Part shown: positions 1-64,000 of the stretch, in pieces
Layout: each line of letters starts with the position of its first letter
Position numbering within the stretch: the stretch's first letter is position 1
Assembly: GCA_015491865.1 (NCBI GenBank)
Contig: WFVD01000018.1
Coordinates: 62,001 to 126,000 of the forward strand
Source: Gammaproteobacteria bacterium
Lineage (GTDB): Bacteria; Pseudomonadota; Gammaproteobacteria; SZUA-140
Direction: 5' to 3'
Length of the DNA: 64,000 nucleotides
The notes under the pieces: model-generated
Databases searched by the model: none
Told to the model about the DNA's origin: nothing
The model's input: only the letters and a program-made list of their open reading frames with translations
Made by a program: the position numbers and the translations under genes

Positions 1-891
1 AGCGCAGAGGCGTGGGTGCAGTGGGGCGGGGAGTACTTTGAGCAGCACGGTATCTACTTTGGCCACGGCACTGACAATGCGATTGATGAGGCCGCCTGGC
101 TGGTGCTCCATGCGTTAGCGATGCCGCTTGACCTCTCTCTCAGTGAAGTGCCGCAACCGCTGGCCGAGCGGCAGCGACGCACCATCGCCACCCTCTTTCA
201 GAAGCGTGTCGAGAGCCGCAAACCGGCAGCTTATCTCACCCACGAAGGGTGGTTCTGTGGTTTGCGGTTTTATGTCGATGAGCGGGTGCTGGTACCGCGT
301 TCACCGATTGGTGAGCTGATCGTGAAGAGCTTTGCACCGTGGTGGCCCGCTCAACGTCCGGTGGGACGGGTGCTGGATATCGGCACCGGTAGCGGCTGCA
401 TCGCGATCGCCTGTGCCCATGCTTTTCCCGATGCGGTGGTCGATGCGGCCGATATCTCGCCCGATGCGTTAGCGGTGACAAAGCGTAATATCGAACTGCA
501 TAAGCTGGCAGGGCGTGTGAACGCCGTTGAGTCCGACCTCTTTAGTGCGCTGCAGGGGGAACGTTACGACATCATCGTCAGCAACCCACCCTATGTCGAT
601 GCTGACGATATCGCCTCGATGCCACAGGAGTTCCATCACGAGCCTCAACTGGGGCTGGTTGCCGGTGAAGACGGGCTCGATTTTGCAATTCGCATATTGC
701 AGGATGCGCCGCACCATCTCAGCGAAGATGGCATTCTGATTGTCGAAGTGGGTAATAGTGATGCAGCACTGGTGCGGCGTTTTCCAACAGTCCCTTTTAT
801 CTGGCTGGCATTTGAATATGGCGGCCACGGCGTCTTTCTGTTAACGGCGCGTGAACTGGCCGAATATCAGCCGCTCTTCCTTAACGCGTGA
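1..891 (+). CDS. prmB: 50S ribosomal protein L3 glutamine methyltransferase, 5' end outside window
   Basis: PrmB methylates the amide nitrogen of a glutamine in ribosomal protein L3 using S-adenosylmethionine. The reading frame is open from base 1, so the true start lies before the window; 296 residues are visible against about 310 in E. coli. Seen: an N-terminal substrate-recognition part with FYVDERVLVPRSPIGELI, the SAM-binding motif LDIGTGSGCIAIA, and the catalytic NPPY motif in SNPPYVDADD. The VLVPRSPIGELI stretch favours PrmB over PrmC/HemK, which acts on release factors. The stop overlaps the next start by four bases (GTGA), suggesting translational coupling. In E. coli prmB sits beside aroC; here aroC is 7.7 kb further on. 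Confidence 0.95.
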   Translation, partial: SAEAWVQWGGEYFEQHGIYFGHGTDNAIDEAAWLVLHALAMPLDLSLSEVPQPLAERQRRTIATLFQKRVESRKPAAYLTHEGWFCGLRFYVDERVLVPRSPIGELIVKSFAPWWPAQRPVGRVLDIGTGSGCIAIACAHAFPDAVVDAADISPDALAVTKRNIELHKLAGRVNAVESDLFSALQGERYDIIVSNPPYVDADDIASMPQEFHHEPQLGLVAGEDGLDFAIRILQDAPHHLSEDGILIVEVGNSDAALVRRFPTVPFIWLAFEYGGHGVFLLTARELAEYQPLFLNA

Positions 892-2174
892 TCACACGCC
901 TTTTTCGTTCATTAAAAGAGGACGACGAGTCGCGTCGCATCTACTCATGGGCGCTCTACGACTGGGCCAACTCCGCCTACGCAACCGTCGTGATCGCCGC
1001 ATTTTTCCCTATCTTCTTTAAACAGTACTGGGCTGCTGATCTCAGTGCCGCCGAAAGTACCTATCAGCTTGGGATCGCCAATGCTCTGTCGAGTCTGGTG
1101 ATGATGGTTTTTGCACCACTGCTCGGTGCGATTGCCGACCGGGGTTCCGCACGCAAAAAATTTCTAATTTTTTTTGCAGTGATGGGGATTGTGATGAGTG
1201 GTGGGCTATTTTTTATTGCGCAAGGCGAGTGGTTTCTGGCGATGGTGATCTACCTGCTCGCCACCATCGGCTTTATGGGCGGCAATCTCTTTTACGATTC
1301 ACTGCTGCTGCAGGTGGCAGCAGTGAAAAAGTTGGACCGGGTCTCTGCACTGGGTTACGGCCTCGGCTACCTTGGTGGCGGTCTGCTGTTTGCAGTAATG
1401 GTTGCGATGTCGCTATGGCCAGCGGCTTTTGGACTGGTTGATGCGAGCGAGGCTGTGCGCGTCTCATTTATCTGTGTCGCCCTCTGGTGGGGGCTATTCT
1501 CCATTCCACTGTGGCTCTTTGTGAAAGAGCCTGCGGCGGCTCAAAACGAATCGATAGTGAAATTAATTGCGGGTGGCTGGCTGCAGTTGTGCGAGACACT
1601 GCGTGAGATTCGCCAGTTAAAAGTGGTGATGCTGTTTCTACTCGCCTACTGGTTCTACATTGATGGCGTCGATACGATTGTGCGGATGGCGATCGATTAC
1701 GGGCTAGCGATCGGTTTCGACTCCAGCAGCCTGATGGTCGCGCTGCTGATCACCCAGTTTGTCGGCTTTCCGGCCGCTATTCTGTTTGGCCGGCTCGGAC
1801 AGCATTTTGGTGCAAAGGGGGGTATCTTGATCGCGATTGGAATCTACATGGGAATCACGGTGTGGGCGTCGATGATCGAAAAGGAGATCGAGTTTTACGG
1901 CCTTGCGGTGATGATAGGGCTGGTGCAGGGGGGGATTCAGTCACTCAGCCGTTCACTCTATGCACGTCTGATTCCACTCGACAGGGCGGCCGAGTTTTTT
2001 GGTTTTTATAACATGCTCGGTAAGTTCGCCGCCGTAGCCGGGCCGCTGATGATGGGGTGGATCGCAGTCGCGACTGATAGCCACCGGCTGGCGGTACTGT
2101 CGCTGCTGCTGCTCTTTTGTGTCGGCGCGCTGCTGCTGTGGTTTGTGGATGAGAAGAGGGCGCGGCGGAGATAG
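888..2174 (+). CDS. MFS transporter, UMF1/Atg22-like family
   Basis: A 428-residue inner-membrane protein with about twelve hydrophobic segments. The opening SWALYDWANSAYATVV is the hallmark of the UMF1 (unknown major facilitator) family, related to yeast Atg22 vacuolar amino-acid effluxer. Other typical pieces are GAIADRGSARKKFL after the second segment and the loop with GLVQGGIQSLSRSLYARLIP. The bacterial substrate is not established, and nothing here indicates one. The GTG start overlaps the prmB stop by four bases, so the two are probably co-translated. A 127-bp gap then separates it from hemN, which seems to have its own promoter. Confidence 0.88.
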   Translation: MITRLFRSLKEDDESRRIYSWALYDWANSAYATVVIAAFFPIFFKQYWAADLSAAESTYQLGIANALSSLVMMVFAPLLGAIADRGSARKKFLIFFAVMGIVMSGGLFFIAQGEWFLAMVIYLLATIGFMGGNLFYDSLLLQVAAVKKLDRVSALGYGLGYLGGGLLFAVMVAMSLWPAAFGLVDASEAVRVSFICVALWWGLFSIPLWLFVKEPAAAQNESIVKLIAGGWLQLCETLREIRQLKVVMLFLLAYWFYIDGVDTIVRMAIDYGLAIGFDSSSLMVALLITQFVGFPAAILFGRLGQHFGAKGGILIAIGIYMGITVWASMIEKEIEFYGLAVMIGLVQGGIQSLSRSLYARLIPLDRAAEFFGFYNMLGKFAAVAGPLMMGWIAVATDSHRLAVLSLLLLFCVGALLLWFVDEKRARRR

Positions 2175-2203
2175 CGCTATAAATATCATAGGGTTATGGT
2201 CGG

Positions 2204-2248
2204 GAATCGCGGTGGCGATTCGCGGTGGGGTCTGAATTCCCTTATAAT
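2204..2248 (+). promoter_or_regulatory. Candidate hemN promoter with repeat elements
   Basis: A perfect TATAAT stands at 2243-2248, 54 bases before the hemN start, but no good -35 box lies 16-18 bases upstream. Instead there is a 7-bp inverted repeat (GAATCGC-GGTG-GCGATTC, 2204-2221) overlapping a direct repeat of TCGCGGTGG (2207-2215 and 2220-2228). A good -10 with a poor -35 and a repeat in its place is typical of an activator-dependent promoter; that is inference. No FNR-type site (TTGAT-N4-ATCAA) was seen. Confidence 0.3.
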
Positions 2249-2301
2249 AGCCGATTGCCCGCGCCATTTTTCAATTTTTCCAGTCGGGTCAGGAGTTTAG
2301 T

Positions 2302-3684
2302 ATGGATCAGTCGCTCGTTTTTGATATTGAATTAATCCGTCGCTACGACAAGAGCGGCCCCCGTTACACCTCGTACCCGACGGCGGTGCAGTTTCATGAA
2401 GGGTTTGCCGAAGCGGATTATCGTGCCATCGCGGCGCAGAGTAATCAGCAGGGTGGTCCGCTTTCTCTCTATTTTCATATTCCATTTTGCGACACGCTCT
2501 GTTTCTACTGCGCCTGTAACAAGATCGCTACCAAAAATCGCAAACATGCGGTGCCTTACCTCGAAGCGCTCTTTAAAGAGATCGAGATGCAGGGGGCGCT
2601 GTTTGACAGATCACGTAAGGTTGACCAGCTTCACTGGGGCGGCGGTACACCAACCTTTATTAGTCATGAACAGATGACGGCGCTGATGGCGAAGAGCCGT
2701 GAGCAGTTCAATCTGCACGATGATGACAGCGGCGAATATTCGATCGAGATCGACCCGCGTGAGGTGAAAAATGACACCATCAAGCTGTTGCGCGGGCTTG
2801 GTTTTAACCGCATGAGTCTCGGGGTGCAGGACTTTGACCCCAAAGTGCAGCAGGCAGTCAACCGTATTCAGACGGAAGCGCAGACCTTTGCCGTGCTTGA
2901 TCAGGCGAAGGCGGAAGGGTTTCTATCAGTCAGTGTTGACCTGATCTACGGCCTGCCATTTCAGTCGCTGGAAGGGTTTGCAAAGACCGTTGATAAGGTG
3001 ATCGCCGCAGGACCGGATCGCCTCTCGGTTTTCAATTATGCGCATCTACCGGAGATGTTTAAGCCGCAGCGTCGCATCCTTGATGAAGAGCTGCCATCGG
3101 CGGCTGAAAAACTCGATATCCTGCAGATGACCAATGAGCGCCTCAAACAGGCGGGCTATGTCTACATCGGTATGGATCATTTTGCCAAACCGGATGATGA
3201 GCTGGCAGTAGCGCAGCGTGAAGGCACGCTCTACCGTAATTTTCAGGGCTATTCGACCCATGCTGAATGCGATCTGGTCGCGATGGGCGTCACCTCAATC
3301 GGCATGGTCGGCAACACCTATAGCCAGAACGTGAAAACAGTTGAAGCGTATGCCGAGTTAATAAATGCCGGTAAGCTGCCGCTCTATCGCGGTGTTGAAC
3401 TGGACGATGATGATGTGCTGCGTCGCGAAGTGATCACCAGACTGATCTGTCAGTTCGAACTCGACATGGGCGCGGTCGCACAGCAGTTCGATATCAATTT
3501 CCCTGAATATTTTGCGCAGGAAATGGAAGAGCTTCATCAGATTGAATCAGATGGGCTGTTGACGATTGAGGGTGACAGGATCAGTGTGCTGCCGGCAGGA
3601 CGCCTGCTGATCCGCAATGTCTGCATGGTGTTTGACAAATATCTTCGCAAGCAGAGTGAGCAGCGTTTCTCGAAGGTGATCTGA
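2302..3684 (+). CDS. hemN: Oxygen-independent coproporphyrinogen III dehydrogenase
   Basis: A radical-SAM enzyme of haem synthesis that converts coproporphyrinogen III to protoporphyrinogen IX without oxygen. At 460 residues it matches E. coli HemN (457). Seen: the cluster motif C63-x3-C67-x2-C70 plus C72 (FCDTLCFYCAC), the N-terminal YTSYPTA that separates true HemN from HemW, the HWGGGTPTF glycine-rich SAM motif, and YIGMDHFAKPDDELA further on. The ATG is preceded by CAGGAG at a good distance. It ends in a strong bidirectional terminator. An oxygen-independent enzyme implies growth at low oxygen at least part of the time (inference). Confidence 0.97.
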   Translation: MDQSLVFDIELIRRYDKSGPRYTSYPTAVQFHEGFAEADYRAIAAQSNQQGGPLSLYFHIPFCDTLCFYCACNKIATKNRKHAVPYLEALFKEIEMQGALFDRSRKVDQLHWGGGTPTFISHEQMTALMAKSREQFNLHDDDSGEYSIEIDPREVKNDTIKLLRGLGFNRMSLGVQDFDPKVQQAVNRIQTEAQTFAVLDQAKAEGFLSVSVDLIYGLPFQSLEGFAKTVDKVIAAGPDRLSVFNYAHLPEMFKPQRRILDEELPSAAEKLDILQMTNERLKQAGYVYIGMDHFAKPDDELAVAQREGTLYRNFQGYSTHAECDLVAMGVTSIGMVGNTYSQNVKTVEAYAELINAGKLPLYRGVELDDDDVLRREVITRLICQFELDMGAVAQQFDINFPEYFAQEMEELHQIESDGLLTIEGDRISVLPAGRLLIRNVCMVFDKYLRKQSEQRFSKVI

Positions 3685-3702
3685 CCGCAGTTTTATCCAG
3701 CT

Positions 3703-3746
3703 CAGCCATAAAAAAACCACCCGTTGCGGTGGTTTTTTTATGGCTG
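3703..3746. terminator. Bidirectional rho-independent terminator after hemN
   Basis: A perfect 19-bp stem (3703-3721 with 3728-3746) has a six-base loop CGTTGC. Its arms contain A7 and T7 tracts, so it can stop transcription from either side. It isolates hemN from the exported-protein gene downstream. Confidence 0.92.
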
Positions 3747-3853
3747 CCATTTTTGACTGGCTTAATAAATGCATAGGGAAAGAGATGATTTGAGTAACAG
3801 GAGTCGTGACGGCTCTGACTTAAAAGTTTTGCAGGGTGGGGGATGGGAAGGGC

Positions 3854-4876
3854 ATGAATAAAAAACGATCGTCTGGCTGGTTGGGTCTATTAATAGCGCT
3901 ATTTTTCTCCAGCGTGGCGCTGACACAGGAAGCGATGCCGTGTGCTGATGGAATTGAGAGCCTGGATTACAGGGCCTATGACCTCCTAATGAAAGTTGAT
4001 ATTTTAGATGCTGATGTGGCGGCCTACCGGCAATTACTTGCCGAATGTGGTGCTGGGTATCAAAAATTTTCAGCGGGAAAGCGCCGTGAGTTTTTGCAGC
4101 TACTGAACACCTTGATGACGAGGGTCGATACTGTTTATCAGCGGCTCTCATCTGAAGAGATCTACCTGCCCGGCGGGTTGACCGATAAAGCTAAATTACG
4201 CCTCCAGCGGATTCTGGAGATAAAAGAGGCGATCAAGCAGTTTTATCTCACCATGTTGAGTCAGCATATTCCACTTGATAAAGGGTGGGGTGATACCTTT
4301 GTCTCAAATCTCTACCTGGGGTATGAGAGTGTCGATATTGATGCCTTTCCCCGTTATGGTGGCGGACGCTTTGGCGCTAATCTTTATTATCAGATGAACG
4401 GCTCACTTGATAAAAAAGGGATGTGGGGGCGACATATTTTTGGTGAGGCACTGTTGACGAACAGCGCGGAGAATTCAGTAGAGGCCGTGAATGAAGCCTA
4501 TGAAGTTGATCTTAACTTTTTTGCCCCCTATGCGATGGCGGGTGATCGCAAGGGGCGCTGGGCGTTAGGCCCTGTGGTTGGTCTGAAGATGAAGAAACTC
4601 AGCGGGATTAATGTTTCCCGCTGGGAGCATATGGCGGGGGTACGAGCGGCGCGCAGTGCTGATCTTTATATTGAGGGGCGTTATGGGCGGGTAGGTGGGG
4701 TCTCTGATCCGCGCATTGAGCTGCGAGGGCAGTTGCCGTTGATAATGGTATTTAAAGGTGATGTGATAGTCGGAGGGGTAGTGAACCTGAGCACTGAAAG
4801 CGCTGCCGGTAATGGTGATCTTATGCAGCTATACCTGGTCTGGCAGATTAATTTTATTGACCTCATGGAGTACTGA
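3854..4876 (+). CDS. Exported protein of unknown function, possibly outer membrane
   Basis: I do not recognise a family. The 340-residue product starts with a clear signal peptide (positively charged MNKKR then a hydrophobic core, cleavage near residue 24). The mature part has a helical, charged N-terminal region up to about residue 135. The C-terminal 200 residues are rich in glycine and aromatic residues with alternating hydrophobic strands (for example NLYLGYESVDIDAFPRYGGG and DLYIEGRYGRVGG), which suggests a beta-barrel. It ends in a tyrosine, a weak barrel-end signal. The start was set at the ATG at 3854 because GGGAAGGG precedes it; an in-frame GTG lies at 3836. The gene stands alone between the hemN terminator and the subtilase. 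Confidence 0.65.
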   Translation: MNKKRSSGWLGLLIALFFSSVALTQEAMPCADGIESLDYRAYDLLMKVDILDADVAAYRQLLAECGAGYQKFSAGKRREFLQLLNTLMTRVDTVYQRLSSEEIYLPGGLTDKAKLRLQRILEIKEAIKQFYLTMLSQHIPLDKGWGDTFVSNLYLGYESVDIDAFPRYGGGRFGANLYYQMNGSLDKKGMWGRHIFGEALLTNSAENSVEAVNEAYEVDLNFFAPYAMAGDRKGRWALGPVVGLKMKKLSGINVSRWEHMAGVRAARSADLYIEGRYGRVGGVSDPRIELRGQLPLIMVFKGDVIVGGVVNLSTESAAGNGDLMQLYLVWQINFIDLMEY

Positions 4877-4987
4877 TCCTGGCGAGTGTTGTCTGGGTCA
4901 CATAAAGCGCTAAATAGCGTATGGTAATATCATCTGGTTGGCCATTTTTTGGCTGTGAGCTCTTACTGCGGTGTTTTAGATGATCTC

Positions 4988-7918
4988 ATGTGGCGAGTGA
5001 ACGTATTCTTTTTTAACAGTGGCCACTACTTTCTGGGCATCACTGCGCTTTTTCTCCTGCTATCGATAGTGGGTTGTAGCAGTGGGGGAGGGGGTGGTAG
5101 CCCTGTAGAAACAGGCGTCCCTGTCGCCCGTTTCTCTGTTTCCCAGGTGTCAGGGGGCGTGTTGCTGGATGCCTCGGCGTCGTCGGATAGCGATGGTCAG
5201 ATCGTCTCTTATCAGTGGAGTTTTGGTGATGGCCAATCGGGAAGCGGCGTTACCATCGGCCACACTTACGCTGCTGCGGGCAACTATAATGTGGTGTTAA
5301 CCGTTACCGATAATGGGGGGAAGACAAATACCACCTCCAGGGTGATTAGTGTGAGCGGGCAGACACTTAGCGGGACGATTGGCGTTGCGCCTGGTGCCGT
5401 GGTTGATAGTGATGTTAATGACCCCAATGCTGCTTATGTCAATAACGACACCTACGATGTTGCCCAGGCGTTGCCTAATCCGGTTAACCTTGGCGGCTAC
5501 CTGAACGAAGCGGGTAGCGGCCCCAATGGCGACTCATTTTCTGTTGGCGACTATTCTGATTTTTACAGAATTAACCTGGTGGCCGGGCAGACAATCACTG
5601 TTTCGATTGAAGATGCTGTTCGTGGTAATTTAGATCTCTATCTCTATTATGACGATGGCACGGTAGACCCGGCCAATCCTGACTACGCCTCTATGGGCAC
5701 CGGTGGGGTCGAATCATTAACCGTGCCGGCAGATGGTGACTATTTCATTCAGGTCTCCGTGACGAGTGGCTACTCGGCCTATACGCTGGTTGTAGGGCAG
5801 GCAGCGCCGCTGAATGTCGTCGGTCAGCTGCGCTCAAATGACGCTTTTGTACCGGGTGATGTGCTGGTTAAATTTAGAGAGGGGCGATCGGAGGTATCGA
5901 CGATGAGCTTGCCCGAGGATAGCGCAGCAGCACTGGGACTGCAGCCAAAAGCGGGGGGCAGCAGCCATCGTCGCCCCCGCTTGATGAAGCTGGGTGACCC
6001 TGCCGAGCGAAATGCGACCTTTGCGACATTGGGACTGCTAGCTAATTCGGGACATCGGCAATTTCGCAGTAGTGATTCGGTCAAACAGCTCAAGCTCGAA
6101 ACATTGCAGGTGATTCAGGCGCTACGTCAGCGTGACGATGTGCTCTATGCAGAACCCAATTTCATTTACCAGGCGCAGGCCACCCCATCAGATCCCTTTT
6201 ATAGTTTTCAGTGGCATTACCCATTAATCAACCTGCCCACGGCGTGGGAGATGGCGCAGGGGGCGAATGTCACTGTTGCCGTCGTCGATACAGGTGTATT
6301 GCTGAGTCATCCGGATCTTGTGGGGCAGTTCTCCGCAGATGGTGGATATGATTTTATTATTGATGATGCCCGTTCGAATGATGGTGAGGCCGGCATCGAT
6401 GCCAATCCTGACGACCCTGGTGACAGTGCGGGTGCCGGCAGCTCATTTCACGGCACACATGTGGCGGGAACAATAGCCGCTGCAACTACCTTTTTACCCG
6501 CAACTGGCGCAACAGGGGTGGCCGGTGTGGCACCGGCGGCAAAGATTATGCCGCTGCGAGTGCTGGGGCAGAATGGTGGGACCAGTTACGATATTATGCA
6601 GGCTGTGCGTTACGCCGCCGGGCTGGTGAATGATTCCGGGGTTACTCTGAATAGCTCGCAACGTGCCGATGTGATTAACTTAAGTTTGGGTAGGGAGGGG
6701 GGGTACTCCCAGTTGGAGCAGAATCTCTACACCGAGGTGCGTAATGCGGGCGTCATCGTGGTGGCCGCCGCAGGGAATGCCAACAGTGGCGCCTTAAATT
6801 ATCCAGCCTCTTATGGCGGTGTTGTCTCGGTAGCCGCCGTCGATATCAACAAACAGAAAGCACCCTATTCCAGTTTTGGTACGGCCGTTGATGTGGCAGC
6901 ACCGGGTGGCGATACCCGTGTCGATATCAACGGCGATGGTTATATCGATGGGGTGTTAAGTACATTGGCTGATGATTCTGGTGGTTCGCTGCTCTTCAAC
7001 TACGGCTTCTACCAGGGGACATCGATGGCGGCACCCCATATGGCGGGAGTGGTGGCACTAATGAAGTCTGTCTATAGCGCATTAACGCCAGCGCAGCTCG
7101 ATCTACTGCTGTTAAATGGGTCGATTGTTGAGGATCTCGGTGCCCCCAATCGTGATGATATTTTTGGGCATGGGTTGATCAACGCCTTCAATGCGGTGGC
7201 CGAAGCGCAGGCGTTAGCACAGCAGCCTGTGGTCGATACGCCGCTGCTGGGGGTCTCCCCGGCGGCACTTAATCTGGGAGCAGTTGAAAGCAGCGGCACG
7301 CTTTCGGTCGGAAATGCAGGGAATGGGGTGTTGAGTATCAGCTCAGTGACTGAAGCAGCTTCGTGGCTAACGGTGGTTGCAGAGTCAGTGGATAGTGCTG
7401 GCCTGGGGCGTTATCGTGTGACCGTTGATAGGAGTGGGCTGATTCCCGGCACCTATCAGGAAAACATCACCTTTGTCTCTTCTACCAATACGGTGGTGGT
7501 GCCGGTGTTGATTCAGGTGGTAGCACAGAATGTTAATGCCGATGCCGGTTATCACTATGTGTTGCTGGTGGATGTGGCTGACTTCAGTGTTGTAGACCAG
7601 TGGAGTGGTCCTGTACAGGGCGGCCGATATCCCTATCAGTTCTATAATGTCGCGTTTCCAGAGGGGCGTGAATATTATATCGTTGCCGGTACTGACCTGA
7701 ATTTTGACGGCTGGATATGTGGCCTGGGTGAGGCCTGTGGGTCTTATTTCTCACTTGGCAATCTGCGTGCGATTGGTGTGGATGGCCCTTATTCCGGGCT
7801 CGACTTTACGACCGGTTTTAGTGCCGGTATTCAGGTCAATTCATTGTTGAAGGCGGGCGATCGTGCGCTGAAAAAAGGGCCACAATCAGAGACTAAGCGA
7901 CTGCGAAGAGAGAGATGA
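4988..7918 (+). CDS. Lipoprotein subtilisin-like serine protease with PKD and PPC domains
   Basis: A 976-residue secreted protease of the S8 subtilase family. From the N-terminus: a lipoprotein signal with the lipobox cysteine at residue 30 (LLSIVGC), a glycine/serine linker, a PKD domain (about 42-123, with YQWSFGDGQ and GNYNVVLTVTD), a bacterial pre-peptidase C-terminal type domain (about 165-270), a propeptide-like segment, and the protease. The triad is Asp434 (VAVVDTGV), His488 (HGTHVAGT) and Ser679 (GTSMAAPHMAG), so it should be active. The tail has a BACON-like repeat (about 755-845) and an unassigned domain. The ATG at 4988 was preferred for its compact lipoprotein signal; a TTG at 4949 is in frame. 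No GlyGly-CTERM tail is present. The stop overlaps the next gene by four bases. Confidence 0.92.
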   Translation: MWRVNVFFFNSGHYFLGITALFLLLSIVGCSSGGGGGSPVETGVPVARFSVSQVSGGVLLDASASSDSDGQIVSYQWSFGDGQSGSGVTIGHTYAAAGNYNVVLTVTDNGGKTNTTSRVISVSGQTLSGTIGVAPGAVVDSDVNDPNAAYVNNDTYDVAQALPNPVNLGGYLNEAGSGPNGDSFSVGDYSDFYRINLVAGQTITVSIEDAVRGNLDLYLYYDDGTVDPANPDYASMGTGGVESLTVPADGDYFIQVSVTSGYSAYTLVVGQAAPLNVVGQLRSNDAFVPGDVLVKFREGRSEVSTMSLPEDSAAALGLQPKAGGSSHRRPRLMKLGDPAERNATFATLGLLANSGHRQFRSSDSVKQLKLETLQVIQALRQRDDVLYAEPNFIYQAQATPSDPFYSFQWHYPLINLPTAWEMAQGANVTVAVVDTGVLLSHPDLVGQFSADGGYDFIIDDARSNDGEAGIDANPDDPGDSAGAGSSFHGTHVAGTIAAATTFLPATGATGVAGVAPAAKIMPLRVLGQNGGTSYDIMQAVRYAAGLVNDSGVTLNSSQRADVINLSLGREGGYSQLEQNLYTEVRNAGVIVVAAAGNANSGALNYPASYGGVVSVAAVDINKQKAPYSSFGTAVDVAAPGGDTRVDINGDGYIDGVLSTLADDSGGSLLFNYGFYQGTSMAAPHMAGVVALMKSVYSALTPAQLDLLLLNGSIVEDLGAPNRDDIFGHGLINAFNAVAEAQALAQQPVVDTPLLGVSPAALNLGAVESSGTLSVGNAGNGVLSISSVTEAASWLTVVAESVDSAGLGRYRVTVDRSGLIPGTYQENITFVSSTNTVVVPVLIQVVAQNVNADAGYHYVLLVDVADFSVVDQWSGPVQGGRYPYQFYNVAFPEGREYYIVAGTDLNFDGWICGLGEACGSYFSLGNLRAIGVDGPYSGLDFTTGFSAGIQVNSLLKAGDRALKKGPQSETKRLRRER

Positions 7919-8445
7919 AAGTACCAGCCTGTTTATTACTGGTGGTGATCGGAGTCGGTTCGGCAGCATGCACAGCCGGCACAGACCGAGATAACGCAGG
8001 AGGCGTGGTGGAGAGCCCCATCGCGGCTGAGGTGCTTTATTCAGGCACAAAATGTGGCCATCCTGATCCAGGGGTAGCGGTGAGTCTGGTCACAGATGAG
8101 CTGCAGCTGGCAAAGGTTTACAGCGGTTTTCGGAAGCAGGTGTTCGGGCTGCCACCCATGACGCTGCCAGAGGTCAACTTTAAGCGCGACATCGTACTGC
8201 TGGTCGAAATGGGGCTGCAGCCGACGCTGGGGTTTCGATTAATGTTGATGGATCACCCCTCCCCCCGGATCGTTGCGCAACATGCCGAGGTCACACTTGA
8301 GTGGATAACACCGCCCCCCAATATGGTGGTCGGTGAGATGTTAACCAGCCCTTGTCTGTTGTTGAAGCTAACGCGCGGCCCATATCAGGAGGTCTGGATT
8401 AATGATCATCTGGGGCAACACAGAGCGGTACTAACGGTGCCGTAG
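7915..8445 (+). CDS. PrcB-like lipoprotein, putative protease partner
   Basis: A 176-residue putative lipoprotein: a short hydrophobic signal ends in GSAAC, then a disordered linker. The body (about residues 90-176) resembles the PrcB C-terminal domain: the stretch DIVLLVEMGLQPTLGFRLML, an internal beta pattern, then TSPCLLLKLTRGPY. In Treponema denticola the lipoprotein PrcB is encoded with, and binds, the subtilisin-like protease PrtP (dentilisin). Here the gene overlaps the subtilase stop as ATGA, so coupled synthesis and a physical partnership are likely (inference). The expected glycine-rich tGGY loop is TLGF here, so the match is divergent. Confidence 0.7.
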   Translation: MKVPACLLLVVIGVGSAACTAGTDRDNAGGVVESPIAAEVLYSGTKCGHPDPGVAVSLVTDELQLAKVYSGFRKQVFGLPPMTLPEVNFKRDIVLLVEMGLQPTLGFRLMLMDHPSPRIVAQHAEVTLEWITPPPNMVVGEMLTSPCLLLKLTRGPYQEVWINDHLGQHRAVLTVP

Positions 8446-8554
8446 CCAATCATAGCGGTCATTTTTTACCACTGCTTTGCTTGCTCCCAGTGGTCGTGAT
8501 GGCGATGTGCCAGATGGTCAGCAAACGGTGGCGGTTTCCGTTACAATATCGCCC

Positions 8555-9667
8555 ATGTCTGGAAATTCATTTGGAAAACTTTTTACGGTCACCTCTTTTG
8601 GTGAGAGTCATGGGCCTGCACTCGGTTGCATCATAGACGGCTGTCCACCGGGGCTTGAGCTAACGGTTGCGGACCTGCAGCGAGACCTTGATCGGCGCAA
8701 GCCAGGCACTTCACGCCACACCACGCAACGACGTGAGGCTGACGAAGTAAAAATTCTTTCAGGCCTGTTTGAAGGTAAGACCACCGGTACGCCGATCGGC
8801 TTGCTGATTGAAAATACCGATCAGCGCTCAAAAGACTATTCCGACATCATGAACAGTTTTCGCCCGGGACACGCCGACTACACCTATCAGCAGAAATATG
8901 GGCTGCGAGATTACCGCGGTGGTGGCCGTTCATCGGCGCGTGAAACGGCGATGCGAGTAGCCGCCGGTGCAGTCGCCAAAAAATACCTGAAAACACGGTA
9001 TGGCATTACAGTCCGTGGTTATATGGCGCAGCTTGGCCCTATTGAGATGGCTGCGATGGGGTCAGAGGGGTTTGACTGGAATGAGGTCGGTAATAACCCC
9101 TTTTTCTCGCCCGATGCCTCGAAGGTTGAGGCGCTGGAAAAGTATATGGATGCCCTGAGAAAAGAGGGTAACTCGATCGGTGCGCGTATTAACGTGGTTG
9201 CGGAAGGGGTGCCGCCGGGGTGGGGCGAGCCGATCTTCGACCGCCTTGATGCCGATATCGCCCATGCGTTGATGAGTATCAATGCGGTTAAGGGAGTTGA
9301 GATCGGTGCGGGTTTTGATTGCATTGAACAGAAAGGGAGTGAGCATCGCGATGAGATCACCCCTGAAGGTTTTCTGAGCAACCACGCTGGCGGTGTGCTG
9401 GGGGGGATCTCCAGTGGTCAACATATTCGCGCGAGTCTTGCGCTGAAGGCGACTTCGAGCCTGCGCCTGCCGGGTAAGAGTATCGATATCCACGGCAAGC
9501 CGATGGAGGTGATTACCAAAGGACGGCATGATCCCTGTGTCGGCATCCGGGCGACACCGATTGCCGAGGCGATGCTGGCGATGGTGCTGATGGATCACAT
9601 GTTGCGTCACCGCGCACAGAATGCGGATGTGCACTCAGAAACCCCTGTGATTCCTGCTCAGCCTTAA
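8555..9667 (+). CDS. aroC: Chorismate synthase
   Basis: The last step of the shikimate pathway: 5-enolpyruvylshikimate 3-phosphate to chorismate, needing reduced FMN. The 370-residue product has the family signatures [18 protein letters not shown] near the start, RPGHADYTY with [12 protein letters not shown] in the middle, and the C-terminal [18 protein letters not shown]. The start is the ATG giving [10 protein letters not shown], which matches family N-termini; the frame is open 78 bases further upstream but that part lacks similarity. No strong ribosome site is seen. It overlaps the downstream transporter start by one base (TAATG). Confidence 0.97.
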
Positions 9668-10833
9668 TGTCGAGATCCGATGAAGCGACGCCGTACTGGC
9701 GTCTTTCCGGCTTCTATTTTTTCTATTTCGCGGCCCTGGGCGCGTTGCTGCCTTACTGGGGACTCTACCTGCAGTCCCTCGGTTTTAGTGCGCGCGAAAT
9801 TGGCGAGTTGATCGCGGTTCTGATGGCAACCAAGATTGTCGCCCCGAATATCTGGGGGTGGATAGCTGACCATTCCGGACGGCGAATGGTGATCGTTCGC
9901 GTCGGCTCGCTCCTTTCTGTGGTCGCCTTTGCTGGCATCTTTCTTGGGGTTTCGTACTGGTGGGTCGCCTTTGTCATCTGCCTCTTTAGCTTTTTCTGGA
10001 ATGCGACACTGCCGCAGTTTGAGGCCGCGACGCTGAGCCACCTCGGCGATGATAGTACACAGCGATATAGCCGTATTCGTCTCTGGGGGTCAGTGGGTTT
10101 TATTGTCGCGGTTGTGGCCGTGGGGCCGCTGCTGGAAGCGCAGGGTATCAACCTGCTGCCGGGGGTGCTGCTCGCGCTATTTGTCGCTATTTGGTTGAAT
10201 AGTCTGGTAGTGCCAGAGCAGGCGGCGGGCCATCTGTCGCTTGATCACGAGCCGTTACGGAATGTGCTGCGTCAGCCAACGGTCGTGGCGCTGCTGCTGA
10301 TCTGTTTTCTGGTGCAGATGAGCCACGGCCCCTACTATACATTCTACACCATCTATCTTGACGATTCTGGCTATTCACGCAGCATGATCGGGCAGCTCTG
10401 GGCGCTTGGTGTGGTGGCAGAGATTGGGGCCTTTCTGGTGATGCACAGACTCTTTCCTCGCTTTGGTGTGCGCCGGCTGTTGCTGGTGGCGCTGGCGTTA
10501 ACGACGTTGCGCTGGCTGCTGGTGGCGTGGTGGGTTGAGTCGCTTGCGGTGATGATTTTTGCACAGCTACTGCACGCCTTTAGTTTTGGCGTGTTCCATG
10601 CAGTGGCGATTTCACTCATCCACCGCTATTTTGTAGGGCGACATCAAGGCAAGGGGCAGGCGCTCTACAGCAGCATTAGTTTTGGTGCGGGTGGCGCAAT
10701 AGGAAGCCTCTATAGCGGTTATGTGTGGGAGGGGCTTGGCCCGTCATGGGCATATCTGTTTGCTGCCGTGGCGAGTTTGCTAGCTTTCTGGATTGCGTGG
10801 CAGAAAATTCACATAAAATGCGAAGAAAAGTGA
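9667..10833 (+). CDS. MFS transporter, HcaT/MFS_1-like family
   Basis: A 388-residue inner-membrane protein with about twelve membrane segments. YWRLSGFYFFYFAALGALLPYWGLYL at its start and the loop PNIWGWIADHSGRRM are characteristic of the HcaT-like group (MFS_1_like), which includes the putative 3-phenylpropionate transporter of E. coli. Members are common next to aroC in gammaproteobacteria, but that position does not show the substrate. The start codon shares one base with the aroC stop, so the pair is probably translated together. Confidence 0.85.
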   Translation: MSRSDEATPYWRLSGFYFFYFAALGALLPYWGLYLQSLGFSAREIGELIAVLMATKIVAPNIWGWIADHSGRRMVIVRVGSLLSVVAFAGIFLGVSYWWVAFVICLFSFFWNATLPQFEAATLSHLGDDSTQRYSRIRLWGSVGFIVAVVAVGPLLEAQGINLLPGVLLALFVAIWLNSLVVPEQAAGHLSLDHEPLRNVLRQPTVVALLLICFLVQMSHGPYYTFYTIYLDDSGYSRSMIGQLWALGVVAEIGAFLVMHRLFPRFGVRRLLLVALALTTLRWLLVAWWVESLAVMIFAQLLHAFSFGVFHAVAISLIHRYFVGRHQGKGQALYSSISFGAGGAIGSLYSGYVWEGLGPSWAYLFAAVASLLAFWIAWQKIHIKCEEK

Positions 10834-10842
10834 GCCATGGAA

Positions 10843-10871
10843 TTGACGACCACACCATCGCCGCGTATTAT
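10843..10871 (+). promoter_or_regulatory. Sigma-70 promoter of the five-tRNA operon
   Basis: TTGACG (10843-10848), a 17-base spacer and TATTAT (10866-10871). The bases after the -10 box are GC-rich (CCCCTGCC), a discriminator type linked to stringent control of stable RNA genes. It lies 66 bases before tRNA-Pro and just after the upstream transporter gene. Confidence 0.75.
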
Positions 10872-10936
10872 CCCCTGCCTTGTGAGGCGTGATGGTCGTG
10901 ATGTTGTCATAGCGCTCCAAGTATCGGTATTAGATT

Positions 10937-11013
10937 CGGGGTATAGCGCAGCCTGGTAGCGCGCCTGCTTTGGGAGCAGGATGTCGGGAGTTCGAATCTC
11001 TCTACCCCGACCA
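10937..11013 (+). tRNA. tRNA-Pro (anticodon UGG)
   Basis: A full cloverleaf: acceptor arms CGGGGTA and TACCCCG, anticodon loop TTTGGGA between CCTGC and GCAGG, T loop TTCGAAT, and an encoded CCA end. It is the first of five tRNAs in one operon. Confidence 0.97.
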
Positions 11014-11072
11014 TTTTTGAAGTAATGTCTGTCCCTGAGCGTGATGTGGGATATGCCATCCTGGCGGTTTAA

Positions 11073-11149
11073 GCGCCTGTAGCTCATTCGGATAGAGCAT
11101 CGGCCTTCTAAGCCGAGGGTAGCAGGTTCGAATCCTGCCAGGCGCGCCA
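11073..11149 (+). tRNA. tRNA-Arg (anticodon UCU)
   Basis: Acceptor arms GCGCCTG and CAGGCGC, anticodon loop CTTCTAA in a TCGGC/GCCGA stem, T arm GCAGG-TTCGAAT-CCTGC, CCA encoded. It reads the rare arginine codons AGA and AGG. Confidence 0.97.
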
Positions 11150-11183
11150 TATTTTAGGGTATGGCGGTGGTTTAAGGTTTTAT

Positions 11184-11260
11184 GGTGAGCGTAGCTCAGT
11201 TGGTAGAGCCCCGGATTGTGATTCCGGTGGTCGTGGGTTCGAGCCCCATCGTTCACCCCA
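11184..11260 (+). tRNA. tRNA-His (anticodon GUG)
   Basis: Anticodon loop TTGTGAT in a CCGGA/TCCGG stem. The histidine-specific extra G at position -1 is encoded (base 11184) and faces C73, extending the acceptor stem to eight pairs. CCA is encoded. Confidence 0.97.
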
Positions 11261-11266
11261 TTTTTA

Positions 11267-11342
<76 letters not shown>

Positions 11343-11448
11343 CTACTAGAAGTAGCCGGTGCGGTGTTTAAAGATGTGCTGTTTAAGGATATACTGCGCA
11401 ACTGTTTTTGTTAGCCAGACATATTACATCGTAATATGCTCATACTTT

Positions 11449-11533
11449 GCGAAAGTGGCGAAATTGGTATACGCGCTGGTTTTAGGTACCAGTGGGGCAA
11501 CCCGTGAGAGTTCGAGTCTCTCCTTTCGCACCA
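11449..11533 (+). tRNA. tRNA-Leu (anticodon UAG)
   Basis: A class II tRNA of 85 bases with a long variable arm (TGGGGCAACCCGT region). Acceptor arms GCGAAAG and CTTTCGC, anticodon loop TTTAGGT in a CTGGT/ACCAG stem, CCA encoded. It is the last gene of the tRNA operon. Confidence 0.97.
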
Positions 11534-11872
11534 TTTTTATAGCTCCTCCATCTGTTGATATTAACAGCGTAAAGCCGCACTTTATCTGATCAGGCATGCA
11601 GCATGGTTGGCATGCCGCGCCAGCCAGACCGATGGTTGAAAAATCATGCAGGGTACTACGACGTTTATTCATAACCGCAGCGCAGGAAAATTCGGCTCGA
11701 AATGCGCTTTTACTACGTGTAAACTTTGTTTCTTAGCGTTAACTGGGTTTTTGGGTCGGATTTTTTGTATAAATGTAGGGTAGTGCGCCTTGCCTCGTAT
11801 TCATCCGGGGCCTTTTCAATAACCTGTTGATTTTAGATTGATTTATTATTTAGTTAATTGAGGGAAGATGAC
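11534..11872 (+). other. Gene-free stretch between tRNA-Leu and tig
   Basis: No coding or RNA gene is seen. It holds a 7-bp inverted repeat, GGCATGC and GCATGCC (11593-11599 and 11610-11616, ten bases apart). This may end or help process the tRNA transcript, although no T-tract follows. A TATAAAT lies about 100 bases before tig without a matching -35 box. The tig ribosome site GAGGGAAG is at the end. Confidence 0.4.
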
Positions 11873-13177
11873 ATGCAAGTTTCTGTAGAGGCCACCGGTA
11901 CGCTGGAACGCAAAATGACGGTAGCAGTTCCTGCTGAACGCGTTGATCAGGAGGTGCAGAAGCGTCTTCAGTCGCTGTCGCGCACAGCGAATTTACCTGG
12001 TTTTCGTCCAGGTAAAGTGCCCGCGAAGGTTGTGGCTAGCAAATACGGCCCAAAGGTGCGTCAGGAGGTGGTGGATGAGGTGACGCGCTCAAGCTTTTAC
12101 GAGGCGCTGTCGGCGGAGAAACTGCAGCCAGCGGGTCTGCCTATCTTTGAGCCAGCTCCATCTGCTGAGAGCGAGCGCCTTGAATATACTGCGACCTTTG
12201 AGGTCTTTCCTGAGGTTGAACTCGCCTCATTTGATGGGGTTAGCGTTGAAGTGCCTTCGGCCGAGATCACAGAAGCAGATATCGACGGGATGATTGAGAA
12301 GATGCGCCGCCAGCGTGTAGAGTGGGAAGAGGTGGCACGTCCTGCTGAAAAAGAGGATCAGCTGGTTGTCGACTTTATAGGGACAGTGGATGGCGAGAAG
12401 TTTGAAGGGGGTGAGGGCAAGAATGTGACGCTGGTGTTGGGTTCAAGCACTTTTATCCCTGGATTTGAGGATCAGTTAATCGGTGCATCGAAGGGTGATG
12501 AGCGAACCGTTAATGTCACCTTTCCAGAGCCCTATCAAGCTGCCGAACTGGCAGGAAAAGAGGCGCAATTTGCAGTGACCGTTCAGTCAGTTTCTGAGGC
12601 AAAGCTGCCTGAAGTCGATGAGGATTTCGCCAGGAATTTTGCAATCGATAGTCTTGATGAACTGCGTGGCGAGCTGAGAAAAAGTATGCAGTATGAGCTG
12701 GATCAGGCGCTCAAAGGAAAAACTAAGCAGGCGGTTATGGATATGCTGTTTGAGAAAAACCCGCTTGACCTGCCCAAGAGCCTTGTTGATGATGAGATCA
12801 ACGCGTTGATGAACCAGATGAAAAACAACCTGAAAAATCAGGGTGTGGCGGTGGAAGCGTTAGAGCTGGATGGGAAAATGTACGAAGATCAGGCGCGCCG
12901 CCGTGTGACCCTGAGCCTTCTGATTTCAGAAATTGTTAAAGCGAACGGGATCAAGGCTTCACCAGAGAAAATCCGTGAAACAGTTGACTCAGTTGCATCA
13001 ACTTATGACACCCCAGACGAAGTGGTCAAGTGGTATTACGAAGATCGGGAGCGTCTGGGGCAGATTGAATCTGTTGTACTGGAAGAGCGGGTCGTCGACT
13101 GGGTGCTGGATAAAATCCAGGTCGAGAAATCGCCCACCACTTTTGAGGCATTAATGGAGCGTTCAAACAAGCAGTAA
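11873..13177 (+). CDS. tig: Trigger factor, ribosome-associated chaperone
   Basis: Trigger factor binds the ribosome exit tunnel and shields new chains; it also has peptidyl-prolyl isomerase activity. The 434-residue protein matches E. coli (432). Seen in order: an N-terminal ribosome-binding domain with the signature GFRPGKVPAKVV (about residues 43-54), the FKBP-type isomerase domain (about 150-245, EDQLVVDFIGTVDGEKFEGG), and a long helical C-terminal domain. The ATG at 11873 was chosen because GAGGGAAG precedes it and MQVSVE matches family starts. It begins the conserved tig-clpP-clpX-lon cluster. Confidence 0.97.
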   Translation: MQVSVEATGTLERKMTVAVPAERVDQEVQKRLQSLSRTANLPGFRPGKVPAKVVASKYGPKVRQEVVDEVTRSSFYEALSAEKLQPAGLPIFEPAPSAESERLEYTATFEVFPEVELASFDGVSVEVPSAEITEADIDGMIEKMRRQRVEWEEVARPAEKEDQLVVDFIGTVDGEKFEGGEGKNVTLVLGSSTFIPGFEDQLIGASKGDERTVNVTFPEPYQAAELAGKEAQFAVTVQSVSEAKLPEVDEDFARNFAIDSLDELRGELRKSMQYELDQALKGKTKQAVMDMLFEKNPLDLPKSLVDDEINALMNQMKNNLKNQGVAVEALELDGKMYEDQARRRVTLSLLISEIVKANGIKASPEKIRETVDSVASTYDTPDEVVKWYYEDRERLGQIESVVLEERVVDWVLDKIQVEKSPTTFEALMERSNKQ

Positions 13178-13391
13178 CGGCGTCTCTGATTGTCGGCAGC
13201 GCACCTGAGAGAGGGTGGTGCTTCGATTGATTTTAGAGGTATAGTGAGTTGTACTGTTAAGTCGTTGAAATAGCCAAGTTAAAGCAGTTTAGAGGGCTCC
13301 GACTCAGTGGGCCGTCCAGACTGTCGCAATAATTAAAGAGCAATATTGGCTCATGAATGTGCTGTTCGGGCCGAAGAGATACGCCGTACTT

Positions 13392-13410
13392 TGAGACTAG
13401 ATTGGTCTCA
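13392..13410. repeat. Operator-like inverted repeat upstream of clpP
   Basis: TGAGAC and GTCTCA flank a 7-base spacer. The arms are perfect, and the centre lies about 60 bases before the candidate clpP -35 box. This is the geometry of a dimeric regulator site, but no known regulator is matched. Confidence 0.35.
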
Positions 13411-13461
13411 TTGACGGCCTGAAACAGATGAGAACAGGCTGCAGAAATGGCTGGCCCGGAC

Positions 13462-13491
13462 TTGACGGCTCGGTGGATATTCCGAGATAAG
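13462..13491 (+). promoter_or_regulatory. Candidate clpP promoter
   Basis: TTGACG (13462-13467), an 18-base spacer and GATAAG (13486-13491, four of six consensus bases), 45 bases before the likely clpP start. No sigma-32 box (CTTGAAA) was found in this gap. Confidence 0.35.
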
Positions 13492-13536
13492 ACAAACAGT
13501 TGCTGAGTTACAGGATGCACTAAAGGATAGGTGGTG

Positions 13537-14172
13537 ATGACCGATAGAATAATAAATCAGGCGATAACAGGAGACACCAGTATGAGTCTGGTTCCGATGG
13601 TGGTAGAGCAGTCATCTCGCGGAGAGCGGGCCTACGATATATACTCAAGACTGCTTAAAGAGCGAGTAATTTTTCTGGTAGGGCAGGTAGAGGATCATAT
13701 GGCTAACCTGGTTGTCGCTCAGTTGCTGTTTTTAGAGTCTGAAAACCCTGATAAAGATATTCACCTTTACATCAATTCCCCCGGCGGTTCAGTGACGGCG
13801 GGCATGTCTATATACGACACCATGCAATTTATCAAACCGGATGTTAGTACCATGTGTATCGGTCAGGCGGCCAGCATGGGCGCGCTGCTCTTGACTGGTG
13901 GCGCAGCAGGAAAACGTTACTGTCTGCCTCATTCGCGGATGATGATTCATCAGCCATTGGGAGGTTTTCAGGGGCAGGCGGCTGACTTTGATATCCATGC
14001 GCGTGAAATTCTACGTATTCGTGAGGAGCTGAATCGGGTGATGGCGCACCATACCGGGCAGGATCTGGAGCGTGTTCAGGCGGATACAGATCGTGATAAT
14101 TTTATGTCAGGCAGTGAGGCGGTTGAGTATGGCCTGATCGATACAATTCTCGACAATCGCAGCGCAGCGTAA
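13537..14172 (+). CDS. clpP: ATP-dependent Clp protease proteolytic subunit
   Basis: ClpP forms the double-ring peptidase chamber used by ClpX (next gene) and ClpA. The 211-residue protein carries the triad Ser113 (GQAASMGA), His138 ([10 protein letters not shown]) and Asp183 (ADTDRD), numbered from the ATG at 13537. The mature start in the family is near [24 protein letters not shown]. Three starts compete: GTG 13531, ATG 13537 (AAGGA upstream) and ATG 13582, which has the better ribosome site AGGAGA and would remove a 15-residue propeptide. Fold and activity are the same in each case. Confidence 0.97.
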
Positions 14173-14218
14173 CGGTTGCGAACTGTTTAATCGCGTAGAA
14201 CGGTTTTGATGGAAGAGC

Positions 14219-14246
14219 GATCAAAGGGCGCGTGTTCCCTTTAATC
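14219..14246 (+). other. Hairpin between clpP and clpX
   Basis: AAAGGG and CCCTTT (14223-14228, 14237-14242) around an eight-base loop, extended by GAT/ATC past one mismatch. No T-tract follows, so it is more likely an mRNA processing or stabilising element than a full terminator. Confidence 0.3.
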
Positions 14247-14266
14247 ATGAAGTAGTGGAGTTAGTC

Positions 14267-15556
14267 ATGAGCGATGATAAAGACAACGATAAAAAAGAAG
14301 AGAGCGAAAAACTGTTGTATTGCTCTTTTTGCGGCAAGAGCCAGCATGAGGTGCGCAAACTGATTGCAGGCCCTTCGGTCTTTGTCTGCGATGAATGTGT
14401 TGAACTCTGTAACGATATTATTCGTGAAGAAGTGCAGGAAAAGTCTGCATCAATGCAGGGTACAAAACTACCGACTCCCCATGAAATCAGCGCAATTCTT
14501 GATGAATATGTGATTGGCCAGAAGCGCGCCAAGAAAGTGCTGGCCGTTGCGGTCTATAACCACTACAAGCGTCAGGAAGTGGGTGAGAAGAAAGATGAAG
14601 TAGAGCTAGCTAAAAGTAACATCCTGCTCATTGGGCCAACAGGTTGTGGTAAAACACTACTGGCTGAAACCCTGGCTCGCCTGCTCAACGTCCCTTTTAC
14701 GATTGCCGATGCGACCACGCTGACGGAGGCGGGTTACGTCGGTGAAGATGTTGAAAACATTATTCAGAAGTTGCTGCAAAAGTGTGATTATGATGTTGAT
14801 AAAGCGCAGCGTGGTATTGTCTACATCGATGAGATTGACAAGATTTCACGTAAATCTGATAACCCTTCGATTACGCGTGATGTATCAGGTGAAGGTGTAC
14901 AGCAGGCGCTGCTGAAACTGATCGAAGGCACGGTAGCCTCTGTGCCGCCTCAAGGCGGGCGCAAACACCCTCAGCAGGAGTTTTTGCAGGTCGACACCTC
15001 AAATATTCTGTTTATTTGTGGCGGTGCATTTGCCGGGCTGGATAAGGTGATTCGTGATCGTTCAGAGAAGGGCGGTATCGGTTTTTCTGCTGAAGTGAAG
15101 AGCAAAGATGACAAGCGTCCAGTGGGCGAGATCCTCTACTCGGTAGAGCCTGAAGATTTGGTCAAATATGGTTTAATTCCAGAGTTTGTTGGGCGCCTGC
15201 CTGTGATCGCGACGCTTGAAGAGCTCGACGAAGCTTCGCTGGTAAAAATTCTGACTGAACCCAAAAATGCCATCACCAAGCAGTTTGGTAAATTGTTTGA
15301 GATGGAAGGCTGCGAGTTAGAGATTCGTGATGATGCTCTAAGTGCAGTGGCGTGCAAAGCGATGGAGCGTAAGACTGGTGCACGTGGTCTGCGCTCAATC
15401 ATCGAACAGGTACTGCTGGATACGATGTATGACCTGCCTTCAATGGAGAACGTTGCTAAAGTGGTGGTGGACGAAGGGGTGATCAACGCCGACTCTGAAC
15501 CGTTGATGATCTATGCCAGTAGCGAAAATAACCAGGTATCCGCAACAAACGATTAA
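14267..15556 (+). CDS. clpX: ATP-dependent Clp protease ATP-binding subunit ClpX
   Basis: The AAA+ unfoldase that feeds substrates into ClpP. At 429 residues it matches E. coli (424). Seen: an N-terminal zinc-binding domain with four cysteines (CSFCGK and CDECVELC), Walker A GPTGCGKT, Walker [10 protein letters not shown], the pore loop GYVGED, and the sensor regions near [11 protein letters not shown]. The ATG at 14267 follows a GGAG ribosome site; a GTG 12 bases upstream is in frame but less likely. It sits 95 bases after clpP, as in most gammaproteobacteria. Confidence 0.98.
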
Positions 15557-15567
15557 TCTCTACTCGC

Positions 15568-15587
15568 GCCGCCTTTCAGTAGGCGGC
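15568..15587 (+). other. Hairpin after clpX
   Basis: GCCGCC and GGCGGC pair around an eight-base loop, 12 bases after the clpX stop. No T-tract follows. It could protect the 3' end of the clpP-clpX transcript or pause transcription before lon. Confidence 0.35.
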
Positions 15588-15625
15588 TCAAATGTGTAAT
15601 TGTTCATAACCTGTAACAATTTCCC

Positions 15626-15654
15626 CTTGAAAAGTGCGTTAGCTATCCTTAAAT
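15626..15654 (+). promoter_or_regulatory. Candidate sigma-32 (heat-shock) promoter of lon
   Basis: A perfect CTTGAAA (15626-15632), a 14-base spacer and CCTTAAAT (15647-15654, a partial match to CCCCATNT). It lies 107 bases before lon, a classic heat-shock gene. The -35 match and the spacing are good; the -10 box is only fair. Confidence 0.6.
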
Positions 15655-15760
15655 AATGTTCTGTATATTTAGAGGTAAAGGACGGCGCGCAGTTGTCGAT
15701 GAATTTAATTAAGAGAGTGTGTAGCCTCACTTACACCCCGCAGAAGAATGAGGACTTATC

Positions 15761-18196
15761 ATGGCGCAGAATGAAGAGCTAACCGAAGTGAATGAAGAGC
15801 AGACAATTCTCCCTGTTTTGCCACTAAGAGATGTGGTTGTTTATCCTCATATGGTGATCCCACTGTTTGTTGGTCGAGATAAATCGATCAAGGCACTGGA
15901 GGCGGCAATGGAACGCGACAAGCAGGTCATGCTGGTATCACAGCGTAATGCATCAATCGATGACCCGCAGGAAGAAGATATTTACGATATCGGAACTGTT
16001 GCAACAATCCTGCAGATGTTGAAACTTCCTGATGGCACGGTCAAAGTGCTGGTAGAAGGGATTGAACGCGCGCGTACGATCCATTTTATGGGTACACAGG
16101 AATACTTTGTAGCGCAGATCTCGATGTTACGAGCAGCTGAAATGCCAGAGCGAGAGGCGGAGGTGTTGAGCCGCTCGGTATTAGGTCAGTTTGATCAATA
16201 TGTAAAATTGAACAATAAAGTGCCGCCGGAGGTGCTCTCATCGCTCGCCTCGATAGAAGATGCCGGGCGACTTGCTGATACCATCGCAGCCCATATGACG
16301 CTGAAAGTGGAAGAGCGCCAGGAGCTGCTAGAGCAGGTCGAAGCGCGTCTGCGTCTGGAGCGGCTGATGAGTCTGATGGAATCTGAAATTGACCTTCTTC
16401 AGGTTGAGAAACGGATTCGTGGGCGAGTGAAGCGCCAGATGGAAAAGAGCCAGCGCGAGTACTACCTGAATGAACAGATGAAGGCGATTCAGAAAGAGCT
16501 GGGCGATATGGATGATGTGCCTAACGAGCTCGATGAGTTAACGCAGAAGATTGAAAAATCGGGTATGTCGAAAGAGGCAAGGAAAAAGGCCGACGCCGAA
16601 CTGAATAAATTAAAGATGATGTCACCCATGTCGGCCGAGGCCGCCGTAGTGCGTAATTACATCGACTGGATAACCAGTGTGCCGTGGAAAAAACGTAGCA
16701 AGATCTGCCGTCAGCTGGCGAAGGCGGAAGATGTGCTAGAGACAGACCACTTTGGTCTGGAAAAGGTTAAGGAGCGTATTCTCGAATACCTGGCAGTGCA
16801 ACAGCGTGTCGACAAGCTAAAGGGGCCTATTCTCTGTTTAGTAGGGCCTCCAGGTGTGGGTAAAACCTCGCTGGGGCGTTCGATCGCGCGCGCAACGAAT
16901 CGCAAATTTGTCCGCATGGCGTTAGGTGGTGTACGTGATGAGGCTGAAATACGGGGCCACCGTCGCACCTATATTGGCTCAATGCCGGGTAAGATTGTGC
17001 AAAACCTTGCCAAGGTTGAGACACGTAATCCACTGTTCCTGCTGGATGAGATTGACAAGATGGCCAATGATTTTCGGGGTGATCCGGCATCGGCGCTGTT
17101 AGAGGTGCTTGATCCTGAGCAGAACAGCACCTTTAATGATCACTACCTGGAAGTCGATTATGACCTTTCTGACGTGATGTTTGTCTGCACCGCCAATAGC
17201 ATGAATATCCCCGGTCCGTTGCTTGATCGGATGGAGGTAATTCGTCTTTCAGGTTATACCGAAGATGAAAAGATCAATATTGCACAGCGTTATCTACTGG
17301 AAAAACAGATCAAGGATAACGGCTTAAAGAAAAATGAAATTAGCATTTCAGAAGGGGCGATTCGAGACATTGTTCGTTACTACACACGTGAAGCGGGTGT
17401 ACGCGGTTTAGAGCGTGAGATCTCAAAAGTGTGTCGTAAGGTCGTTAAAAGCATCCTGTTAAGTGATAGCAAAAAGAAGGTCGTGGTTGGCTCCCGTAAT
17501 CTATCAAAATACCTGGGTGTACGGCGTTTTCGTTTCGGTCTGGCTGAAGAGCATGACCAGGTCGGCCAGGTCACCGGGCTGGCATGGACTGAAGTGGGCG
17601 GTGAACTGCTGACCATTGAAGGCACCGTGATGCCCGGTAAAGGCAAGCTGACAATTACAGGGCAGATTGGTGATGTGATGCAGGAGTCTGTACAGGCGGC
17701 GATGACAGTTGTGCGTAGCCGTGCGAATCTGCTGGGTATAGATAGTGAGTTCTACCAGACCAATGACATTCATGTGCATGTGCCTGAAGGCGGTATTCCC
17801 AAAGATGGCCCAAGTGCAGGTATCGGTATGTGTACTGCATTGGTCTCGGCATTAACGGGTATTCCTGTTCGCTCAGATGTCGCGATGACCGGCGAGATTA
17901 CACTGCGTGGCGAGGTACTTCCTATTGGCGGCCTTAAGGAGAAATTGCTGGCGGCTCATCGAGGTGGCATTAAAACCGTCTTGATCCCTGATGACAACCG
18001 ACGTGATCTTGTTGAGATTCCGGCTAACATCAAAAAGGATCTGGAGATTAAACCCGTGAAATGGATCGATGAAGTGTTACAGACAGCACTACAGCATATG
18101 CCTGAACCCATTGTAAATAAAGAGGGTGAAGGTGAAATTAGCGCAAATAAAAAAGGTGCTAAAGCGAAGAAAGGGAGTTATATCCGTCCTCATTAA
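15761..18196 (+). CDS. lon: ATP-dependent protease Lon
   Basis: A cytoplasmic AAA+ serine protease that degrades misfolded and regulatory proteins. The 811-residue protein is slightly longer than E. coli Lon (784). Seen: the N-terminal LAN domain ([20 protein letters not shown]), a coiled-coil with [17 protein letters not shown], Walker [10 protein letters not shown], Walker [11 protein letters not shown], and the protease domain with the Ser685/Lys728 dyad (DGPSAGIG and [13 protein letters not shown]). The C-terminal 40 residues are lysine-rich and extra compared with E. coli. It has its own upstream region with a likely heat-shock promoter and ends in a strong terminator. Confidence 0.98.
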
Positions 18197-18239
18197 CCAG
18201 CATTAAAAGTGCTTGTCTTCAGGGTGCTGCATGATGTAT

Positions 18240-18272
18240 CCTGCTCGCGCTTCCAGCGGGCAGGTTTTTTTT
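18240..18272 (+). terminator. Rho-independent terminator of lon
   Basis: A nine-pair stem (CCTGCTCGC with GCGGGCAGG, one G-T pair), a seven-base loop and eight T residues, 44 bases after the lon stop. Confidence 0.93.
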
Positions 18273-18303
18273 AGCCTTCTTTTATAGTGTTTTTGTTATC
18301 GGC

Positions 18304-18332
18304 TTGACAGGGCCTGACTGCAATTGTATAAA
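18304..18332 (+). promoter_or_regulatory. Strong sigma-70 promoter of hupB
   Basis: A consensus TTGACA (18304-18309), a 17-base spacer and TATAAA (18327-18332). The predicted start near 18339 gives a leader of about 85 bases before hupB. Confidence 0.85.
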
Positions 18333-18423
18333 AGGCATCGTTGTTAAGCACTACATCTCTGCAGAATATTTAAATCGTTTTTCGAAACACCTCTTCGCAG
18401 ATAATTAATTGGGAGCATGAATA

Positions 18424-18696
18424 GTGAACAAAGCAGAATTGATCGACGCTGTCGCCGAATCAGCAGATATTTCAAAGGCAGCAGCGGGCCGTGCGATAGA
18501 TGGTATGACCGCGGCAGTGAGCAATGCGCTTAAGAAAGATGATAGTGTCACACTAGTCGGCTTCGGTACCTTTTCTGTTCGTGAGCGTGCGGCAAGAAAA
18601 GGGCGTAATCCGCAGACTGGAGAAGAGATCGATATCAAAGCTGCGAAATTACCTGTATTTAAAGCTGGTAAGACGCTTAAAGATGCCATAAAATAG
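18424..18696 (+). CDS. hupB: DNA-binding protein HU-beta
   Basis: A 90-residue nucleoid protein that bends DNA as a dimer. Seen: [24 protein letters not shown] at the start and the DNA-binding arm region [24 protein letters not shown], with the conserved proline of RNPQTG. The start is GTG, preceded by GGGAG at a good distance. The position after lon and before ppiD is the standard one for hupB. The stop lies only ten bases before tRNA-Val, and no terminator intervenes, so one transcript must carry this mRNA and two tRNAs. Confidence 0.98.
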
Positions 18697-18706
18697 CCCG
18701 CTTCTC

Positions 18707-18782
18707 GGGTGCTTAGCTCAGCTGGGAGAGCGTCGCCCTTACAAGGCGGATGTCGGGGGTTCGATCCCCTCAGCACCCACCA
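18707..18782 (+). tRNA. tRNA-Val (anticodon UAC)
   Basis: Acceptor arms GGGTGCT and AGCACCC, anticodon loop CTTACAA, T loop TTCGATC, CCA encoded. It starts ten bases after the hupB stop, so it must be cut out of the hupB transcript. Confidence 0.97.
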
Positions 18783-18789
18783 TTTAAAA

Positions 18790-18866
18790 GGAGTGGTAGT
18801 TCAGTTGGTTAGAATACCGGCCTGTCACGCCGGGGGTCGCGGGTTCGAGTCCCGTCCACTCCGCCA
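18790..18866 (+). tRNA. tRNA-Asp (anticodon GUC)
   Basis: Acceptor arms GGAGTGG and CCACTCC, anticodon loop CTGTCAC, T arm GCGGG-TTCGAGT-CCCGT, CCA encoded. It lies seven bases after tRNA-Val and 13 bases before the terminator. Confidence 0.97.
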
Positions 18867-18879
18867 ACGTTAAACCTGG

Positions 18880-18910
18880 AAAGGGTGTGCCCAAAAGGCA
18901 CACCCTTTTT
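18880..18910 (+). terminator. Rho-independent terminator of the hupB-tRNA operon
   Basis: A 12-pair perfect stem (AAAGGGTGTGCC with its complement), a five-base loop CAAAA and a T5 tract that is partly in the stem. It closes the hupB, tRNA-Val, tRNA-Asp unit. Confidence 0.93.
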
Positions 18911-19013
18911 AGTTTCTGGTTCTGATATAATTTTCAATCGTTTTATAACCGGTGTGCATCGCATTGATGTGCTGATTGTTTGGACTTGTTGATAACAACC
19001 CTGAGAGAAGATC

Positions 19014-20927
19014 ATGCTTGGACTTATTCGTGAACGTGCGCAAGGCTTTATTGCATGGGTCATCGTAATACTGATTATCATCCCGTTTGCGCTGTTTGGC
19101 ATTAATGAATATTTCGAGACTGACTCTAATGTTTATGTGGCCAAGGTCAATGACGTATCGATTCCTGAATTTGAGTATCGCCGCATCTACCAGAATGAAC
19201 GCGCTTTTCGCCAGTCAATAGTTGGCAACGATCCCGATTCCCCCTTTATGAATGAAGAGTCAATCAAGCGCAGTGCGCTGGACCGGATCATAAATACAGA
19301 AGTCATGTCGCAGGCAGCAAGTGCCAATGGTTTTGATGTTGGTGATCAGCTATTGCTACAGTCAATAGCCTCACGTGAAGAGTTTCAGACAGATGGAGTC
19401 TTTGATGCCGCGCTCTATAACGCTCTGCTGCGAGCAAACAACCTATCGCCTGCTGATTTTGAGGCGAATGTGCGTCGGGAGATGATGGCTAACCAGTTTG
19501 TTGCAGGTGTGATGGATTTAGCGATCGTCACCGGTTATGAACTGGATACGTTGCTTCGAATTCAGGAGCAAACACGTAAAATCGGATACATGGTGTTGAG
19601 CGCTGAATCTTTTAAAGCCGACGAGAGCGAGGCGTTTAGCGATGATGAGATTAAGCGTCACTATGAAAAAAACATTGATCGCTTCTCACTGCCTGAACAG
19701 GTAAGCCTTGAGTATGTTGAGCTGTCAGCCGACGGCTTACTGGATGACATTGACGTTGATGAGTCCCTGTTAAGGGAGCGCTATGAAGATCATATCGACA
19801 GCTTTGGGCTGCCTGAAGAGCGGCGTGCGCGCCATATCCTGATCAATATAACAGAAGATGCGAGTGAAGCAGATATCGAGGCGGCTCGCAGTAAAGCGGC
19901 TGATCTACTTGCACGGATAAAAGCGGGTGAATCTTTTGAAGCACTCGCAAAAGAGAACTCTGACGATGCCGGTTCTGCTATTGACGGTGGTGATCTCGGC
20001 TATTTTGGTCGTGGTGACATGGTTGCTACATTTGATGAGACTGTATTTTCGATGAAGGTCGGTGAAGTGAGTGAGCCTGTGAAAACGCCTTTTGGTTTTC
20101 ATATTATTAAGCTGGAAGATGTTCGTGAGGGCAGTACCAAATCATTTGAAGAAGTGCGCGCCGAGCTGGAACGCTCATACCGGGAGCAGCAGGCAGAAGA
20201 TATTCTTTTTGACCAACTGGAAGTGTTAAGCAATCTGACCTATGAAAACCCGGATTCACTCTCAATAGCAGCAGATGAGATGGGGTTAACGATTAAAACG
20301 GTCGATTTTTTTGACCGTAATAGCGGTCCGGGAATCGCCTCTAACCTCAGGGTTAGAAAAGCGGCTTTTAGTAGTGAGGTCATGGCTGGAAATAACAGCG
20401 AGCCGCTAGAGATTGGTGAAAACCATATGGTGGTGATTCGCATCAATGAGCACAGGCCAGAATCTTACCGCCCTCTTGAAGAGGTGCGTGATGATGTGGT
20501 TGCACTCTTGCGCGAACAAAGGGCCAGAAACGCGGCTGTTTCGCGGGGTGAAACGCTGTTAAAGCAGCTTGAAGCGGGGAGCGATGTGACCGCCCTGGCG
20601 GCAGAACAGGCCGCTGAATGGAATGAGACGGCATTGATCAAGCGAAATGATAACAGTGTTAACCACGAGATACTGAACGCGGCATTTCGTATGGTAAAGC
20701 CAGCAGAGGGTGAGACAAAGTGGCGAGGCCTTAAGCTTGCGAATGGCGACTATGCCGTTATTGCCCTTTATCAGGTTAAGGAGGGTGACCTGAGTAATAT
20801 TGACGAGGCGGTGCGCACGGCATTAAAGGAGCGATTGGAGCGTTCCCGCTCGCAGAGCGAAGGGGCTTATCTGGTGGATAGCCTGAAGCAGCAGGCAAAA
20901 ATCGTAGAGTACCCTGATAACCTGTAA
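19014..20927 (+). CDS. ppiD: Periplasmic folding chaperone / parvulin-like isomerase PpiD
   Basis: PpiD is anchored in the inner membrane beside the Sec translocon and assists proteins emerging into the periplasm. The 637-residue product has one N-terminal membrane helix (GFIAWVIVILIIIPFALFGI, about residues 11-30), a SurA-N-like chaperone region, and a parvulin domain at about 265-365 (RRARHILINI, DGGDLGYFGRGDMVATFDE, VKTPFGFHIIKLED). E. coli PpiD is 623 residues with the same layout. The start ATG is in a typical MLGLIRERAQG context. It is preceded by a terminator and followed by one, so it is probably monocistronic. Confidence 0.96.
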   Translation: MLGLIRERAQGFIAWVIVILIIIPFALFGINEYFETDSNVYVAKVNDVSIPEFEYRRIYQNERAFRQSIVGNDPDSPFMNEESIKRSALDRIINTEVMSQAASANGFDVGDQLLLQSIASREEFQTDGVFDAALYNALLRANNLSPADFEANVRREMMANQFVAGVMDLAIVTGYELDTLLRIQEQTRKIGYMVLSAESFKADESEAFSDDEIKRHYEKNIDRFSLPEQVSLEYVELSADGLLDDIDVDESLLRERYEDHIDSFGLPEERRARHILINITEDASEADIEAARSKAADLLARIKAGESFEALAKENSDDAGSAIDGGDLGYFGRGDMVATFDETVFSMKVGEVSEPVKTPFGFHIIKLEDVREGSTKSFEEVRAELERSYREQQAEDILFDQLEVLSNLTYENPDSLSIAADEMGLTIKTVDFFDRNSGPGIASNLRVRKAAFSSEVMAGNNSEPLEIGENHMVVIRINEHRPESYRPLEEVRDDVVALLREQRARNAAVSRGETLLKQLEAGSDVTALAAEQAAEWNETALIKRNDNSVNHEILNAAFRMVKPAEGETKWRGLKLANGDYAVIALYQVKEGDLSNIDEAVRTALKERLERSRSQSEGAYLVDSLKQQAKIVEYPDNL

Positions 20928-21004
20928 GTAACCTGCTATCAGTCATTTCGTCGCTTAACGCATCGTTATGACAATTGATCAGAGTTTCTTAGTTTTAGTG
21001 GATT

Positions 21005-21045
21005 AAAAAAGGGCGACGGGATAACCATTCCCCGTCGCCCTTTTT
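21005..21045. terminator. Bidirectional terminator between ppiD and fabI
   Basis: A perfect ten-pair stem (GGGCGACGGG with CCCGTCGCCC, 21011-21020 and 21031-21040) is flanked by A6 and T5. It serves the two convergent genes. Confidence 0.93.
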
Positions 21046-21067
21046 CAGCGAGGACTGTAAGGGGTAT

Positions 21068-21850
21068 TTAGATCTGCCCCATCCCCAGAATGTTGTAGCC
21101 TGCATCGACATAAGTGATTTCACCCGTAACGCCCGATGCCAGATCAGAGCACATAAATGCCGCTACGTTGCCCACTTCATCGATCGTAACGTTACGACGC
21201 ATCGGCGAGTTCTTTTCGCCGTAATCGAGGAACTTGCGGAAGTTACTGATGCCTGCTGCTGCAAGTGTTTTGATCGGTCCGGCAGAGATCGCGTTAACAC
21301 GGATGCCATCAGGGCCGAGGTCATCCGCCATATAGCGTACATTGGCTTCAAGGCTTGCTTTGGCCAGCCCCATCACGTTGTAGTTAGGGATGGTGCGCAC
21401 GGCTCCGAGATAACTCATGGTTAGCAGCGCACCATCACGCCCCTCCATCATTTTGCAGCCCGCCTTGGCGAGCGCGGCAAAGCTGTAAGAACTGATCTCA
21501 TGTGCTGTGCGGAAGCCCTCACGAGTAACGCAATCCAGGTATGGTCCCTCTAACTCTTCCCGAGGCGCAAAGGCAACGGAGTGGACGATGATGTCGAGGT
21601 AGTCCCAGAAATTATCAAGATGCTCAAAGACACCTTCGATCTCTTTATCGCTTGAAACATCGCACGGTACGACGATTTCAGAGTCGAGTTCGGCCGCGAA
21701 TTTTTCAACGCGACCTTTTAATTTCTCATTTTGATAGGTGAATGCCAGTTCGGCACCCTGTTCTCTCATCGCCTTCGCAACACCCCAGGCGATTGAACGG
21801 TTGCTGGCGACACCGACGATCAGCGCCCTTTTACCTTCTAAAAATCCCAT
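21068..21850 (-). CDS. fabI: Enoyl-[acyl-carrier-protein] reductase (NADH)
   Basis: FabI carries out the last reduction of each fatty-acid elongation cycle. The 260-residue protein matches E. coli (262). Seen: the variant Rossmann motif [15 protein letters not shown], and the catalytic Tyr157 and Lys164 in [11 protein letters not shown], with Tyr147 in SYLGA. The [13 protein letters not shown] loop is the usual triclosan-binding region of FabI. The gene stands alone between a shared terminator and a divergent ABC operon. Confidence 0.98.
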
Positions 21851-21878
21851 ATCACACCTTCGCTATTTCAGACTGTCC

Positions 21879-21884
21879 ATTATA
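21879..21884 (-). promoter_or_regulatory. Possible -10 box of fabI
   Basis: On the minus strand a perfect TATAAT lies about 28 bases before the fabI start. The -35 region is only a T-run, so a weak or activated promoter is suggested. Confidence 0.4.
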
Positions 21885-22108
21885 AGCCAATAAGGTACCG
21901 AAAAAAGAGTGCCACGGGAAGGGGTATCGGTAAAAGCCAGGGTAACAGTGACGTTGACTCTGTTATAAAATGACAGCACAGCTTGCTTGTTCTAAGCAGA
22001 GAAGCTCGTTATTCTTGGGGGTGAACCACGCCCGTATCTATATTGGCAAGCGAGCGCTGTGGAGTGTGGTCATGTGATGGCATTTTTTTGTAAAAGGCGG
22101 ATGCATTA

Positions 22109-23986
22109 ATGGAACGGCGCTTTACGGTTAAAGACTTTTCAAACTTCATCTTTCTTTCACTGCTGGCAGTGATGATCCTGCTGACAATGTATATGATTGA
22201 TCGCCAGTGGAGCAAGATGGCGCAGATGGAGCGTGTGATGCAGGAACAGGCAGATAGCATGCGTGAACTGCGTTCATTAGTGCGCAATGTTGATAAGCGA
22301 ATTCAGAGCGGTCATATTAATGCTGCTATCGCTGGCAGCCCAGAAACCGTTGACGATGATATTCCCGCCGCTTTTCGTCGCGCCAAAATAGCCGTAGATC
22401 AGCCCGACTACCACGAAGGGGACTGGCACGTACAGGCCTTCGGACTGAATCTGAAAACGATGACCCCGCTGGTCTCGTCAGATGTCTACGCTTCCAATGT
22501 GCAGAGCTATGTAATGGAGTCGCTGCTAATACGTGACCCGGACACACTGGAGTGGGTGGGGCTGATTGCCCGTTCATGGGATGTGAGTGACGATGGATTA
22601 AAGCTAACATTCAGACTGCGTAAGGATGTTGTTTTTTCTGACGGTCAACCATTGACCAGTGATGATGTGGTCTTCACCTTCGATTTTATTATGAATGAGA
22701 CCATCGCCGCACCACGTGCACGCGCCTACTTTGAAAAGATGAAATCGGTAACGGCACTGGACGATTACACCGTTGTGTTTGAATTCAAGGAACCCTACTT
22801 TAACGCCCTGTCTCTGGCGGGTGGCATGTCCATCATGGCGCGCCATTTCTATGAGCCTTACCTGCAGACCCCTGAAATTTTCAATCAATCGAAAGGGCTG
22901 CTGCTAGGGTCCGGCCCCTATCGTCTGCAGGATCCCAAAGGGTGGACGCCCGATCTGGGGATGGTTGAACTGGAACGCAACCCACGATATTGGGGGCCGA
23001 TCCTGCCGGCATTTGATCGTCTACTCTGGAAAGTGATTGAAAACGACAGTGCGCGGTTGACCACCTTCCGAAATGGTGAAATCGATATCTATAGTGCTCG
23101 TCCGCGCGAATATAAAGCGCTGCTTGATGATGGTGAGCTGAACGATCGTACCCGGCACTTTGAATATATGAGTCCGACCGCCGGATATAGTTATATCGGC
23201 TGGAATCAGGGCAGTGTCGATCAACCGTCACGTTTTGCCGACAAGCGTGTGCGCCAGGCGATGACCTACCTCACTGATCGCAAACGTATCATTGATGAAA
23301 TCATGCTCGGTTATGGCGAAGTGGCGATCAGCCCCTTTAACCCCCGCAGCCACCAGCATAACAAGGCGCTTACTGCGCGCGACTATGACCCGGAAAAGGC
23401 AAAGGCGCTGCTGAAAGAGGCCGGCTATGAGGACCGCAATGGAGACGGCGTACTGGAAGATGCCAACGGGGAACCGTTTGAGTTTGAGCTGGTCTATTTT
23501 CAGGGGAATGAAGACACTAAGCGTATTGTGCTGTTTCTGAAAGACCTTTATGCCGGTGCCGGGGTGTTACTGCACCCTAAACCTACGGAGTGGTCGGTGA
23601 TGCTGGATCTACTCGGTAAGCGCAACTTTGATGCGATCACCCTCGGTTGGTCGAGCGGTGTCGAGACCGATATCTTTCAGATGTTTCATGGCAGTCAGAC
23701 TGAAAATGGTGGCGATAATTTTGTCGGCAATAAAAACCCGGCGCTGGATAAGTTGATCGATGAAGCGCGTGCCACGGTGGATGAGACGAAGCGTATGCCG
23801 CTATGGCAACAGACTGAAGCGATCATGTACGATGATCAGCCCTACACCTTTTTGATGCGTCGTAAATCGATGGTCTTTATCGACAAACGCATCCATAACA
23901 TTGCGCAGACCAAACTGGGGTTGAATGCCGGCTTTGTACCGGTCGAGTGGTATGTGCCACTGGAAATGCAGAAGTACAGCGACTAA
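22109..23986 (+). CDS. Peptide-type ABC transporter substrate-binding protein, membrane-anchored
   Basis: A 625-residue family 5 extracellular solute-binding protein (OppA/DppA group). Instead of a lipoprotein signal it has an N-terminal membrane helix (FIFLSLLAVMILLTMYMI, about residues 12-29) followed by a short coiled-coil (WSKMAQMERVMQEQADSMRELRSLVRN). The binding domain starts near residue 100, with DPDTLEWVGLIARSWDVSDD and KDVVFSDGQPLTSDDVVFTFD, both family signatures. Substrate class cannot be told from sequence; oligopeptides are the usual one. It opens a five-gene operon with two permeases and two double ATPases. Confidence 0.88.
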   Translation: MERRFTVKDFSNFIFLSLLAVMILLTMYMIDRQWSKMAQMERVMQEQADSMRELRSLVRNVDKRIQSGHINAAIAGSPETVDDDIPAAFRRAKIAVDQPDYHEGDWHVQAFGLNLKTMTPLVSSDVYASNVQSYVMESLLIRDPDTLEWVGLIARSWDVSDDGLKLTFRLRKDVVFSDGQPLTSDDVVFTFDFIMNETIAAPRARAYFEKMKSVTALDDYTVVFEFKEPYFNALSLAGGMSIMARHFYEPYLQTPEIFNQSKGLLLGSGPYRLQDPKGWTPDLGMVELERNPRYWGPILPAFDRLLWKVIENDSARLTTFRNGEIDIYSARPREYKALLDDGELNDRTRHFEYMSPTAGYSYIGWNQGSVDQPSRFADKRVRQAMTYLTDRKRIIDEIMLGYGEVAISPFNPRSHQHNKALTARDYDPEKAKALLKEAGYEDRNGDGVLEDANGEPFEFELVYFQGNEDTKRIVLFLKDLYAGAGVLLHPKPTEWSVMLDLLGKRNFDAITLGWSSGVETDIFQMFHGSQTENGGDNFVGNKNPALDKLIDEARATVDETKRMPLWQQTEAIMYDDQPYTFLMRRKSMVFIDKRIHNIAQTKLGLNAGFVPVEWYVPLEMQKYSD

Positions 23987-24007
23987 GACTGACCAGCGAT
24001 CGCGTTA

Positions 24008-25390
24008 ATGCACATTTATCTTCTGAGACGGCTACTGTTGATGATCCCTACCTTACTGGGGATCACCATTGTGGTATTCACCGTGATGGCCTCTGCACCC
24101 GGCGGCATCAGCGCACAGAGCCTGGTGGAGGGGCAGAACCTGGAACCGCAGGCGAAGAAGGCGCTGGAGGATTATTACAACCGCCTCTATGGATTAGATT
24201 CGCCAGCACCGGTACAGTACCTGCGTTGGCTCAACAACGTTTCACCTGTCGGTTTTACCTTTGATGAGAATAACGAGATCGACGGTTTTTCACTCTTTAA
24301 AGGCTCGGATCTGGGGGATAGCTTTCGCTACGGCCGCCCGGTGATGGATCTGATCAAAGAGCGCGTGCCGATCACGATGTTGCTGAATGTGATCTCCATT
24401 CCGCTGATCTATATCATAGCGATCGCGATCGGCGTGCGAGCCGCTATGCATCGTGGGCAGCCGTTTGATGTCGGCTCCAGCGTGGTGATGCTCGGCCTGT
24501 GGTCAGTGCCCACCATGTTAACCGGAGTGATGTTGATCGGTTTTTTCTCCAGTGACCAGTATTGGCACTGGTTTCCCACCTCCGGCCTTAATCAGCGTGA
24601 GGCGTTAGATATGGTCTTCCTGCCGCACTGGGGCTCTTTTGTGGATGTGTTGTGGCTGTTTGTCTATAGCAGCATCGGTGCGATGCTGATGGTCTGGTTG
24701 AGTCGCCTTCAGTCGGTACAGCTACGCACGGGTGTGATGGCAGCAATGGGAGTGACAATGGCGGTGCTCATGGTTAACGCACTGCCAGGCGGGGGGGGCG
24801 TGTCGGCCTACCTCTTTTTAGGGGTTACGCTGGGGCTGTTATTTGCACTGATCGCCTATACCGATTACCTCGCACTACGCCTGGTGGTGATGGGAAGCAT
24901 TGGGATCGCAATCGGCACCGTGCTCTTCTTTATGTTTCAGAGCGAAGGCTTTGTGCGCGGGTTTTTTCTTGATCGCACCTGGCACCTTATCCTCCCTGTC
25001 ATCTGCCTCACCTACGGCGGCTTCGCCTTTCTCACCAAACTCACCCGAACCGCCGTGCTTGAAAACCTGCTGGCTGACTACGCCCGCACCGCGCGCGCCA
25101 AAGGGGTGAGTGAGCAGGATGTGTTATGGCGGCATGTCTTTCGCAACAGCCTGTTGCCGTTGATCACAGTGTCGGCCACACTGCTCCCCGGCCTGCTCGG
25201 TGGCTCGGTGATTGTAGAGAGTATCTTCAGTATCGATGGCATGGGTAAACTTGCCATTGAGGCGGTGAAGGGGCGTGACCGTGAACTGGTACTGTCGATA
25301 ACACTCATCAGTGGCGTGTTAACGCTGGTCGGTTATCTGATTGCCGACCTCTGTTACGCGCTGGCAGACCCGCGGGTGAATTATGACTAA
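24008..25390 (+). CDS. ABC transporter permease, OppB/DppB type, enlarged
   Basis: A 460-residue inner-membrane permease, against roughly 305-340 for OppB/DppB. It starts with the family signature MHIYLLRRLLLMIPTLLGIT and carries the ATPase-contacting EAA loop DYARTARAKGVSEQDVLWRH near residue 360. The extra length lies between about residues 195 and 320, where four additional hydrophobic segments are seen. ABC permeases of this group normally have six helices, so this one probably has more. It follows the binding protein by 21 bases. Confidence 0.88.
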   Translation: MHIYLLRRLLLMIPTLLGITIVVFTVMASAPGGISAQSLVEGQNLEPQAKKALEDYYNRLYGLDSPAPVQYLRWLNNVSPVGFTFDENNEIDGFSLFKGSDLGDSFRYGRPVMDLIKERVPITMLLNVISIPLIYIIAIAIGVRAAMHRGQPFDVGSSVVMLGLWSVPTMLTGVMLIGFFSSDQYWHWFPTSGLNQREALDMVFLPHWGSFVDVLWLFVYSSIGAMLMVWLSRLQSVQLRTGVMAAMGVTMAVLMVNALPGGGGVSAYLFLGVTLGLLFALIAYTDYLALRLVVMGSIGIAIGTVLFFMFQSEGFVRGFFLDRTWHLILPVICLTYGGFAFLTKLTRTAVLENLLADYARTARAKGVSEQDVLWRHVFRNSLLPLITVSATLLPGLLGGSVIVESIFSIDGMGKLAIEAVKGRDRELVLSITLISGVLTLVGYLIADLCYALADPRVNYD

Positions 25391-25417
25391 TGGCGATATG
25401 ATCGATGGTGTGCTGCA

Positions 25418-26644
25418 ATGAGCCATAAAGCCGAGGCGGTGGTCACTGAAAGCTCACTGGCCGATGAACGCCAGAGTGAACGGGCGGCCAACCGCAGTTA
25501 TGCTGCGCAGGTGTTGCGCGAGGCCTTTACCCAGTGGGGCGCGCGCTTTGGCCTGTTCTGGATCGCCATTCTCGCTGTTGTGGCGGTGTTTGCCCCCTTT
25601 CTTGCCAATAGCCATCCACTGTTACTGAGTGAAGGATCGGTGATCAGTAGCCCCATGTTGCGTTATCTGACGGTGGGTGATGTGGTGATGTTGGCCGTTT
25701 TTGTTACCGTAGTCGTGCTGATGTTTATTCGCATCCGCTTTTATAAAAAGGTGATCATGCTGCTGGTGACAGGAACGCTCACCACCATCATCGCCTTTAT
25801 AGTGGTCTCGCCACCGCAGTTAACAGTCTATGATCAATACCGCGTGAAGCAGGCGGCGGGCGCTTACGACTGGGTGATTCACGCCCCGATCCCCTATTCT
25901 CCCAAAGACTATATTCGAGACGCGGGTGATACAGGGCTAGAGGCGCCGCTCGCTTCAACGGAGCGCACACACTGGTTTGGTACTGAAGAGAACGGTTCGG
26001 ATGTGTTAAGCCGTATGATTCACGCCTCACGCATCGCACTCGGCATCGGCTTTGTCGCGACCGGCATCGCGCTGTTGATTGGTATTATCATGGGGGGGCT
26101 GATGGGGTTCTTCTCAGGCATCGTCGATATGATCGGCATGCGCCTGATGGAGATCTTTGAGGCGGTGCCGACGCTCTTTCTGCTGCTCACCTTTGTCGCC
26201 TTCTTTGATCGCAGCCTCTATGTGATGATGGTGATCATCGGCATCACGAGCTGGCCCGGTTACGCACGTTTTGTGCGCGCCGAATTCCTGCGCCTGCGAC
26301 AGCAGGAGTTTGTTCAGGCTGCGACCGCCTGCGGCCTGCCGCTACGTTCGATCCTGTTTCGTCACATGTTACCAAATGGTATCGCCCCCATTCTTGTAGC
26401 GGCAAGTTTTGGTGTTGCCTCCGCTATCCTTGCTGAAGCGACTTTGAGTTTCCTCGGGCTGGGGCTGGTCGATGACCCATCATGGGGGCAGATGTTAAAC
26501 CAGGCGGTGCAGTCATCCACCTTCAACTGGTGGATGGCACTCTTCCCCGGTGGTGCCATCTTTCTCACTGTCTTTGCTTACAACCTGATGGGTGAGTCAC
26601 TGCGTGACGCGATTGACCCCAACCTTAAGAAGTCGGCCGGGTAG
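25418..26644 (+). CDS. ABC transporter permease, OppC/DppC type, enlarged
   Basis: A 408-residue permease, about 100 longer than usual OppC/DppC. The extra part is at the N-terminus, between the first helix (about 45-65) and the conserved core; it adds two helices (about 85-130) and a loop. The core has TEENGSDVLSRMIHASRIAL, typical of DppC, and the EAA loop EFVQAATACGLPLRSILFRHMLPN. It pairs with the preceding permease to form the channel; 27 bases separate them. Confidence 0.88.
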   Translation: MSHKAEAVVTESSLADERQSERAANRSYAAQVLREAFTQWGARFGLFWIAILAVVAVFAPFLANSHPLLLSEGSVISSPMLRYLTVGDVVMLAVFVTVVVLMFIRIRFYKKVIMLLVTGTLTTIIAFIVVSPPQLTVYDQYRVKQAAGAYDWVIHAPIPYSPKDYIRDAGDTGLEAPLASTERTHWFGTEENGSDVLSRMIHASRIALGIGFVATGIALLIGIIMGGLMGFFSGIVDMIGMRLMEIFEAVPTLFLLLTFVAFFDRSLYVMMVIIGITSWPGYARFVRAEFLRLRQQEFVQAATACGLPLRSILFRHMLPNGIAPILVAASFGVASAILAEATLSFLGLGLVDDPSWGQMLNQAVQSSTFNWWMALFPGGAIFLTVFAYNLMGESLRDAIDPNLKKSAG

Positions 26645-26647
26645 CAG

Positions 26648-28330
26648 ATGTTACTGCAAGTAGACAATCTTAAGACCTACCTTCGTGTCGGCAAAAACAG
26701 AGTTAAGGCGGTCGATGGTATCAGCTTTAATATCGATAAAGGGGAGATCTTCTGTCTGGTAGGGGAGTCCGGTAGTGGAAAATCGATCACTGCACTTTCA
26801 GTGATTCAGCTCATCCCTAAAGAGATCTGTAGCCACCCCGATGGGCGTATCATTTTCCGTGGTGGTAACCTGGATGAGAATGGCACGCGTGAAGCGCTGG
26901 ATATGCTCACCCTGGACGAAGAGAAAAAGCGCCAGGTGTGTGGTGCACGCATTGCAATGATCTTTCAGGAACCGATGACCTCGCTCAACCCCGTCTTTAC
27001 TGTAGGTGATCAGATCATTGAAGTACTTCAGATCCACCGGCCTGATATGAGTGATGCTGAGGCGCGCAAGCGCGCGATCGCTGCACTTGAACAGGTGCAG
27101 ATCCCTGAGCCTGAAGTGCGCGTCGATGAATTCCCTCACCGCCTCTCCGGCGGCCAGCGCCAGCGTGTGATGATCGCGATAGCGATGGCCTGTGAACCAG
27201 ATCTGCTGATTGCCGATGAGCCGACCACTGCGCTGGATGTCACCGTACAGGCGGAGATCTTACGTCTGATGAAAGCGTTGCAGGAACGAAATGGAATGAG
27301 CATCCTCTTCATCACCCACGACTTTGGGGTGGTGGCAAAGATGGCCGACCGAGTCGCGGTGATGCGCAAGGGTAAGATTGTAGAAGAGGGCGCATTACAG
27401 CAGGTGCTGCATCAGCCAGAACATGATTACACCAGACAGCTATTGGCGGCGCTGCCTGAGAATCTCAAGCGCCAACGTGATCTACAGTTAGTCGAGAATC
27501 CATCGTTGGCAAAATTGACTGAAGTGGCATCGGCGCAGCCACCGTTAATCGATGTGCAGCAGCTCGAAGTCTACTTTCCAGTTAAAAAAGGACTTTTTCG
27601 CCGCACTGTTGATCATGTTAAAGCAGTTGATGGCGTCGATCTCGAGATTCCCAGAGGACAACTACTGGCGCTGGTCGGGGAATCGGGCTGTGGTAAGACC
27701 ACGCTCGGACGTGCGATCCTGCGTCTGGTCGATTCAACTGCTGGCACGATCTCATTCAATCAGCAAGCGATCACCCGGCTGCCGCGTAAAGCGATGATCC
27801 CATTTCGCCGTAATATGCAGATCATCTTTCAGGACCCCATGTCGTCACTCAACCCGCGCATGACGATCGTGAGCACCCTCATTGAGCCGATGGCCGTGCA
27901 CGGCATTGGCGAGTCCAAAGAGGAGCGGATCGAGATTGCGCGCAAGATTCTACAGCGGGTGCAACTGGATGGTGACCATCTGTGGCGCTACCCGCATGAA
28001 TTTTCCGGTGGTCAACGACAGCGCATCGGCCTCGCACGCGCGCTGGTGCTGGATCCAGCATTTATTGTCTGTGATGAGGTGACCAGCGCGCTCGATGTTT
28101 CAGTGCAGGCCGAAGTGTTACAGCTGCTAATGGAGCTACGTGCGGAAAAGGGACTCACACTGCTCTTTATCACACATGACATCAGTGTGGTTGAGTACAT
28201 TAGTGATGAGATGGCGGTAATGCATGGCGGCAAGATTGTGGAACGAGGCCCGACCGCTGATATTTGCCGCAATCCACAGCAGCAATATACCCAGAATCTG
28301 CTCTCTGCAGTTCCGCGTCTAATACTATAA
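26648..28330 (+). CDS. ABC transporter ATP-binding protein with two fused ATPase domains
   Basis: A 560-residue fusion of two nucleotide-binding domains, like E. coli YejF or GsiA. Domain 1 has Walker A GESGSGKS, signature LSGGQRQRV and Walker [13 protein letters not shown]. Domain 2 has [17 protein letters not shown] and a Walker B ending CDEVTSALD, where the usual proline of DEPTS is valine. Both lack the long oligopeptide C-terminal cysteine motif seen in the next gene. It starts three bases after the permease stop. One such protein would normally be enough for a whole transporter. Confidence 0.92.
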
Positions 28331-28336
28331 AAATAG

Positions 28337-30367
28337 ATGAATAGCCCAGTGATCAGCCCACTGCTAAGCGTTGAAAACCTCGTTACCCGCTTTGAAAATA
28401 ATGAGCAGACGGTCTGTGTCGTCGATGGTGTTAGCCTTACGATTCAACGTGGTGAGACTTATGCGTTACTGGGTGAATCGGGCTGCGGAAAATCGATCAC
28501 CTCATTTTCGATTATGCGCCTGTTACCACCAGCGGGGCGGGTGGTGGCCGGGCGGGTACTCTTTGATGGTGAAGATCTCATGCAGCTGTCGGATGATGCG
28601 ATGCGGCGTATACGTGGCCGCCGTGTGGCAATGATCTTTCAGGAGCCGATGAGCTCGCTTAACCCTGTTGTGACGATCGGTGAACAGATCGCAGAGTCGG
28701 TGCGGCTTCATCAAGGCTTAAAGGGACACGTAGTGAAAGAGAAGGTTGTTGCGCTACTCAATGATGTCGGCATTGCAGATTCGCAACAGCGCTACGGTGA
28801 CTACCCACACCAGCTCTCAGGCGGGATGAAGCAGCGCGTGATGATCGCCATCGCCCTGGCGGGGGAGCCTGAACTGCTGATTGCTGATGAACCGACGACA
28901 GCGCTCGATGTGACGATTCAGGCGCAGGTGCTTGCCTTGCTCAAAACACTACAGCAGAAGCGCGGCATGGCGCTGCTGTTGATCACCCATGACCTCGGGG
29001 TGGTCTCCACCATGGCAGACAGGGTCGGGGTGATGTATGCGGGGCAGCTGGTTGAGGAGGCGACACGTGAACAGTTTATTACTGCAGCGAAGCACCCTTA
29101 TAGCCAGAAACTGTTTGAGTCGCTGCCCGATATTAAAAAACGAGAGCAGCCACTCGCGGTGATTCATGGTGCGGTGCCATCACTGACAGAAAAATTTCCC
29201 GGTTGTCGCTTTGCCGCACGTTGTGATTTCAGTGATGATCGTTGTCACCAGCAGCTGCCGCCGTGGTTTGATCTCGGGGAGGGGCAGCGGGCGCGTTGCC
29301 ACCGCTTTGATTCCACTACACACTCGGCTGTTAACAGCGGCGCGCACCATCTGCCCGGTCAAAGCTGGCAGAAAAATACCAGACTTTCTGCTGTGACAAC
29401 GCTACTCGATGTGAAGGATCTTAAAGTACACTTTCAGCTTCGGCAGGGGATTTTTAGCCGTCAAAGCGGTTCTCTCTATGCAGTGGATGGGGTCTCGTTG
29501 CAGCTTAACAGGGGTGCGACCATTGCTCTGGTGGGTGAATCTGGCTGTGGTAAAACCACTGTCGGTAAAGCGATTCTGCAACTGACTCGACCAACAGGTG
29601 GTGAGGTGTTATTTGCCGGGGAGGATCTCTGTCAACTCAGTGAAGCGGCACTGCGTAACAGGCGAAATGAGTTTCAGATCATCTTTCAGGACCCCTTCTC
29701 TTCGATGAATCCGCGCATGAAGGTGGCTGAGATCATTCGCGAAGGGATGGTAACACTGGCGATAGGCACAGCTGCCGAACAGTCGGCACGCATCGATCAA
29801 CTACTCACGCAGGTCGGTTTGCCACTCGAGGCGCGTAACCGTTATCCACATGAGTTCTCCGGTGGGCAGCGTCAGCGCATCTGTATTGCACGTGCGCTGG
29901 CAGTCAACCCCAAACTGATTATCTGTGATGAACCGACCAGTGCGCTGGATGTTTCAGTACAGGCGCAGATTCTTAATCTGTTGAAGCAGCTACAGCGTGA
30001 GATGGGACTCTCGTATCTTTTTATTACACATAACCTGTCGGTCGTCGCCTATCTTGCCGATGAAGTTGCGGTGATGTATCTCGGCCGTATTGTTGAACAG
30101 GGAGGAGTAGATGAACTTCTTAACCATCCCAAACACCCTTATACACAGGCGTTAATCTCTGCCATCCCGACGGTTAATAAAGAGGATGGGCGTGAGGTTA
30201 TTCAACTGCAGGGAGAGCTTCCCTCGCCTGCAGCACCGCCAGCAGGGTGTCATTTTCACACCCGCTGCCCACGGGTGATGGCTCAATGTCGTAACAGCTA
30301 TCCAGCCAGTTTGTTATTAAGTGATAGCCATCGCGTGAGTTGTTTTTTATATTCAGAGAACTCATAG
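28337..30367 (+). CDS. Second double ABC ATPase, with oligopeptide-type C-terminal motifs
   Basis: A 676-residue protein again holding two ATPase domains. Domain 1: [29 protein letters not shown]. Domain 2: [29 protein letters not shown]. Each is followed by the oligo-HPY motif of peptide importers: [14 protein letters not shown] after domain 1 and [14 protein letters not shown] at the end. In some peptide importers related C-terminal cysteines bind an iron-sulfur cluster; whether these do is not known. It lies six bases after the first ATPase gene, so the operon encodes four ATPase domains for two permeases. Confidence 0.92.
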
Positions 30368-30446
30368 GCAAAGCGTAGTGGTAATTTTTCTATTTTGCTT
30401 TTCTCTGAAATGACTATCGAACCTTATACGCGTTTGAAGATGAGTT

Positions 30447-30475
30447 TTGCGAATGTCAAATGTTGTGACTATAAT
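30447..30475 (+). promoter_or_regulatory. Sigma-70 promoter of the histone-like gene
   Basis: TTGCGA (30447-30452), a 17-base spacer and a perfect TATAAT (30470-30475). The predicted start is 30481-30482, the first base of the inverted repeat listed next. Confidence 0.72.
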
Positions 30476-30480
30476 GTCGC

Positions 30481-30531
30481 GCCTCTGATTAAATTATAAG
30501 TAAAGTTATATTTTCTGGTTTAATCAGAGGC
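30481..30531 (+). promoter_or_regulatory. 5'-terminal hairpin in the leader of the histone-like gene
   Basis: Perfect 13-bp arms, GCCTCTGATTAAA and its complement (30481-30493 and 30519-30531), enclose an AT-rich 25-base loop. GAATTTTTT follows five bases later. Its left arm coincides with the predicted transcript start. It could stabilise the mRNA, act as an attenuator because of the T-tract, or bind a regulator as DNA. Confidence 0.6.
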
Positions 30532-30559
30532 CGAATTTTTTAATCATTTAGGGAATAAC

Positions 30560-31153
30560 ATGGTCGATAATAAAAAAGCTACAACCAGAAAGAGCACTAT
30601 TAAAAAATCATCTGCAAAAAAGCCAGCTACTAAAAAGCGTGCGGTTAAAAAGAAAGTAGCCCTTAGCAATGAGGCGCTGTTAGCCGTGACACCTGTCGAT
30701 AAAGCGCATGCCCGTTCTATTTCGGCACTTGCAAAAGCGATCAGGAAATCAGAACGTGCCGCGAATGCATCGGCAATAGCAGCTGAAAAAGTTACCGCGG
30801 CGAAGGATAAGCTTGCACAGGCTAAGGCCAATGCCAGATTGAAAAAGACAGAAGTCGCAAAAAAAGCGCTGGCTCGCGCAGCTGCTGGTTATGATAAAGC
30901 CAGAGTCACCTTAAGTGAAAAGGTGGCGATTTCCAGAGCAGCGCTTGCAGTGACCACTGAAGCGGCGAGTGAGGTTAAAGCCGGTATTGCGAAAGAGCAG
31001 GCCAAGCAGGCCGCTATTGCTGCTTTTACGGTTAAGTGGGAAAAACAGTACGACCGTAAAATGAAGGCAGCAGCGAAAGCAAAAGAAAAAGCTAAAAAGG
31101 CCGCAGCCAAAAAGGCTTCGGCCAGGAGAAAGGGCTCAAAGAAAACCGTGTAA
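30560..31153 (+). CDS. Lysine/alanine-rich histone H1-like protein
   Basis: A 197-residue, very basic, low-complexity protein. The N-terminal 35 residues and the C-terminal 40 are lysine/alanine repeats (KKSSAKKPATKKRAVKKK; KAKEKAKKAAAKKASARRK), and the middle is a long alanine-rich helix. This resembles histone H1-like or AlgP-like nucleoid proteins of gammaproteobacteria, which bind DNA non-specifically; the role here is inferred from composition only. An AGGGA ribosome site precedes the ATG. It is monocistronic, between its own promoter and a strong terminator. Confidence 0.75.
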   Translation: MVDNKKATTRKSTIKKSSAKKPATKKRAVKKKVALSNEALLAVTPVDKAHARSISALAKAIRKSERAANASAIAAEKVTAAKDKLAQAKANARLKKTEVAKKALARAAAGYDKARVTLSEKVAISRAALAVTTEAASEVKAGIAKEQAKQAAIAAFTVKWEKQYDRKMKAAAKAKEKAKKAAAKKASARRKGSKKTV

Positions 31154-31175
31154 TCTCTGGCTATCTTTGATGTTT

Positions 31176-31214
31176 AAAAAAGGGTGATGCATCCGGTGGC
31201 ATCACCCTTTTTTT
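31176..31214 (+). terminator. Rho-independent terminator of the histone-like gene
   Basis: A perfect stem AAAAAAGGGTGATGC with its complement (31176-31190 and 31199-31213), an eight-base loop and T7. It can work in both directions. Confidence 0.93.
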
Positions 31215-31291
31215 GTAAAATATTCTGAGCTGTGCTCCTCTCTGAATGGATGAGATAATCAGAGCCTCGCTCCAGAGGTTATTTACATTTT

Positions 31292-32116
31292 ATGCTATCC
31301 ATTGCTGTTGTCATTCCAACCTATAACCGCATAACAACGCTTGCTCGTGCGATCGAGTCGGTGCTGGCACAAACCTCTCCTGCCAGTGAGATCATTGTTG
31401 TCGACGACGGTTCCAGCGACGGCACTGTCAGTTGGGTTTGTGAACATTATCCACAAATTAAGCTAATCGAGCAGCCAAACAGGGGGGTGAGTGCTGCGCG
31501 TAATCGTGGCATTGAGTCTACACATTGTGACTGGATTGCGTTACTCGATTCTGATGATGAATGGTTGCCGAAAAAACTGGAAGAACAGGTGGCGCTAATA
31601 GCAAGGCGACCTGAACACCGCTTGATACACAGCGATGAGATCTGGATTCGTAACGGGGTGCGTGTCAACCCGATGAAGAAACATGCCAAGAAGGGTGGGT
31701 GGATTTTTCAGGACTGCTTGCCACTCTGCGCCATTTCACCCTCGGCCGTGATGATTCACCGCACGCTCTTTGATCAAGTGGGGCTGTTTGATGAGACGCT
31801 GCCCGCCTGTGAAGATTACGATATGTGGTTGCGCATCACATCACGCTTTCCGGTGCTTTACTGTGAACAGCCCTTGATTAAGAAGTATGGTGGTCATGAA
31901 GATCAGCTTTCAGGAAAATACTGGGGAATGGATCGCTTTCGCATCCAGGCGCTGGTTAACCTGCTTGAACTGGTCGAGCTTAATGAGAGCGATAGCAGTG
32001 CAGCGCAGGCGATGTTGCTGAAGAAAACAGCGATCATGCTAAAGGGTGCGCGAAAGCATGGTAACAGCGAATTGATTAAGCAGTGTGAAGCGCTACAGCA
32101 GCAGTGGTCTGCATGA
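31292..32116 (+). CDS. Family 2 glycosyltransferase
   Basis: A 274-residue GT-A fold glycosyltransferase. Seen: VVIPTYNRITTLARAIESVL at the start, the nucleotide-binding VVDDGSSDGT, the metal-binding LDSDDEW (DxD equivalent), and CEDYDMWLRI, where the ED pair supplies the catalytic base in this family. No membrane segment, so a cytoplasmic or peripheral enzyme. Likely used for lipopolysaccharide or another surface glycan, but no glycan cluster surrounds it and the sugar is unknown. It is convergent with the chemoreceptor gene. Confidence 0.88.
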   Translation: MLSIAVVIPTYNRITTLARAIESVLAQTSPASEIIVVDDGSSDGTVSWVCEHYPQIKLIEQPNRGVSAARNRGIESTHCDWIALLDSDDEWLPKKLEEQVALIARRPEHRLIHSDEIWIRNGVRVNPMKKHAKKGGWIFQDCLPLCAISPSAVMIHRTLFDQVGLFDETLPACEDYDMWLRITSRFPVLYCEQPLIKKYGGHEDQLSGKYWGMDRFRIQALVNLLELVELNESDSSAAQAMLLKKTAIMLKGARKHGNSELIKQCEALQQQWSA

Positions 32117-32144
32117 CTGACTGGCCCTCAGCATCTCTTCCGCA

Positions 32145-34667
32145 TTAAAACAGGTCGATATCCCCTGCGTCAGACTGCTGGTTTTTTTCTGCTTCAGCAC
32201 GGGATTTTTTTGCAGCAAGTGCAGCACCATATCTCTTGTCGGCTCCTTTAATGTGTTTGGCAAGCCACTCATTGAGAAAGTCCAGCAGATCAACCATGAT
32301 GTGCTCTGCATTGTTATCAAGGCGTGACTGAAAGTCGACCACCTGTGCAATGAGTTTTTTATGCTTCTCTTTATGAGCTTCAAGTTTTTCATATCCCTGC
32401 CGCGCCAGCATTCCCTCTTCATAGGAGAAATGAGAGACGGTGTAGTCAACCAACCCCTGCAATATCCGTTTCATTAAATAAAGGCTACGTTCATCAGCAG
32501 CCTGTTTACTCAGGTCATTAATCATGTCGACAAGGATTCTATGTTGCCGGTCAATTTCCGGAATGCCCACGCTAAAGCTGTCATCCCATTTAAATAAAAC
32601 ATTATCTGCCTGTCTGCTTGCGGTCATTAGCTGTTCATCGCTAATTGCGAAGCGTTTAATCAGCGACTGCGACTCTGATGCCAGTGCCTTAATGATGCAG
32701 GCATCTTCAACAGTACCGAGGGCAACGGCGGATGCCTGACGAGATGCGCTGGTCATGTTAATGACATTATTGTCGAGACTCTTTGCCATGTTGCTCTGCT
32801 GTTCTGCGGAAATGGCGATGCGACTATTCATTTCACTGATTGAGGTGACTGTTTCGGTGATCTCATTTAACATATCTCCGGCTATTTTTGCCTGCATAAC
32901 GCTATTGGTAAGCTGGGCCTCGCTGGTGGCTATCACCTCTACCGCGCGGCTACTCCCTGATTTCAACGCATCAATCATGCGTTGTATATCCTGTGTGGCT
33001 AGATGAGTTTTGTTGGCCAGATTACGCACTTCATCTGCAACGACAGCAAAACCGCGCCCATGTTCACCCGCGCGGGCAGCCTCAATGGCAGCATTTAATG
33101 CTAGCAAATTCGTCTGCTCTGCAATCTCTCCGATCATATTCAGGATGCTGCTGATCTCCTGACTGTCACTATTGACCTTGTTGATAACATCTGAGACCTT
33201 ACCGATCTCGCCAGACAGTAGATCGATCGATTCAACAACTTCAGAGACAACCTGTTTACCCCTCTTTGCCGACGCTTCGGCCTGTTTAGCAGAGTTAGCT
33301 GCTTCTGAAATATTGCTGGAGATGTCCTGAACCATGGATGAAAGCTCGCTAATGGATTGGCTGGTCGCGGCGCTATCTTCTACCTGGCTGCTCACGGAGT
33401 TTTCGGTTACCTGGCTTGACTCAGTGAGACGTGTCGAAACATCATTGAATAGATTGCTAGTGCGAAGCACTGCGGCTATGGTCTGGCTCACCCCCTGAGA
33501 GATGGTATCCATGGCGTTGAATATCTGCCCCATCTCATCATGAGAGGCCAGATCAGTGATACTGCTTTGCGTTAAATCACCATCAGCCATATTCTTTGCA
33601 TAGTGCACCAGACGGCGTAATTTCCGGGTAAAACTTAAATAGAAGCCAAGCAGTAGATAGGCGAGTAGCACGATGGTCGCGGCAATGATTGCCATATAGA
33701 TATTACGCTCTAGTCGCTCCTGTGTGATGCGCCTTTCAATGGAGTGCATCACGATGGGAATCATCTCATTTGAGAGCTGAAGCGTATTTTGAATCGCCTG
33801 CGTTCCCAGGGCGAAATAGTCCTGTACCGCCATTTTTGATGATATGCCGCTATCGACCAGTGCGATCTGCTCGCGTGTGGTCTGTAAAAAAGCGTTCACA
33901 TTATCGCTGCCCTGGGTGAAGGTCGCCTTCAATGTTGGCTGGTGGTGCAGGTAGGCTATCTCATTGGCAATTGATACCAGTTGATACTCTACTCGGTCAA
34001 TAAGAATCATCAGCTTCACACGTTTCTTCGCCAGCTGATCCGGGTTGGCCAGCAGGCCAGCGGTGCTTCCCCTGATCACTCCAATATCGTTGATGAGAGT
34101 CGGGATGTTACGGATAAAGACATCGGCCATATGGGCGTTATCACCGCCTGAATCCTGTAGCAGATGGGTAACACGACCAACATGTTTCATATAAGCGATG
34201 ATCAGCTCAATCACCTGGTTATGGGCGGTGAAGCTTGCTTCAATTTTATTGTTGCGAAATGCCGCCTGAGCGACTGCCCAGGCCTCCCGAATGGTGCTAA
34301 CTTTCTCGCTTAATTGAAGGTCAACCGCACTGCTCTCTTTTATCGATTCAAGTGCGGTGATCAGTTTTTCAACCTGCTGCTGTTTCTCCAACACATCAGG
34401 CAGATCCCCCCTTTTGCCGCTGTTCAGGTAGCTGTTTGAACTGCCCCGGGACTGTCCGACCGCGACCAGAAGCTGCTGTAGAGAGCGCTCAATCGCTAGT
34501 CCACTACGCTCCTGGGAAAGGTGTGCGATCTCTTTTCCAAGGAACTCAAGGGCCACATAACTTAATATTAAAACGGGAAAAAGGGAAATAGATACAATTA
34601 GATAGAGTTTTGTTTTTAGGCCCAGGCGATCCATTAAATAGATCACAGGGGCGATGAATATTTTCAT
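32145..34667 (-). CDS. Methyl-accepting chemotaxis protein with C-terminal hemerythrin domain
   Basis: An 840-residue chemoreceptor. Order: first membrane helix (about 16-38), a large helical periplasmic region (about 40-320), second helix (about 322-345), HAMP (about 345-400), the methyl-accepting signalling hairpin with the conserved tip [19 protein letters not shown] (about 515-533), and a bacteriohemerythrin domain from about 692 to 820. The di-iron ligands are visible: DRQH, HFSYEE, HKEKH, and H-x4-D in AKHIKGAD. Such domains bind oxygen reversibly, as in Desulfovibrio DcrH, so oxygen sensing is inferred. Unlike the usual receptor tail there is no NWETF-type CheR-docking pentapeptide. 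The ATG at 34667 fits the upstream sigma-28 promoter; an in-frame ATG lies at 34703. Confidence 0.92.
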
Positions 34668-34719
34668 GCATCCCTCTCTCAACGACATCACCAGAATTAA
34701 CATGTGGATTACATCTGTA

Positions 34720-34746
34720 GTATCGACATAGGGAGTGTGGACTTTA
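34720..34746 (-). promoter_or_regulatory. Sigma-28 (FliA) promoter of the chemoreceptor
   Basis: On the minus strand TAAAGTCC, exactly 11 bases, then GTCGATAC, against the consensus TAAAGTTT-N11-GCCGATAA. It lies 50-80 bases before the chosen start codon, and chemoreceptor genes are typical class 3 flagellar-regulon members. Confidence 0.7.
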
Positions 34747-34774
34747 GCCTGGGGTAGGCTAAATCCTACGTAGG
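34743..34774. repeat. Adjacent palindromes overlapping the chemoreceptor promoter
   Basis: TTTAGCCT-GGGGT-AGGCTAAA (34743-34763) is directly followed by the ten-base palindrome CCTACGTAGG (34765-34774). The first overlaps the -35 box of the sigma-28 promoter by four bases. They look like regulator sites; the TACGTA core resembles those of LuxR/GerE-type regulators, but no identity is claimed. Confidence 0.45.
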
Positions 34775-34800
34775 GATAATGGAGGTTCTGATGTCTCTTG

Positions 34801-35436
34801 TCAGTGTTTCTGATTTGGGGTCATCACAAACAGTGCTAATGAGATGATTAACCCGCTAACTGCTCCGTAAAGGTGAGCATCCACAATGACGTTGCCCCCT
34901 GCAAATTCGGTGCTTCCTGGTAAGGGGCCAGCGACCTGTTCCCAGGCAAGTTTTCCTGTGAGCAGTATTAATAAGAGTAGCTCAGCGCGATACCCCGCCT
35001 TTATGCTCGCCACCACACCCGCGACAAACATGCCGTGTAATATACCCGACAGGCCGACGTACCACTGAAGTTCTGGATTAAACAGCAGCATGCCGATGCT
35101 GGTTGCGACTGCACAGACGACAATAATCAGTAACCAGCTGCTGTTTTTAATTAAGTGACCAAAGAGCAGCCAGATCAGTATCAGGCCGATAGCATTCATC
35201 CACAGATGGGGCCAGCCAAGATGTACCAGATGGCCGCTGATAAGCCGCCACACTTCGCCATGAAAGATGCCATCCCGGTCATAGCGCAGCCACTCGTCAA
35301 TGTTCCCCCCGCCGAGCTGAATCAGTAGCGCAATGAGAAAGAGTGCTAGCGGGATTATGTTTGCGTGCAGGCGTGAGATAAAAGGCGGGGAGGGTTCACG
35401 CGATGGCATTTTGTTATCAGAGGCGGTAGAGGGCAT
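34801..35436 (-). CDS. rrtA: Rhombosortase (rhomboid-family intramembrane protease)
   Basis: A 211-residue inner-membrane protease with about six helices. The motifs [30 protein letters not shown] (catalytic serine in GLSG) and [11 protein letters not shown] (catalytic histidine) are those of rhombosortases, the rhomboid subgroup that processes proteins bearing a GlyGly-CTERM tail during type II secretion. No protein in this window has that tail, so its substrates are elsewhere. The gene lies between glnD (upstream, 131 bp) and the chemoreceptor (downstream). Confidence 0.88.
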
Positions 35437-35567
35437 GGCAAAAATTAAACCGGCAGGTTAACAGGTTGCACTGGTTTCATAAGAGCACTTAATAGATGGC
35501 ATAGAAGACACTTTCACCTTTCTGATCAAGTCGTAATGAGTGGCCGGTTGATAACATAGCAAAGGCC

Positions 35568-38189
35568 TCACGCTAATGTCTCAAGCAGTGCTGCATGCAG
35601 CTTCTCCAGTTGCGCTTTATCGCTGATGGGACGATCATCTTTATCGCTGATATAAAAAATATCCTCGATATGCTCACCAAAGGTGCCAATTTTGGCGTTA
35701 TGAACTTTGACATGGCACTCCATCAGCACCTTGCCAATACGGGATAGCAGACCGGGCCGATCACTGGTGATCAGTTCCAGCACCGTCAGTGAAGTGTTGG
35801 GTATGCTGGAGAAGTTGAGCTGAGTCGGGGTGTGGAAATGTTTCTGTCTACGGCTGAGGCGGCGAGTGGGTGGAAGCGTGGGTGGGGTATTTTGCGTAAT
35901 GATCCGCTTCAGTGTGCTTATGATATCTTCAATACGGGTGCTGTCACTCACGGTGCTGCCACCATGTTCAAGCACAATATAGGTATTGAGGGCAAAGCCA
36001 TTATTTGCGGTGATAATACGTGCATCGATAATGTCGAGGTTGAGCTGATCCAGTGCCATGGCAGTGTTGGCAAAGAGATTCTCTTTATCACGCGTATAGA
36101 TGAATATTTTGGAGCCGCCCTGTTCATTGTCTGAAGAGATGGCGATCAACGGCTGTGCAGCCTGATGGTTGATGATTTCACGACTATGCCAGGTGATTTC
36201 ATCAACGCTATGGCGTAGAAAATAGTCGTTATCAAGCTGCTGCCAGAGCGCATCAACCTGTTTCATATCATGGTGTGCCAGCTGCGAGCGGGCTGCTTTT
36301 TTCTGCTTTTCCACTAGTTCAAATTTATCGACCTGATTATTGAGGCCGCGTCTTAACGCCCGTTTGGTGGCGCTGTAGAGCTTGAATAGTAGGGAGTCTT
36401 TCCAGTTGTTCCACAGTTTGGGGTCGGTGCCGCGAATGTCTGCTACAGTGAGCAGATAAAGGTAATCAAGCCGCGTCTGCTCCTGGACGATAGCAGCAAA
36501 ATCGGCAATCACAGTAGGGTCACTGATATCTTTACGTTGTGCAGTCACTGACATTACCAGGTGGTTCTCTACCAGCCAGGCAACCATACTGGCATCCTGC
36601 TCGTTTAAACCGTGATGCTGGCAAAATATGTAGGCATCTTCTCGCCCCAGCAGTGAATGGTCGCCACCACGCCCTTTGGCGATGTCATGAAATAATGCGC
36701 CAAGGTAGAGTATCTCCAGTTTGTTAAGTTGAAGGATAATATCGCTACAGTTTGGGAATTCATCTTGAAACTCAGCCACCGCAAAACGGCGCACATTACG
36801 CAGGACATTTAATGTATGTTCATCGACGGTGTAAACATGAAACAGATCATACTGCATCTGCCCGACAATCCTGCCAAACGCCGGGATATAGGCGGCAAGC
36901 AGTCCGTAACGGTTCATTCGCCGCAGCTGGTGGGTGATGCCCTGTGACTGACGGAAGAGTGTAATAAAGTAATCCCTGCACTCCTGGTTGTTACGGAAAT
37001 CGTCGTCAATCAGGTAGAGGTGGCTCCGCACCAGGCGAATAGTGGCAGCACGTACCCCTTTAATTTCAGGGTGCTGTGCCAGAATCAGGAAGAGTTCAAG
37101 CAGCGCTGATGGGTGTTCTTTAAAGATACTGTCACGGGTCACCTCAAGGTATTTCGCTGTGACCTGAAAGCGCTGGTTGATGATGCACGGCGTTTTATTG
37201 TAATCACTGAGTATCTCTTCCCGGAAGTGCTGCAGCAGCATCTCGTTGAGACGATGTACCTCCATAATGTGGATGTAGTAATCTTTCATAAATGCTTCAA
37301 TCGCAAGGCTGTTGTTTTTTTCCTGATAGCCCAGCGTCTCTGCAATGGTGCGCTGGTGGTCAAACAGCAAGCGGTCCTCACTGCGTTTTGTGTGCAGGTG
37401 AAGGATGAAACGGACTCGCCATAAAAAATTACGTGCGCGGATGAGCGCGTCGTACTCTTCCTGTGTCAGGAACTTCTGGGTGACAAGGGCCTCGAGTGAT
37501 TCTGAGTTAAAATAACGGCGTGTCACCCAGGCGATCATCTGAAGGTCACGCAGTCCGCCAGGGCCTTCTTTTACATTGGGTTCCAGGTTGTAGGCGGCAT
37601 CGTGATATTTCAGATGCCGTTCGAGTTGCTCCTGCTCCTTGGCTTTAAAGAATTCGGCGCTAGACCAGATCTTCTCTGGCGCAATGCGCTGCTGCAGCGT
37701 TTTGAGTAGCGCTGGGGGGCCGGCAAGGTGGCGCGCTTCAATCAGGTTGGTGATGATGGTGATGTCGCGGCTGGCCTCATCAACACATTCATCGAGGGTG
37801 CGAGTGCTTTGGCCGATCTCAAGGCCGATGTCCCACAGAAAAGTAATCAGGGCGCTTAACGCCTCCTGATAGTCGTGGTGATTCTCCTGTGATAGCAGGA
37901 TGAGCACATCGACATCTGAATAGGGGTGGAGTTCACCGCGCCCATATCCACCGACGGCAATCAACGCAACCCCGCTATCTTCTGCAGGCATAAAGTGTTG
38001 CCAGGCGTGCTGTAGCAGGTGGTCAGTGAAGTTGGCGCGCTCATGAATCAGAGTGGTAATCGGGGTGTTGCTGTTGAGGTGCTGGCGTAGCGTCTCAATC
38101 ACCTTTCTGGTGGTGCTGCGGCACTCTTGAAGCAGGTTGTCCCGGGTTGCAAAGGCGTGCTTGATTTCATTTAGATGTGTTGATAACAC
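35568..38189 (-). CDS. glnD: Bifunctional PII uridylyltransferase / uridylyl-removing enzyme
   Basis: GlnD senses glutamine and adds or removes UMP on PII proteins, controlling nitrogen assimilation. The 873-residue protein matches E. coli (890). Seen: the nucleotidyltransferase motif GGYGRGELHPYSDVD (residues 80-94), the HD phosphohydrolase core FHDIAKGRGGDHS (about 499-511), and two C-terminal ACT domains (about 676-745 and 798-870) that bind glutamine. It lies 37 bases after map on the same strand, and the two are probably an operon, as in E. coli. Confidence 0.97.
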   Translation of the reverse strand: MLSTHLNEIKHAFATRDNLLQECRSTTRKVIETLRQHLNSNTPITTLIHERANFTDHLLQHAWQHFMPAEDSGVALIAVGGYGRGELHPYSDVDVLILLSQENHHDYQEALSALITFLWDIGLEIGQSTRTLDECVDEASRDITIITNLIEARHLAGPPALLKTLQQRIAPEKIWSSAEFFKAKEQEQLERHLKYHDAAYNLEPNVKEGPGGLRDLQMIAWVTRRYFNSESLEALVTQKFLTQEEYDALIRARNFLWRVRFILHLHTKRSEDRLLFDHQRTIAETLGYQEKNNSLAIEAFMKDYYIHIMEVHRLNEMLLQHFREEILSDYNKTPCIINQRFQVTAKYLEVTRDSIFKEHPSALLELFLILAQHPEIKGVRAATIRLVRSHLYLIDDDFRNNQECRDYFITLFRQSQGITHQLRRMNRYGLLAAYIPAFGRIVGQMQYDLFHVYTVDEHTLNVLRNVRRFAVAEFQDEFPNCSDIILQLNKLEILYLGALFHDIAKGRGGDHSLLGREDAYIFCQHHGLNEQDASMVAWLVENHLVMSVTAQRKDISDPTVIADFAAIVQEQTRLDYLYLLTVADIRGTDPKLWNNWKDSLLFKLYSATKRALRRGLNNQVDKFELVEKQKKAARSQLAHHDMKQVDALWQQLDNDYFLRHSVDEITWHSREIINHQAAQPLIAISSDNEQGGSKIFIYTRDKENLFANTAMALDQLNLDIIDARIITANNGFALNTYIVLEHGGSTVSDSTRIEDIISTLKRIITQNTPPTLPPTRRLSRRQKHFHTPTQLNFSSIPNTSLTVLELITSDRPGLLSRIGKVLMECHVKVHNAKIGTFGEHIEDIFYISDKDDRPISDKAQLEKLHAALLETLA

Positions 38190-38226
38190 GGAGTAGGTTC
38201 GCTCTATAAATTAAGGGGTGAGGGGG

Positions 38227-38994
38227 CTAAAAGTGTTCGTCAGATCGTCGGGTCAACACCTCAAAGCCATCATCAGTGACAAGGATGGTATGCTCCCATT
38301 GGGCAGTAAGACGGCGATCTTTGGTGATCACGGTCCACCCATCATCTAATAGTTTGACATGGCGCTTGCCGAGATTGACCATCGGTTCAATAGTGAAGGT
38401 CATGCCCGCTTCGAGCGGCATTCCTGAGCCACGTTTACCGTAATGCAGCACCTGCGGTTGTTCATGAAAGCCTCGCCCAATGCCGTGGCCGCAGTACTCA
38501 CGTACGATGGTGCATCTGTTGACTTCAGCGTGGTGCTGAATGGCGAAGCCGATGTCGCCCAGCCGGGCGCCCGGTTTGACTAGCTCGATCCCTTTGAGCA
38601 GGCACTCCTGGCTGATGCGAATGATGCGTTTTGCTTTCTCGGAAACCGTGCCGACCGAAAACATCTGGCTGGTATCACCGTGGTAATCATCCTTGATCAC
38701 TGTGATATCGATATTGACGATATCGCCATCTTTCAGCGGTTTGTTGTTGGGGATGCCGTGACACACCACATGGTTAACCGAGGTACAGATCGATTTGGGA
38801 AAACCGTGATAATTGAGTGGTGCCGGGATCGCCTGCTGCTCATTGACGATATAGTCGTGGCAGCGCTGGTTTAGCGCGTCGGTGGTGGTGCCTGGCTGGA
38901 CGTAAGGGGCGATCATTTCGAGCACTTCTGCCGCGAGTCTTCCCGCGGTGCGCATTTTTTCGATCTCTTCTGCAGTTTTGATCTGGACGGTCAT
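38227..38994 (-). CDS. map: Methionine aminopeptidase, type I
   Basis: Removes the initiator methionine from new proteins. The 255-residue enzyme has all five metal ligands in their motifs: NIDITVIKDDYHGDTS (two Asp), GHGIGRGFHEQPQV (His), TIEPMV (Glu) and QWEHTILV (Glu). The start giving MTVQIKTAEEIEKM matches the family; the frame is open further upstream but that part has no similarity. No clear ribosome site is seen. It is divergent from rpsB across 392 bp, the standard gammaproteobacterial arrangement. Confidence 0.97.
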   Translation of the reverse strand: MTVQIKTAEEIEKMRTAGRLAAEVLEMIAPYVQPGTTTDALNQRCHDYIVNEQQAIPAPLNYHGFPKSICTSVNHVVCHGIPNNKPLKDGDIVNIDITVIKDDYHGDTSQMFSVGTVSEKAKRIIRISQECLLKGIELVKPGARLGDIGFAIQHHAEVNRCTIVREYCGHGIGRGFHEQPQVLHYGKRGSGMPLEAGMTFTIEPMVNLGKRHVKLLDDGWTVITKDRRLTAQWEHTILVTDDGFEVLTRRSDEHF

Positions 38995-39154
38995 GGGTGT
39001 CTGTCTAATAAAATAGTTAAAATGCTGAGCCTGGAGGGTGTCTTCACAGGTTCGCGGCGTTTTTTTGCTTAAGATTGAGTTGCTTAGAATACTATCCTGA
39101 ATCTGCAGTGGAGGACAACACGCCATCCTGTGGCAGCGCGGATGTCCTTGTTTA

Positions 39155-39183
39155 TTGTCGCGTTTTGTCTTTTGTGGTATAAA
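39155..39183 (+). promoter_or_regulatory. Promoter of rpsB-tsf
   Basis: TTGTCG (39155-39160), a 17-base spacer and TATAAA (39178-39183), followed by a GC-rich discriminator (GCGCGCGC) as expected for growth-rate-controlled ribosomal genes. Predicted start near 39190. Confidence 0.7.
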
Positions 39184-39189
39184 GCGCGC

Positions 39190-39386
39190 GCAGGCTGATA
39201 ACTTCGTGGCTGGTACCTTATCATAATCCCTTGTTTTTTGTAGGGCAATGCGGGGCTGAGCACGATCTGGTCTGTACATTTACTAAAATACTCACATATT
39301 CCGTCACATGTGTCTGGGTGCCTGCTTAGTCGGGTTGATGCATGGGGGATGTGGAGGCCTAACCCAGTCAATTAGGAGAAGTTAGA
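39190..39386 (+). promoter_or_regulatory. Long rpsB leader, possible S2 autoregulatory RNA
   Basis: About 197 untranslated bases lie between the predicted start and rpsB. In E. coli and relatives the rpsB leader folds into a conserved structure that lets S2 repress rpsB-tsf. The length fits; I have not folded it. The ribosome site TAGGAG lies at its end. Confidence 0.45.
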
Positions 39387-40235
39387 ATGTCAAATATTTC
39401 CATGCGCAATATGCTGGAAGCGGGTGTCCATTTCGGTCACCAGACCCGTTACTGGAATCCAAAGATGGCACCATTTATCTTTGGTGATCGTAGTAAAATC
39501 CACATTATCAACCTTGAAAAGACCCTGCCACTGTTCAATGATGCGATGAACTTTATTGGTAAGACAGCGGCTAATCGCGGCAAGGTTCTTTTTGTCGGCA
39601 CCAAGCGTGCAGCACGTGAAGTGGTTAAAGAGCAGGCGCTACGTTGTGGTATGCCGTATGTTAACCAGCGCTGGATGGGCGGTATGCTCACCAATTTCAA
39701 GACAGTGAAACAGTCCATCAAGCGGTTGAAAGATCTGGAGGCGATGTTTGCAGAAGGCAGGCAGGATCGTATCAACAAAAAAGAGGCGCTGGGGCTTAAG
39801 CGTGAAATGGAGAAACTAGAGCGCGATCTTGGTGGCATTAAAGATATGGGTGGGTTACCAGACGCAATTTTTATTATTGATGTGGGTTATGAAAAGATCG
39901 CAGTGAGTGAAGCGAAGAAACTGGGTATTCCGGTGGTTGGTGTCGTCGATACCAATAATAACCCGGGAGGCCTCGATTATATCATTCCGGGTAATGACGA
40001 TGCGATTCGTTCTATCAACCTCTACCTTCAGGCTGCTGCTGATGCCGCGCTGGAAGGACGTGCTTCAAGTGGTCAGATTGGCGCTGATGCGGACGATGAT
40101 CTGGTAGAGGTTGAGACTGATGAACCTGTTAAAAAGGCACCTAAGCGTGCCGTCAAGAGCGCTGCGGTGACAACCAAAGCAGCTAAAAAGACAGTCGTAG
40201 ATGCAGGTGATGCACCTGCTGAGGCGAGCGCGTAA
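39387..40235 (+). CDS. rpsB: 30S ribosomal protein S2, with C-terminal extension
   Basis: S2 binds between the head and body of the small subunit and is needed for S1 to join. The 282-residue protein is about 40 longer than E. coli S2 (241). The core is standard: [56 protein letters not shown]. The extension (about 230-282) starts acidic ([14 protein letters not shown]) and becomes lysine/alanine-rich, a likely flexible tail. It is followed by tsf, as usual. Confidence 0.98.
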
Positions 40236-40253
40236 GACCGTTGCACTGTTGGC

Positions 40254-40281
40254 AGCAGCGGGAATCAGACTTCCCGCTGCT
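40254..40281 (+). other. Hairpin between rpsB and tsf
   Basis: An 11-bp perfect stem (AGCAGCGGGAA with its complement) around a six-base loop. A small GTTC/GAAC hairpin and AAATTTT follow shortly after. It resembles a partial terminator or processing site that lowers tsf relative to rpsB. Confidence 0.5.
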
Positions 40282-40336
40282 CTGTTCGGATCTGAACAAA
40301 TTTTAGAATACTTTGAGAAATATAGAGGTTTAAGCG

Positions 40337-41221
40337 ATGGGAATAACAGCTGCGCAGGTTAAAGAGCTCCGCGAGCGTACCGGTTCTGGAATGATGGAGT
40401 GCAAGAAAATGCTGGTTGAGACTGGCGGCGATATCGATGCTGCGATCGAGATGATGCGTAAGTCAGGTATGGCAAAGGCTGATAAAAAGGCGAGTCGAGT
40501 GGCGGCTGAAGGCATTATCGTTTTTCGTGCAAGCGATGATGGAAAGAATGGTGCGATTGTTGAAATCAACAGTGAAACTGATTTTGTTGCCAAGGGTGAT
40601 GGATTTATTGAATTTGCTAATCAGGTGGCGGATACCGTCGTGGCATCTCAGCCGGCTGATAGTGAAGCGCTCCTGAGTGGGCCGATGAAGGGTGCCGATG
40701 CCTCTGTGAATGAGGCCCGCCTGGCGCTGATCGCCAAAATCGGTGAAAACATCAATGTTCGCCGTTTTGCAAACTATAGCAATAGCGCTGGCATTGTTGG
40801 TGGCTACCTGCACGGTGTCCGTATTGGTGTGATTGTTGAGCTGGAAGGTGGGGATGCCGCTCTGGCCAGGGATATTGCGATGCATATTGCAGCCAGTAAG
40901 CCACTTGCGGTTTCAGCAGCGGATGTCTCTGCTGATGTGCTGCAGAAAGAGCGAGATATCTTTAGTGCGCAGGCAGCAGAGAGTGGCAAGCCTGCTGAAA
41001 TCATTGAGAAGATGGTGGAAGGTCGTATCCGCAAATACCTGGCCGAAATCACCCTGGAAGGGCAGCCCTTCGTTAAAGACCCAGACACCACTGTAGGTAA
41101 ACTACTCGAGAAGAATGGGGCAAAGGTTATCCGTTTTGACCGCCTGGAAGTGGGTGAAGGGATTGAAAAAGTAGAAGAAGACTTTGCGGCAGAAGTGATG
41201 GCGCAGGTCAAAGGGAGCTAA
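40337..41221 (+). CDS. tsf: Elongation factor Ts
   Basis: EF-Ts exchanges GDP for GTP on EF-Tu. The 294-residue protein has the N-terminal UBA-like region [21 protein letters not shown], the EF-Tu-contacting [15 protein letters not shown], and a C-terminal coiled region ending [15 protein letters not shown]. Length and motifs fit the family (E. coli 283). AGAGGT precedes the ATG. It is co-directional with rpsB, 101 bp downstream, and pyrH follows after five bases. Confidence 0.98.
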
Positions 41222-41226
41222 AATTA

Positions 41227-41973
41227 GTGGCATCAACGACTGACAGCGGCAAACCCATTTACAAACGTATTCTACTCAAAATGAGTGGTGAGGCGCTGAT
41301 GGGGAGTGGGGATCATGGAATTGAACCTGAAGTGGTGAATCGTATTGCCACCGATGTTAGCGAGTTGGTGAAGCTAGGGGTGCAGGTTGCAATGGTCGTG
41401 GGCGGTGGCAACATCTCTCGCGGCGCAACCCTTGCCGCATGTGGGATGGACCGGGTGACGGCCGACCATATGGGGATGCTATCGACGGTGATTAATGCAC
41501 TGGCGATGCAGGATGCACTGGAACATCACGGTGCCTACGCGCGGGTGATGTCTGCCGTTAAAATTAATCAAATTTGTGAAGACTACATTCGTCGTAAGGC
41601 GATTCGCCATCTTGAAAAGGGGCGTGTGGTGATCTTTGCTGCGGGTACCGGTAACCCATTTTTTACTACCGATTCTGCCGCCAGTCTGCGTGGCATCGAA
41701 GTGAGCGCGGATGCGGTACTGAAGGCGACCAAGGTCGATGGAATCTATTCAGATGACCCGATGAAAAACCCGGATGCAGTGCGCTATAACAAGCTCACCT
41801 ACGATGAGGTGTTACACCGGAAATTGATGGTGATGGATGCCACGGCGATCGTACTGTGTCGTGATAACAACATGCCATTAAGGGTGTTTGATATCACGAA
41901 ACAGGGCGCATTGAGAGATGTTGTGATGAGTGAAACAGAAGGGACGCTGGTGTATAACGGAGATGGCGCATGA
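41227..41973 (+). CDS. pyrH: Uridylate kinase
   Basis: Phosphorylates UMP to UDP; the bacterial type belongs to the amino-acid kinase fold. The 248-residue protein shows [13 protein letters not shown] (nucleotide loop), VGGGNISRG, and [18 protein letters not shown] for substrate binding. The start is GTG, with GGGAG nine bases upstream, and overlaps nothing but sits five bases after tsf. Its stop overlaps the frr start by four bases (ATGA). Confidence 0.98.
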
Positions 41974-42527
41974 TCAATGATATTACCAAAGATGCTGAGA
42001 TTCGGATGGGAAAGAGCATCGAATCACTAAAACTTGCATTTGCCAAAATGCGTACCGGGCGAGCCAATGCAAGCCTGCTGGATCATATTAAAGTCCCCTA
42101 TTACGGTAATGATGTGCCGTTGAGTCAATGTGCAAACGTGTCAGTTTCTGAGGCGCGCACATTGACTATCAGCCCCTGGGAAAAGGAGCTGGTGCCGGTG
42201 ATTGAAAAGGCGATCATGCGCTCAGATCTTGGTTTGAATCCCTCTACTGCTGGTACCACCATCCGAATCAGCATTCCGCCGCTTACCGAAGAGCGCCGTA
42301 AGGATATGATCAAAGTTGCTCGCGCTGAGGCAGAGAACGGGCGTATTGCGATCCGAAACATTCGACGTGATGCCAACAGTGACTTTAAAGAGCTGCTAAA
42401 AGAGAAAGAGATCACTGAGGATGAGGAGCGTGGTGCTGAGGAAGGGATACAGAAACTGACGGATCGTTTTGTCGCTGAGGTGGAGGCATTGCTGACAGTA
42501 AAAGAAAAAGAGCTGATGGAGATCTAG
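41970..42527 (+). CDS. frr: Ribosome recycling factor
   Basis: Splits the post-termination ribosome together with EF-G. The 185-residue protein matches the constant family length. Seen: [37 protein letters not shown], and [20 protein letters not shown]. It is translationally coupled to pyrH by an ATGA overlap. A 117-bp gap follows before uppS; a distant CTGGTTC/GAACCAG pair before a T5 run at the end of that gap is too weak to call a terminator. Confidence 0.98.
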
Positions 42528-42644
42528 GGTGTGCTCATTCTCATTGAGAACAGCCCCTGGTTCGATTGATTCGGATTAGGTCTGACGTCATGTGGTTTTC
42601 ATCATAACTGGAACCAGCTTTTTCACTACTAACGCACTCTGATA

Positions 42645-43418
42645 ATGCCCGCTAGAAAAACCGAAGATGTTCCGATAACTGACTACCACGGCGCGCTGCC
42701 ACGGCATGTTGCCATCATTATGGATGGCAATGGCCGTTGGGCAAAAAAACGCTTTATGCCGCGTATTGTTGGCCATAAAGCAGGCGTCGAGACAGTACGC
42801 ACAATGGTGCGTCACTGTGCCGAAAAGCAGATCGAAGTTCTTACCCTGTTTGCCTTCAGCAGCGAAAACTGGCGTCGCCCTGAAAAAGAGGTGAACCTGT
42901 TGCTGGAGCTGTTTGTGACAGCACTGAAGCGTGAGGTAAAACGCCTGAACGAAAATAATGTTGTGCTGAAGATCGTGGGTGATCGCAGCGCATTTCCTGA
43001 AGCACTACAGCAGGAAATTGCCAGCGCTGAGGCGACCACTAGCGGCAATAGTGGTCTGAAACTAGTCATTGCTGCCAACTACGGCGGGCGTTGGGATATT
43101 GTTCAGGCAACCCGCACGCTGGCAGAAGAGGTGGCTGCTGGCGAGCTTGATCCATCGCAGATCGATGAAGAGGCCCTTAATCGTCACCTCTCTCTTTACG
43201 GCATCCCGGAACCGGATCTTTTTATTCGTACCGGTGGTGAGGAGCGTGTGAGCAACTTTCTGCTGTGGCAGCTCGCCTACTGTGAAATGTATTTTACTGA
43301 AACGTTGTGGCCTGACTTTGATGGCGATGCATTCGATGCGGCACTGAACTCTTTTCGTAAGCGTCAACGCCGTTTTGGACGCACTGGCGAACAGGTGGAG
43401 CAGGAACGGGATGCTTAA
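42645..43418 (+). CDS. uppS: Undecaprenyl diphosphate synthase (cis-prenyltransferase)
   Basis: Condenses isopentenyl diphosphate units to C55 undecaprenyl diphosphate, the lipid carrier for peptidoglycan and O-antigen. The 257-residue protein has the catalytic IIMDGNGRWAKKR, the FAFSSENWRRP motif, and the terminal RTGGEERVSNFLLWQ that binds pyrophosphate. The N-terminal 20 residues precede the conserved core. The stop overlaps cdsA by eight bases. Confidence 0.97.
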   Translation: MPARKTEDVPITDYHGALPRHVAIIMDGNGRWAKKRFMPRIVGHKAGVETVRTMVRHCAEKQIEVLTLFAFSSENWRRPEKEVNLLLELFVTALKREVKRLNENNVVLKIVGDRSAFPEALQQEIASAEATTSGNSGLKLVIAANYGGRWDIVQATRTLAEEVAAGELDPSQIDEEALNRHLSLYGIPEPDLFIRTGGEERVSNFLLWQLAYCEMYFTETLWPDFDGDAFDAALNSFRKRQRRFGRTGEQVEQERDA

Positions 43419-44250
43419 GCAGCGAGTCATCACCGCATCGGTTCTGGCATCGCTGTTTGTCTGGGGTGTGATCGCCTTGCCGACCACCTATGTCTCGTTA
43501 CTCTTTGCCGTGATGGTGACCGTGGGTGCCGTTGAATGGACGCGCTTGATGGGGGCGCCTGCACCGATCGGTAAATATAAATTTGTTGCTCTGATCTGGG
43601 TGTTAATGGTGGTGAGCGCCTGGGTGAGTCAGCACGCCCCGCTTTTTTATCTGCTACTCACCGCATCTGTATTGTGGTGGGGTTACGCGCTGAGGCTGAT
43701 ACAGCGTTTTAGCGCACATGTGTTGAGCGGAGCGCACGCGGCGACCACGACACAGTTTCCACTCGCTGCACTGCCTGCGATCGGCGTGGTGCTGTTGGTG
43801 CCGACCTGGATTGCAATGGTGGTGCTGCACTCCATTTCGCCCTACTGGCTGCTGCTGCTGCTGTTTTTGATCTGGGGTGCAGATACCGGTGCCTACTTTG
43901 CCGGGCGCGCTTTTGGTAAACACAAACTGGCTCCACAGGTCAGCCCGGGCAAAAGCTGGGAGGGGGTTGCCGGCGCGATGGCGATGACAGTGGTGGTGGC
44001 GCTTGTTGGTGGCATACTGCTTGATGTGAGCGGCGTGGCGCTGTTTGCTTTAGTGATGCTGGCACTGGTCACGGTCGCATTTTCTATTGTAGGTGACCTG
44101 ATGGAGAGTTTGATGAAACGGCGTGCTGGGGTCAAAGATAGCGGCACGCTGCTGCCTGGCCACGGTGGCGTACTTGACCGTATCGATAGCCTCACCGCGG
44201 CTGCACCGCTCTTTGCACTTGGCATTTCACTCCTCGGTATCCGCGCATGA
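43411..44250 (+). CDS. cdsA: Phosphatidate cytidylyltransferase
   Basis: Makes CDP-diacylglycerol, the precursor of all phospholipids. The 279-residue integral membrane protein has about eight helices and the family signature near its end, [36 protein letters not shown], of which [16 protein letters not shown] is diagnostic. The ATG at 43411 follows a GGAGCAGGAAC ribosome site within uppS. Its stop overlaps dxr by four bases. Confidence 0.97.
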
Positions 44251-45428
44251 TAGGTGTTACGGTACTCGGCTCGACCGGTTCAATTGGCGTTAATACACTG
44301 GATGTGATTGCACAGCACCCCACGCAGTACCGGGCTGTTGCGCTGACCGCTAATCGCAATGTCGAGCGTCTATTTGAACAGTGCGTAGCCCACCATCCCG
44401 ATTATGCGGTGATGTGTGATGCAGATGCGGCGGAGCAGCTGCAGCAAAAGATTCAGCTTGCAGGGCTAATGACACAGGTACTGGGCGGTGCCGAAGGGCT
44501 TGAGAAGGTTGCCACATTAGCGCAGTGCGAGCAGGTGATGGCGGCGATTGTCGGTGCGGCCGGTCTGCTGCCAACGCTGGCGGCAGCACGTGCCGGCAAG
44601 CGGGTGTTGCTCGCCAATAAAGAGGCGCTGGTGATGTCGGGACATCTCTTTATGGATGCCGTGCGCGAACATGGCGCAGCACTGTTGCCGATCGATAGCG
44701 AACATAACGCGATTTTTCAATGCATGCCGCCCCGTTTTAATGGTTTTGAGAGCGGTGGTATCGAACAGATATTATTAACAGGTTCTGGTGGGCCCTTTCG
44801 AACGGTCGCCCCGGAGGCGCTTGTCGATGTCACCCCCGCGCAGGCGTGCGCCCATCCCAACTGGGTCATGGGGCGCAAGATCTCGGTTGATTCGGCAACG
44901 ATGATGAATAAAGGGCTGGAGCTGATTGAGGCGTGCTGGATTTTTGCCGCACCAGCAGAGAAGATTCAGATTGTGGTTCATCCGCAAAGCATCATCCACT
45001 CGATGGTGGAATATATCGACGGCTCGGTACTGGCGCAGATGGGCAGCCCTGATATGCGGATTCCAATTGCACATGCGATGGCGTGGCCGCAACGGATGTC
45101 ATCGGGCGTTGAGCGTCTGAATCTGTTTGATGTCGCGCGTCTCGATTTTGAACGCCCGGATGATGCCCGCTTCCCCTGCCTGCGACTGGCGCGTGAGGTG
45201 GCTGAACAGGGGGGGACTGCCGCAGCAGTTCTCAATGCTGCCAATGAGATTGCGGTGGAGGCATTTCTGGCGGAGCGACTCAGATTTACCGATATTAGCC
45301 GTGTGATTGAGGCGACGCTGGCCGATGTTAGTGCGCAAGTGGCGACCACGCTGGCGACTGTTTTGCAGGCCGATGCTGACGCCCGTGAAGTCGCACAACG
45401 CCATGTTAGTGGATTGAAAATAAAATGA
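44247..45428 (+). CDS. dxr: 1-deoxy-D-xylulose 5-phosphate reductoisomerase
   Basis: The committed NADPH-dependent step of the MEP isoprenoid pathway, feeding UppS. The 393-residue protein has the NADPH motif [26 protein letters not shown], the metal-binding [12 protein letters not shown], and the flexible-loop region [20 protein letters not shown]. Overlaps of four bases on both sides (cdsA before, rseP after) indicate tight coupling. Another name is ispC. Confidence 0.98.
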
Positions 45429-46792
45429 TGAGTTCTGTGCTGTCATCGGTCTTCTTTTTTATCATTGCACTGGGTCTACTGATCACGGTGCATGAATTCG
45501 GCCATTTCTGGGTGGCACGCAAGATGGGCGTGAAGGTGATCCGTTTTTCAGTCGGCTTTGGTAAACCACTCTTTAGCTGGCGACGTGCCAACGATGAAAC
45601 CGAGTATGTGATCGCAATGCTGCCACTGGGTGGCTACGTGCAGATGCTTGATGAGCGGGAAGGCGATGTCGATCCAGCAGAACTTGATCGCACCTTTAAT
45701 CGCAAATCACTCGGGAAACGGACCGCAATTGTAGCTGCCGGGCCGATCTTTAATTTTATTCTCGCGATCGCCATCTACTGGTTGATCCTGGTGATCGGGG
45801 TTAGCGGTGTAAAACCTGTCGTAGGTGAAGTCAATGAGGGGAGTATCGCAGCAGCCGGCGGTTTTCAGTACGGTGATGTCATTACGCAGGTTGGCGATAC
45901 CAGAACAGTAACCTGGGGGGCGGCCGGTATGGCGCTGCTGGACCACAGCCTCGACGCGGAGGTGGTCAAGGTGCGCGTGCTGGAAGATGGCGTGGTGAGT
46001 AAAACACGACTGCTTGATTTTTCGACGCCGGGGCTGGAGCTGGAGCGCAAAAACCTGCTTGAGAGCCTCGGCATTAATATCATGCGCCCAAAAATTCCAG
46101 CACTGATAGGCCAGGTGACACCCGGCGGGGCGGCGGAGCAAGCGGGCATTCTTGCCGGTGACTTACTGTTGAGTGTCGATGGCCAGCCGATTGAAGACTG
46201 GGAGACGTGGGTGCATACAGTCAGAGAAAATCCGGAGGTCAATCTGCAGGTGGAGCTGGAGCGTGCTGGGCGAGTGGTCACGGTTGAGCTGCGCCCGGCG
46301 CGACTGGAAACCAAAGCGGGGGTGATTGGTCGAATTGGCGCGACAGTCGCGTATCCTGAGGCGCTGTTTGAGCAGTTTAATGCCGTTGAGCGCTACTCCT
46401 TCTTTGCGGCCCTGCCAGCGGCGCTGGACAAGACCTGGGAGATGTCGCTGCTGACGTTAAGAATGCTCGGTAATATGGTGATTGGAAACGTCTCGGTTGA
46501 AAACCTCAGCGGCCCGATCAGCATCGCACAGTATGCGGGTTCGTCAGCGGGGATCGGTTTTGTCGCCTTTGCCGGTTTTCTGGCATTGATTAGCATAAGC
46601 CTGGGTGTGTTGAATCTGTTGCCGATCCCCATGCTCGATGGCGGCCATCTTTTCTATTACCTGATTGAGTGGATCAAAGGGAGTGAAGTCTCTGAAGAGG
46701 TTCAGGTGGTGGGGCAGCAGGTCGGGATTGTGTTGCTGGTGCTGGTGATGATTGTTGCGTTCTATAACGACATTGAGCGGCTAGTAGGTTAG
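45425..46792 (+). CDS. rseP: Site-2 intramembrane metalloprotease RseP
   Basis: Cuts the anti-sigma factor RseA within the membrane to release sigma-E, and clears signal peptides. The 455-residue protein has the zinc motif HEFGH (residues 23-27) in its first helix, two PDZ domains (about 120-290, with [20 protein letters not shown]), and the C-terminal [15 protein letters not shown] that supplies the third ligand. It sits just upstream of bamA, linking envelope stress response to outer-membrane assembly. Confidence 0.97.
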
Positions 46793-46795
46793 CGA

Positions 46796-49102
46796 GTGGA
46801 ATTTTCTCAGATGGTACAGATGAAACTGATGTTACGCGCAGGCGTACTTTTATTGGTGGGCAGTCTCAGCTGTAGCGTTGCATCGGCCTTTTCACCGTTT
46901 ACCGTGCAGGATGTGGAAGTGCGCGGGCTGGAGCGTATTTCACTCGGTACCGTGTTAAATTATCTACCGCTCAATGTTGGCGAACAGCTGGATGATGAGC
47001 GCAGCGATAATATTATTAAGGCACTTTTCAAAACCGGTTTTTTTGATGATGTGACGGTCGCTGCGCGTGGTGATATCGTGGTGATTGAGGTGCGTGAACG
47101 ACCCGCGATTGCGAGTATCGAAATCGATGGCAATGAAGATATTGAGACAGAAGCGCTCAACGATGCGCTGGAGCGTATTGGACTTGCCAGTGGACGAGTC
47201 TTCGATCGCTCCGCACTGGATAAAGTGGTGCGTGAGCTTGAGCGTCAATATTTCAATCAGGGCAAGTATGGCGTTAAGATCGAATCAGAGGTGGTCTCAC
47301 TTGACGATGGCCGGGTTGAGATCGACATCGACATTAATGAAGGTGATGTCGCCACCATTAAACAGATCAACCTGGTGGGTAACCACGCTTATACCGATGA
47401 GACACTGCGTAGCAAGTTTCAGCTCGATTCGCCGGGAATCTTTTTTGGGGGCGAGCAATACTCCCGTTTTAAGTTGGGGGCTGACCTTGAGTCACTGCGC
47501 TCATACTATCTTGATCGCGGCTATATTAACTTTAACATCGACTCGACGCAGGTGACGATCACCCCGGACAAGCAGGATATTTTTATCGCCATTAATGTCT
47601 CGGAAGAGCAGCAGTACTCGATTAAAGCGATCAAACTGGCGGGTGACCTCATCTTGCCCGAGGAAGAGCTAAGGGCGCTGGTGACGCTGGCTGAGGGCGA
47701 GGTCTTTTCACGTAGCAAGGTGACTGCCAGTACAGAAGCGCTAAATGAGCGTCTGGGCGAGGAAGGTTTTGCCTTTTCAAATATCAATGCGATCCCTGAG
47801 GTGGATAAAGAGAATCGCCTGGTTTCGCTGACCTTCTTTATCGATCCAGGGCGTCGTGTCTATGTTCGCCGAATCAATATCAGTGGCAACAAGAGCACGA
47901 AAGATGAGGTGGTGCGACGTGAGTTCCGCCAGATGGAAGGTGGCTGGATCTCGACTGGGCAGATTGATCGTACCCGGGTACGTATACAGCGACTTGGTTT
48001 TTTTGAGAATATCAATATCGAAACCCCCGCTGTTGCCGGTGTTACCGATCAGGTTGATATCGCTCTCTCGTTAGATGAGCGCGCCTCCGGCTCTTTGACG
48101 GCAGGTGTCGGCTTCTCCCAGACACAGGGATTGCTGATCAATGCCAGTGTGAGCCAGGACAATTTTCTGGGCAGCGGTAAACGTATCACGACCAACATCA
48201 ATAACAGTGATGTAAATTCGGTCTATAGCTTCTCGTACAGTAATCCCTATTACACTATCAATGGTGTTAGCCGTGGTTTTAACCTCTCCTATCGGAAAAC
48301 GGATGCTGCACGGGCCAATATTGCTGCGTACACATCCGATCAATACAGTCTCGGGGTCAATTATGGTTTTCCATTAAGTGAATATAACCGCGCCTCTTTA
48401 GGATTGGCCTATGAAAATACGCAGATTTTCACATCAACACTGACGCCACAATCTATCCGTGATTTTCTTGATGCCAATACGGACCAGTTCAATATCTACA
48501 AGTTAACGTTGGGGTGGACTCATGACACTCGCGATCGAACGATCTTTGCAAATAACGGCCTCTTGGTGAGCCTGAATAGCACGCTGGCGCTGCCAGGGAG
48601 CGGGCTGGAGTATTACAAAGTCGATTTTCGTGCCATGAAATTTCAGCCAATCACTCAAAAACTGACCCTTCTGATGAAAGGGGCGCTGGGATACGGCGAC
48701 AGTTACTCACGTACAACACGTTTACCCTTTTTTGAGTACTATTACGCCGGCGGTAGCAGTTCGGTACGAGGTTTCAGAGGGAATTCACTGGGGCCGCAAG
48801 AGGGGAACCTTTCGCTTGGTGGGGCGCTGAAAGTGGTGGGTAATCTTGAGCTGATTGTCCCGATGCCGTTTGTGGCTGAGGATAATCGCTCGTTACGCTT
48901 GAGTGGTTTCTATGATATTGGTAATGTATTCACTGATGGCAACGGATATGATTCAGCGGAGTTGAGGTCGTCAACCGGCATTGCTTTAATCTGGATGTCG
49001 CCTATTGCACCGTTAACATTTAGTTACGCTTTTCCTCTGAATGATAAAGAGGGTGATAAACTTGAACGCTTCCAGTTTACGCTGGGTTCGTTTTTCTTCT
49101 AG
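46796..49102 (+). CDS. bamA: Outer membrane protein assembly factor BamA
   Basis: The central barrel of the BAM complex, which inserts outer-membrane proteins. The 768-residue product has a signal peptide, five POTRA repeats (about 30-430, the first beginning FTVQDVEVRGLERISLGTV), and a C-terminal barrel with the conserved VRGFRGNSLGP loop. It ends in phenylalanine (TLGSFFF), the standard barrel-end signal. Start choice is uncertain: GTG 46796, ATG 46811 and ATG 46820 all give a usable signal peptide and none has a good ribosome site. Confidence 0.97.
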   Translation: MEFSQMVQMKLMLRAGVLLLVGSLSCSVASAFSPFTVQDVEVRGLERISLGTVLNYLPLNVGEQLDDERSDNIIKALFKTGFFDDVTVAARGDIVVIEVRERPAIASIEIDGNEDIETEALNDALERIGLASGRVFDRSALDKVVRELERQYFNQGKYGVKIESEVVSLDDGRVEIDIDINEGDVATIKQINLVGNHAYTDETLRSKFQLDSPGIFFGGEQYSRFKLGADLESLRSYYLDRGYINFNIDSTQVTITPDKQDIFIAINVSEEQQYSIKAIKLAGDLILPEEELRALVTLAEGEVFSRSKVTASTEALNERLGEEGFAFSNINAIPEVDKENRLVSLTFFIDPGRRVYVRRINISGNKSTKDEVVRREFRQMEGGWISTGQIDRTRVRIQRLGFFENINIETPAVAGVTDQVDIALSLDERASGSLTAGVGFSQTQGLLINASVSQDNFLGSGKRITTNINNSDVNSVYSFSYSNPYYTINGVSRGFNLSYRKTDAARANIAAYTSDQYSLGVNYGFPLSEYNRASLGLAYENTQIFTSTLTPQSIRDFLDANTDQFNIYKLTLGWTHDTRDRTIFANNGLLVSLNSTLALPGSGLEYYKVDFRAMKFQPITQKLTLLMKGALGYGDSYSRTTRLPFFEYYYAGGSSSVRGFRGNSLGPQEGNLSLGGALKVVGNLELIVPMPFVAEDNRSLRLSGFYDIGNVFTDGNGYDSAELRSSTGIALIWMSPIAPLTFSYAFPLNDKEGDKLERFQFTLGSFFF

Positions 49103-49126
49103 GCTTTTGAAAATCGGGGTTGAGAC

Positions 49127-49642
49127 TTGAATAAAATAATTAAAATGGTTTCAGTCGGGGTTGCATCGCTGTTGATGGCATTACCAGTGGCTGCCGCGGA
49201 CCTTAAGCTGGGTTATGTCGATGCCGTGAGGCTTTTTCAGGATGCACCGCAGGCTGCACAGGCAGAGGTGATGTTGCGCGAGGAGTTTTCGGGGCGAGAA
49301 AAGGCGTTGCTGGAGCAGCAGAAAAAAGCCAAAGCGCTCGAAGATCGTCTCAGACGCGACGGCATGGTGATGAGTGAAAGTGAGCGTAAAAAGATCGATA
49401 ATGAACTGTTAGACATTGCACGTGATATGCGCCGTGGTCAGGAAGAGTTTCGTGAAGATCTCAACCGTCGCCGTAACGAAGAGATTGCCAAGGTGCAGGA
49501 ATTTATTAAGGACGTGATCGATAAGGTTGGTAGAGAGGGGGAGTTTGACCTGATCTTTTTTGAGGGTATCGCTTACGCAAACACTGAACTGGAGATCACT
49601 TCACAGGTACTCGCCAGGCTGAAAACGCTGGCAAAGCAATAG
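49127..49642 (+). CDS. skp: Periplasmic chaperone Skp/OmpH
   Basis: Skp is a trimer that holds unfolded outer-membrane proteins on the way to BamA. The 171-residue product has a signal peptide (MNKIIKM...VAAA, cleavage near residue 23), the start LKLGYVDAVRLFQDAPQA typical of OmpH, and a long charged coiled-coil (about 55-130) that forms the tentacles. A TTG start is likely because it gives the lysine-rich signal N-terminus and follows GGGG; an ATG 18 bases later is the alternative. It lies between bamA and lpxD as in E. coli. Confidence 0.93.
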   Translation: MNKIIKMVSVGVASLLMALPVAAADLKLGYVDAVRLFQDAPQAAQAEVMLREEFSGREKALLEQQKKAKALEDRLRRDGMVMSESERKKIDNELLDIARDMRRGQEEFREDLNRRRNEEIAKVQEFIKDVIDKVGREGEFDLIFFEGIAYANTELEITSQVLARLKTLAKQ

Positions 49643-49657
49643 ACAGGGTCTGCCCCG

Positions 49658-50689
49658 TTGGGAATCACACTGGCGCAACTGGCATCCCGGCTGGGATGTG
49701 AATTCGATGGCGACGCCACCTGTCAGATATCAGGTGTCGCAACATTGCAGGATGCGACCGAGGGCGAACTGAGTTTCCTGGCGAGCTCAAAATACCGCCC
49801 AGACCTGGCTACTACCGCGGCATCGGTGGTGATCGTTGCAGCGCAGGATCGGGACGCATGTCCTGTTAATACGTTGATCGCAAAAGATCCCTATCTGACC
49901 TACGCGCGTGCTGCGCAGCTACTTTACCCCGATGATAGCCTCGTGGGTGGTATTCACCCCACGGCACTGGTGGATGAGCGTGCTCAGGTGGATCCCTCGG
50001 CGTGGGTCGATGCCCACTGTGTGATTGGCCCGGGTGTTGCGGTAGCTGCCAATGTACAGATTGCGGCTGGCTGTGTGCTCGATCGTGATGTGACAGTTGG
50101 GCGAGATAGCCGCCTGATGGCCAACGTGACCATTCATGGCCACGCCTCACTTGGAGAGCGTTGTATTATCCAGTCGGGGGCGGTGATCGGTAGCGACGGC
50201 TTTGGTTATGCCAATGACCAGGGGCGATGGGTCAGGATTCCACAGGTAGGCGGTGTGGAGTTGGGTGATGATGTAGAGGTGGGTGCCAGCACGACTATAG
50301 ATCGCGGTGCATTGAGTGCAACGGTGATCGAAAACGGGGTAAAGCTGGATAACCAGATCCAGATCGCTCACAATGTGCATATTGGAGAGCACACCGCGAT
50401 AGCAGGCTGTAGTGGCGTTGCGGGTAGCACACGTATCGGTAGCCACTGTGCGATTGGCGGGCATGTCGGTATCGTTGGCCATTTAACGATAGCAGATGGT
50501 GTACAGATCAGTGCCAAGACATTTGTTAGTCAGTCGATTCATGAGGCTGGTTTTTATTCGTCAGGAGCGCCGCTTGAGCCTAATGCTCACTGGCGTAGGA
50601 ATTTTGTACGAATGAAACAGCTAGATGAGATGGCGCGGCGTATCAAAGCGCTTGAGAAAATGGTCCACGAATTATCTAATGATGACTGA
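49658..50689 (+). CDS. lpxD: UDP-3-O-(3-hydroxyacyl)glucosamine N-acyltransferase
   Basis: Third step of lipid A synthesis. The 343-residue protein has an N-terminal uridine-binding domain (about 1-100), a left-handed beta-helix of hexapeptide repeats (about 100-300), and a helical tail. The catalytic histidine lies in QIAHNVHIGEHTAIAG. The start is TTG, with only a weak ribosome site, 15 bases after skp. Confidence 0.96.
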   Translation: MGITLAQLASRLGCEFDGDATCQISGVATLQDATEGELSFLASSKYRPDLATTAASVVIVAAQDRDACPVNTLIAKDPYLTYARAAQLLYPDDSLVGGIHPTALVDERAQVDPSAWVDAHCVIGPGVAVAANVQIAAGCVLDRDVTVGRDSRLMANVTIHGHASLGERCIIQSGAVIGSDGFGYANDQGRWVRIPQVGGVELGDDVEVGASTTIDRGALSATVIENGVKLDNQIQIAHNVHIGEHTAIAGCSGVAGSTRIGSHCAIGGHVGIVGHLTIADGVQISAKTFVSQSIHEAGFYSSGAPLEPNAHWRRNFVRMKQLDEMARRIKALEKMVHELSNDD

Positions 50690-50713
50690 TGGTAAAAAGG
50701 TAGAGTAGAAGAG

Positions 50714-51190
50714 ATGACGCAGGAGAGAACAGGGCAGGTTGAGGTTGGTTCGATGGATATTCATCAGATCATGCAGCACCTGCCACATCGCTACCCATTT
50801 TTGCTGGTCGATAGAGTGACTGAATGTCTGCCTGGCGAGACCCTTACAGCACTTAAGAATGTCACCATTAACGAACCCTTTTTTCCGGGTCACTTCCCCG
50901 TTAAGCCAGTGATGCCGGGGGTTCTGTTACTTGAGGCGCTGGCCCAGGCAACGGCTATCCTGACTGCGAAGAGTATGAGTGACCAGCCGACTGGTGATAC
51001 GCTCTATTATCTGGTGGGGATCGATAATGCCCGCTTTAAAAAACCGGTAGCGCCGGGTGATCAGTTAATATTAAAAACTGAACTGCTGCGTAATAAACGC
51101 AGTATCTGGAAATTTGATGCCAAAGCGTTTGTCGAGGGAAATGTCGTGGCGAGTGCTGAAATCACCTGCTCTGTACAGCCCGTATCATAA
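50714..51190 (+). CDS. fabZ: 3-hydroxyacyl-[acyl-carrier-protein] dehydratase FabZ
   Basis: Removes water from 3-hydroxyacyl-ACP in fatty acid elongation and competes with LpxA/LpxD for the same substrates, which explains its place here. The 158-residue hot-dog enzyme has [11 protein letters not shown] and the catalytic [19 protein letters not shown] (His and Glu). The ATG at 50714 follows AGAAGAG; a second in-frame ATG at 50753 would give the shorter N-terminus usual in the family. Confidence 0.97.
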
Positions 51191-51210
51191 AGCCGTATGT
51201 CATAAATAAT

Positions 51211-51981
51211 ATGATTCATAGCACTGCCATTATAGACCCTGCCGCGCGCATTGCAGATGATGTGGCGATTGGTCCTTTTTCACTTATCGGGCCTGATGTT
51301 GAGATTGGTCACGGCACTGTTATCGGTTCTCATGTTGTCGTGAAAGGGCCGACGACGATTGGAAGGGACAACCAGATTTTCCAGTTTGCCTCTATCGGCG
51401 AAGATCCCCAGGATAAAAAATATCAGGGCGAAGCAACTCGCCTTGAGATCGGTGACAACAATGTGATTCGAGAAGGCTGTACCCTCAACCGTGGAACGGC
51501 ACAGGACCTTGGTGTTACTGCTATCGGAAACGATAACCTGATTATGGCCTACGTGCATGTTGCACATGACTGTATTATAAAAAATAACACGATCCTGGCT
51601 AATAATGTTGCGCTGGCGGGTCATGTGACTGTGGACGATTACGCGATTCTGGGGGGGTATACACTGGTGCATCAGTTTTGTGTGATTGGATCGCACGCCT
51701 TCACCGCGATGGGCAGCGTGCTCCCCAAAGATGTTCCCCCCTTTGTACTGGTCTCCGGCCATATGGCAAAACCGTTTGGCCTTAATGTCGAAGGGTTAAA
51801 GCGACGTGGTTTTAACACTGAAACTATTCGTGATTTGCGCCGTGCCTATAAGCTCATCTACAAAAGCGGGATGACCATCGAGCAGGCGTCGCAGCAGATG
51901 CGTGCACTGAACCCCGATTCTGACGACATTATCCTGCTGGCTGACTTTATTGAAAAGTCACAGCGCGGCATTGTGCGTTAG
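51211..51981 (+). CDS. lpxA: UDP-N-acetylglucosamine acyltransferase
   Basis: First step of lipid A synthesis. The 256-residue protein is a left-handed beta-helix of hexapeptide repeats from residue 2 to about 185 (IHSTAIIDPAARIADDVAIG), with the catalytic histidine in NNVALAGHVTVDDYAILGG, and a helical C-terminal domain with GLKRRGFNTETIRDLRRAYK. Length matches E. coli (262). Confidence 0.97.
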   Translation: MIHSTAIIDPAARIADDVAIGPFSLIGPDVEIGHGTVIGSHVVVKGPTTIGRDNQIFQFASIGEDPQDKKYQGEATRLEIGDNNVIREGCTLNRGTAQDLGVTAIGNDNLIMAYVHVAHDCIIKNNTILANNVALAGHVTVDDYAILGGYTLVHQFCVIGSHAFTAMGSVLPKDVPPFVLVSGHMAKPFGLNVEGLKRRGFNTETIRDLRRAYKLIYKSGMTIEQASQQMRALNPDSDDIILLADFIEKSQRGIVR

Positions 51982-52003
51982 ACGGCCCTGAGAGAACAGA
52001 ACC

Positions 52004-53164
52004 GTGCGTATAGGGATTGTTGCAGGGGAGGCCTCTGGCGACCTGCTGGGTGCGGGGTTGATGCAGGCGATCAAACGGCGTCTGCCTGAGGCCCGCTTTG
52101 AAGGGATTGCCGGGCCGAAAATGATCGAACAGGGGTGTGATGCGCTCTACCCGTCTGAAAAGCTTGCTGTGATGGGGTTGATCGGTATCGGGCAGTATAT
52201 GGAATTACGCTCAATCCGTGCCGGGCTCGCACGTAAGTTGATCAATGATCCGCCCGATCTTTTTATTGGCATCGATGCACCCGATTTCAACATAGGGCTG
52301 GAGACACGCCTGCGTAAGCGCAATATTCCCACAGTGCATTACGTTAGCCCGTCGGTGTGGGCGTGGCGCCAGTACCGTCTGCCAAAGATTGCACGTGCGA
52401 TTGATCTGATGGTGACGCTTTTCCCGTTTGAAGCAGAATTTTATGAAGAGCATAACGTGCCGGTTCGATTTGTCGGTCACCCGCTGGCTGATATGATTCC
52501 GCTGCAGTCTGATAGTCAGGCGGCACGTGCCGCGCTAGGGTTGCCTCTGGATAAGCAGATTATTGCGCTGCTGCCGGGAAGTCGCATGGGTGAGGTGTCG
52601 CGCCTCTCCGACTATTTTGTCCAGGCTGCGGCGTGCTCTCTTGAGCAGCGTCCCGGGCTGCATTTTGTTGCCCCTTTTGCTAACCGTGAAACGCGCGCAC
52701 TATTTGAACAGGCGTTGCAGGCCAGTGCGCCACATCTACCGATAACGGTGATTGATGGCCAGTCACGCGAAGCGATGGCAGCAGCCGACGTTGTGCTGCT
52801 GGCGAGTGGTACAGCAACGCTTGAAGGGATGTTGTTGAAAAAGCCGATGGTGGTGGCTTACCGCCTGAAACCTTTTTCCTACTGGCTGGCGATGCAGTTA
52901 TTGAAGGTCGATAATTATTCACTGCCTAACTTGCTACTTGGAAAACGTCTCATTCCTGAAATTATTCAAGATGAGGTGACACCGGAGCGCCTGAGTCAGG
53001 CTGTGCTGGCCTACCTGGATGATCCCCGGAAGGTAGCTGATTTGCAGCAACAATTCACTGAAGTGCATCATGCCCTCAGACAGAACGCCAGCAAGAAAGC
53101 GGCTGATGCGGTGTTATCTGTGGTTGAACGGGCACGCTATCAGGGTAACAGTACGGCTAAATAA
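52004..53164 (+). CDS. lpxB: Lipid A disaccharide synthase
   Basis: Joins UDP-2,3-diacylglucosamine and lipid X into the lipid A disaccharide. The 386-residue family 19 glycosyltransferase has GEASGDLLGAGLM at the start, FIGIDAPDFNIG, the HYVSPSVWAWRQYR motif, and LLPGSRMGEV in the donor-binding half. The start is GTG. It ends the lipid A operon; in E. coli rnhB and dnaE would follow, but here the next gene is on the other strand. Confidence 0.97.
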   Translation: MRIGIVAGEASGDLLGAGLMQAIKRRLPEARFEGIAGPKMIEQGCDALYPSEKLAVMGLIGIGQYMELRSIRAGLARKLINDPPDLFIGIDAPDFNIGLETRLRKRNIPTVHYVSPSVWAWRQYRLPKIARAIDLMVTLFPFEAEFYEEHNVPVRFVGHPLADMIPLQSDSQAARAALGLPLDKQIIALLPGSRMGEVSRLSDYFVQAAACSLEQRPGLHFVAPFANRETRALFEQALQASAPHLPITVIDGQSREAMAAADVVLLASGTATLEGMLLKKPMVVAYRLKPFSYWLAMQLLKVDNYSLPNLLLGKRLIPEIIQDEVTPERLSQAVLAYLDDPRKVADLQQQFTEVHHALRQNASKKAADAVLSVVERARYQGNSTAK

Positions 53165-53207
53165 GGACTGAGCGCCCATTTCAGGATGAAATGTGTTGTG
53201 ATCCCGT

Positions 53208-53663
53208 TTACGACTCAAGCCTGACCGCAAGTACATCACACGCTGCATGGTTGATGACGCTGCTGGCAGTAGAACCGAGTAACCGCTGCAACCCGCGTCG
53301 GCCATGTGCACCCATAATAATCAAATCAGCACTCTGCTCGTTTGCCGCTGTCACGATCTCATGGCTGGCTGGGCCGTAGGGCACCACTCTGGTAGCCTCA
53401 TCCACCCCCACCTCTTTGGCAAATGCGAGCAAGGAGCTCTCACCCTGTTTCATTAATTGCTCTTCAACCAGTAGCCAGTCTGGCGAGGGGATGAGTTCAT
53501 CACCAAAGGCGAGTGGTGAGAGGTATTCCACAGCGTGCAGCAGTGTTATTTCAGCGCTGTTTTTTCCTGCGATATCAAGCGCACGAGCAGCAACATGTTT
53601 TGATGAAGTTGAGAAATCGATCGCAACCACGATCTTCTTGTAAGGGGGTATGTCAGTTGTCAT
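53208..53663 (-). CDS. Universal stress protein, UspA family
   Basis: A 151-residue single UspA domain. KKIVVAIDFSTSSKHVAARAL at the start and the ATP-binding GAHGRRGLQRLLGSTASSV at the end identify an ATP-binding member. Such proteins respond to stress or starvation; the specific role is unknown. The start was set at 53663 because GGGAG lies ten bases upstream and MTTDIPPYKKI fits the family; the frame is open 57 bases more. It is convergent with lpxB and divergent from the next gene by 67 bp. Confidence 0.9.
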   Translation of the reverse strand: MTTDIPPYKKIVVAIDFSTSSKHVAARALDIAGKNSAEITLLHAVEYLSPLAFGDELIPSPDWLLVEEQLMKQGESSLLAFAKEVGVDEATRVVPYGPASHEIVTAANEQSADLIIMGAHGRRGLQRLLGSTASSVINHAACDVLAVRLES

Positions 53664-53730
53664 GATAAGCTTACTCCCATCGTTGTCATTGCAAGTCGAA
53701 ATTACCTGAGACCTATGCACGATTCATATT

Positions 53731-54210
53731 ATGATGTTTGCACAAGCCCTGCTACTTTTATTTGTCGCTAATGGCGCCCCGATTGTGGCACGCCTGTTAT
53801 TGGCTGGACGACTGGCCTGGCCGGTTGATCACGCCTGTCTGTTCCTTGATGGACGGCCGTTACTGGGTCACAGTAAAACATGGCGTGGCATCTTCTCTTC
53901 ACTGCTACTGACCTCGTTGTTTGCACTACTGCTAGCGCTTCCCTGGCAGCTTGGGCTGTTGTTTGCGTTCTATGCAATGTGTGGCGATCTCCTCTCCAGC
54001 TTTATCAAGCGCCGTTCTGGTATCGAGCCCAGTGGCAGGGCGCTGGGGCTGGATCAGGTTCCAGAAGCGCTGTTACCGCTGTTGTTACTACAGTCACCGC
54101 TGGCGCTGGCGTGGCACGAAATTATTTTGTTGGTGGTTCTCTTTGTAGTGCTTGGCCAGCTATTTTCTCGCCTGCTTTATCGGTTGCATATCCGTAACCG
54201 TCCCTATTAA
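53731..54210 (+). CDS. CDP-archaeol synthase-like (CarS, DUF46) membrane protein
   Basis: A 159-residue protein with about five membrane helices. The sequence FLDGRPLLGHSKTWRGI and the loop GDLLSSFIKRRSGIEPSGRALGLDQVPEAL are the signatures of the CarS/DUF46 family. Archaeal CarS makes CDP-archaeol from CTP; the family is related to CdsA. Bacterial members are known from genomes, but their substrate is not established. A genuine cdsA is present at 43411, so this is a second, distinct cytidylyltransferase-like protein. Confidence 0.82.
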   Translation: MMFAQALLLLFVANGAPIVARLLLAGRLAWPVDHACLFLDGRPLLGHSKTWRGIFSSLLLTSLFALLLALPWQLGLLFAFYAMCGDLLSSFIKRRSGIEPSGRALGLDQVPEALLPLLLLQSPLALAWHEIILLVVLFVVLGQLFSRLLYRLHIRNRPY

Positions 54211-54249
54211 ATATTCTGTTGTGGTTGGCGGGGGCGCCGTCTGCAACGG

Positions 54250-54291
54250 CAGCCAGTTTTTTAAAATGTTCGATAAATTAGATACTGGCTG
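54250..54291. repeat. Inverted repeat before the small outer-membrane protein gene
   Basis: CAGCCAGT and ACTGGCTG (54250-54257, 54284-54291), perfect eight-base arms around a 26-base AT-rich spacer that starts with a T-run. It may be a regulatory leader or a weak terminator of the CarS-like gene (GCCGT/ACGGC hairpin just upstream). Confidence 0.35.
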
Positions 54292-54342
54292 GTATATTTG
54301 TTTTTCGGCAACTTTGTGACCGAGAGGGGGGGAGGTTTGTTG

Positions 54343-54942
54343 ATGTATACCAGGGCCATTTGCACCGTGTTCCTGTTATTGAGTGGCGCTGCTAATACGG
54401 TTGCTGCCGCTGATAACCGGGATTACTTCGCTCTTCACTACAGCGCTATCACCTACGAAGATACAAGCCTGGGGGAGTCTCTGGAGTTTAAGCCTACAGC
54501 ACTTGTTGCGCGCATGGGGTCGTTTATTAACCGATACCTGGCGATAGAAGCGCGTTTGGGGTTCGGTTTTTCAGACGATGCAATCACGACTAGTGGCAAC
54601 AGTACCCTGCTCGGCGCTTATAGTGGAAATATTGGATATGACATCAAGAATCTTTTTGCTGTTTATGCCGTTGGCAATCTTTCTGTTACCGATCGATTGG
54701 ATCTGTATGGCCTGCTTGGCTATTCGAGTGTTGATGCCGATATCTCATTTGGCCTTACGACGGCAAAATATGGTGTTTCCAGTTTGAGCGGCAACGATAC
54801 TGAAAATGGTCTCTCTTACGGCTTCGGAGCAGCGATAGAGATAATGAAAAACAGATCGCTGAACATTGAGTATATGAGCTATCTTGATAAGGATCAGTTT
54901 ACGCTAGGGGGCGTTAACCTGGGGGTTCTATTTAATTATTAA
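54343..54942 (+). CDS. Small outer-membrane beta-barrel protein
   Basis: A 199-residue protein with a signal peptide (cleavage after about residue 25, VAAAD). The mature part has eight or so alternating strands: YFALHYSAITYED, ALVARMGSFINRYLAIEARLG, DLYGLLGYSSVDAD, GFGAAIEIMKNRSLNIEYMSY. This is the OmpA/OmpW-like or OprF-N-like small-barrel pattern. It ends in tyrosine (VLFNY), an acceptable barrel-end signal. The ATG at 54343 was chosen because GGGAGG precedes it. Function is unknown. Confidence 0.75.
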   Translation: MYTRAICTVFLLLSGAANTVAAADNRDYFALHYSAITYEDTSLGESLEFKPTALVARMGSFINRYLAIEARLGFGFSDDAITTSGNSTLLGAYSGNIGYDIKNLFAVYAVGNLSVTDRLDLYGLLGYSSVDADISFGLTTAKYGVSSLSGNDTENGLSYGFGAAIEIMKNRSLNIEYMSYLDKDQFTLGGVNLGVLFNY

Positions 54943-54966
54943 GAGAGCCTGGTCTGGCTCTTATGC

Positions 54967-56193
54967 TCATCCGCCCTGGTTGCTATTTTGCTGTTCAGCA
55001 CGACGACGGGCACGCTGCCGCCGGCGCCAGTGTAGACTAAAGCGATACAGTAGCGCATCAATCCACCCCCAGTACCACTCAAGACAGCGCCGGTGCCAGG
55101 GGCGCTCGCACCACGCCTTAAGCGCTATCTCCTCGCACGCTTTGAAATCGTCATTGAAAAGCTGTTTAACCGACCTGGCAAACGCTTCATCATCAATTTC
55201 CTGGTTGGCCTCGAGATTCCACACCAGGTTCCAGCGGTCAAAGTTACTCGAGCCGATGGTGCTCCACTGGTCACATAGCATGATCTTGCTGTGGGTGAAG
55301 CGGGGTTGATACTCAAAGATACGTACCCCGCTGAGCAGCAACTTGTAGTAAAAGCGGCGGCCCGCGTGGCGAATTGCCGGATGGTCGGTATGTTCTCCCG
55401 GTAGCAGCAGGCGGACATCAATACCGCGTTGGGCAGCCTTGCGTAGTGCTCGCTGCATCCGCCATGAGGGGACAAAATAGGCAGTCGCAATCCATATACG
55501 GTGTTCAGCCGCATGCAGATGGCGATTAACTGAACGTCGGATCTCCTGGCTGGTAGTTGCCTGTGAACGGGTGACGCGCCCCAGCTGGCCGAGGGTTCCT
55601 CCGCTATCTGAGCTCTGATCCTGATAGGGCAGTGGAGAGGAGGGCAGCACCGGCATACTGCCCTGCACTGGCCAGCTCTCAATAAACAGGCTACGCCAGT
55701 CATCAACACAGGGCCCTTTGATCTCAATAACAGTTTCACGCCAATAATGTGCTGGATTTTCAGTCGGGGAGAAGTCATCAGTAATGCCAACACCACCAGC
55801 AAAAGCAAGTTTTCCATCTACTAATAGTAGTTTGCGGTGATCACGGAAGAAATTGTTAAACCAGTGACCGTAGCGAATGGGGTTATAAAAGGCGAGATGA
55901 ATGTTTTTATGGTTGAGTCGCTCACGGTCCTTTTTATTCAAGCCACTCGCCCCGTAGCCATCGAGAATAATATAGATAGAAACACCCCGTTGTGCCGCGC
56001 GCTGCAGGGCGTCGATAAAGCGGTCGGCCACCACCCCTGAGCTCATCAGGTACATATTAAGAGCGATGTAGGTGTTGGCGCGATCGATAGCGTTTAACAT
56101 CACCGGGAAGAACTGATCACCGTTGAGCAGCAGACGAAACTGATTCCCCTCTCGCCATGGGAATCTAAAATCAGTGAGACTGGTTGTCGCCAT
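54967..56193 (-). CDS. clsB: Cardiolipin synthase, ClsB-like (phospholipase D family)
   Basis: A 408-residue protein with two HKD active sites: FRDHRKLLLVDGKLAFAGG near residue 115 and FTHSKIMLCDQWSTIGSSNFD near residue 300. It lacks N-terminal membrane helices, which separates ClsB (YbhO) from ClsA. ClsB makes cardiolipin from phosphatidylglycerol, and in E. coli also uses phosphatidylethanolamine as a donor. The N-terminal FRLLLNGDQFFPVMLNAID is typical. It is convergent with the outer-membrane protein gene, 24 bp away. Confidence 0.88.
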   Translation of the reverse strand: MATTSLTDFRFPWREGNQFRLLLNGDQFFPVMLNAIDRANTYIALNMYLMSSGVVADRFIDALQRAAQRGVSIYIILDGYGASGLNKKDRERLNHKNIHLAFYNPIRYGHWFNNFFRDHRKLLLVDGKLAFAGGVGITDDFSPTENPAHYWRETVIEIKGPCVDDWRSLFIESWPVQGSMPVLPSSPLPYQDQSSDSGGTLGQLGRVTRSQATTSQEIRRSVNRHLHAAEHRIWIATAYFVPSWRMQRALRKAAQRGIDVRLLLPGEHTDHPAIRHAGRRFYYKLLLSGVRIFEYQPRFTHSKIMLCDQWSTIGSSNFDRWNLVWNLEANQEIDDEAFARSVKQLFNDDFKACEEIALKAWCERPWHRRCLEWYWGWIDALLYRFSLHWRRRQRARRRAEQQNSNQGG

Positions 56194-56323
56194 AAGATTG
56201 ATTATAAGTGCTGTCGGCAGTCGTTCAAGGGGTGACTGTCAAGATCGGTAGCGGGTTTGTGTTGTGATGCCAGCAGCATCTGTTCCCCCCTCCCCCTTAA
56301 TGATGTTGAACCGTTGTTCGCTA

Positions 56324-58030
56324 TCACTTATTGCGATTAGCTTTTTTAGCTACAAATTTCTGCCACAGCCACCCCTGGGCGCGCTCTTCGCCGGTGTGGA
56401 TGTAGTGGAATACCTCATCATTATTTAACACCCACTCCATCTGAGAGCGGATGTCGTGCTGTCCGCACAGTAGCAACTGGTCATCCTGTGCAAGCGGGGT
56501 TGTTTCATCGGGGAGCAGGATTTCACTATCTTTACGCTTAAGTAACAGCGGGAAAATGGGCAGGCTCTTTTCGCGATAACGGGGGTGAACATAGAGCGCT
56601 TTGATAGAGGGCTGGCTGCCGCTGGCGAGCGCACGGTTGAAGGCTGGCGCATCTTTATCGTTAATAATTACCGTCCATATTTGAGGTGCCACATCATCGG
56701 CAATGGCGCTCACGCGTTTGATTAACGCCTCGGCCCATGCATTATTTTCCTTGATTGCCAGGCGCAGAAATTCAGCCAGTAATGGGGTGGTGATCAGGGC
56801 AAAGATCTTGTGTGCAATCACGCTGCCGCGCTGCATCGTCAGGTTAGCCCTGGCTGCCTGAAAGATTGCGGCGTTGGCGCGGCTATTTTTGCGCGCCACA
56901 ATAAAAAGGCTGGGGTTGAGTTCACGGGCGGTCATCACAATCGAGAGGTTGTTGCTGTCGTCGTCGGTGCCCGCCACAATCCCTACCGCCTCCCCAATAT
57001 TGGCTTCCAGCAGGGTGCTCGCCTCGGTACCGCGCCCGACTACTGTACCTTGTGGCGCTTCGGTCATTTCAGGTTTCTCTTCGATGATCGTCGCTGAGAC
57101 ACCTTCGGCCCGGAGTTTCTCGTGAACCGCTTTACCGAAGCGCCCATAGCCGCAGAGTATCCAGGTGCCGTGTGGCGGATAGAGTGGTTTGCATAACGGC
57201 TCATTTGGAACACCAGTCATCCATTCGAAAAGAACAAACATTGATGGCGAGTGAAGTGCCAGTGCGAGTCGGCCAGCGAAGGTTGCAAAAGGGTTGATGA
57301 TCTCGTCGGTACCAAAGGAGGCGATGTTGAGCTCTGCATCTTCGGTTTCGGCACGGGCGATCACTTTTAACGACGGGTTGAGCAGCTTGCTGCTTAGCGC
57401 TACCTTGAGGTTAATGGGATCCCGATCGGTCAGGGCGACGCAGCCGATGCAGTTTTTATGTTTGATGCCGCCCAGAATGAGGATCTCTGGGAGTGACACA
57501 TCGGCGCACAGACCGGGCACCGGAATAGGGTAGTCCTCCAGCTCAAGTGCGTTTAGCCGCTCCTGGTTGGATTCGATTACCACTGAGCGAATGCCCGCTT
57601 CGCTGAGGGCGCGAATCAGCAGGCTGCTGGTCTCGCCGTAGCCGCAGATAAGATAGAAAGGGGTAGAGAGACGAGAGATGGAGCGGCGAAATCTATTTTG
57701 CCGATGCAGGGTACGAAAGGCGGGGTCCTGCACAATTGCCAGCATAGAACCGATTGCGAAGAGCCAGGCGACAACCGAACTATAGATGGTGACGGTGGCC
57801 CACATACGCTGACCATCAGTAAAGGGGTAGGGGATTTCACCAAAGCCGATCGTTGACCCCATAAAGCTGACAAAATAGAAGGCGTGAAAGAAATCCATAT
57901 CCCACGGCTGACCCTGATCATCCATACCGGGAATCAGAACAAACCCCAGCATCGAGATGGAGTAGACACAGATCAGAACGATCAGTGGCGCGCGCAGCCG
58001 CCGCAGGAGAAGAAAGGCGATATTCTGCAT
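56324..58030 (-). CDS. Potassium channel-type protein with two RCK (TrkA-N) units
   Basis: A 568-residue protein: a two-helix ion-channel module (about residues 12-105) with the selectivity filter STIGFGEIPYP (60s) in place of the classical TVGYGD, then two NAD-binding RCK domains, the first with ICGYGETSSLLIRAL (about 129) and the second with LCGYGRFGKAVHEKL (about 291), and a TrkA-C-like end. The TIGFGE filter is known in a subgroup of bacterial channels; its ion preference is not settled. It forms an operon with the small membrane gene upstream (21 bp). Confidence 0.87.
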   Translation of the reverse strand: MQNIAFLLLRRLRAPLIVLICVYSISMLGFVLIPGMDDQGQPWDMDFFHAFYFVSFMGSTIGFGEIPYPFTDGQRMWATVTIYSSVVAWLFAIGSMLAIVQDPAFRTLHRQNRFRRSISRLSTPFYLICGYGETSSLLIRALSEAGIRSVVIESNQERLNALELEDYPIPVPGLCADVSLPEILILGGIKHKNCIGCVALTDRDPINLKVALSSKLLNPSLKVIARAETEDAELNIASFGTDEIINPFATFAGRLALALHSPSMFVLFEWMTGVPNEPLCKPLYPPHGTWILCGYGRFGKAVHEKLRAEGVSATIIEEKPEMTEAPQGTVVGRGTEASTLLEANIGEAVGIVAGTDDDSNNLSIVMTARELNPSLFIVARKNSRANAAIFQAARANLTMQRGSVIAHKIFALITTPLLAEFLRLAIKENNAWAEALIKRVSAIADDVAPQIWTVIINDKDAPAFNRALASGSQPSIKALYVHPRYREKSLPIFPLLLKRKDSEILLPDETTPLAQDDQLLLCGQHDIRSQMEWVLNNDEVFHYIHTGEERAQGWLWQKFVAKKANRNK

Positions 58031-58051
58031 GGTCGTTACACGCTGCTGTAT

Positions 58052-58435
58052 TTAAGAGCGCACTGTCATTGTCTCGGCCACAAGCAGCAGCACGGAGGTG
58101 ATATTGGCGAGCAGCGCACCACCTGAGAGCGATACGATGACCGCCATCACTGCAGGAGTCATACCGGTACCGGTAATATGCTCAGCAAAGGCCCAGACAA
58201 CAGCGGCGAGGATAAGCTGGAGATCGGCCACCAGGCTGGTTGCCAGCAGTAGCGCGCCAAGGTGCGTCCGGTCGCCAAATTTTAAAATCGTGGCAATGAG
58301 GCTAACGACGATGGCAGCAAACAACTCATAAACACTGTGGTGGTGCGGTACATCGATATCACCAAGGAAAAAGCCAAAATTTAATGTCAGCGCTAACAGG
58401 ATAAAAAAAGCGAAAACGACCTTTTCAAGATTCAT
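58052..58435 (-). CDS. Small membrane protein, probably DUF6394 family
   Basis: A 127-residue protein with three or four membrane helices. The conserved look of MNLEKVVFAFFILLALTLNF, HSVYELFAAIVVSLIATILKFGDRTHLG and SLSGGALLANI suggests the DUF6394 family; this rests on memory of the family, not a search. GGAG precedes the ATG. The gene ends 21 bases before the channel gene, so an accessory role to the channel is plausible (inference). Confidence 0.6.
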   Translation of the reverse strand: MNLEKVVFAFFILLALTLNFGFFLGDIDVPHHHSVYELFAAIVVSLIATILKFGDRTHLGALLLATSLVADLQLILAAVVWAFAEHITGTGMTPAVMAVIVSLSGGALLANITSVLLLVAETMTVRS

Positions 58436-58624
58436 GCACAGACTCCAGCGAATAAAGTTTTATGAAAGATATACTCGAATAGTAGCGTGTTTGTAAGGGT
58501 ATCACTAATTTACCCTGATGAATGGGGTGAATAGATGGGGCTGCCTGGTAGTGTATACAGATAAATAGCCGGTGTAGGGGGGGCTGATAGCTGGCGCGCT
58601 GATTTCATATCGGTTTTGAGTTAA

Positions 58625-60895
<2,271 letters not shown>

Positions 60896-60965
60896 ACCCA
60901 GCGGTATACCGGGGGACTCGAGACTGTCTGCCGTCAAGTTTCAATGTCTGTCGACAAGGAGAGAT

Positions 60966-61613
60966 ATGGCAGTAAAGATCAGGCGTGGAGAGCAACAGGA
61001 TATCCCCTTTCTTGCATGGGTGATGTATACCGCTGCGCGCTCGCATCTCGCTGACTGCCCCTGGTGTGTCATCTACGGTGAATCAGAAAAACGCACCCGC
61101 ATTTTACTGGCCGCACTTTCGCAAATACCGGTATTACCGTGGTCTTATTTCTCAAAGTTCTGGATTGCCGAGGTAGATGGTGTACCTGCCGCAGCGATGT
61201 GCGGGTTTGTGCCAGCGGAGCCCCTCTCCTCTACGATGGCAGAACCGGAGCTCGTTGTTGCAAAACAGGTGTTCGGCTACTCTGAAACACGGCTGGTCGC
61301 TATCCGTGAGCGGCTTGCAGTAACAGCTCTTGGGTTTCCTGAAGACCTGCCTGACATATGGGCAATAGAAAATGTCGCTGTCCTGCCTGAGTTTCGCGGT
61401 ATGGGGTTGATTGATCAGCTATTCGAACAGACCCTGGAAGAGGGGCGACAGCGCGGCTTTAAACGAGCACAGATCCTGAGTCTGATCGGTAATGAAGCGG
61501 GTCAGCGGGCATTTGAGCGCAACGGATTTAAGGTGGTCTCAGAAAAGAGAAGCGTGGTGTTCGACGAGTGGTTTGGAACACCTGGCGGTAAACTGCTAGC
61601 TCGGGATCTGTAG
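60966..61613 (+). CDS. GNAT-family N-acetyltransferase
   Basis: A 215-residue acetyltransferase. The acetyl-CoA site is visible in IENVAVLPEFRGMGLIDQLFEQ (R-G-x-G within motif A, about residues 133-154), followed by the typical NEAGQRAFERNGFKVVSE motif. The N-terminal half is long and cysteine/tryptophan-containing (LADCPWCVIYG), with no recognised partner. Substrate unknown. A GGAGAG ribosome site precedes the ATG. It follows icd by 70 bp; whether they are co-transcribed is unclear. Confidence 0.85.
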   Translation: MAVKIRRGEQQDIPFLAWVMYTAARSHLADCPWCVIYGESEKRTRILLAALSQIPVLPWSYFSKFWIAEVDGVPAAAMCGFVPAEPLSSTMAEPELVVAKQVFGYSETRLVAIRERLAVTALGFPEDLPDIWAIENVAVLPEFRGMGLIDQLFEQTLEEGRQRGFKRAQILSLIGNEAGQRAFERNGFKVVSEKRSVVFDEWFGTPGGKLLARDL

Positions 61614-61725
61614 TCGTGGCGCCTGGGCAGCGCCCTGTTAATAGCGCCTTATTGCCCTCCTCAAGTAAAGACGGCATGGCACATATATGTGTTGAGGGCC
61701 GTAATGTGTCCGGCTGACAGGCAAT

Positions 61726-61753
61726 AAAAAACGGGCTAAATATTTTAGCCCGT
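61726..61753 (-). terminator. Terminator of the PEP-CTERM gene
   Basis: On the minus strand a ten-pair perfect stem (ACGGGCTAAA with its complement), a three-base loop and a T6 tract. It lies about 75 bases after the PEP-CTERM stop. Confidence 0.85.
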
Positions 61754-61825
61754 CTAGTTAAATAAACGCCGCTATCTCTCCGTGCCACTACAGTGTAGTG
61801 AGCCAAAAGGCGCTTTATACGGCAC

Positions 61826-62032
61826 CTATTTTTTATACTTTCCAGCAAAATAGAGTATGGCTGCAACGCCCGCACCGAAGAGTAACAGGGCGCTGGGTTC
61901 CGGTACCGATACTGGTGGCCCAGAACCAGAACCAGAACCAGGCAATGGATCGTGAAAGCTTGCAAAAACAGATGTTGAGATGAGGGAAAGTGCGGTGGCG
62001 ATGCTAGAACTTATAACGACAGAACGTTTCAT
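61826..62032 (-). CDS. Very small PEP-CTERM sorting-domain protein
   Basis: A 68-residue protein made of an N-terminal signal peptide (about 1-24, cleavage after VFA), a 19-residue spacer with a (GS)n tract, and a complete PEP-CTERM tail: VPEPSALLLFGAGVAAILYF then AGKYKK (residues 43-68). PEP-CTERM tails are recognised by exosortases and are usually attached to much longer exported proteins. Here the released peptide would be about 20 residues. The perfect ribosome site AAGGAG and the terminator show that it is a real gene. A role in an extracellular matrix or as a decoy or modified peptide is speculation; no exosortase is in the window. Confidence 0.85.
   Translation of the reverse strand: MKRSVVISSSIATALSLISTSVFASFHDPLPGSGSGSGPPVSVPEPSALLLFGAGVAAILYFAGKYKK
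61921..61940. repeat. Hexanucleotide tandem repeat inside the PEP-CTERM gene
   Basis: CAGAAC occurs three times in tandem (61921-61938) and encodes the Gly-Ser tract on the minus strand. A change in copy number adds or removes two residues and keeps the frame. Confidence 0.7.
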
Positions 62033-62272
62033 GACTGCTCCTTATGTCTCTAGAATTGAAAGTGCTTGTCTCTCTTCTGCACACAGGCAGCATATACGAC
62101 TGGCGAGCATTAAGGAACCTCTCATTAGTTGCCTTGTCCATCATAAAGTTAAAGATTGCAAGTGGTTTAAATACTAAAGATGCAGTGAGATATAAGTTTT
62201 TTACCGTACGGGCTTTGTATGCATTTTAGCAGCGATCTCTTTTATCAAATCAACGAAAAATAGAGCCAGCCG

Positions 62273-64000
62273 TTAAAGCGATTTATTATATTTCTGTTCC
62301 TGTTGCAGCGCCCACATTCCGGCATAAATGTCTCCTCTTTCAAGCAGCTCTCGATGAGTACCACGCTCAACAATTCTTCCTTTATCCATAACCAGAATCT
62401 GGTCAGCATCGATAATTGTCGAGAGGCGATGGGCGATAACGAGTGTTGTGTGGTCGGTGGCAACCTCACTAAACGCTGAAAGGATCGCCTTCTCCGATTC
62501 CGAATCGAGCGCCGAGGTCGCCTCATCAAAAACCAGAATGCGTGGGTTCTTGAGAATGGCGCGGGCGATGGCGATGCGCTGCTTTTCACCGCCAGAGACC
62601 TTTAGGCCGCGTTCACCGACAACGGTGTCATAGCCATCGGGGAGTGAATCGATAAAGCCTTTAAGGTGTGCCATCTCGGCGGCGTGTTCGATTGCCGCTT
62701 TGGTGGCATCCGGTTTGGCGTAGGCGATGTTGTAGTAGATAGTGTCATTAAACAGCACGGTGTCCTGCGGTACGATGCCGATTGATTCGCGCAGGCTCTG
62801 TTGAGTGACATCGCGAATATCCTGCCCGTCAATCTTAATGCTGCCGCTTTGTACATCATAAAAACGGAACAGTAGCCGCACTAATGTGGATTTACCGCCG
62901 CCGCTGCCGCCGACGACCGCGACCTTTTGACCAGGGGGGATAGTGAAGTCGATATCATTGAGGATCTGACGGCTATCATTATAGCTAAATACGACATGTT
63001 CAAAGCGGACTTCGCCGTGGGTCACTTCAAGTGCCTTCGCATCACTTTTATCTTCCACTGCTCTGTGTTCATCAAGGATGCCAAACATCCGCTCCATATC
63101 GACCAGTGAGTGTTTAATCTCGCGATAGACGAAACCGAGGAAGTTCATCGGAATGAACATCTGCAATAGATAGGCGTTGACCAGCACCAGGTCACCCAGG
63201 GTCAGTTCACCATCGGCGACCCCCTGGCTGGCGAGCAGCATCAGAATGGTGATGCCGACCGCGATGATCACCCCCTGGCCGACATTGAGTGACGCAAGTG
63301 AGGTCTGATTCTTAACTGCAGCACGTTCCCACACCTGCAGGTTTTCATCGTAACGGTGAGCCTCATACTCTTCGTTGCCGAAATATTTGACAGTCTCGAA
63401 GTTGATCAGGCTATCGATGGCGCGGGTGTTGGCTCTGGAGTCCATCTCATTCATTTTGCGACGGTATTTCATGCGCCATTCGGTCACGATCAGGGTAAAG
63501 GCGATGTAGACCACAGCAGTGGCAAACGGCACCAGCGCGAACCAGATGTTGTAGTTGCTAAAGAGGATCAGCGCGATCAGTGTAATCTCGACCAGTGTCG
63601 GCAGGATGTTGAAGACCAGAAAGCTGAGTAGAAAGCTGATACCGCGGCTGCCGCGTTCGATATCGCGCGACACCCCGCCGGTCTGGCGGTCGAGGTGAAA
63701 ACTAAGACTCAGCGCATGCAGATGGCGGAACACCTGGAGCGCGACCCGACGCACCGATCGCTGCGTCACCTTGGCGAAGACCGCATCGCGCAGCTCACCA
63801 AAGAGCACGCTGACAATGCGCAGCAGGCCGTAGCCAAGGACCAGAAAGAGCGGCAGGGTGACAATATCGACCTGGCTGGGGTCGAGCGCATCGACAATCG
63901 CCTTGAGCATCAGTGGCACACCGACAATCGCCACTTTGGCCAGCACCAGGCAGATGAGCGCTATCACCACCCGTGTGCGGAATTCCCACAGGTAGGGGAG
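62273..64000 (-). CDS. Atm1-type ABC exporter (fused permease-ATPase), 5' end outside window
   Basis: A half-transporter with one membrane domain and one ATPase domain; 575 residues are visible and the frame runs off the end of the window (the first visible residues read LPYLWEFRTR). The loop YFGNEEYEAHRYDENLQ and the core NFETVKYFGNE are typical of Atm1/HMT1 exporters, which in mitochondria and Novosphingobium export glutathione-linked compounds. ATPase motifs: GGSGGGKST (Walker A), VSGGEKQRIAIARAIL (signature), ILVFDEATSALD (Walker B). The substrate here is inferred only. It is 240 bp upstream of the PEP-CTERM gene on the same strand. Confidence 0.9.
   Translation of the reverse strand, partial: LPYLWEFRTRVVIALICLVLAKVAIVGVPLMLKAIVDALDPSQVDIVTLPLFLVLGYGLLRIVSVLFGELRDAVFAKVTQRSVRRVALQVFRHLHALSLSFHLDRQTGGVSRDIERGSRGISFLLSFLVFNILPTLVEITLIALILFSNYNIWFALVPFATAVVYIAFTLIVTEWRMKYRRKMNEMDSRANTRAIDSLINFETVKYFGNEEYEAHRYDENLQVWERAAVKNQTSLASLNVGQGVIIAVGITILMLLASQGVADGELTLGDLVLVNAYLLQMFIPMNFLGFVYREIKHSLVDMERMFGILDEHRAVEDKSDAKALEVTHGEVRFEHVVFSYNDSRQILNDIDFTIPPGQKVAVVGGSGGGKSTLVRLLFRFYDVQSGSIKIDGQDIRDVTQQSLRESIGIVPQDTVLFNDTIYYNIAYAKPDATKAAIEHAAEMAHLKGFIDSLPDGYDTVVGERGLKVSGGEKQRIAIARAILKNPRILVFDEATSALDSESEKAILSAFSEVATDHTTLVIAHRLSTIIDADQILVMDKGRIVERGTHRELLERGDIYAGMWALQQEQKYNKSL

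Follow-up and report, generated by a model that had tools for sequence, protein, structure and literature searches.

Closest among the described systems is dentilisin of Treponema denticola, in which PrcB binds the subtilase PrtP (PMC8167434). The same source reports that after a non-polar prcB deletion prtP was still transcribed while PrtP protein went undetected, and that the purified dentilisin complex was missing the acylated N-terminus of PrtP, lipid being kept only by PrcA1 and PrcB (PMC8167434). It further describes SphB1 as an acylated subtilase at the outer membrane (PMC8167434). The gene pair analysed here lies in the window, by which we mean the whole stretch of 64,000 nucleotides of gammaproteobacterial DNA under study, and comprises the following features.

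4988..7918, + strand: lipoprotein subtilase (S8) gene, 976 aa, stop codon within the coordinates (ORF reading and Pfam)
4988..5077, + strand: signal peptide and lipobox, SIVGC followed by SSGG without Asp at +2; Cys30 predicted to be acylated
5159..5341, + strand: PKD domain (Pfam PKD_4, 6.8e-20), accessory, absent from most relatives
5555..5758, + strand: PPC domain, preceding the catalytic domain (Pfam, PPC 6.3e-10)
5849..6178, + strand: propeptide-like region, fervidolysin NPro-like, weak match (20 of 21 bits), putative boundaries
6260..7174, + strand: Peptidase S8 catalytic domain (Pfam, 1.7e-53), residues 425-729
7232..7522, + strand: Ig-like BACON/ASH/VesB-like domain, C-terminal to the catalytic domain (AF2 model, structure comparison)
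7550..7822, + strand: C-terminal domain with the motif AGTDxxxDxxICxxGEACGxY (alignments A5 and A6), modest model confidence
7915..7918, + strand: ATGA start/stop overlap (sequence)
7915..8445, + strand: PrcB-like lipoprotein gene, 176 aa (ORF reading)
8194..8370, + strand: PrcB_C match (PF14343; Pfam)

The window pair resembles dentilisin in that an acylated subtilase, whose anchored N-terminal piece would here too be removed on activation, is encoded alongside a small lipoprotein of the PrcB family. Lipobox prediction points to acylation of both products, as for the acylated subtilase and acylated PrcB of dentilisin, and both are predicted to be outer-membrane lipoproteins; the surface anchoring first suggested is not supported. 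The two systems differ in gene order, which is S8-PrcB with no prcA or other gene between in the window and prcB-prcA-prtP in dentilisin, and in the protease itself, which belongs to another subfamily with PPC before the catalytic domain and a BACON-like and a GEACG domain after it. The comparison with T. denticola PrtP and PrcB was made through NCBIfam family models rather than with the T. denticola sequences themselves. NalP is, like SphB1, an acylated outer-membrane subtilase, and both include a translocator barrel as part of the same polypeptide; the window S8 shares with them the character of a lipoprotein subtilase, but Pfam annotates no translocator barrel in it. Its catalytic domain is like that of secreted S8A proteases, among which the Pseudoalteromonas arctica PAMC 21717 enzyme (5yl7) and AprV2/BprV (3lpd, 3ti9) are the closest solved; we know of no PrcB partner for these enzymes.

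The subtilase ORF was read from the ATG at 4988, the ORF program's default start being a TTG at 4949, to the TGA at 7916-7918, and the ATG of the downstream ORF lies at 7915. ORFs, Pfam and lipoboxes confirmed the preliminary description of a lipoprotein subtilase with PKD and PPC domains overlapping a second lipoprotein by ATGA, an overlap that suggests translational coupling. Once duplicates across the genome and named-contig sets had been taken out, 43 unique pairs were left: the -4 nt spacing of the window recurs in 17 of them, and 34 overlap or lie within 10 nt. A promoter and terminator scan found nothing scoring above shuffles. Operon-like coupling of the S8 and PrcB-like genes is supported.

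The subtilase lipobox occupies residues 1-30 (...LLLSIVGC-SSGG), and the pattern is present in 30 of the 33 paired S8 proteins whose N-terminus is complete; both partners carry it in 24 of these 33 pairs. Membership of PF00082 is clear (182.2 bits against a cut-off of 21.8), with VVDTG, FHGTHVAG and GTSMAAPH motifs, by which the catalytic triad was assigned to D434, H488 and S679. The PKD domain, taken at the outset as a defining part, occurs in the window protein, HyVt-459 and L089 and was not reported in the other 8 of the 11 S8 proteins scanned. In the AF2 model, the Ig-like domain compares with 2qsv and GH115 enzymes (VIA, Z about 10) and with VesB (Z 9.4), and relatives show BACON_2 or HYDIN_VesB matches. 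The AGTDxxxDxxICxxGEACGxY motif is kept across the S8 subfamily. PDB relatives of the protein include 5yl7, 9goi and AprV2, and the mature chains of related solved proteases start at query residues 398-400, past the anchor. Since the lipid anchor is N-terminal to the propeptide, maturation near residue 397/398 (6178/6179) should free the enzyme, and processing there is predicted to part anchor from protease.

The PrcB-like protein has its own lipobox (residues 1-19, ...GVGSAAC-TAG; Cys19 at 7969-7971), a pattern found in 35 of 43 paired PrcB-like proteins. Its homology with PrcB, proposed beforehand, was established at the level of the family: in alignment A4, which holds the window protein and 31 of the 32 contig-scan loci (L098 was omitted for a doubtful start), 32/32 members match both PrcB_C (best 9e-14) and NCBIfam denti_PrcB (NF033596; E up to 0.1, best 2.9e-14). 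The expected PrcB_C match is borderline for the window protein taken singly, which scores 19.8 bits (E 9.5e-4, whole protein) or 21.1 bits in a six-frame search, both below the curated cut-off of 24; the same-genus G004 protein reaches 31.9 bits, above it. Conserved loops, GQxPTxGY and [ST]xPC, mark the protein, and Cys47 (8053-8055) and Cys147 (8353-8355) are invariant, being kept in 41/41 pairs tested (two of the 43 were set aside as their S8 fragments are shorter than 350 aa). The S8-paired members share their family relation with other PrcB_C proteins (PF14343) but are set apart by these two cysteines; the [ST]xPC motif also occurs in 5 of the 23 unpaired PrcB_C class loci read. The AF2 model (pLDDT 85) gave no Foldseek match to the PDB at E <=0.001 (best 0.23), and the A4 profile found 0 matches among PDB sequences. 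VIA returned weak matches to two Bacteroides proteins, 3nqi (Z 3.9, rmsd 4.0, 91 aligned) and 3k6o (Z 3.7, rmsd 3.5, 90 aligned); because they are too weak, we give the fold no name.

The pairing had first been thought private to one gammaproteobacterium, with conserved adjacency in a genome survey as the check; the survey found it widespread in the class and also in Desulfobacterota MAGs. With PF14343 as bait in a 369-genome class sample, an S8 gene lies directly upstream on the same strand in 21 of 58 PrcB_C genomes (tallied by eye from two tables), against a chance expectation of 0.056 genomes with an S8 whose end lies at most 2 kb upstream in the same orientation, which rules out chance adjacency. 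One of the 21, G154, stands alone in pairing a dissimilar S8 (664 aa) with a PrcB_C protein that lacks both cysteines, and is excluded from the 43-pair and 41-pair counts. In the contig scan, 26 of 32 PrcB-like loci, Desulfobacterota among them, have this S8 type upstream. The pair is present in Marinobacter daqiaonensis (NZ_FOYW01000001.1), a cultured species. A wider phylum sample held PrcB_C in 8 of 398 genomes; three of these, from one genus (f185) and outside the other counts, carry an S8 of this family upstream. Within the genus, seven of ten genomes have both genes, two have neither and one has PrcB beside an S8 remnant; G005 gave a weak match of 21.7 bits within a frame of 1371 aa, which was judged unrelated. 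PrcB and S8 distances correlate (Mantel test, r 0.79, 41 pairs, 0/2000 permutations as high, shared species history left in). Of the 62 PrcB_C matches, 30 were read as loci, among them L025, scored on a wrong frame, and L038, which gave no match. Apparent PrcB_C gene fusions (frames of 1115 and 542 aa) were rejected, as they appear to be independent lipoprotein genes that fall within long GC-rich open frames.

We consider it probable that the pair is a two-gene operon of an envelope subtilase and a dedicated PrcB-type subunit that binds, stabilises and, where lipidated, anchors the mature enzyme. Both proteins would be exported, most of them lipidated, and sent to the outer membrane; a type II GspD match in 43/43 genomes examined (above cut-off in 39/43; 586.9 bits in the window genome) shows only that an outer-membrane route is available. 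The subtilase would be made as a pro-enzyme, with lipid anchor, PPC (here also PKD) and propeptide ahead of the catalytic domain, and maturation near residue 397/398 would strip off the propeptide along with the anchor. The PrcB-like protein would bind the protease and stabilise it during folding and, where lipidated, keep the matured protease membrane-bound, the role proposed for PrcB towards PrtP in T. denticola. We infer the cleavage site, the binding, the stabilisation and the anchoring alike. Anchoring by PrcB cannot be universal, because 8 of 43 paired PrcBs have no recognisable lipobox, L045, L051, L056 and L057 looking plainly secreted.

A strict need for PrcB is opposed by such lipobox-less partners, by solo S8 proteins and by orphan PrcBs. 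A search by the S8 C-terminal region found 51 matches, 8 weak ones being set aside; in the class sample, 42 of the 43 S8 matches of at least 128 bits were inspected, 22 with an adjacent PrcB and 20 without. The solo proteins are mostly lipoproteins as well, and no lipobox difference was found between solo and paired S8; this S8 type can therefore do without an adjacent PrcB. The S8 tree (L149 excluded) shows 10 switches between pair and solo.

It is unlikely that the PrcB-like protein is instead an inhibitor or safety catch, holding the subtilase inactive in the periplasm until it is in place, as in other gene pairs of a protease and its inhibitor. Tight coupling with the protease gene first and the small protein second would suit it, as some protease-inhibitor operons have this order, and so would partners without a lipobox and the GQxPTxGY and [ST]xPC loops, which could make a binding face. 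The PTxGY loop may resemble that of chagasin-type inhibitors; no chagasin is among the matches reported by Foldseek and VIA, which does not tell against the resemblance. The fold searches gave no clear match to known structures, inhibitor or otherwise, solo proteases of the same type occur without the PrcB-like protein, and PrcB is retained in genomes whose S8 is missing or reduced to a remnant. T. denticola PrcB, moreover, is reported as required for the presence of PrtP, not for its restraint (PMC8167434).

We hold it to be quite improbable that the PrcB-like protein serves the envelope in a role of its own and only shares a transcript with the protease in many lineages. It would account for the 37 of 58 PrcB_C genomes of the class sample without an adjacent S8, for tandem copies in f101 and for orphan genes in f23 genomes and in Ectothiorhodospira, where five loci have PrcB alone, this S8 type is absent from 4/5 genomes and one of those four has no S8 match whatsoever. 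Against it, the same S8 subfamily adjoins PrcB in Desulfobacterota MAGs and, within the class sample, in 13 families, often with start-stop overlap and with outer flanks that vary (the window's flanking genes were seen only in genus loci), and in the single genome with an S8 remnant the lipobox cysteine of PrcB is gone. That the pair is a dentilisin operon inherited vertically, with true PrtP and PrcB orthologues, is very hard to credit: both NCBIfam dentilisin models give matches, but at 84.2 bits of 300 for denti_PrtP (NF033595) and 17.9 of 125 (E 0.0021) for denti_PrcB they fall far below the equivalog cut-offs, the S8 fits the mycosin model better (156 bits, itself below cut-off), and gene order is reversed without PrcA between.

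The parallel with dentilisin holds, and we propose that a subtilase with its PrcB-type subunit would work like PrcB-PrtP without being dentilisin. The PrcB_C domain outside spirochaetes is already known from database models, and a protein with a PrcB domain is mentioned in a paper on Kosmotoga (PMC5674127); among open-licence PMC papers we found no published account of PrcB paired with a lipoprotein subtilase outside Treponema. The recurrence of the pair in many unrelated environmental bacteria suggests that a PrcB-type helper is a general partner of such subtilases. Since these operons of a PrcB-type lipoprotein and a predicted acylated subtilase occur in many environmental lineages, the assembly role of PrcB could be studied in non-pathogens, and is approachable by setting lineages that have the partner against those that lack it. 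More tentatively, the pair may be an "anchor hand-over" module of environmental Gammaproteobacteria and Desulfobacterota, in which the subtilase, on activation, cleaves itself off its lipid anchor and a co-translated PrcB-type lipoprotein catches it and keeps it active at the outer membrane. If this were true, dentilisin would be the form that a general envelope protease system takes in one pathogen, not a speciality of oral treponemes.

The two genes overlap by ATGA, the start codon of the second lying just 5' of the subtilase stop:

4988-7918, + strand: subtilase (S8), 976 residues (open reading frame and Pfam)
7915-8445, + strand: PrcB-like protein, 176 residues, lipobox Cys19 (open reading frame and Pfam)

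From its N-terminus, the subtilase has a signal peptide ending in lipobox Cys30, then PKD and PPC domains, a propeptide-like stretch, the S8 catalytic domain and some 240 residues beyond it. The genome (2.54 Mb, 31 contigs) finds the nearest named counterpart of this locus in the Chromatiales MAG HyVt-459 (PrcB-like 85% and S8 94% identical). An exported protein encoded directly upstream of the pair (3836-4876, + strand) has no Pfam match, and its relatives were detected only in HyVt-459 (94%) and FCS_M_Gamma_032 (55%) by tblastn across 60 loci.

Taken alone, the window PrcB-like protein is a borderline match to PrcB_C (PF14343; 19.8 bits, under the curated Pfam value of 24), but its family is not borderline: in an alignment of the window protein with those of 31 other loci, 32/32 members match both PF14343 (best 9e-14) and NF033596, the model of Treponema PrcB (best 2.9e-14). 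The AF2 model of the mature domain is confident (mean pLDDT 85, mostly >90 beyond residue 30, pTM 0.76), and no clear structural likeness of the protein to any solved structure was found. Cys47 and Cys147 are kept in all 41 pairs tested, and a disulphide between them appears plausible; the [ST]xPC motif occurs in 5 of the 23 unpaired PrcB_C loci read.

For an unbiased measure of adjacency, 369 class genomes were searched with PF14343, and those that matched were then searched for PF00082. PF14343 matched in 58 genomes, and an S8 gene lay immediately upstream of PrcB_C on the same strand in 21 of them, against a chance expectation of 0.056. Twenty of these S8 proteins are close to that of the window; the exception, in genome G154 (locus L060), is a different S8 of 664 aa in which no lipobox was found, directly before a PrcB_C protein that has neither cysteine. 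A PrcB profile scan of named contigs yielded 32 loci, about 9 of them from genomes already in the class sample, so that the two tests partly overlap; a window-type S8 lay directly upstream in 26, the other six being SZUA-128 and five Ectothiorhodospira. Among the 32 loci are some from MAGs labelled Desulfobacteraceae, Desulfatitalea and Desulfurivibrio, as well as from a Thioalkalivibrio MAG and from Marinobacter daqiaonensis. The genes overlap by 4 nt in 17 of 43 unique pairs and are spaced by at most 10 nt in 34. Because the window's hemN-like, aroC and MFS neighbours were found only in genus loci and the flanks differ outside the genus, the conserved unit is the S8-PrcB pair itself rather than a wider gene cluster.

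S8 proteins throughout the family have a common order of lipobox, PPC-like domain, propeptide, catalytic domain, BACON/VesB-like Ig domain and C-terminal domain, the last with the motif AGTDxxxDxxICxxGEACG; PKD was found in 3 of 11 scanned (window, HyVt-459 and locus L089). A lipobox was recognised in 30/33 paired S8s with a complete N-terminus, in 35/43 paired PrcBs and on both partners in 24/33 pairs. Within the genus, both genes are present in 7 of 10 genomes and neither in 2. The remaining genome, SZUA-128, keeps an intact PrcB frame, its lipobox cysteine lost, beside a short S8 C-terminal remnant with a stop codon (L075, QIHH01000159.1, 5700-6507). PrcB and S8 distances correlate (r 0.79, 41 pairs), a correlation that common species history could also yield.

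The residues after the lipid cysteines are TAG (PrcB-like) and SSG (S8), which we take not to resemble inner-membrane retention signals. The genome encodes a full-length type II GspD (586.9 bits, cut-off 351), and therefore a route to the surface is available, which the pair might possibly use.

The S8 subfamily, traced by its C-terminal profile, occurs in 43 of the 369 class genomes. Where a match reached 128 bits or more (43 cases), a PrcB gene adjoins in 22 (in G308 and G070 one outside the PF14343 list) and not in 20, one not having been read; the paired or solo state changes 10 times on the S8 tree. Orphan PrcBs occur in f23 genomes, as tandem copies in family f101 and in five Ectothiorhodospira genomes, four of which lack a window-type S8 and one any S8 match. 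Some PrcB partners, by lipobox pattern, are predicted to be secreted without lipid. Because of these solo S8s, orphan PrcBs and non-lipidated partners, the partnership is common, not obligatory, and anchoring, judged from such predictions, cannot be its sole purpose.

In the Ectothiorhodospira loci (L092-L095, L099), the orphan lipoprotein gene precedes genes that are presumably lgt- and thyA-like, as named from their translations in L092, L095 and L099. Two f101 loci (L185 in G334, L189 in G119) carry two tandem PrcB-like genes, away from the S8 copies that both genomes have at other sites, and L141 (G055) and L143 (G318) carry the window-type lipoprotein subtilase in tandem copies without PrcB.

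The open-licence papers searched yielded no account of this kind of pair beyond Treponema; a Kosmotoga paper mentions one PrcB-domain protein. The pair probably works like the PrcB-PrtP part of dentilisin, the PrcB-PrcA-PrtP protease complex of Treponema denticola. The two window proteins match the NCBIfam models denti_PrtP and denti_PrcB with scores well short of the equivalog cut-offs; these scores, the gene order and the absence of PrcA between the window genes set the pair apart from that system. According to PMC8167434, the acylated N-terminal piece of PrtP is absent from the purified dentilisin complex, PrcB and PrcA1 retain lipid and are proposed as its anchors, and, when prcB is deleted without polar effect, prtP is still transcribed but PrtP protein is undetectable. 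The S8 lipid anchor at residue 30 precedes the propeptide, and the nearest solved proteases have their first residue at query positions 398-400 (window, ATPSDP; 5yl7, STPNDP); if maturation follows that of these relatives, S8 would be severed from its own anchor. From this start beyond the anchor and the dentilisin precedent, we infer cleavage of S8, its binding by PrcB and its anchoring: the PrcB-like protein would be a stabilising subunit of S8 and, in most lineages, also its anchor.

Follow-up and report, generated by a model that had tools for sequence, protein, structure and literature searches.

The closest described relatives of the gene reported here belong to the XrtA/EpsH exosortase system, whose PEP-CTERM proteins (TIGR02595, PF07589; PMC1569441) pair a signal peptide with a C-terminal tail made up of a PEP motif, a hydrophobic helix, and a basic terminus. 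In the published promoter of such genes, a PEP-CTERM box (TTTACA) is followed by a sigma-54 -24/-12 site at a mean distance of 63 nt. This arrangement precedes 99 of 167 published proteobacterial genes, and is therefore common but not required. A second described relative, the PepA protein (NF033554), is floc-associated in Aquincola and Zoogloea, and its expression is RpoN-dependent (PMC9850573).

Here, we analyzed ORF68, a 68-residue PEP-CTERM protein gene in a 64,000-nt window of a gammaproteobacterial genome assembly (GCA_015491865.1, contig WFVD01000018.1; genome G000 below). Like the XrtA/EpsH proteins, ORF68 has a signal peptide, as judged by eye, and a PEP-helix-basic tail, is a single-gene unit preceded by a fairly large intergenic stretch, and comes from a genome with an XrtA exopolysaccharide cluster. 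Unlike them, it has a body of just 18–19 Gly/Ser/Pro residues, where theirs usually exceeds 150, and it is preceded by neither a PEP-CTERM box nor a sigma-54 site; its orthologue also reads SEP in place of PEP. It has the PEP-CTERM tail in common with PepA, but the NF033554 model spans 261 positions and ORF68 matches its tail only, reaching 10 bits where the cut-off is 80.

Gene architecture and the sister-genome orthologue

ORF68 (translation MKRSVVISSSIATALSLISTSVFASFHDPLPGSGSGSGPPVSVPEPSALLLFGAGVAAILYFAGKYKK, with an ATG start) is a real gene that encodes little more than two sorting tags. Its stop-to-stop frame is just 71 codons, which rules out a longer in-frame version. See Table 1 for the coordinates of all features. 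Read by eye, the signal peptide MKRSVVISSSIATALSLISTSVFA has a charged start, a hydrophobic stretch, and an AXA-type site, SVFA. The tail scored 27.3 bits against PF07589 (cut-off 20.7) and 19.0 bits against TIGR02595 (cut-off 16), which is modest, and its basic end is weak (KYKK). PF07589 gave no match above cut-off in any of 14 control genomes, so a chance match is unlikely for the ORF68 tail. The preliminary description, made from the sequence alone, had read the gene as a signal peptide, a spacer of about 19 residues, and a PEP-CTERM tail, with a good ribosome site and its own terminator, and had proposed the PEP-CTERM HMM check reported above. Each of these elements is borne out, the signal peptide by eye. 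No full-length NCBIfam family covers ORF68 or the other body-less PEP-CTERM proteins described below.

Table 1. Features of the ORF68 locus in the window (G006, sister genome)
Feature	Position	Strand	Evidence
ORF68, 68-aa PEP-CTERM mini-protein gene, stop codon included	61826..62032	-	ORF; PF07589 and TIGR02595; G006 orthologue, dN/dS 0.20
Signal peptide, residues 1-24, predicted cut after SVFA	61961..62032	-	Sequence, judged by eye
Spacer, residues 25-43 (SFHDPLPGSGSGSGPPVSV)	61904..61960	-	Sequence; orthologue shorter by one Gly-Ser unit
Tail of PEP motif, hydrophobic helix, and basic terminus (residues 44-68)	61829..61903	-	PF07589 and TIGR02595 above cut-off
Shine-Dalgarno AAGGAG, 5 nt upstream of ATG	62038..62043	-	Sequence; same in G006
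Leader, 77/78 bases same in G006	62033..62110	-	P = 1.4e-4 vs flanking intergenic DNA
Intrinsic terminator of ORF68	61729..61755	-	12-bp stem, minus-strand U-run, fold z = -5.1; same in G006

Among 55 genomes, one clear orthologue was found, a 66-aa protein on contig C44 of the sister MAG Chromatiales bacterium HyVt-459 (G006). The locus is syntenic, with isocitrate dehydrogenase and GNAT genes on one side and an ABC transporter on the other. A scan of the genome contigs using the ORF68 protein itself as query returned no match. In a 20-kb DNA comparison with G006, only short stretches were conserved. The two ORFs are 94.5% identical and the 78 nt before the ATG are 98.7% identical, against 91–92% for flanking genes and 83–88% for intergenic DNA. 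The ORFs differ by 8 synonymous and 5 nonsynonymous changes. Tests on two sequences only are modest evidence, and they give a dN/dS of 0.20, a probability of 0.008 for 5 or fewer nonsynonymous changes of 13 under neutrality, and leader conservation above the flanking intergenic DNA (Table 1). The same genome pair gives dN/dS values of 0.26 (GNAT gene) and 0.07 (ABC transporter). On this comparison, the ORF68 orthologue looks selected. The motif VPEP of ORF68 becomes VSEP in this sole orthologue, with the first P of PEP replaced by S, in a genome that has XrtA. The tail exceeds the PF07589 gathering score in both species, and the missing Gly-Ser unit is an in-frame indel.

The GNAT gene is present without an adjoining ORF68 in G004, G018, and G017. 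Genome G009 was left out of this comparison because its contig stops ~200 nt past the GNAT gene. We rejected a link between ORF68 and the GNAT gene, as the latter is convergent, occurs in these relatives without ORF68, and matches no exosortase-associated acyltransferase model.

These comparisons bear on whether ORF68 is a deletion relic, that is, what remains of a normal PEP-CTERM gene after loss of its body, with signal peptide and tail now joined and the gene drifting to loss with little or no function. Such a relic would fit the single orthologue, the three relatives with a GNAT neighbor and no ORF68, the missing PrsR/sigma-54 promoter, the SEP motif and variable Gly-Ser count, and the fast turnover of PEP-CTERM gene sets (PMC1569441). 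Against it stand the low dN/dS and its departure from neutrality, the in-frame nature of the indel, and the near-identical leader, as well as the recurrence of the architecture in other families, where the promoter is the system's own (see below). We consider a relic unlikely.

The XrtA locus of the window's genome

The preliminary description had held that the absence of any exosortase from the genome would count against its reading of ORF68. The G000 assembly indeed has no match to PF09721 (nothing at E <= 10) or to TIGR02602, but it does have an XrtA cluster, which stops just before the expected exosortase A. Five PEP-CTERM proteins above cut-off are encoded in the assembly. The exopolysaccharide cluster is on contig C12 (12,347 bp; L061/L062) and includes genes for PrsK, PrsR, PrsT, an XrtA export protein, a chain-length determinant, a kinase-like protein, an outer-membrane-like protein, an XrtA deacetylase, and FemAB. 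This contig is interrupted at both ends, as PrsK is cut at its start and FemAB runs off the end. In G006, the gene following FemAB is an exosortase A fused to EpsI (TIGR03109, 360 bits). Since C12 ends inside FemAB and exosortase A comes next in the sister genome, an assembly gap is the simplest reading, and the G000 exosortase is probably hidden in it. A true loss was rejected as less likely, because the XrtA cluster is broken off at a contig end. Furthermore, the phylogenetic profile of PrsK, PrsR, and PrsT is exactly that of the PEP-CTERM box, which was found in all PEP-CTERM-positive proteobacteria studied (Haft et al. 2006, PMC1569441). The presence of these three genes on C12 backs the placement of an exosortase in the gap.

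We also considered a TIGR03108 asparagine synthase on contig C4 as a marker of the rest of the locus. It scored below its cut-off and is no such marker. G000 is rated 99.99% complete, yet its exosortase is seemingly missing. Two other genomes of the same genus, G005 and G001, have three or four PEP-CTERM proteins each and no exosortase match, likely due to fragmentation.

The missing exosortase match, the SEP motif of the orthologue, the low TIGR02595 score, and the lack of a box would also fit a small membrane protein of two helices, one that is not an exosortase substrate and whose PEP match is incidental. This is highly improbable, as the PF07589 gathering score is exceeded in both species and the same genome encodes further PEP-CTERM proteins as well as the XrtA cluster.

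Other body-less PEP-CTERM proteins and their promoters

ORF68 had been presented initially as a lone oddity, a view that did not hold. Among the matches listed for the class, there are at least eight further complete body-less PEP-CTERM proteins, from seven or more families other than that of the window. Most of the eight were retrieved with a profile that had one of them in it. They are from G346 (L116, 57 aa), G151 (L117, 49 aa), G375 (L118, 51 aa), G132 (L119, 47 aa), G354 (L120, 58 aa), G333 (L121, 52 aa), G158 (L122, 57 aa), and G249 (L124, 58 aa). G151 and G249 represent one genus, and the genes otherwise come from different families. Each of the eight has a Shine-Dalgarno-like stretch, an ATG, a signal peptide (judged by eye), 5–17 further residues, and a PEP-CTERM tail above both cut-offs. 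All are 47–58 aa in length and apparently single genes. For most PEP-CTERM matches listed for the class, the open frame exceeds 150 codons.

Like these proteins, ORF68 joins its signal peptide to PEP-CTERM by a short spacer. The spacers of all nine are unrelated in sequence and as short as 5 residues (examples are LPNPL, GVPTA, GPPIT, and GGTGPLPDIS), with the tails conserved. An exosortase is present in seven of the eight genomes, the exception being G158. A by-eye search of the body-less loci showed no common neighbor gene. Judged from these sequences, the near-direct fusion of a signal peptide to PEP-CTERM recurs and is not a one-off architecture. In the open-access literature that we searched, no paper names short or small PEP-CTERM proteins; subscription papers were outside this search.

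The count leaves out short frames lacking a start codon and a signal peptide (L050, L071, L072, L073, L075, L076, L077, L109, L112, and L115). One of these, L109 (G033:C10:742500-743200), is a 70-codon frame with a good PEP-CTERM tail and no ATG, GTG, or TTG, and is possibly a decayed body-less gene. Also left out is a 109-aa protein of G163 with a longer His/Asp-rich body. Its gene (L123:2059-2385) lies beside exopolysaccharide-related-looking genes, and the string pattern described below finds no PEP-CTERM box for it. Additionally, a ThiO-like FAD oxidoreductase gene, recognized by eye, is within ~2 kb of the body-less genes L117 (G151) and L122 (G158), which are from different families; this is perhaps chance.

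We then searched for promoters using a simple string pattern built from the published box description and the general sigma-54 consensus. A PEP-CTERM box with a sigma-54 site is upstream of six of the eight body-less genes (G346, G151, G132, G354, G158, and G249), and for each of the six, 0 of 300 shuffles reached the score. The sites at G249 and G151 are weaker, having wider spacings of 86 and 73 nt, respectively. In the 131 kb around the six genes the pattern occurs seven times, at the six mini genes and at one other PEP-CTERM gene. These six genes are predicted to belong to the PrsR regulon, which resembles the RpoN dependence of PepA. The pattern at these genes is independent evidence for their functional membership of the system.

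Unlike these six genes, ORF68 lacks an upstream PEP-CTERM box and sigma-54 site, and so does its orthologue; the same is true of ~40% of published proteobacterial PEP-CTERM genes. Other PEP-CTERM genes of the window's genus do have this promoter. A consensus search for a sigma-70 promoter of ORF68 found none. The window's sole PEP-box-like match, on the minus strand near 16206, is inside a lon-like gene of the opposite strand, and we take it as chance.

With spacers so short and unrelated and tails conserved, the tail itself could be the functional part. A cheap substrate would load, titrate, or report exosortase capacity, for example to PrsK/PrsR, and the freed peptide would be a by-product. 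Predicted PrsR regulation, at six of the eight genes found elsewhere, is consistent with such a role, but the window's gene has no PrsR promoter. We regard this role as rather improbable for ORF68.

Proposed processing and significance

We favor the reading that ORF68 is a genuine substrate, though minimal, of exosortase A (XrtA/EpsH) sorting and yields a peptide of ~20 residues, and give it a probability of roughly 55%. It draws on the match to both tail models, the constrained orthologue and leader, the XrtA cluster in the genome, the eight or more body-less proteins elsewhere, the box and sigma-54 site at six of them, and the exosortase in seven of the eight genomes. Counting against it are the lack of an exosortase in the assembly, the SEP of the orthologue, the lack of a box or sigma-54 site, the single orthologue, and the modest tail.

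As a minimal substrate, ORF68 would be exported by Sec, and signal peptidase would remove residues 1–24, cutting after SVFA. The PEP-CTERM helix would then hold the remaining product in the inner membrane until exosortase A cuts it at the PEP motif. This would leave a Gly/Ser/Pro-rich peptide of ~20 residues starting from S25 (SFHDPLPGSGSGSGPPVSVPEP or shorter). The peptide would then be set free or become attached to a partner in the envelope or exopolysaccharide; the preliminary description had proposed a matrix peptide, a signal, or a modification carrier as its possible role. For the organism of ORF68, we infer the exosortase, the cleavage, and the fate and role of the peptide.

Because the recurrent body-less proteins share no body, function most likely resides in the tail together with a short unstructured peptide, and their recurrence suggests the tail or a very short peptide set free from it as the working part. 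More tentatively, body-less PEP-CTERM proteins may form a functional class, widespread among these bacteria, from which signal peptidase and exosortase A release a Gly/Pro-rich peptide of 5–20 residues, acting as a signal or joined to exopolysaccharide; we hold this broader proposal to be possible but doubtful.

Known exosortase A substrates are large and diverse, whereas natural substrates of 47–68 residues are small enough to synthesize, label, and follow by mass spectrometry. With such substrates, the cleavage site of exosortase A and the partner it attaches would become directly measurable. If the sole role of these genes is to supply a tail or a tiny peptide, then PEP-CTERM does more than sort folded proteins. 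If body-less proteins are indeed peptide precursors, exosortase would be a peptide-maturation enzyme as well, and not just a protein sorter.
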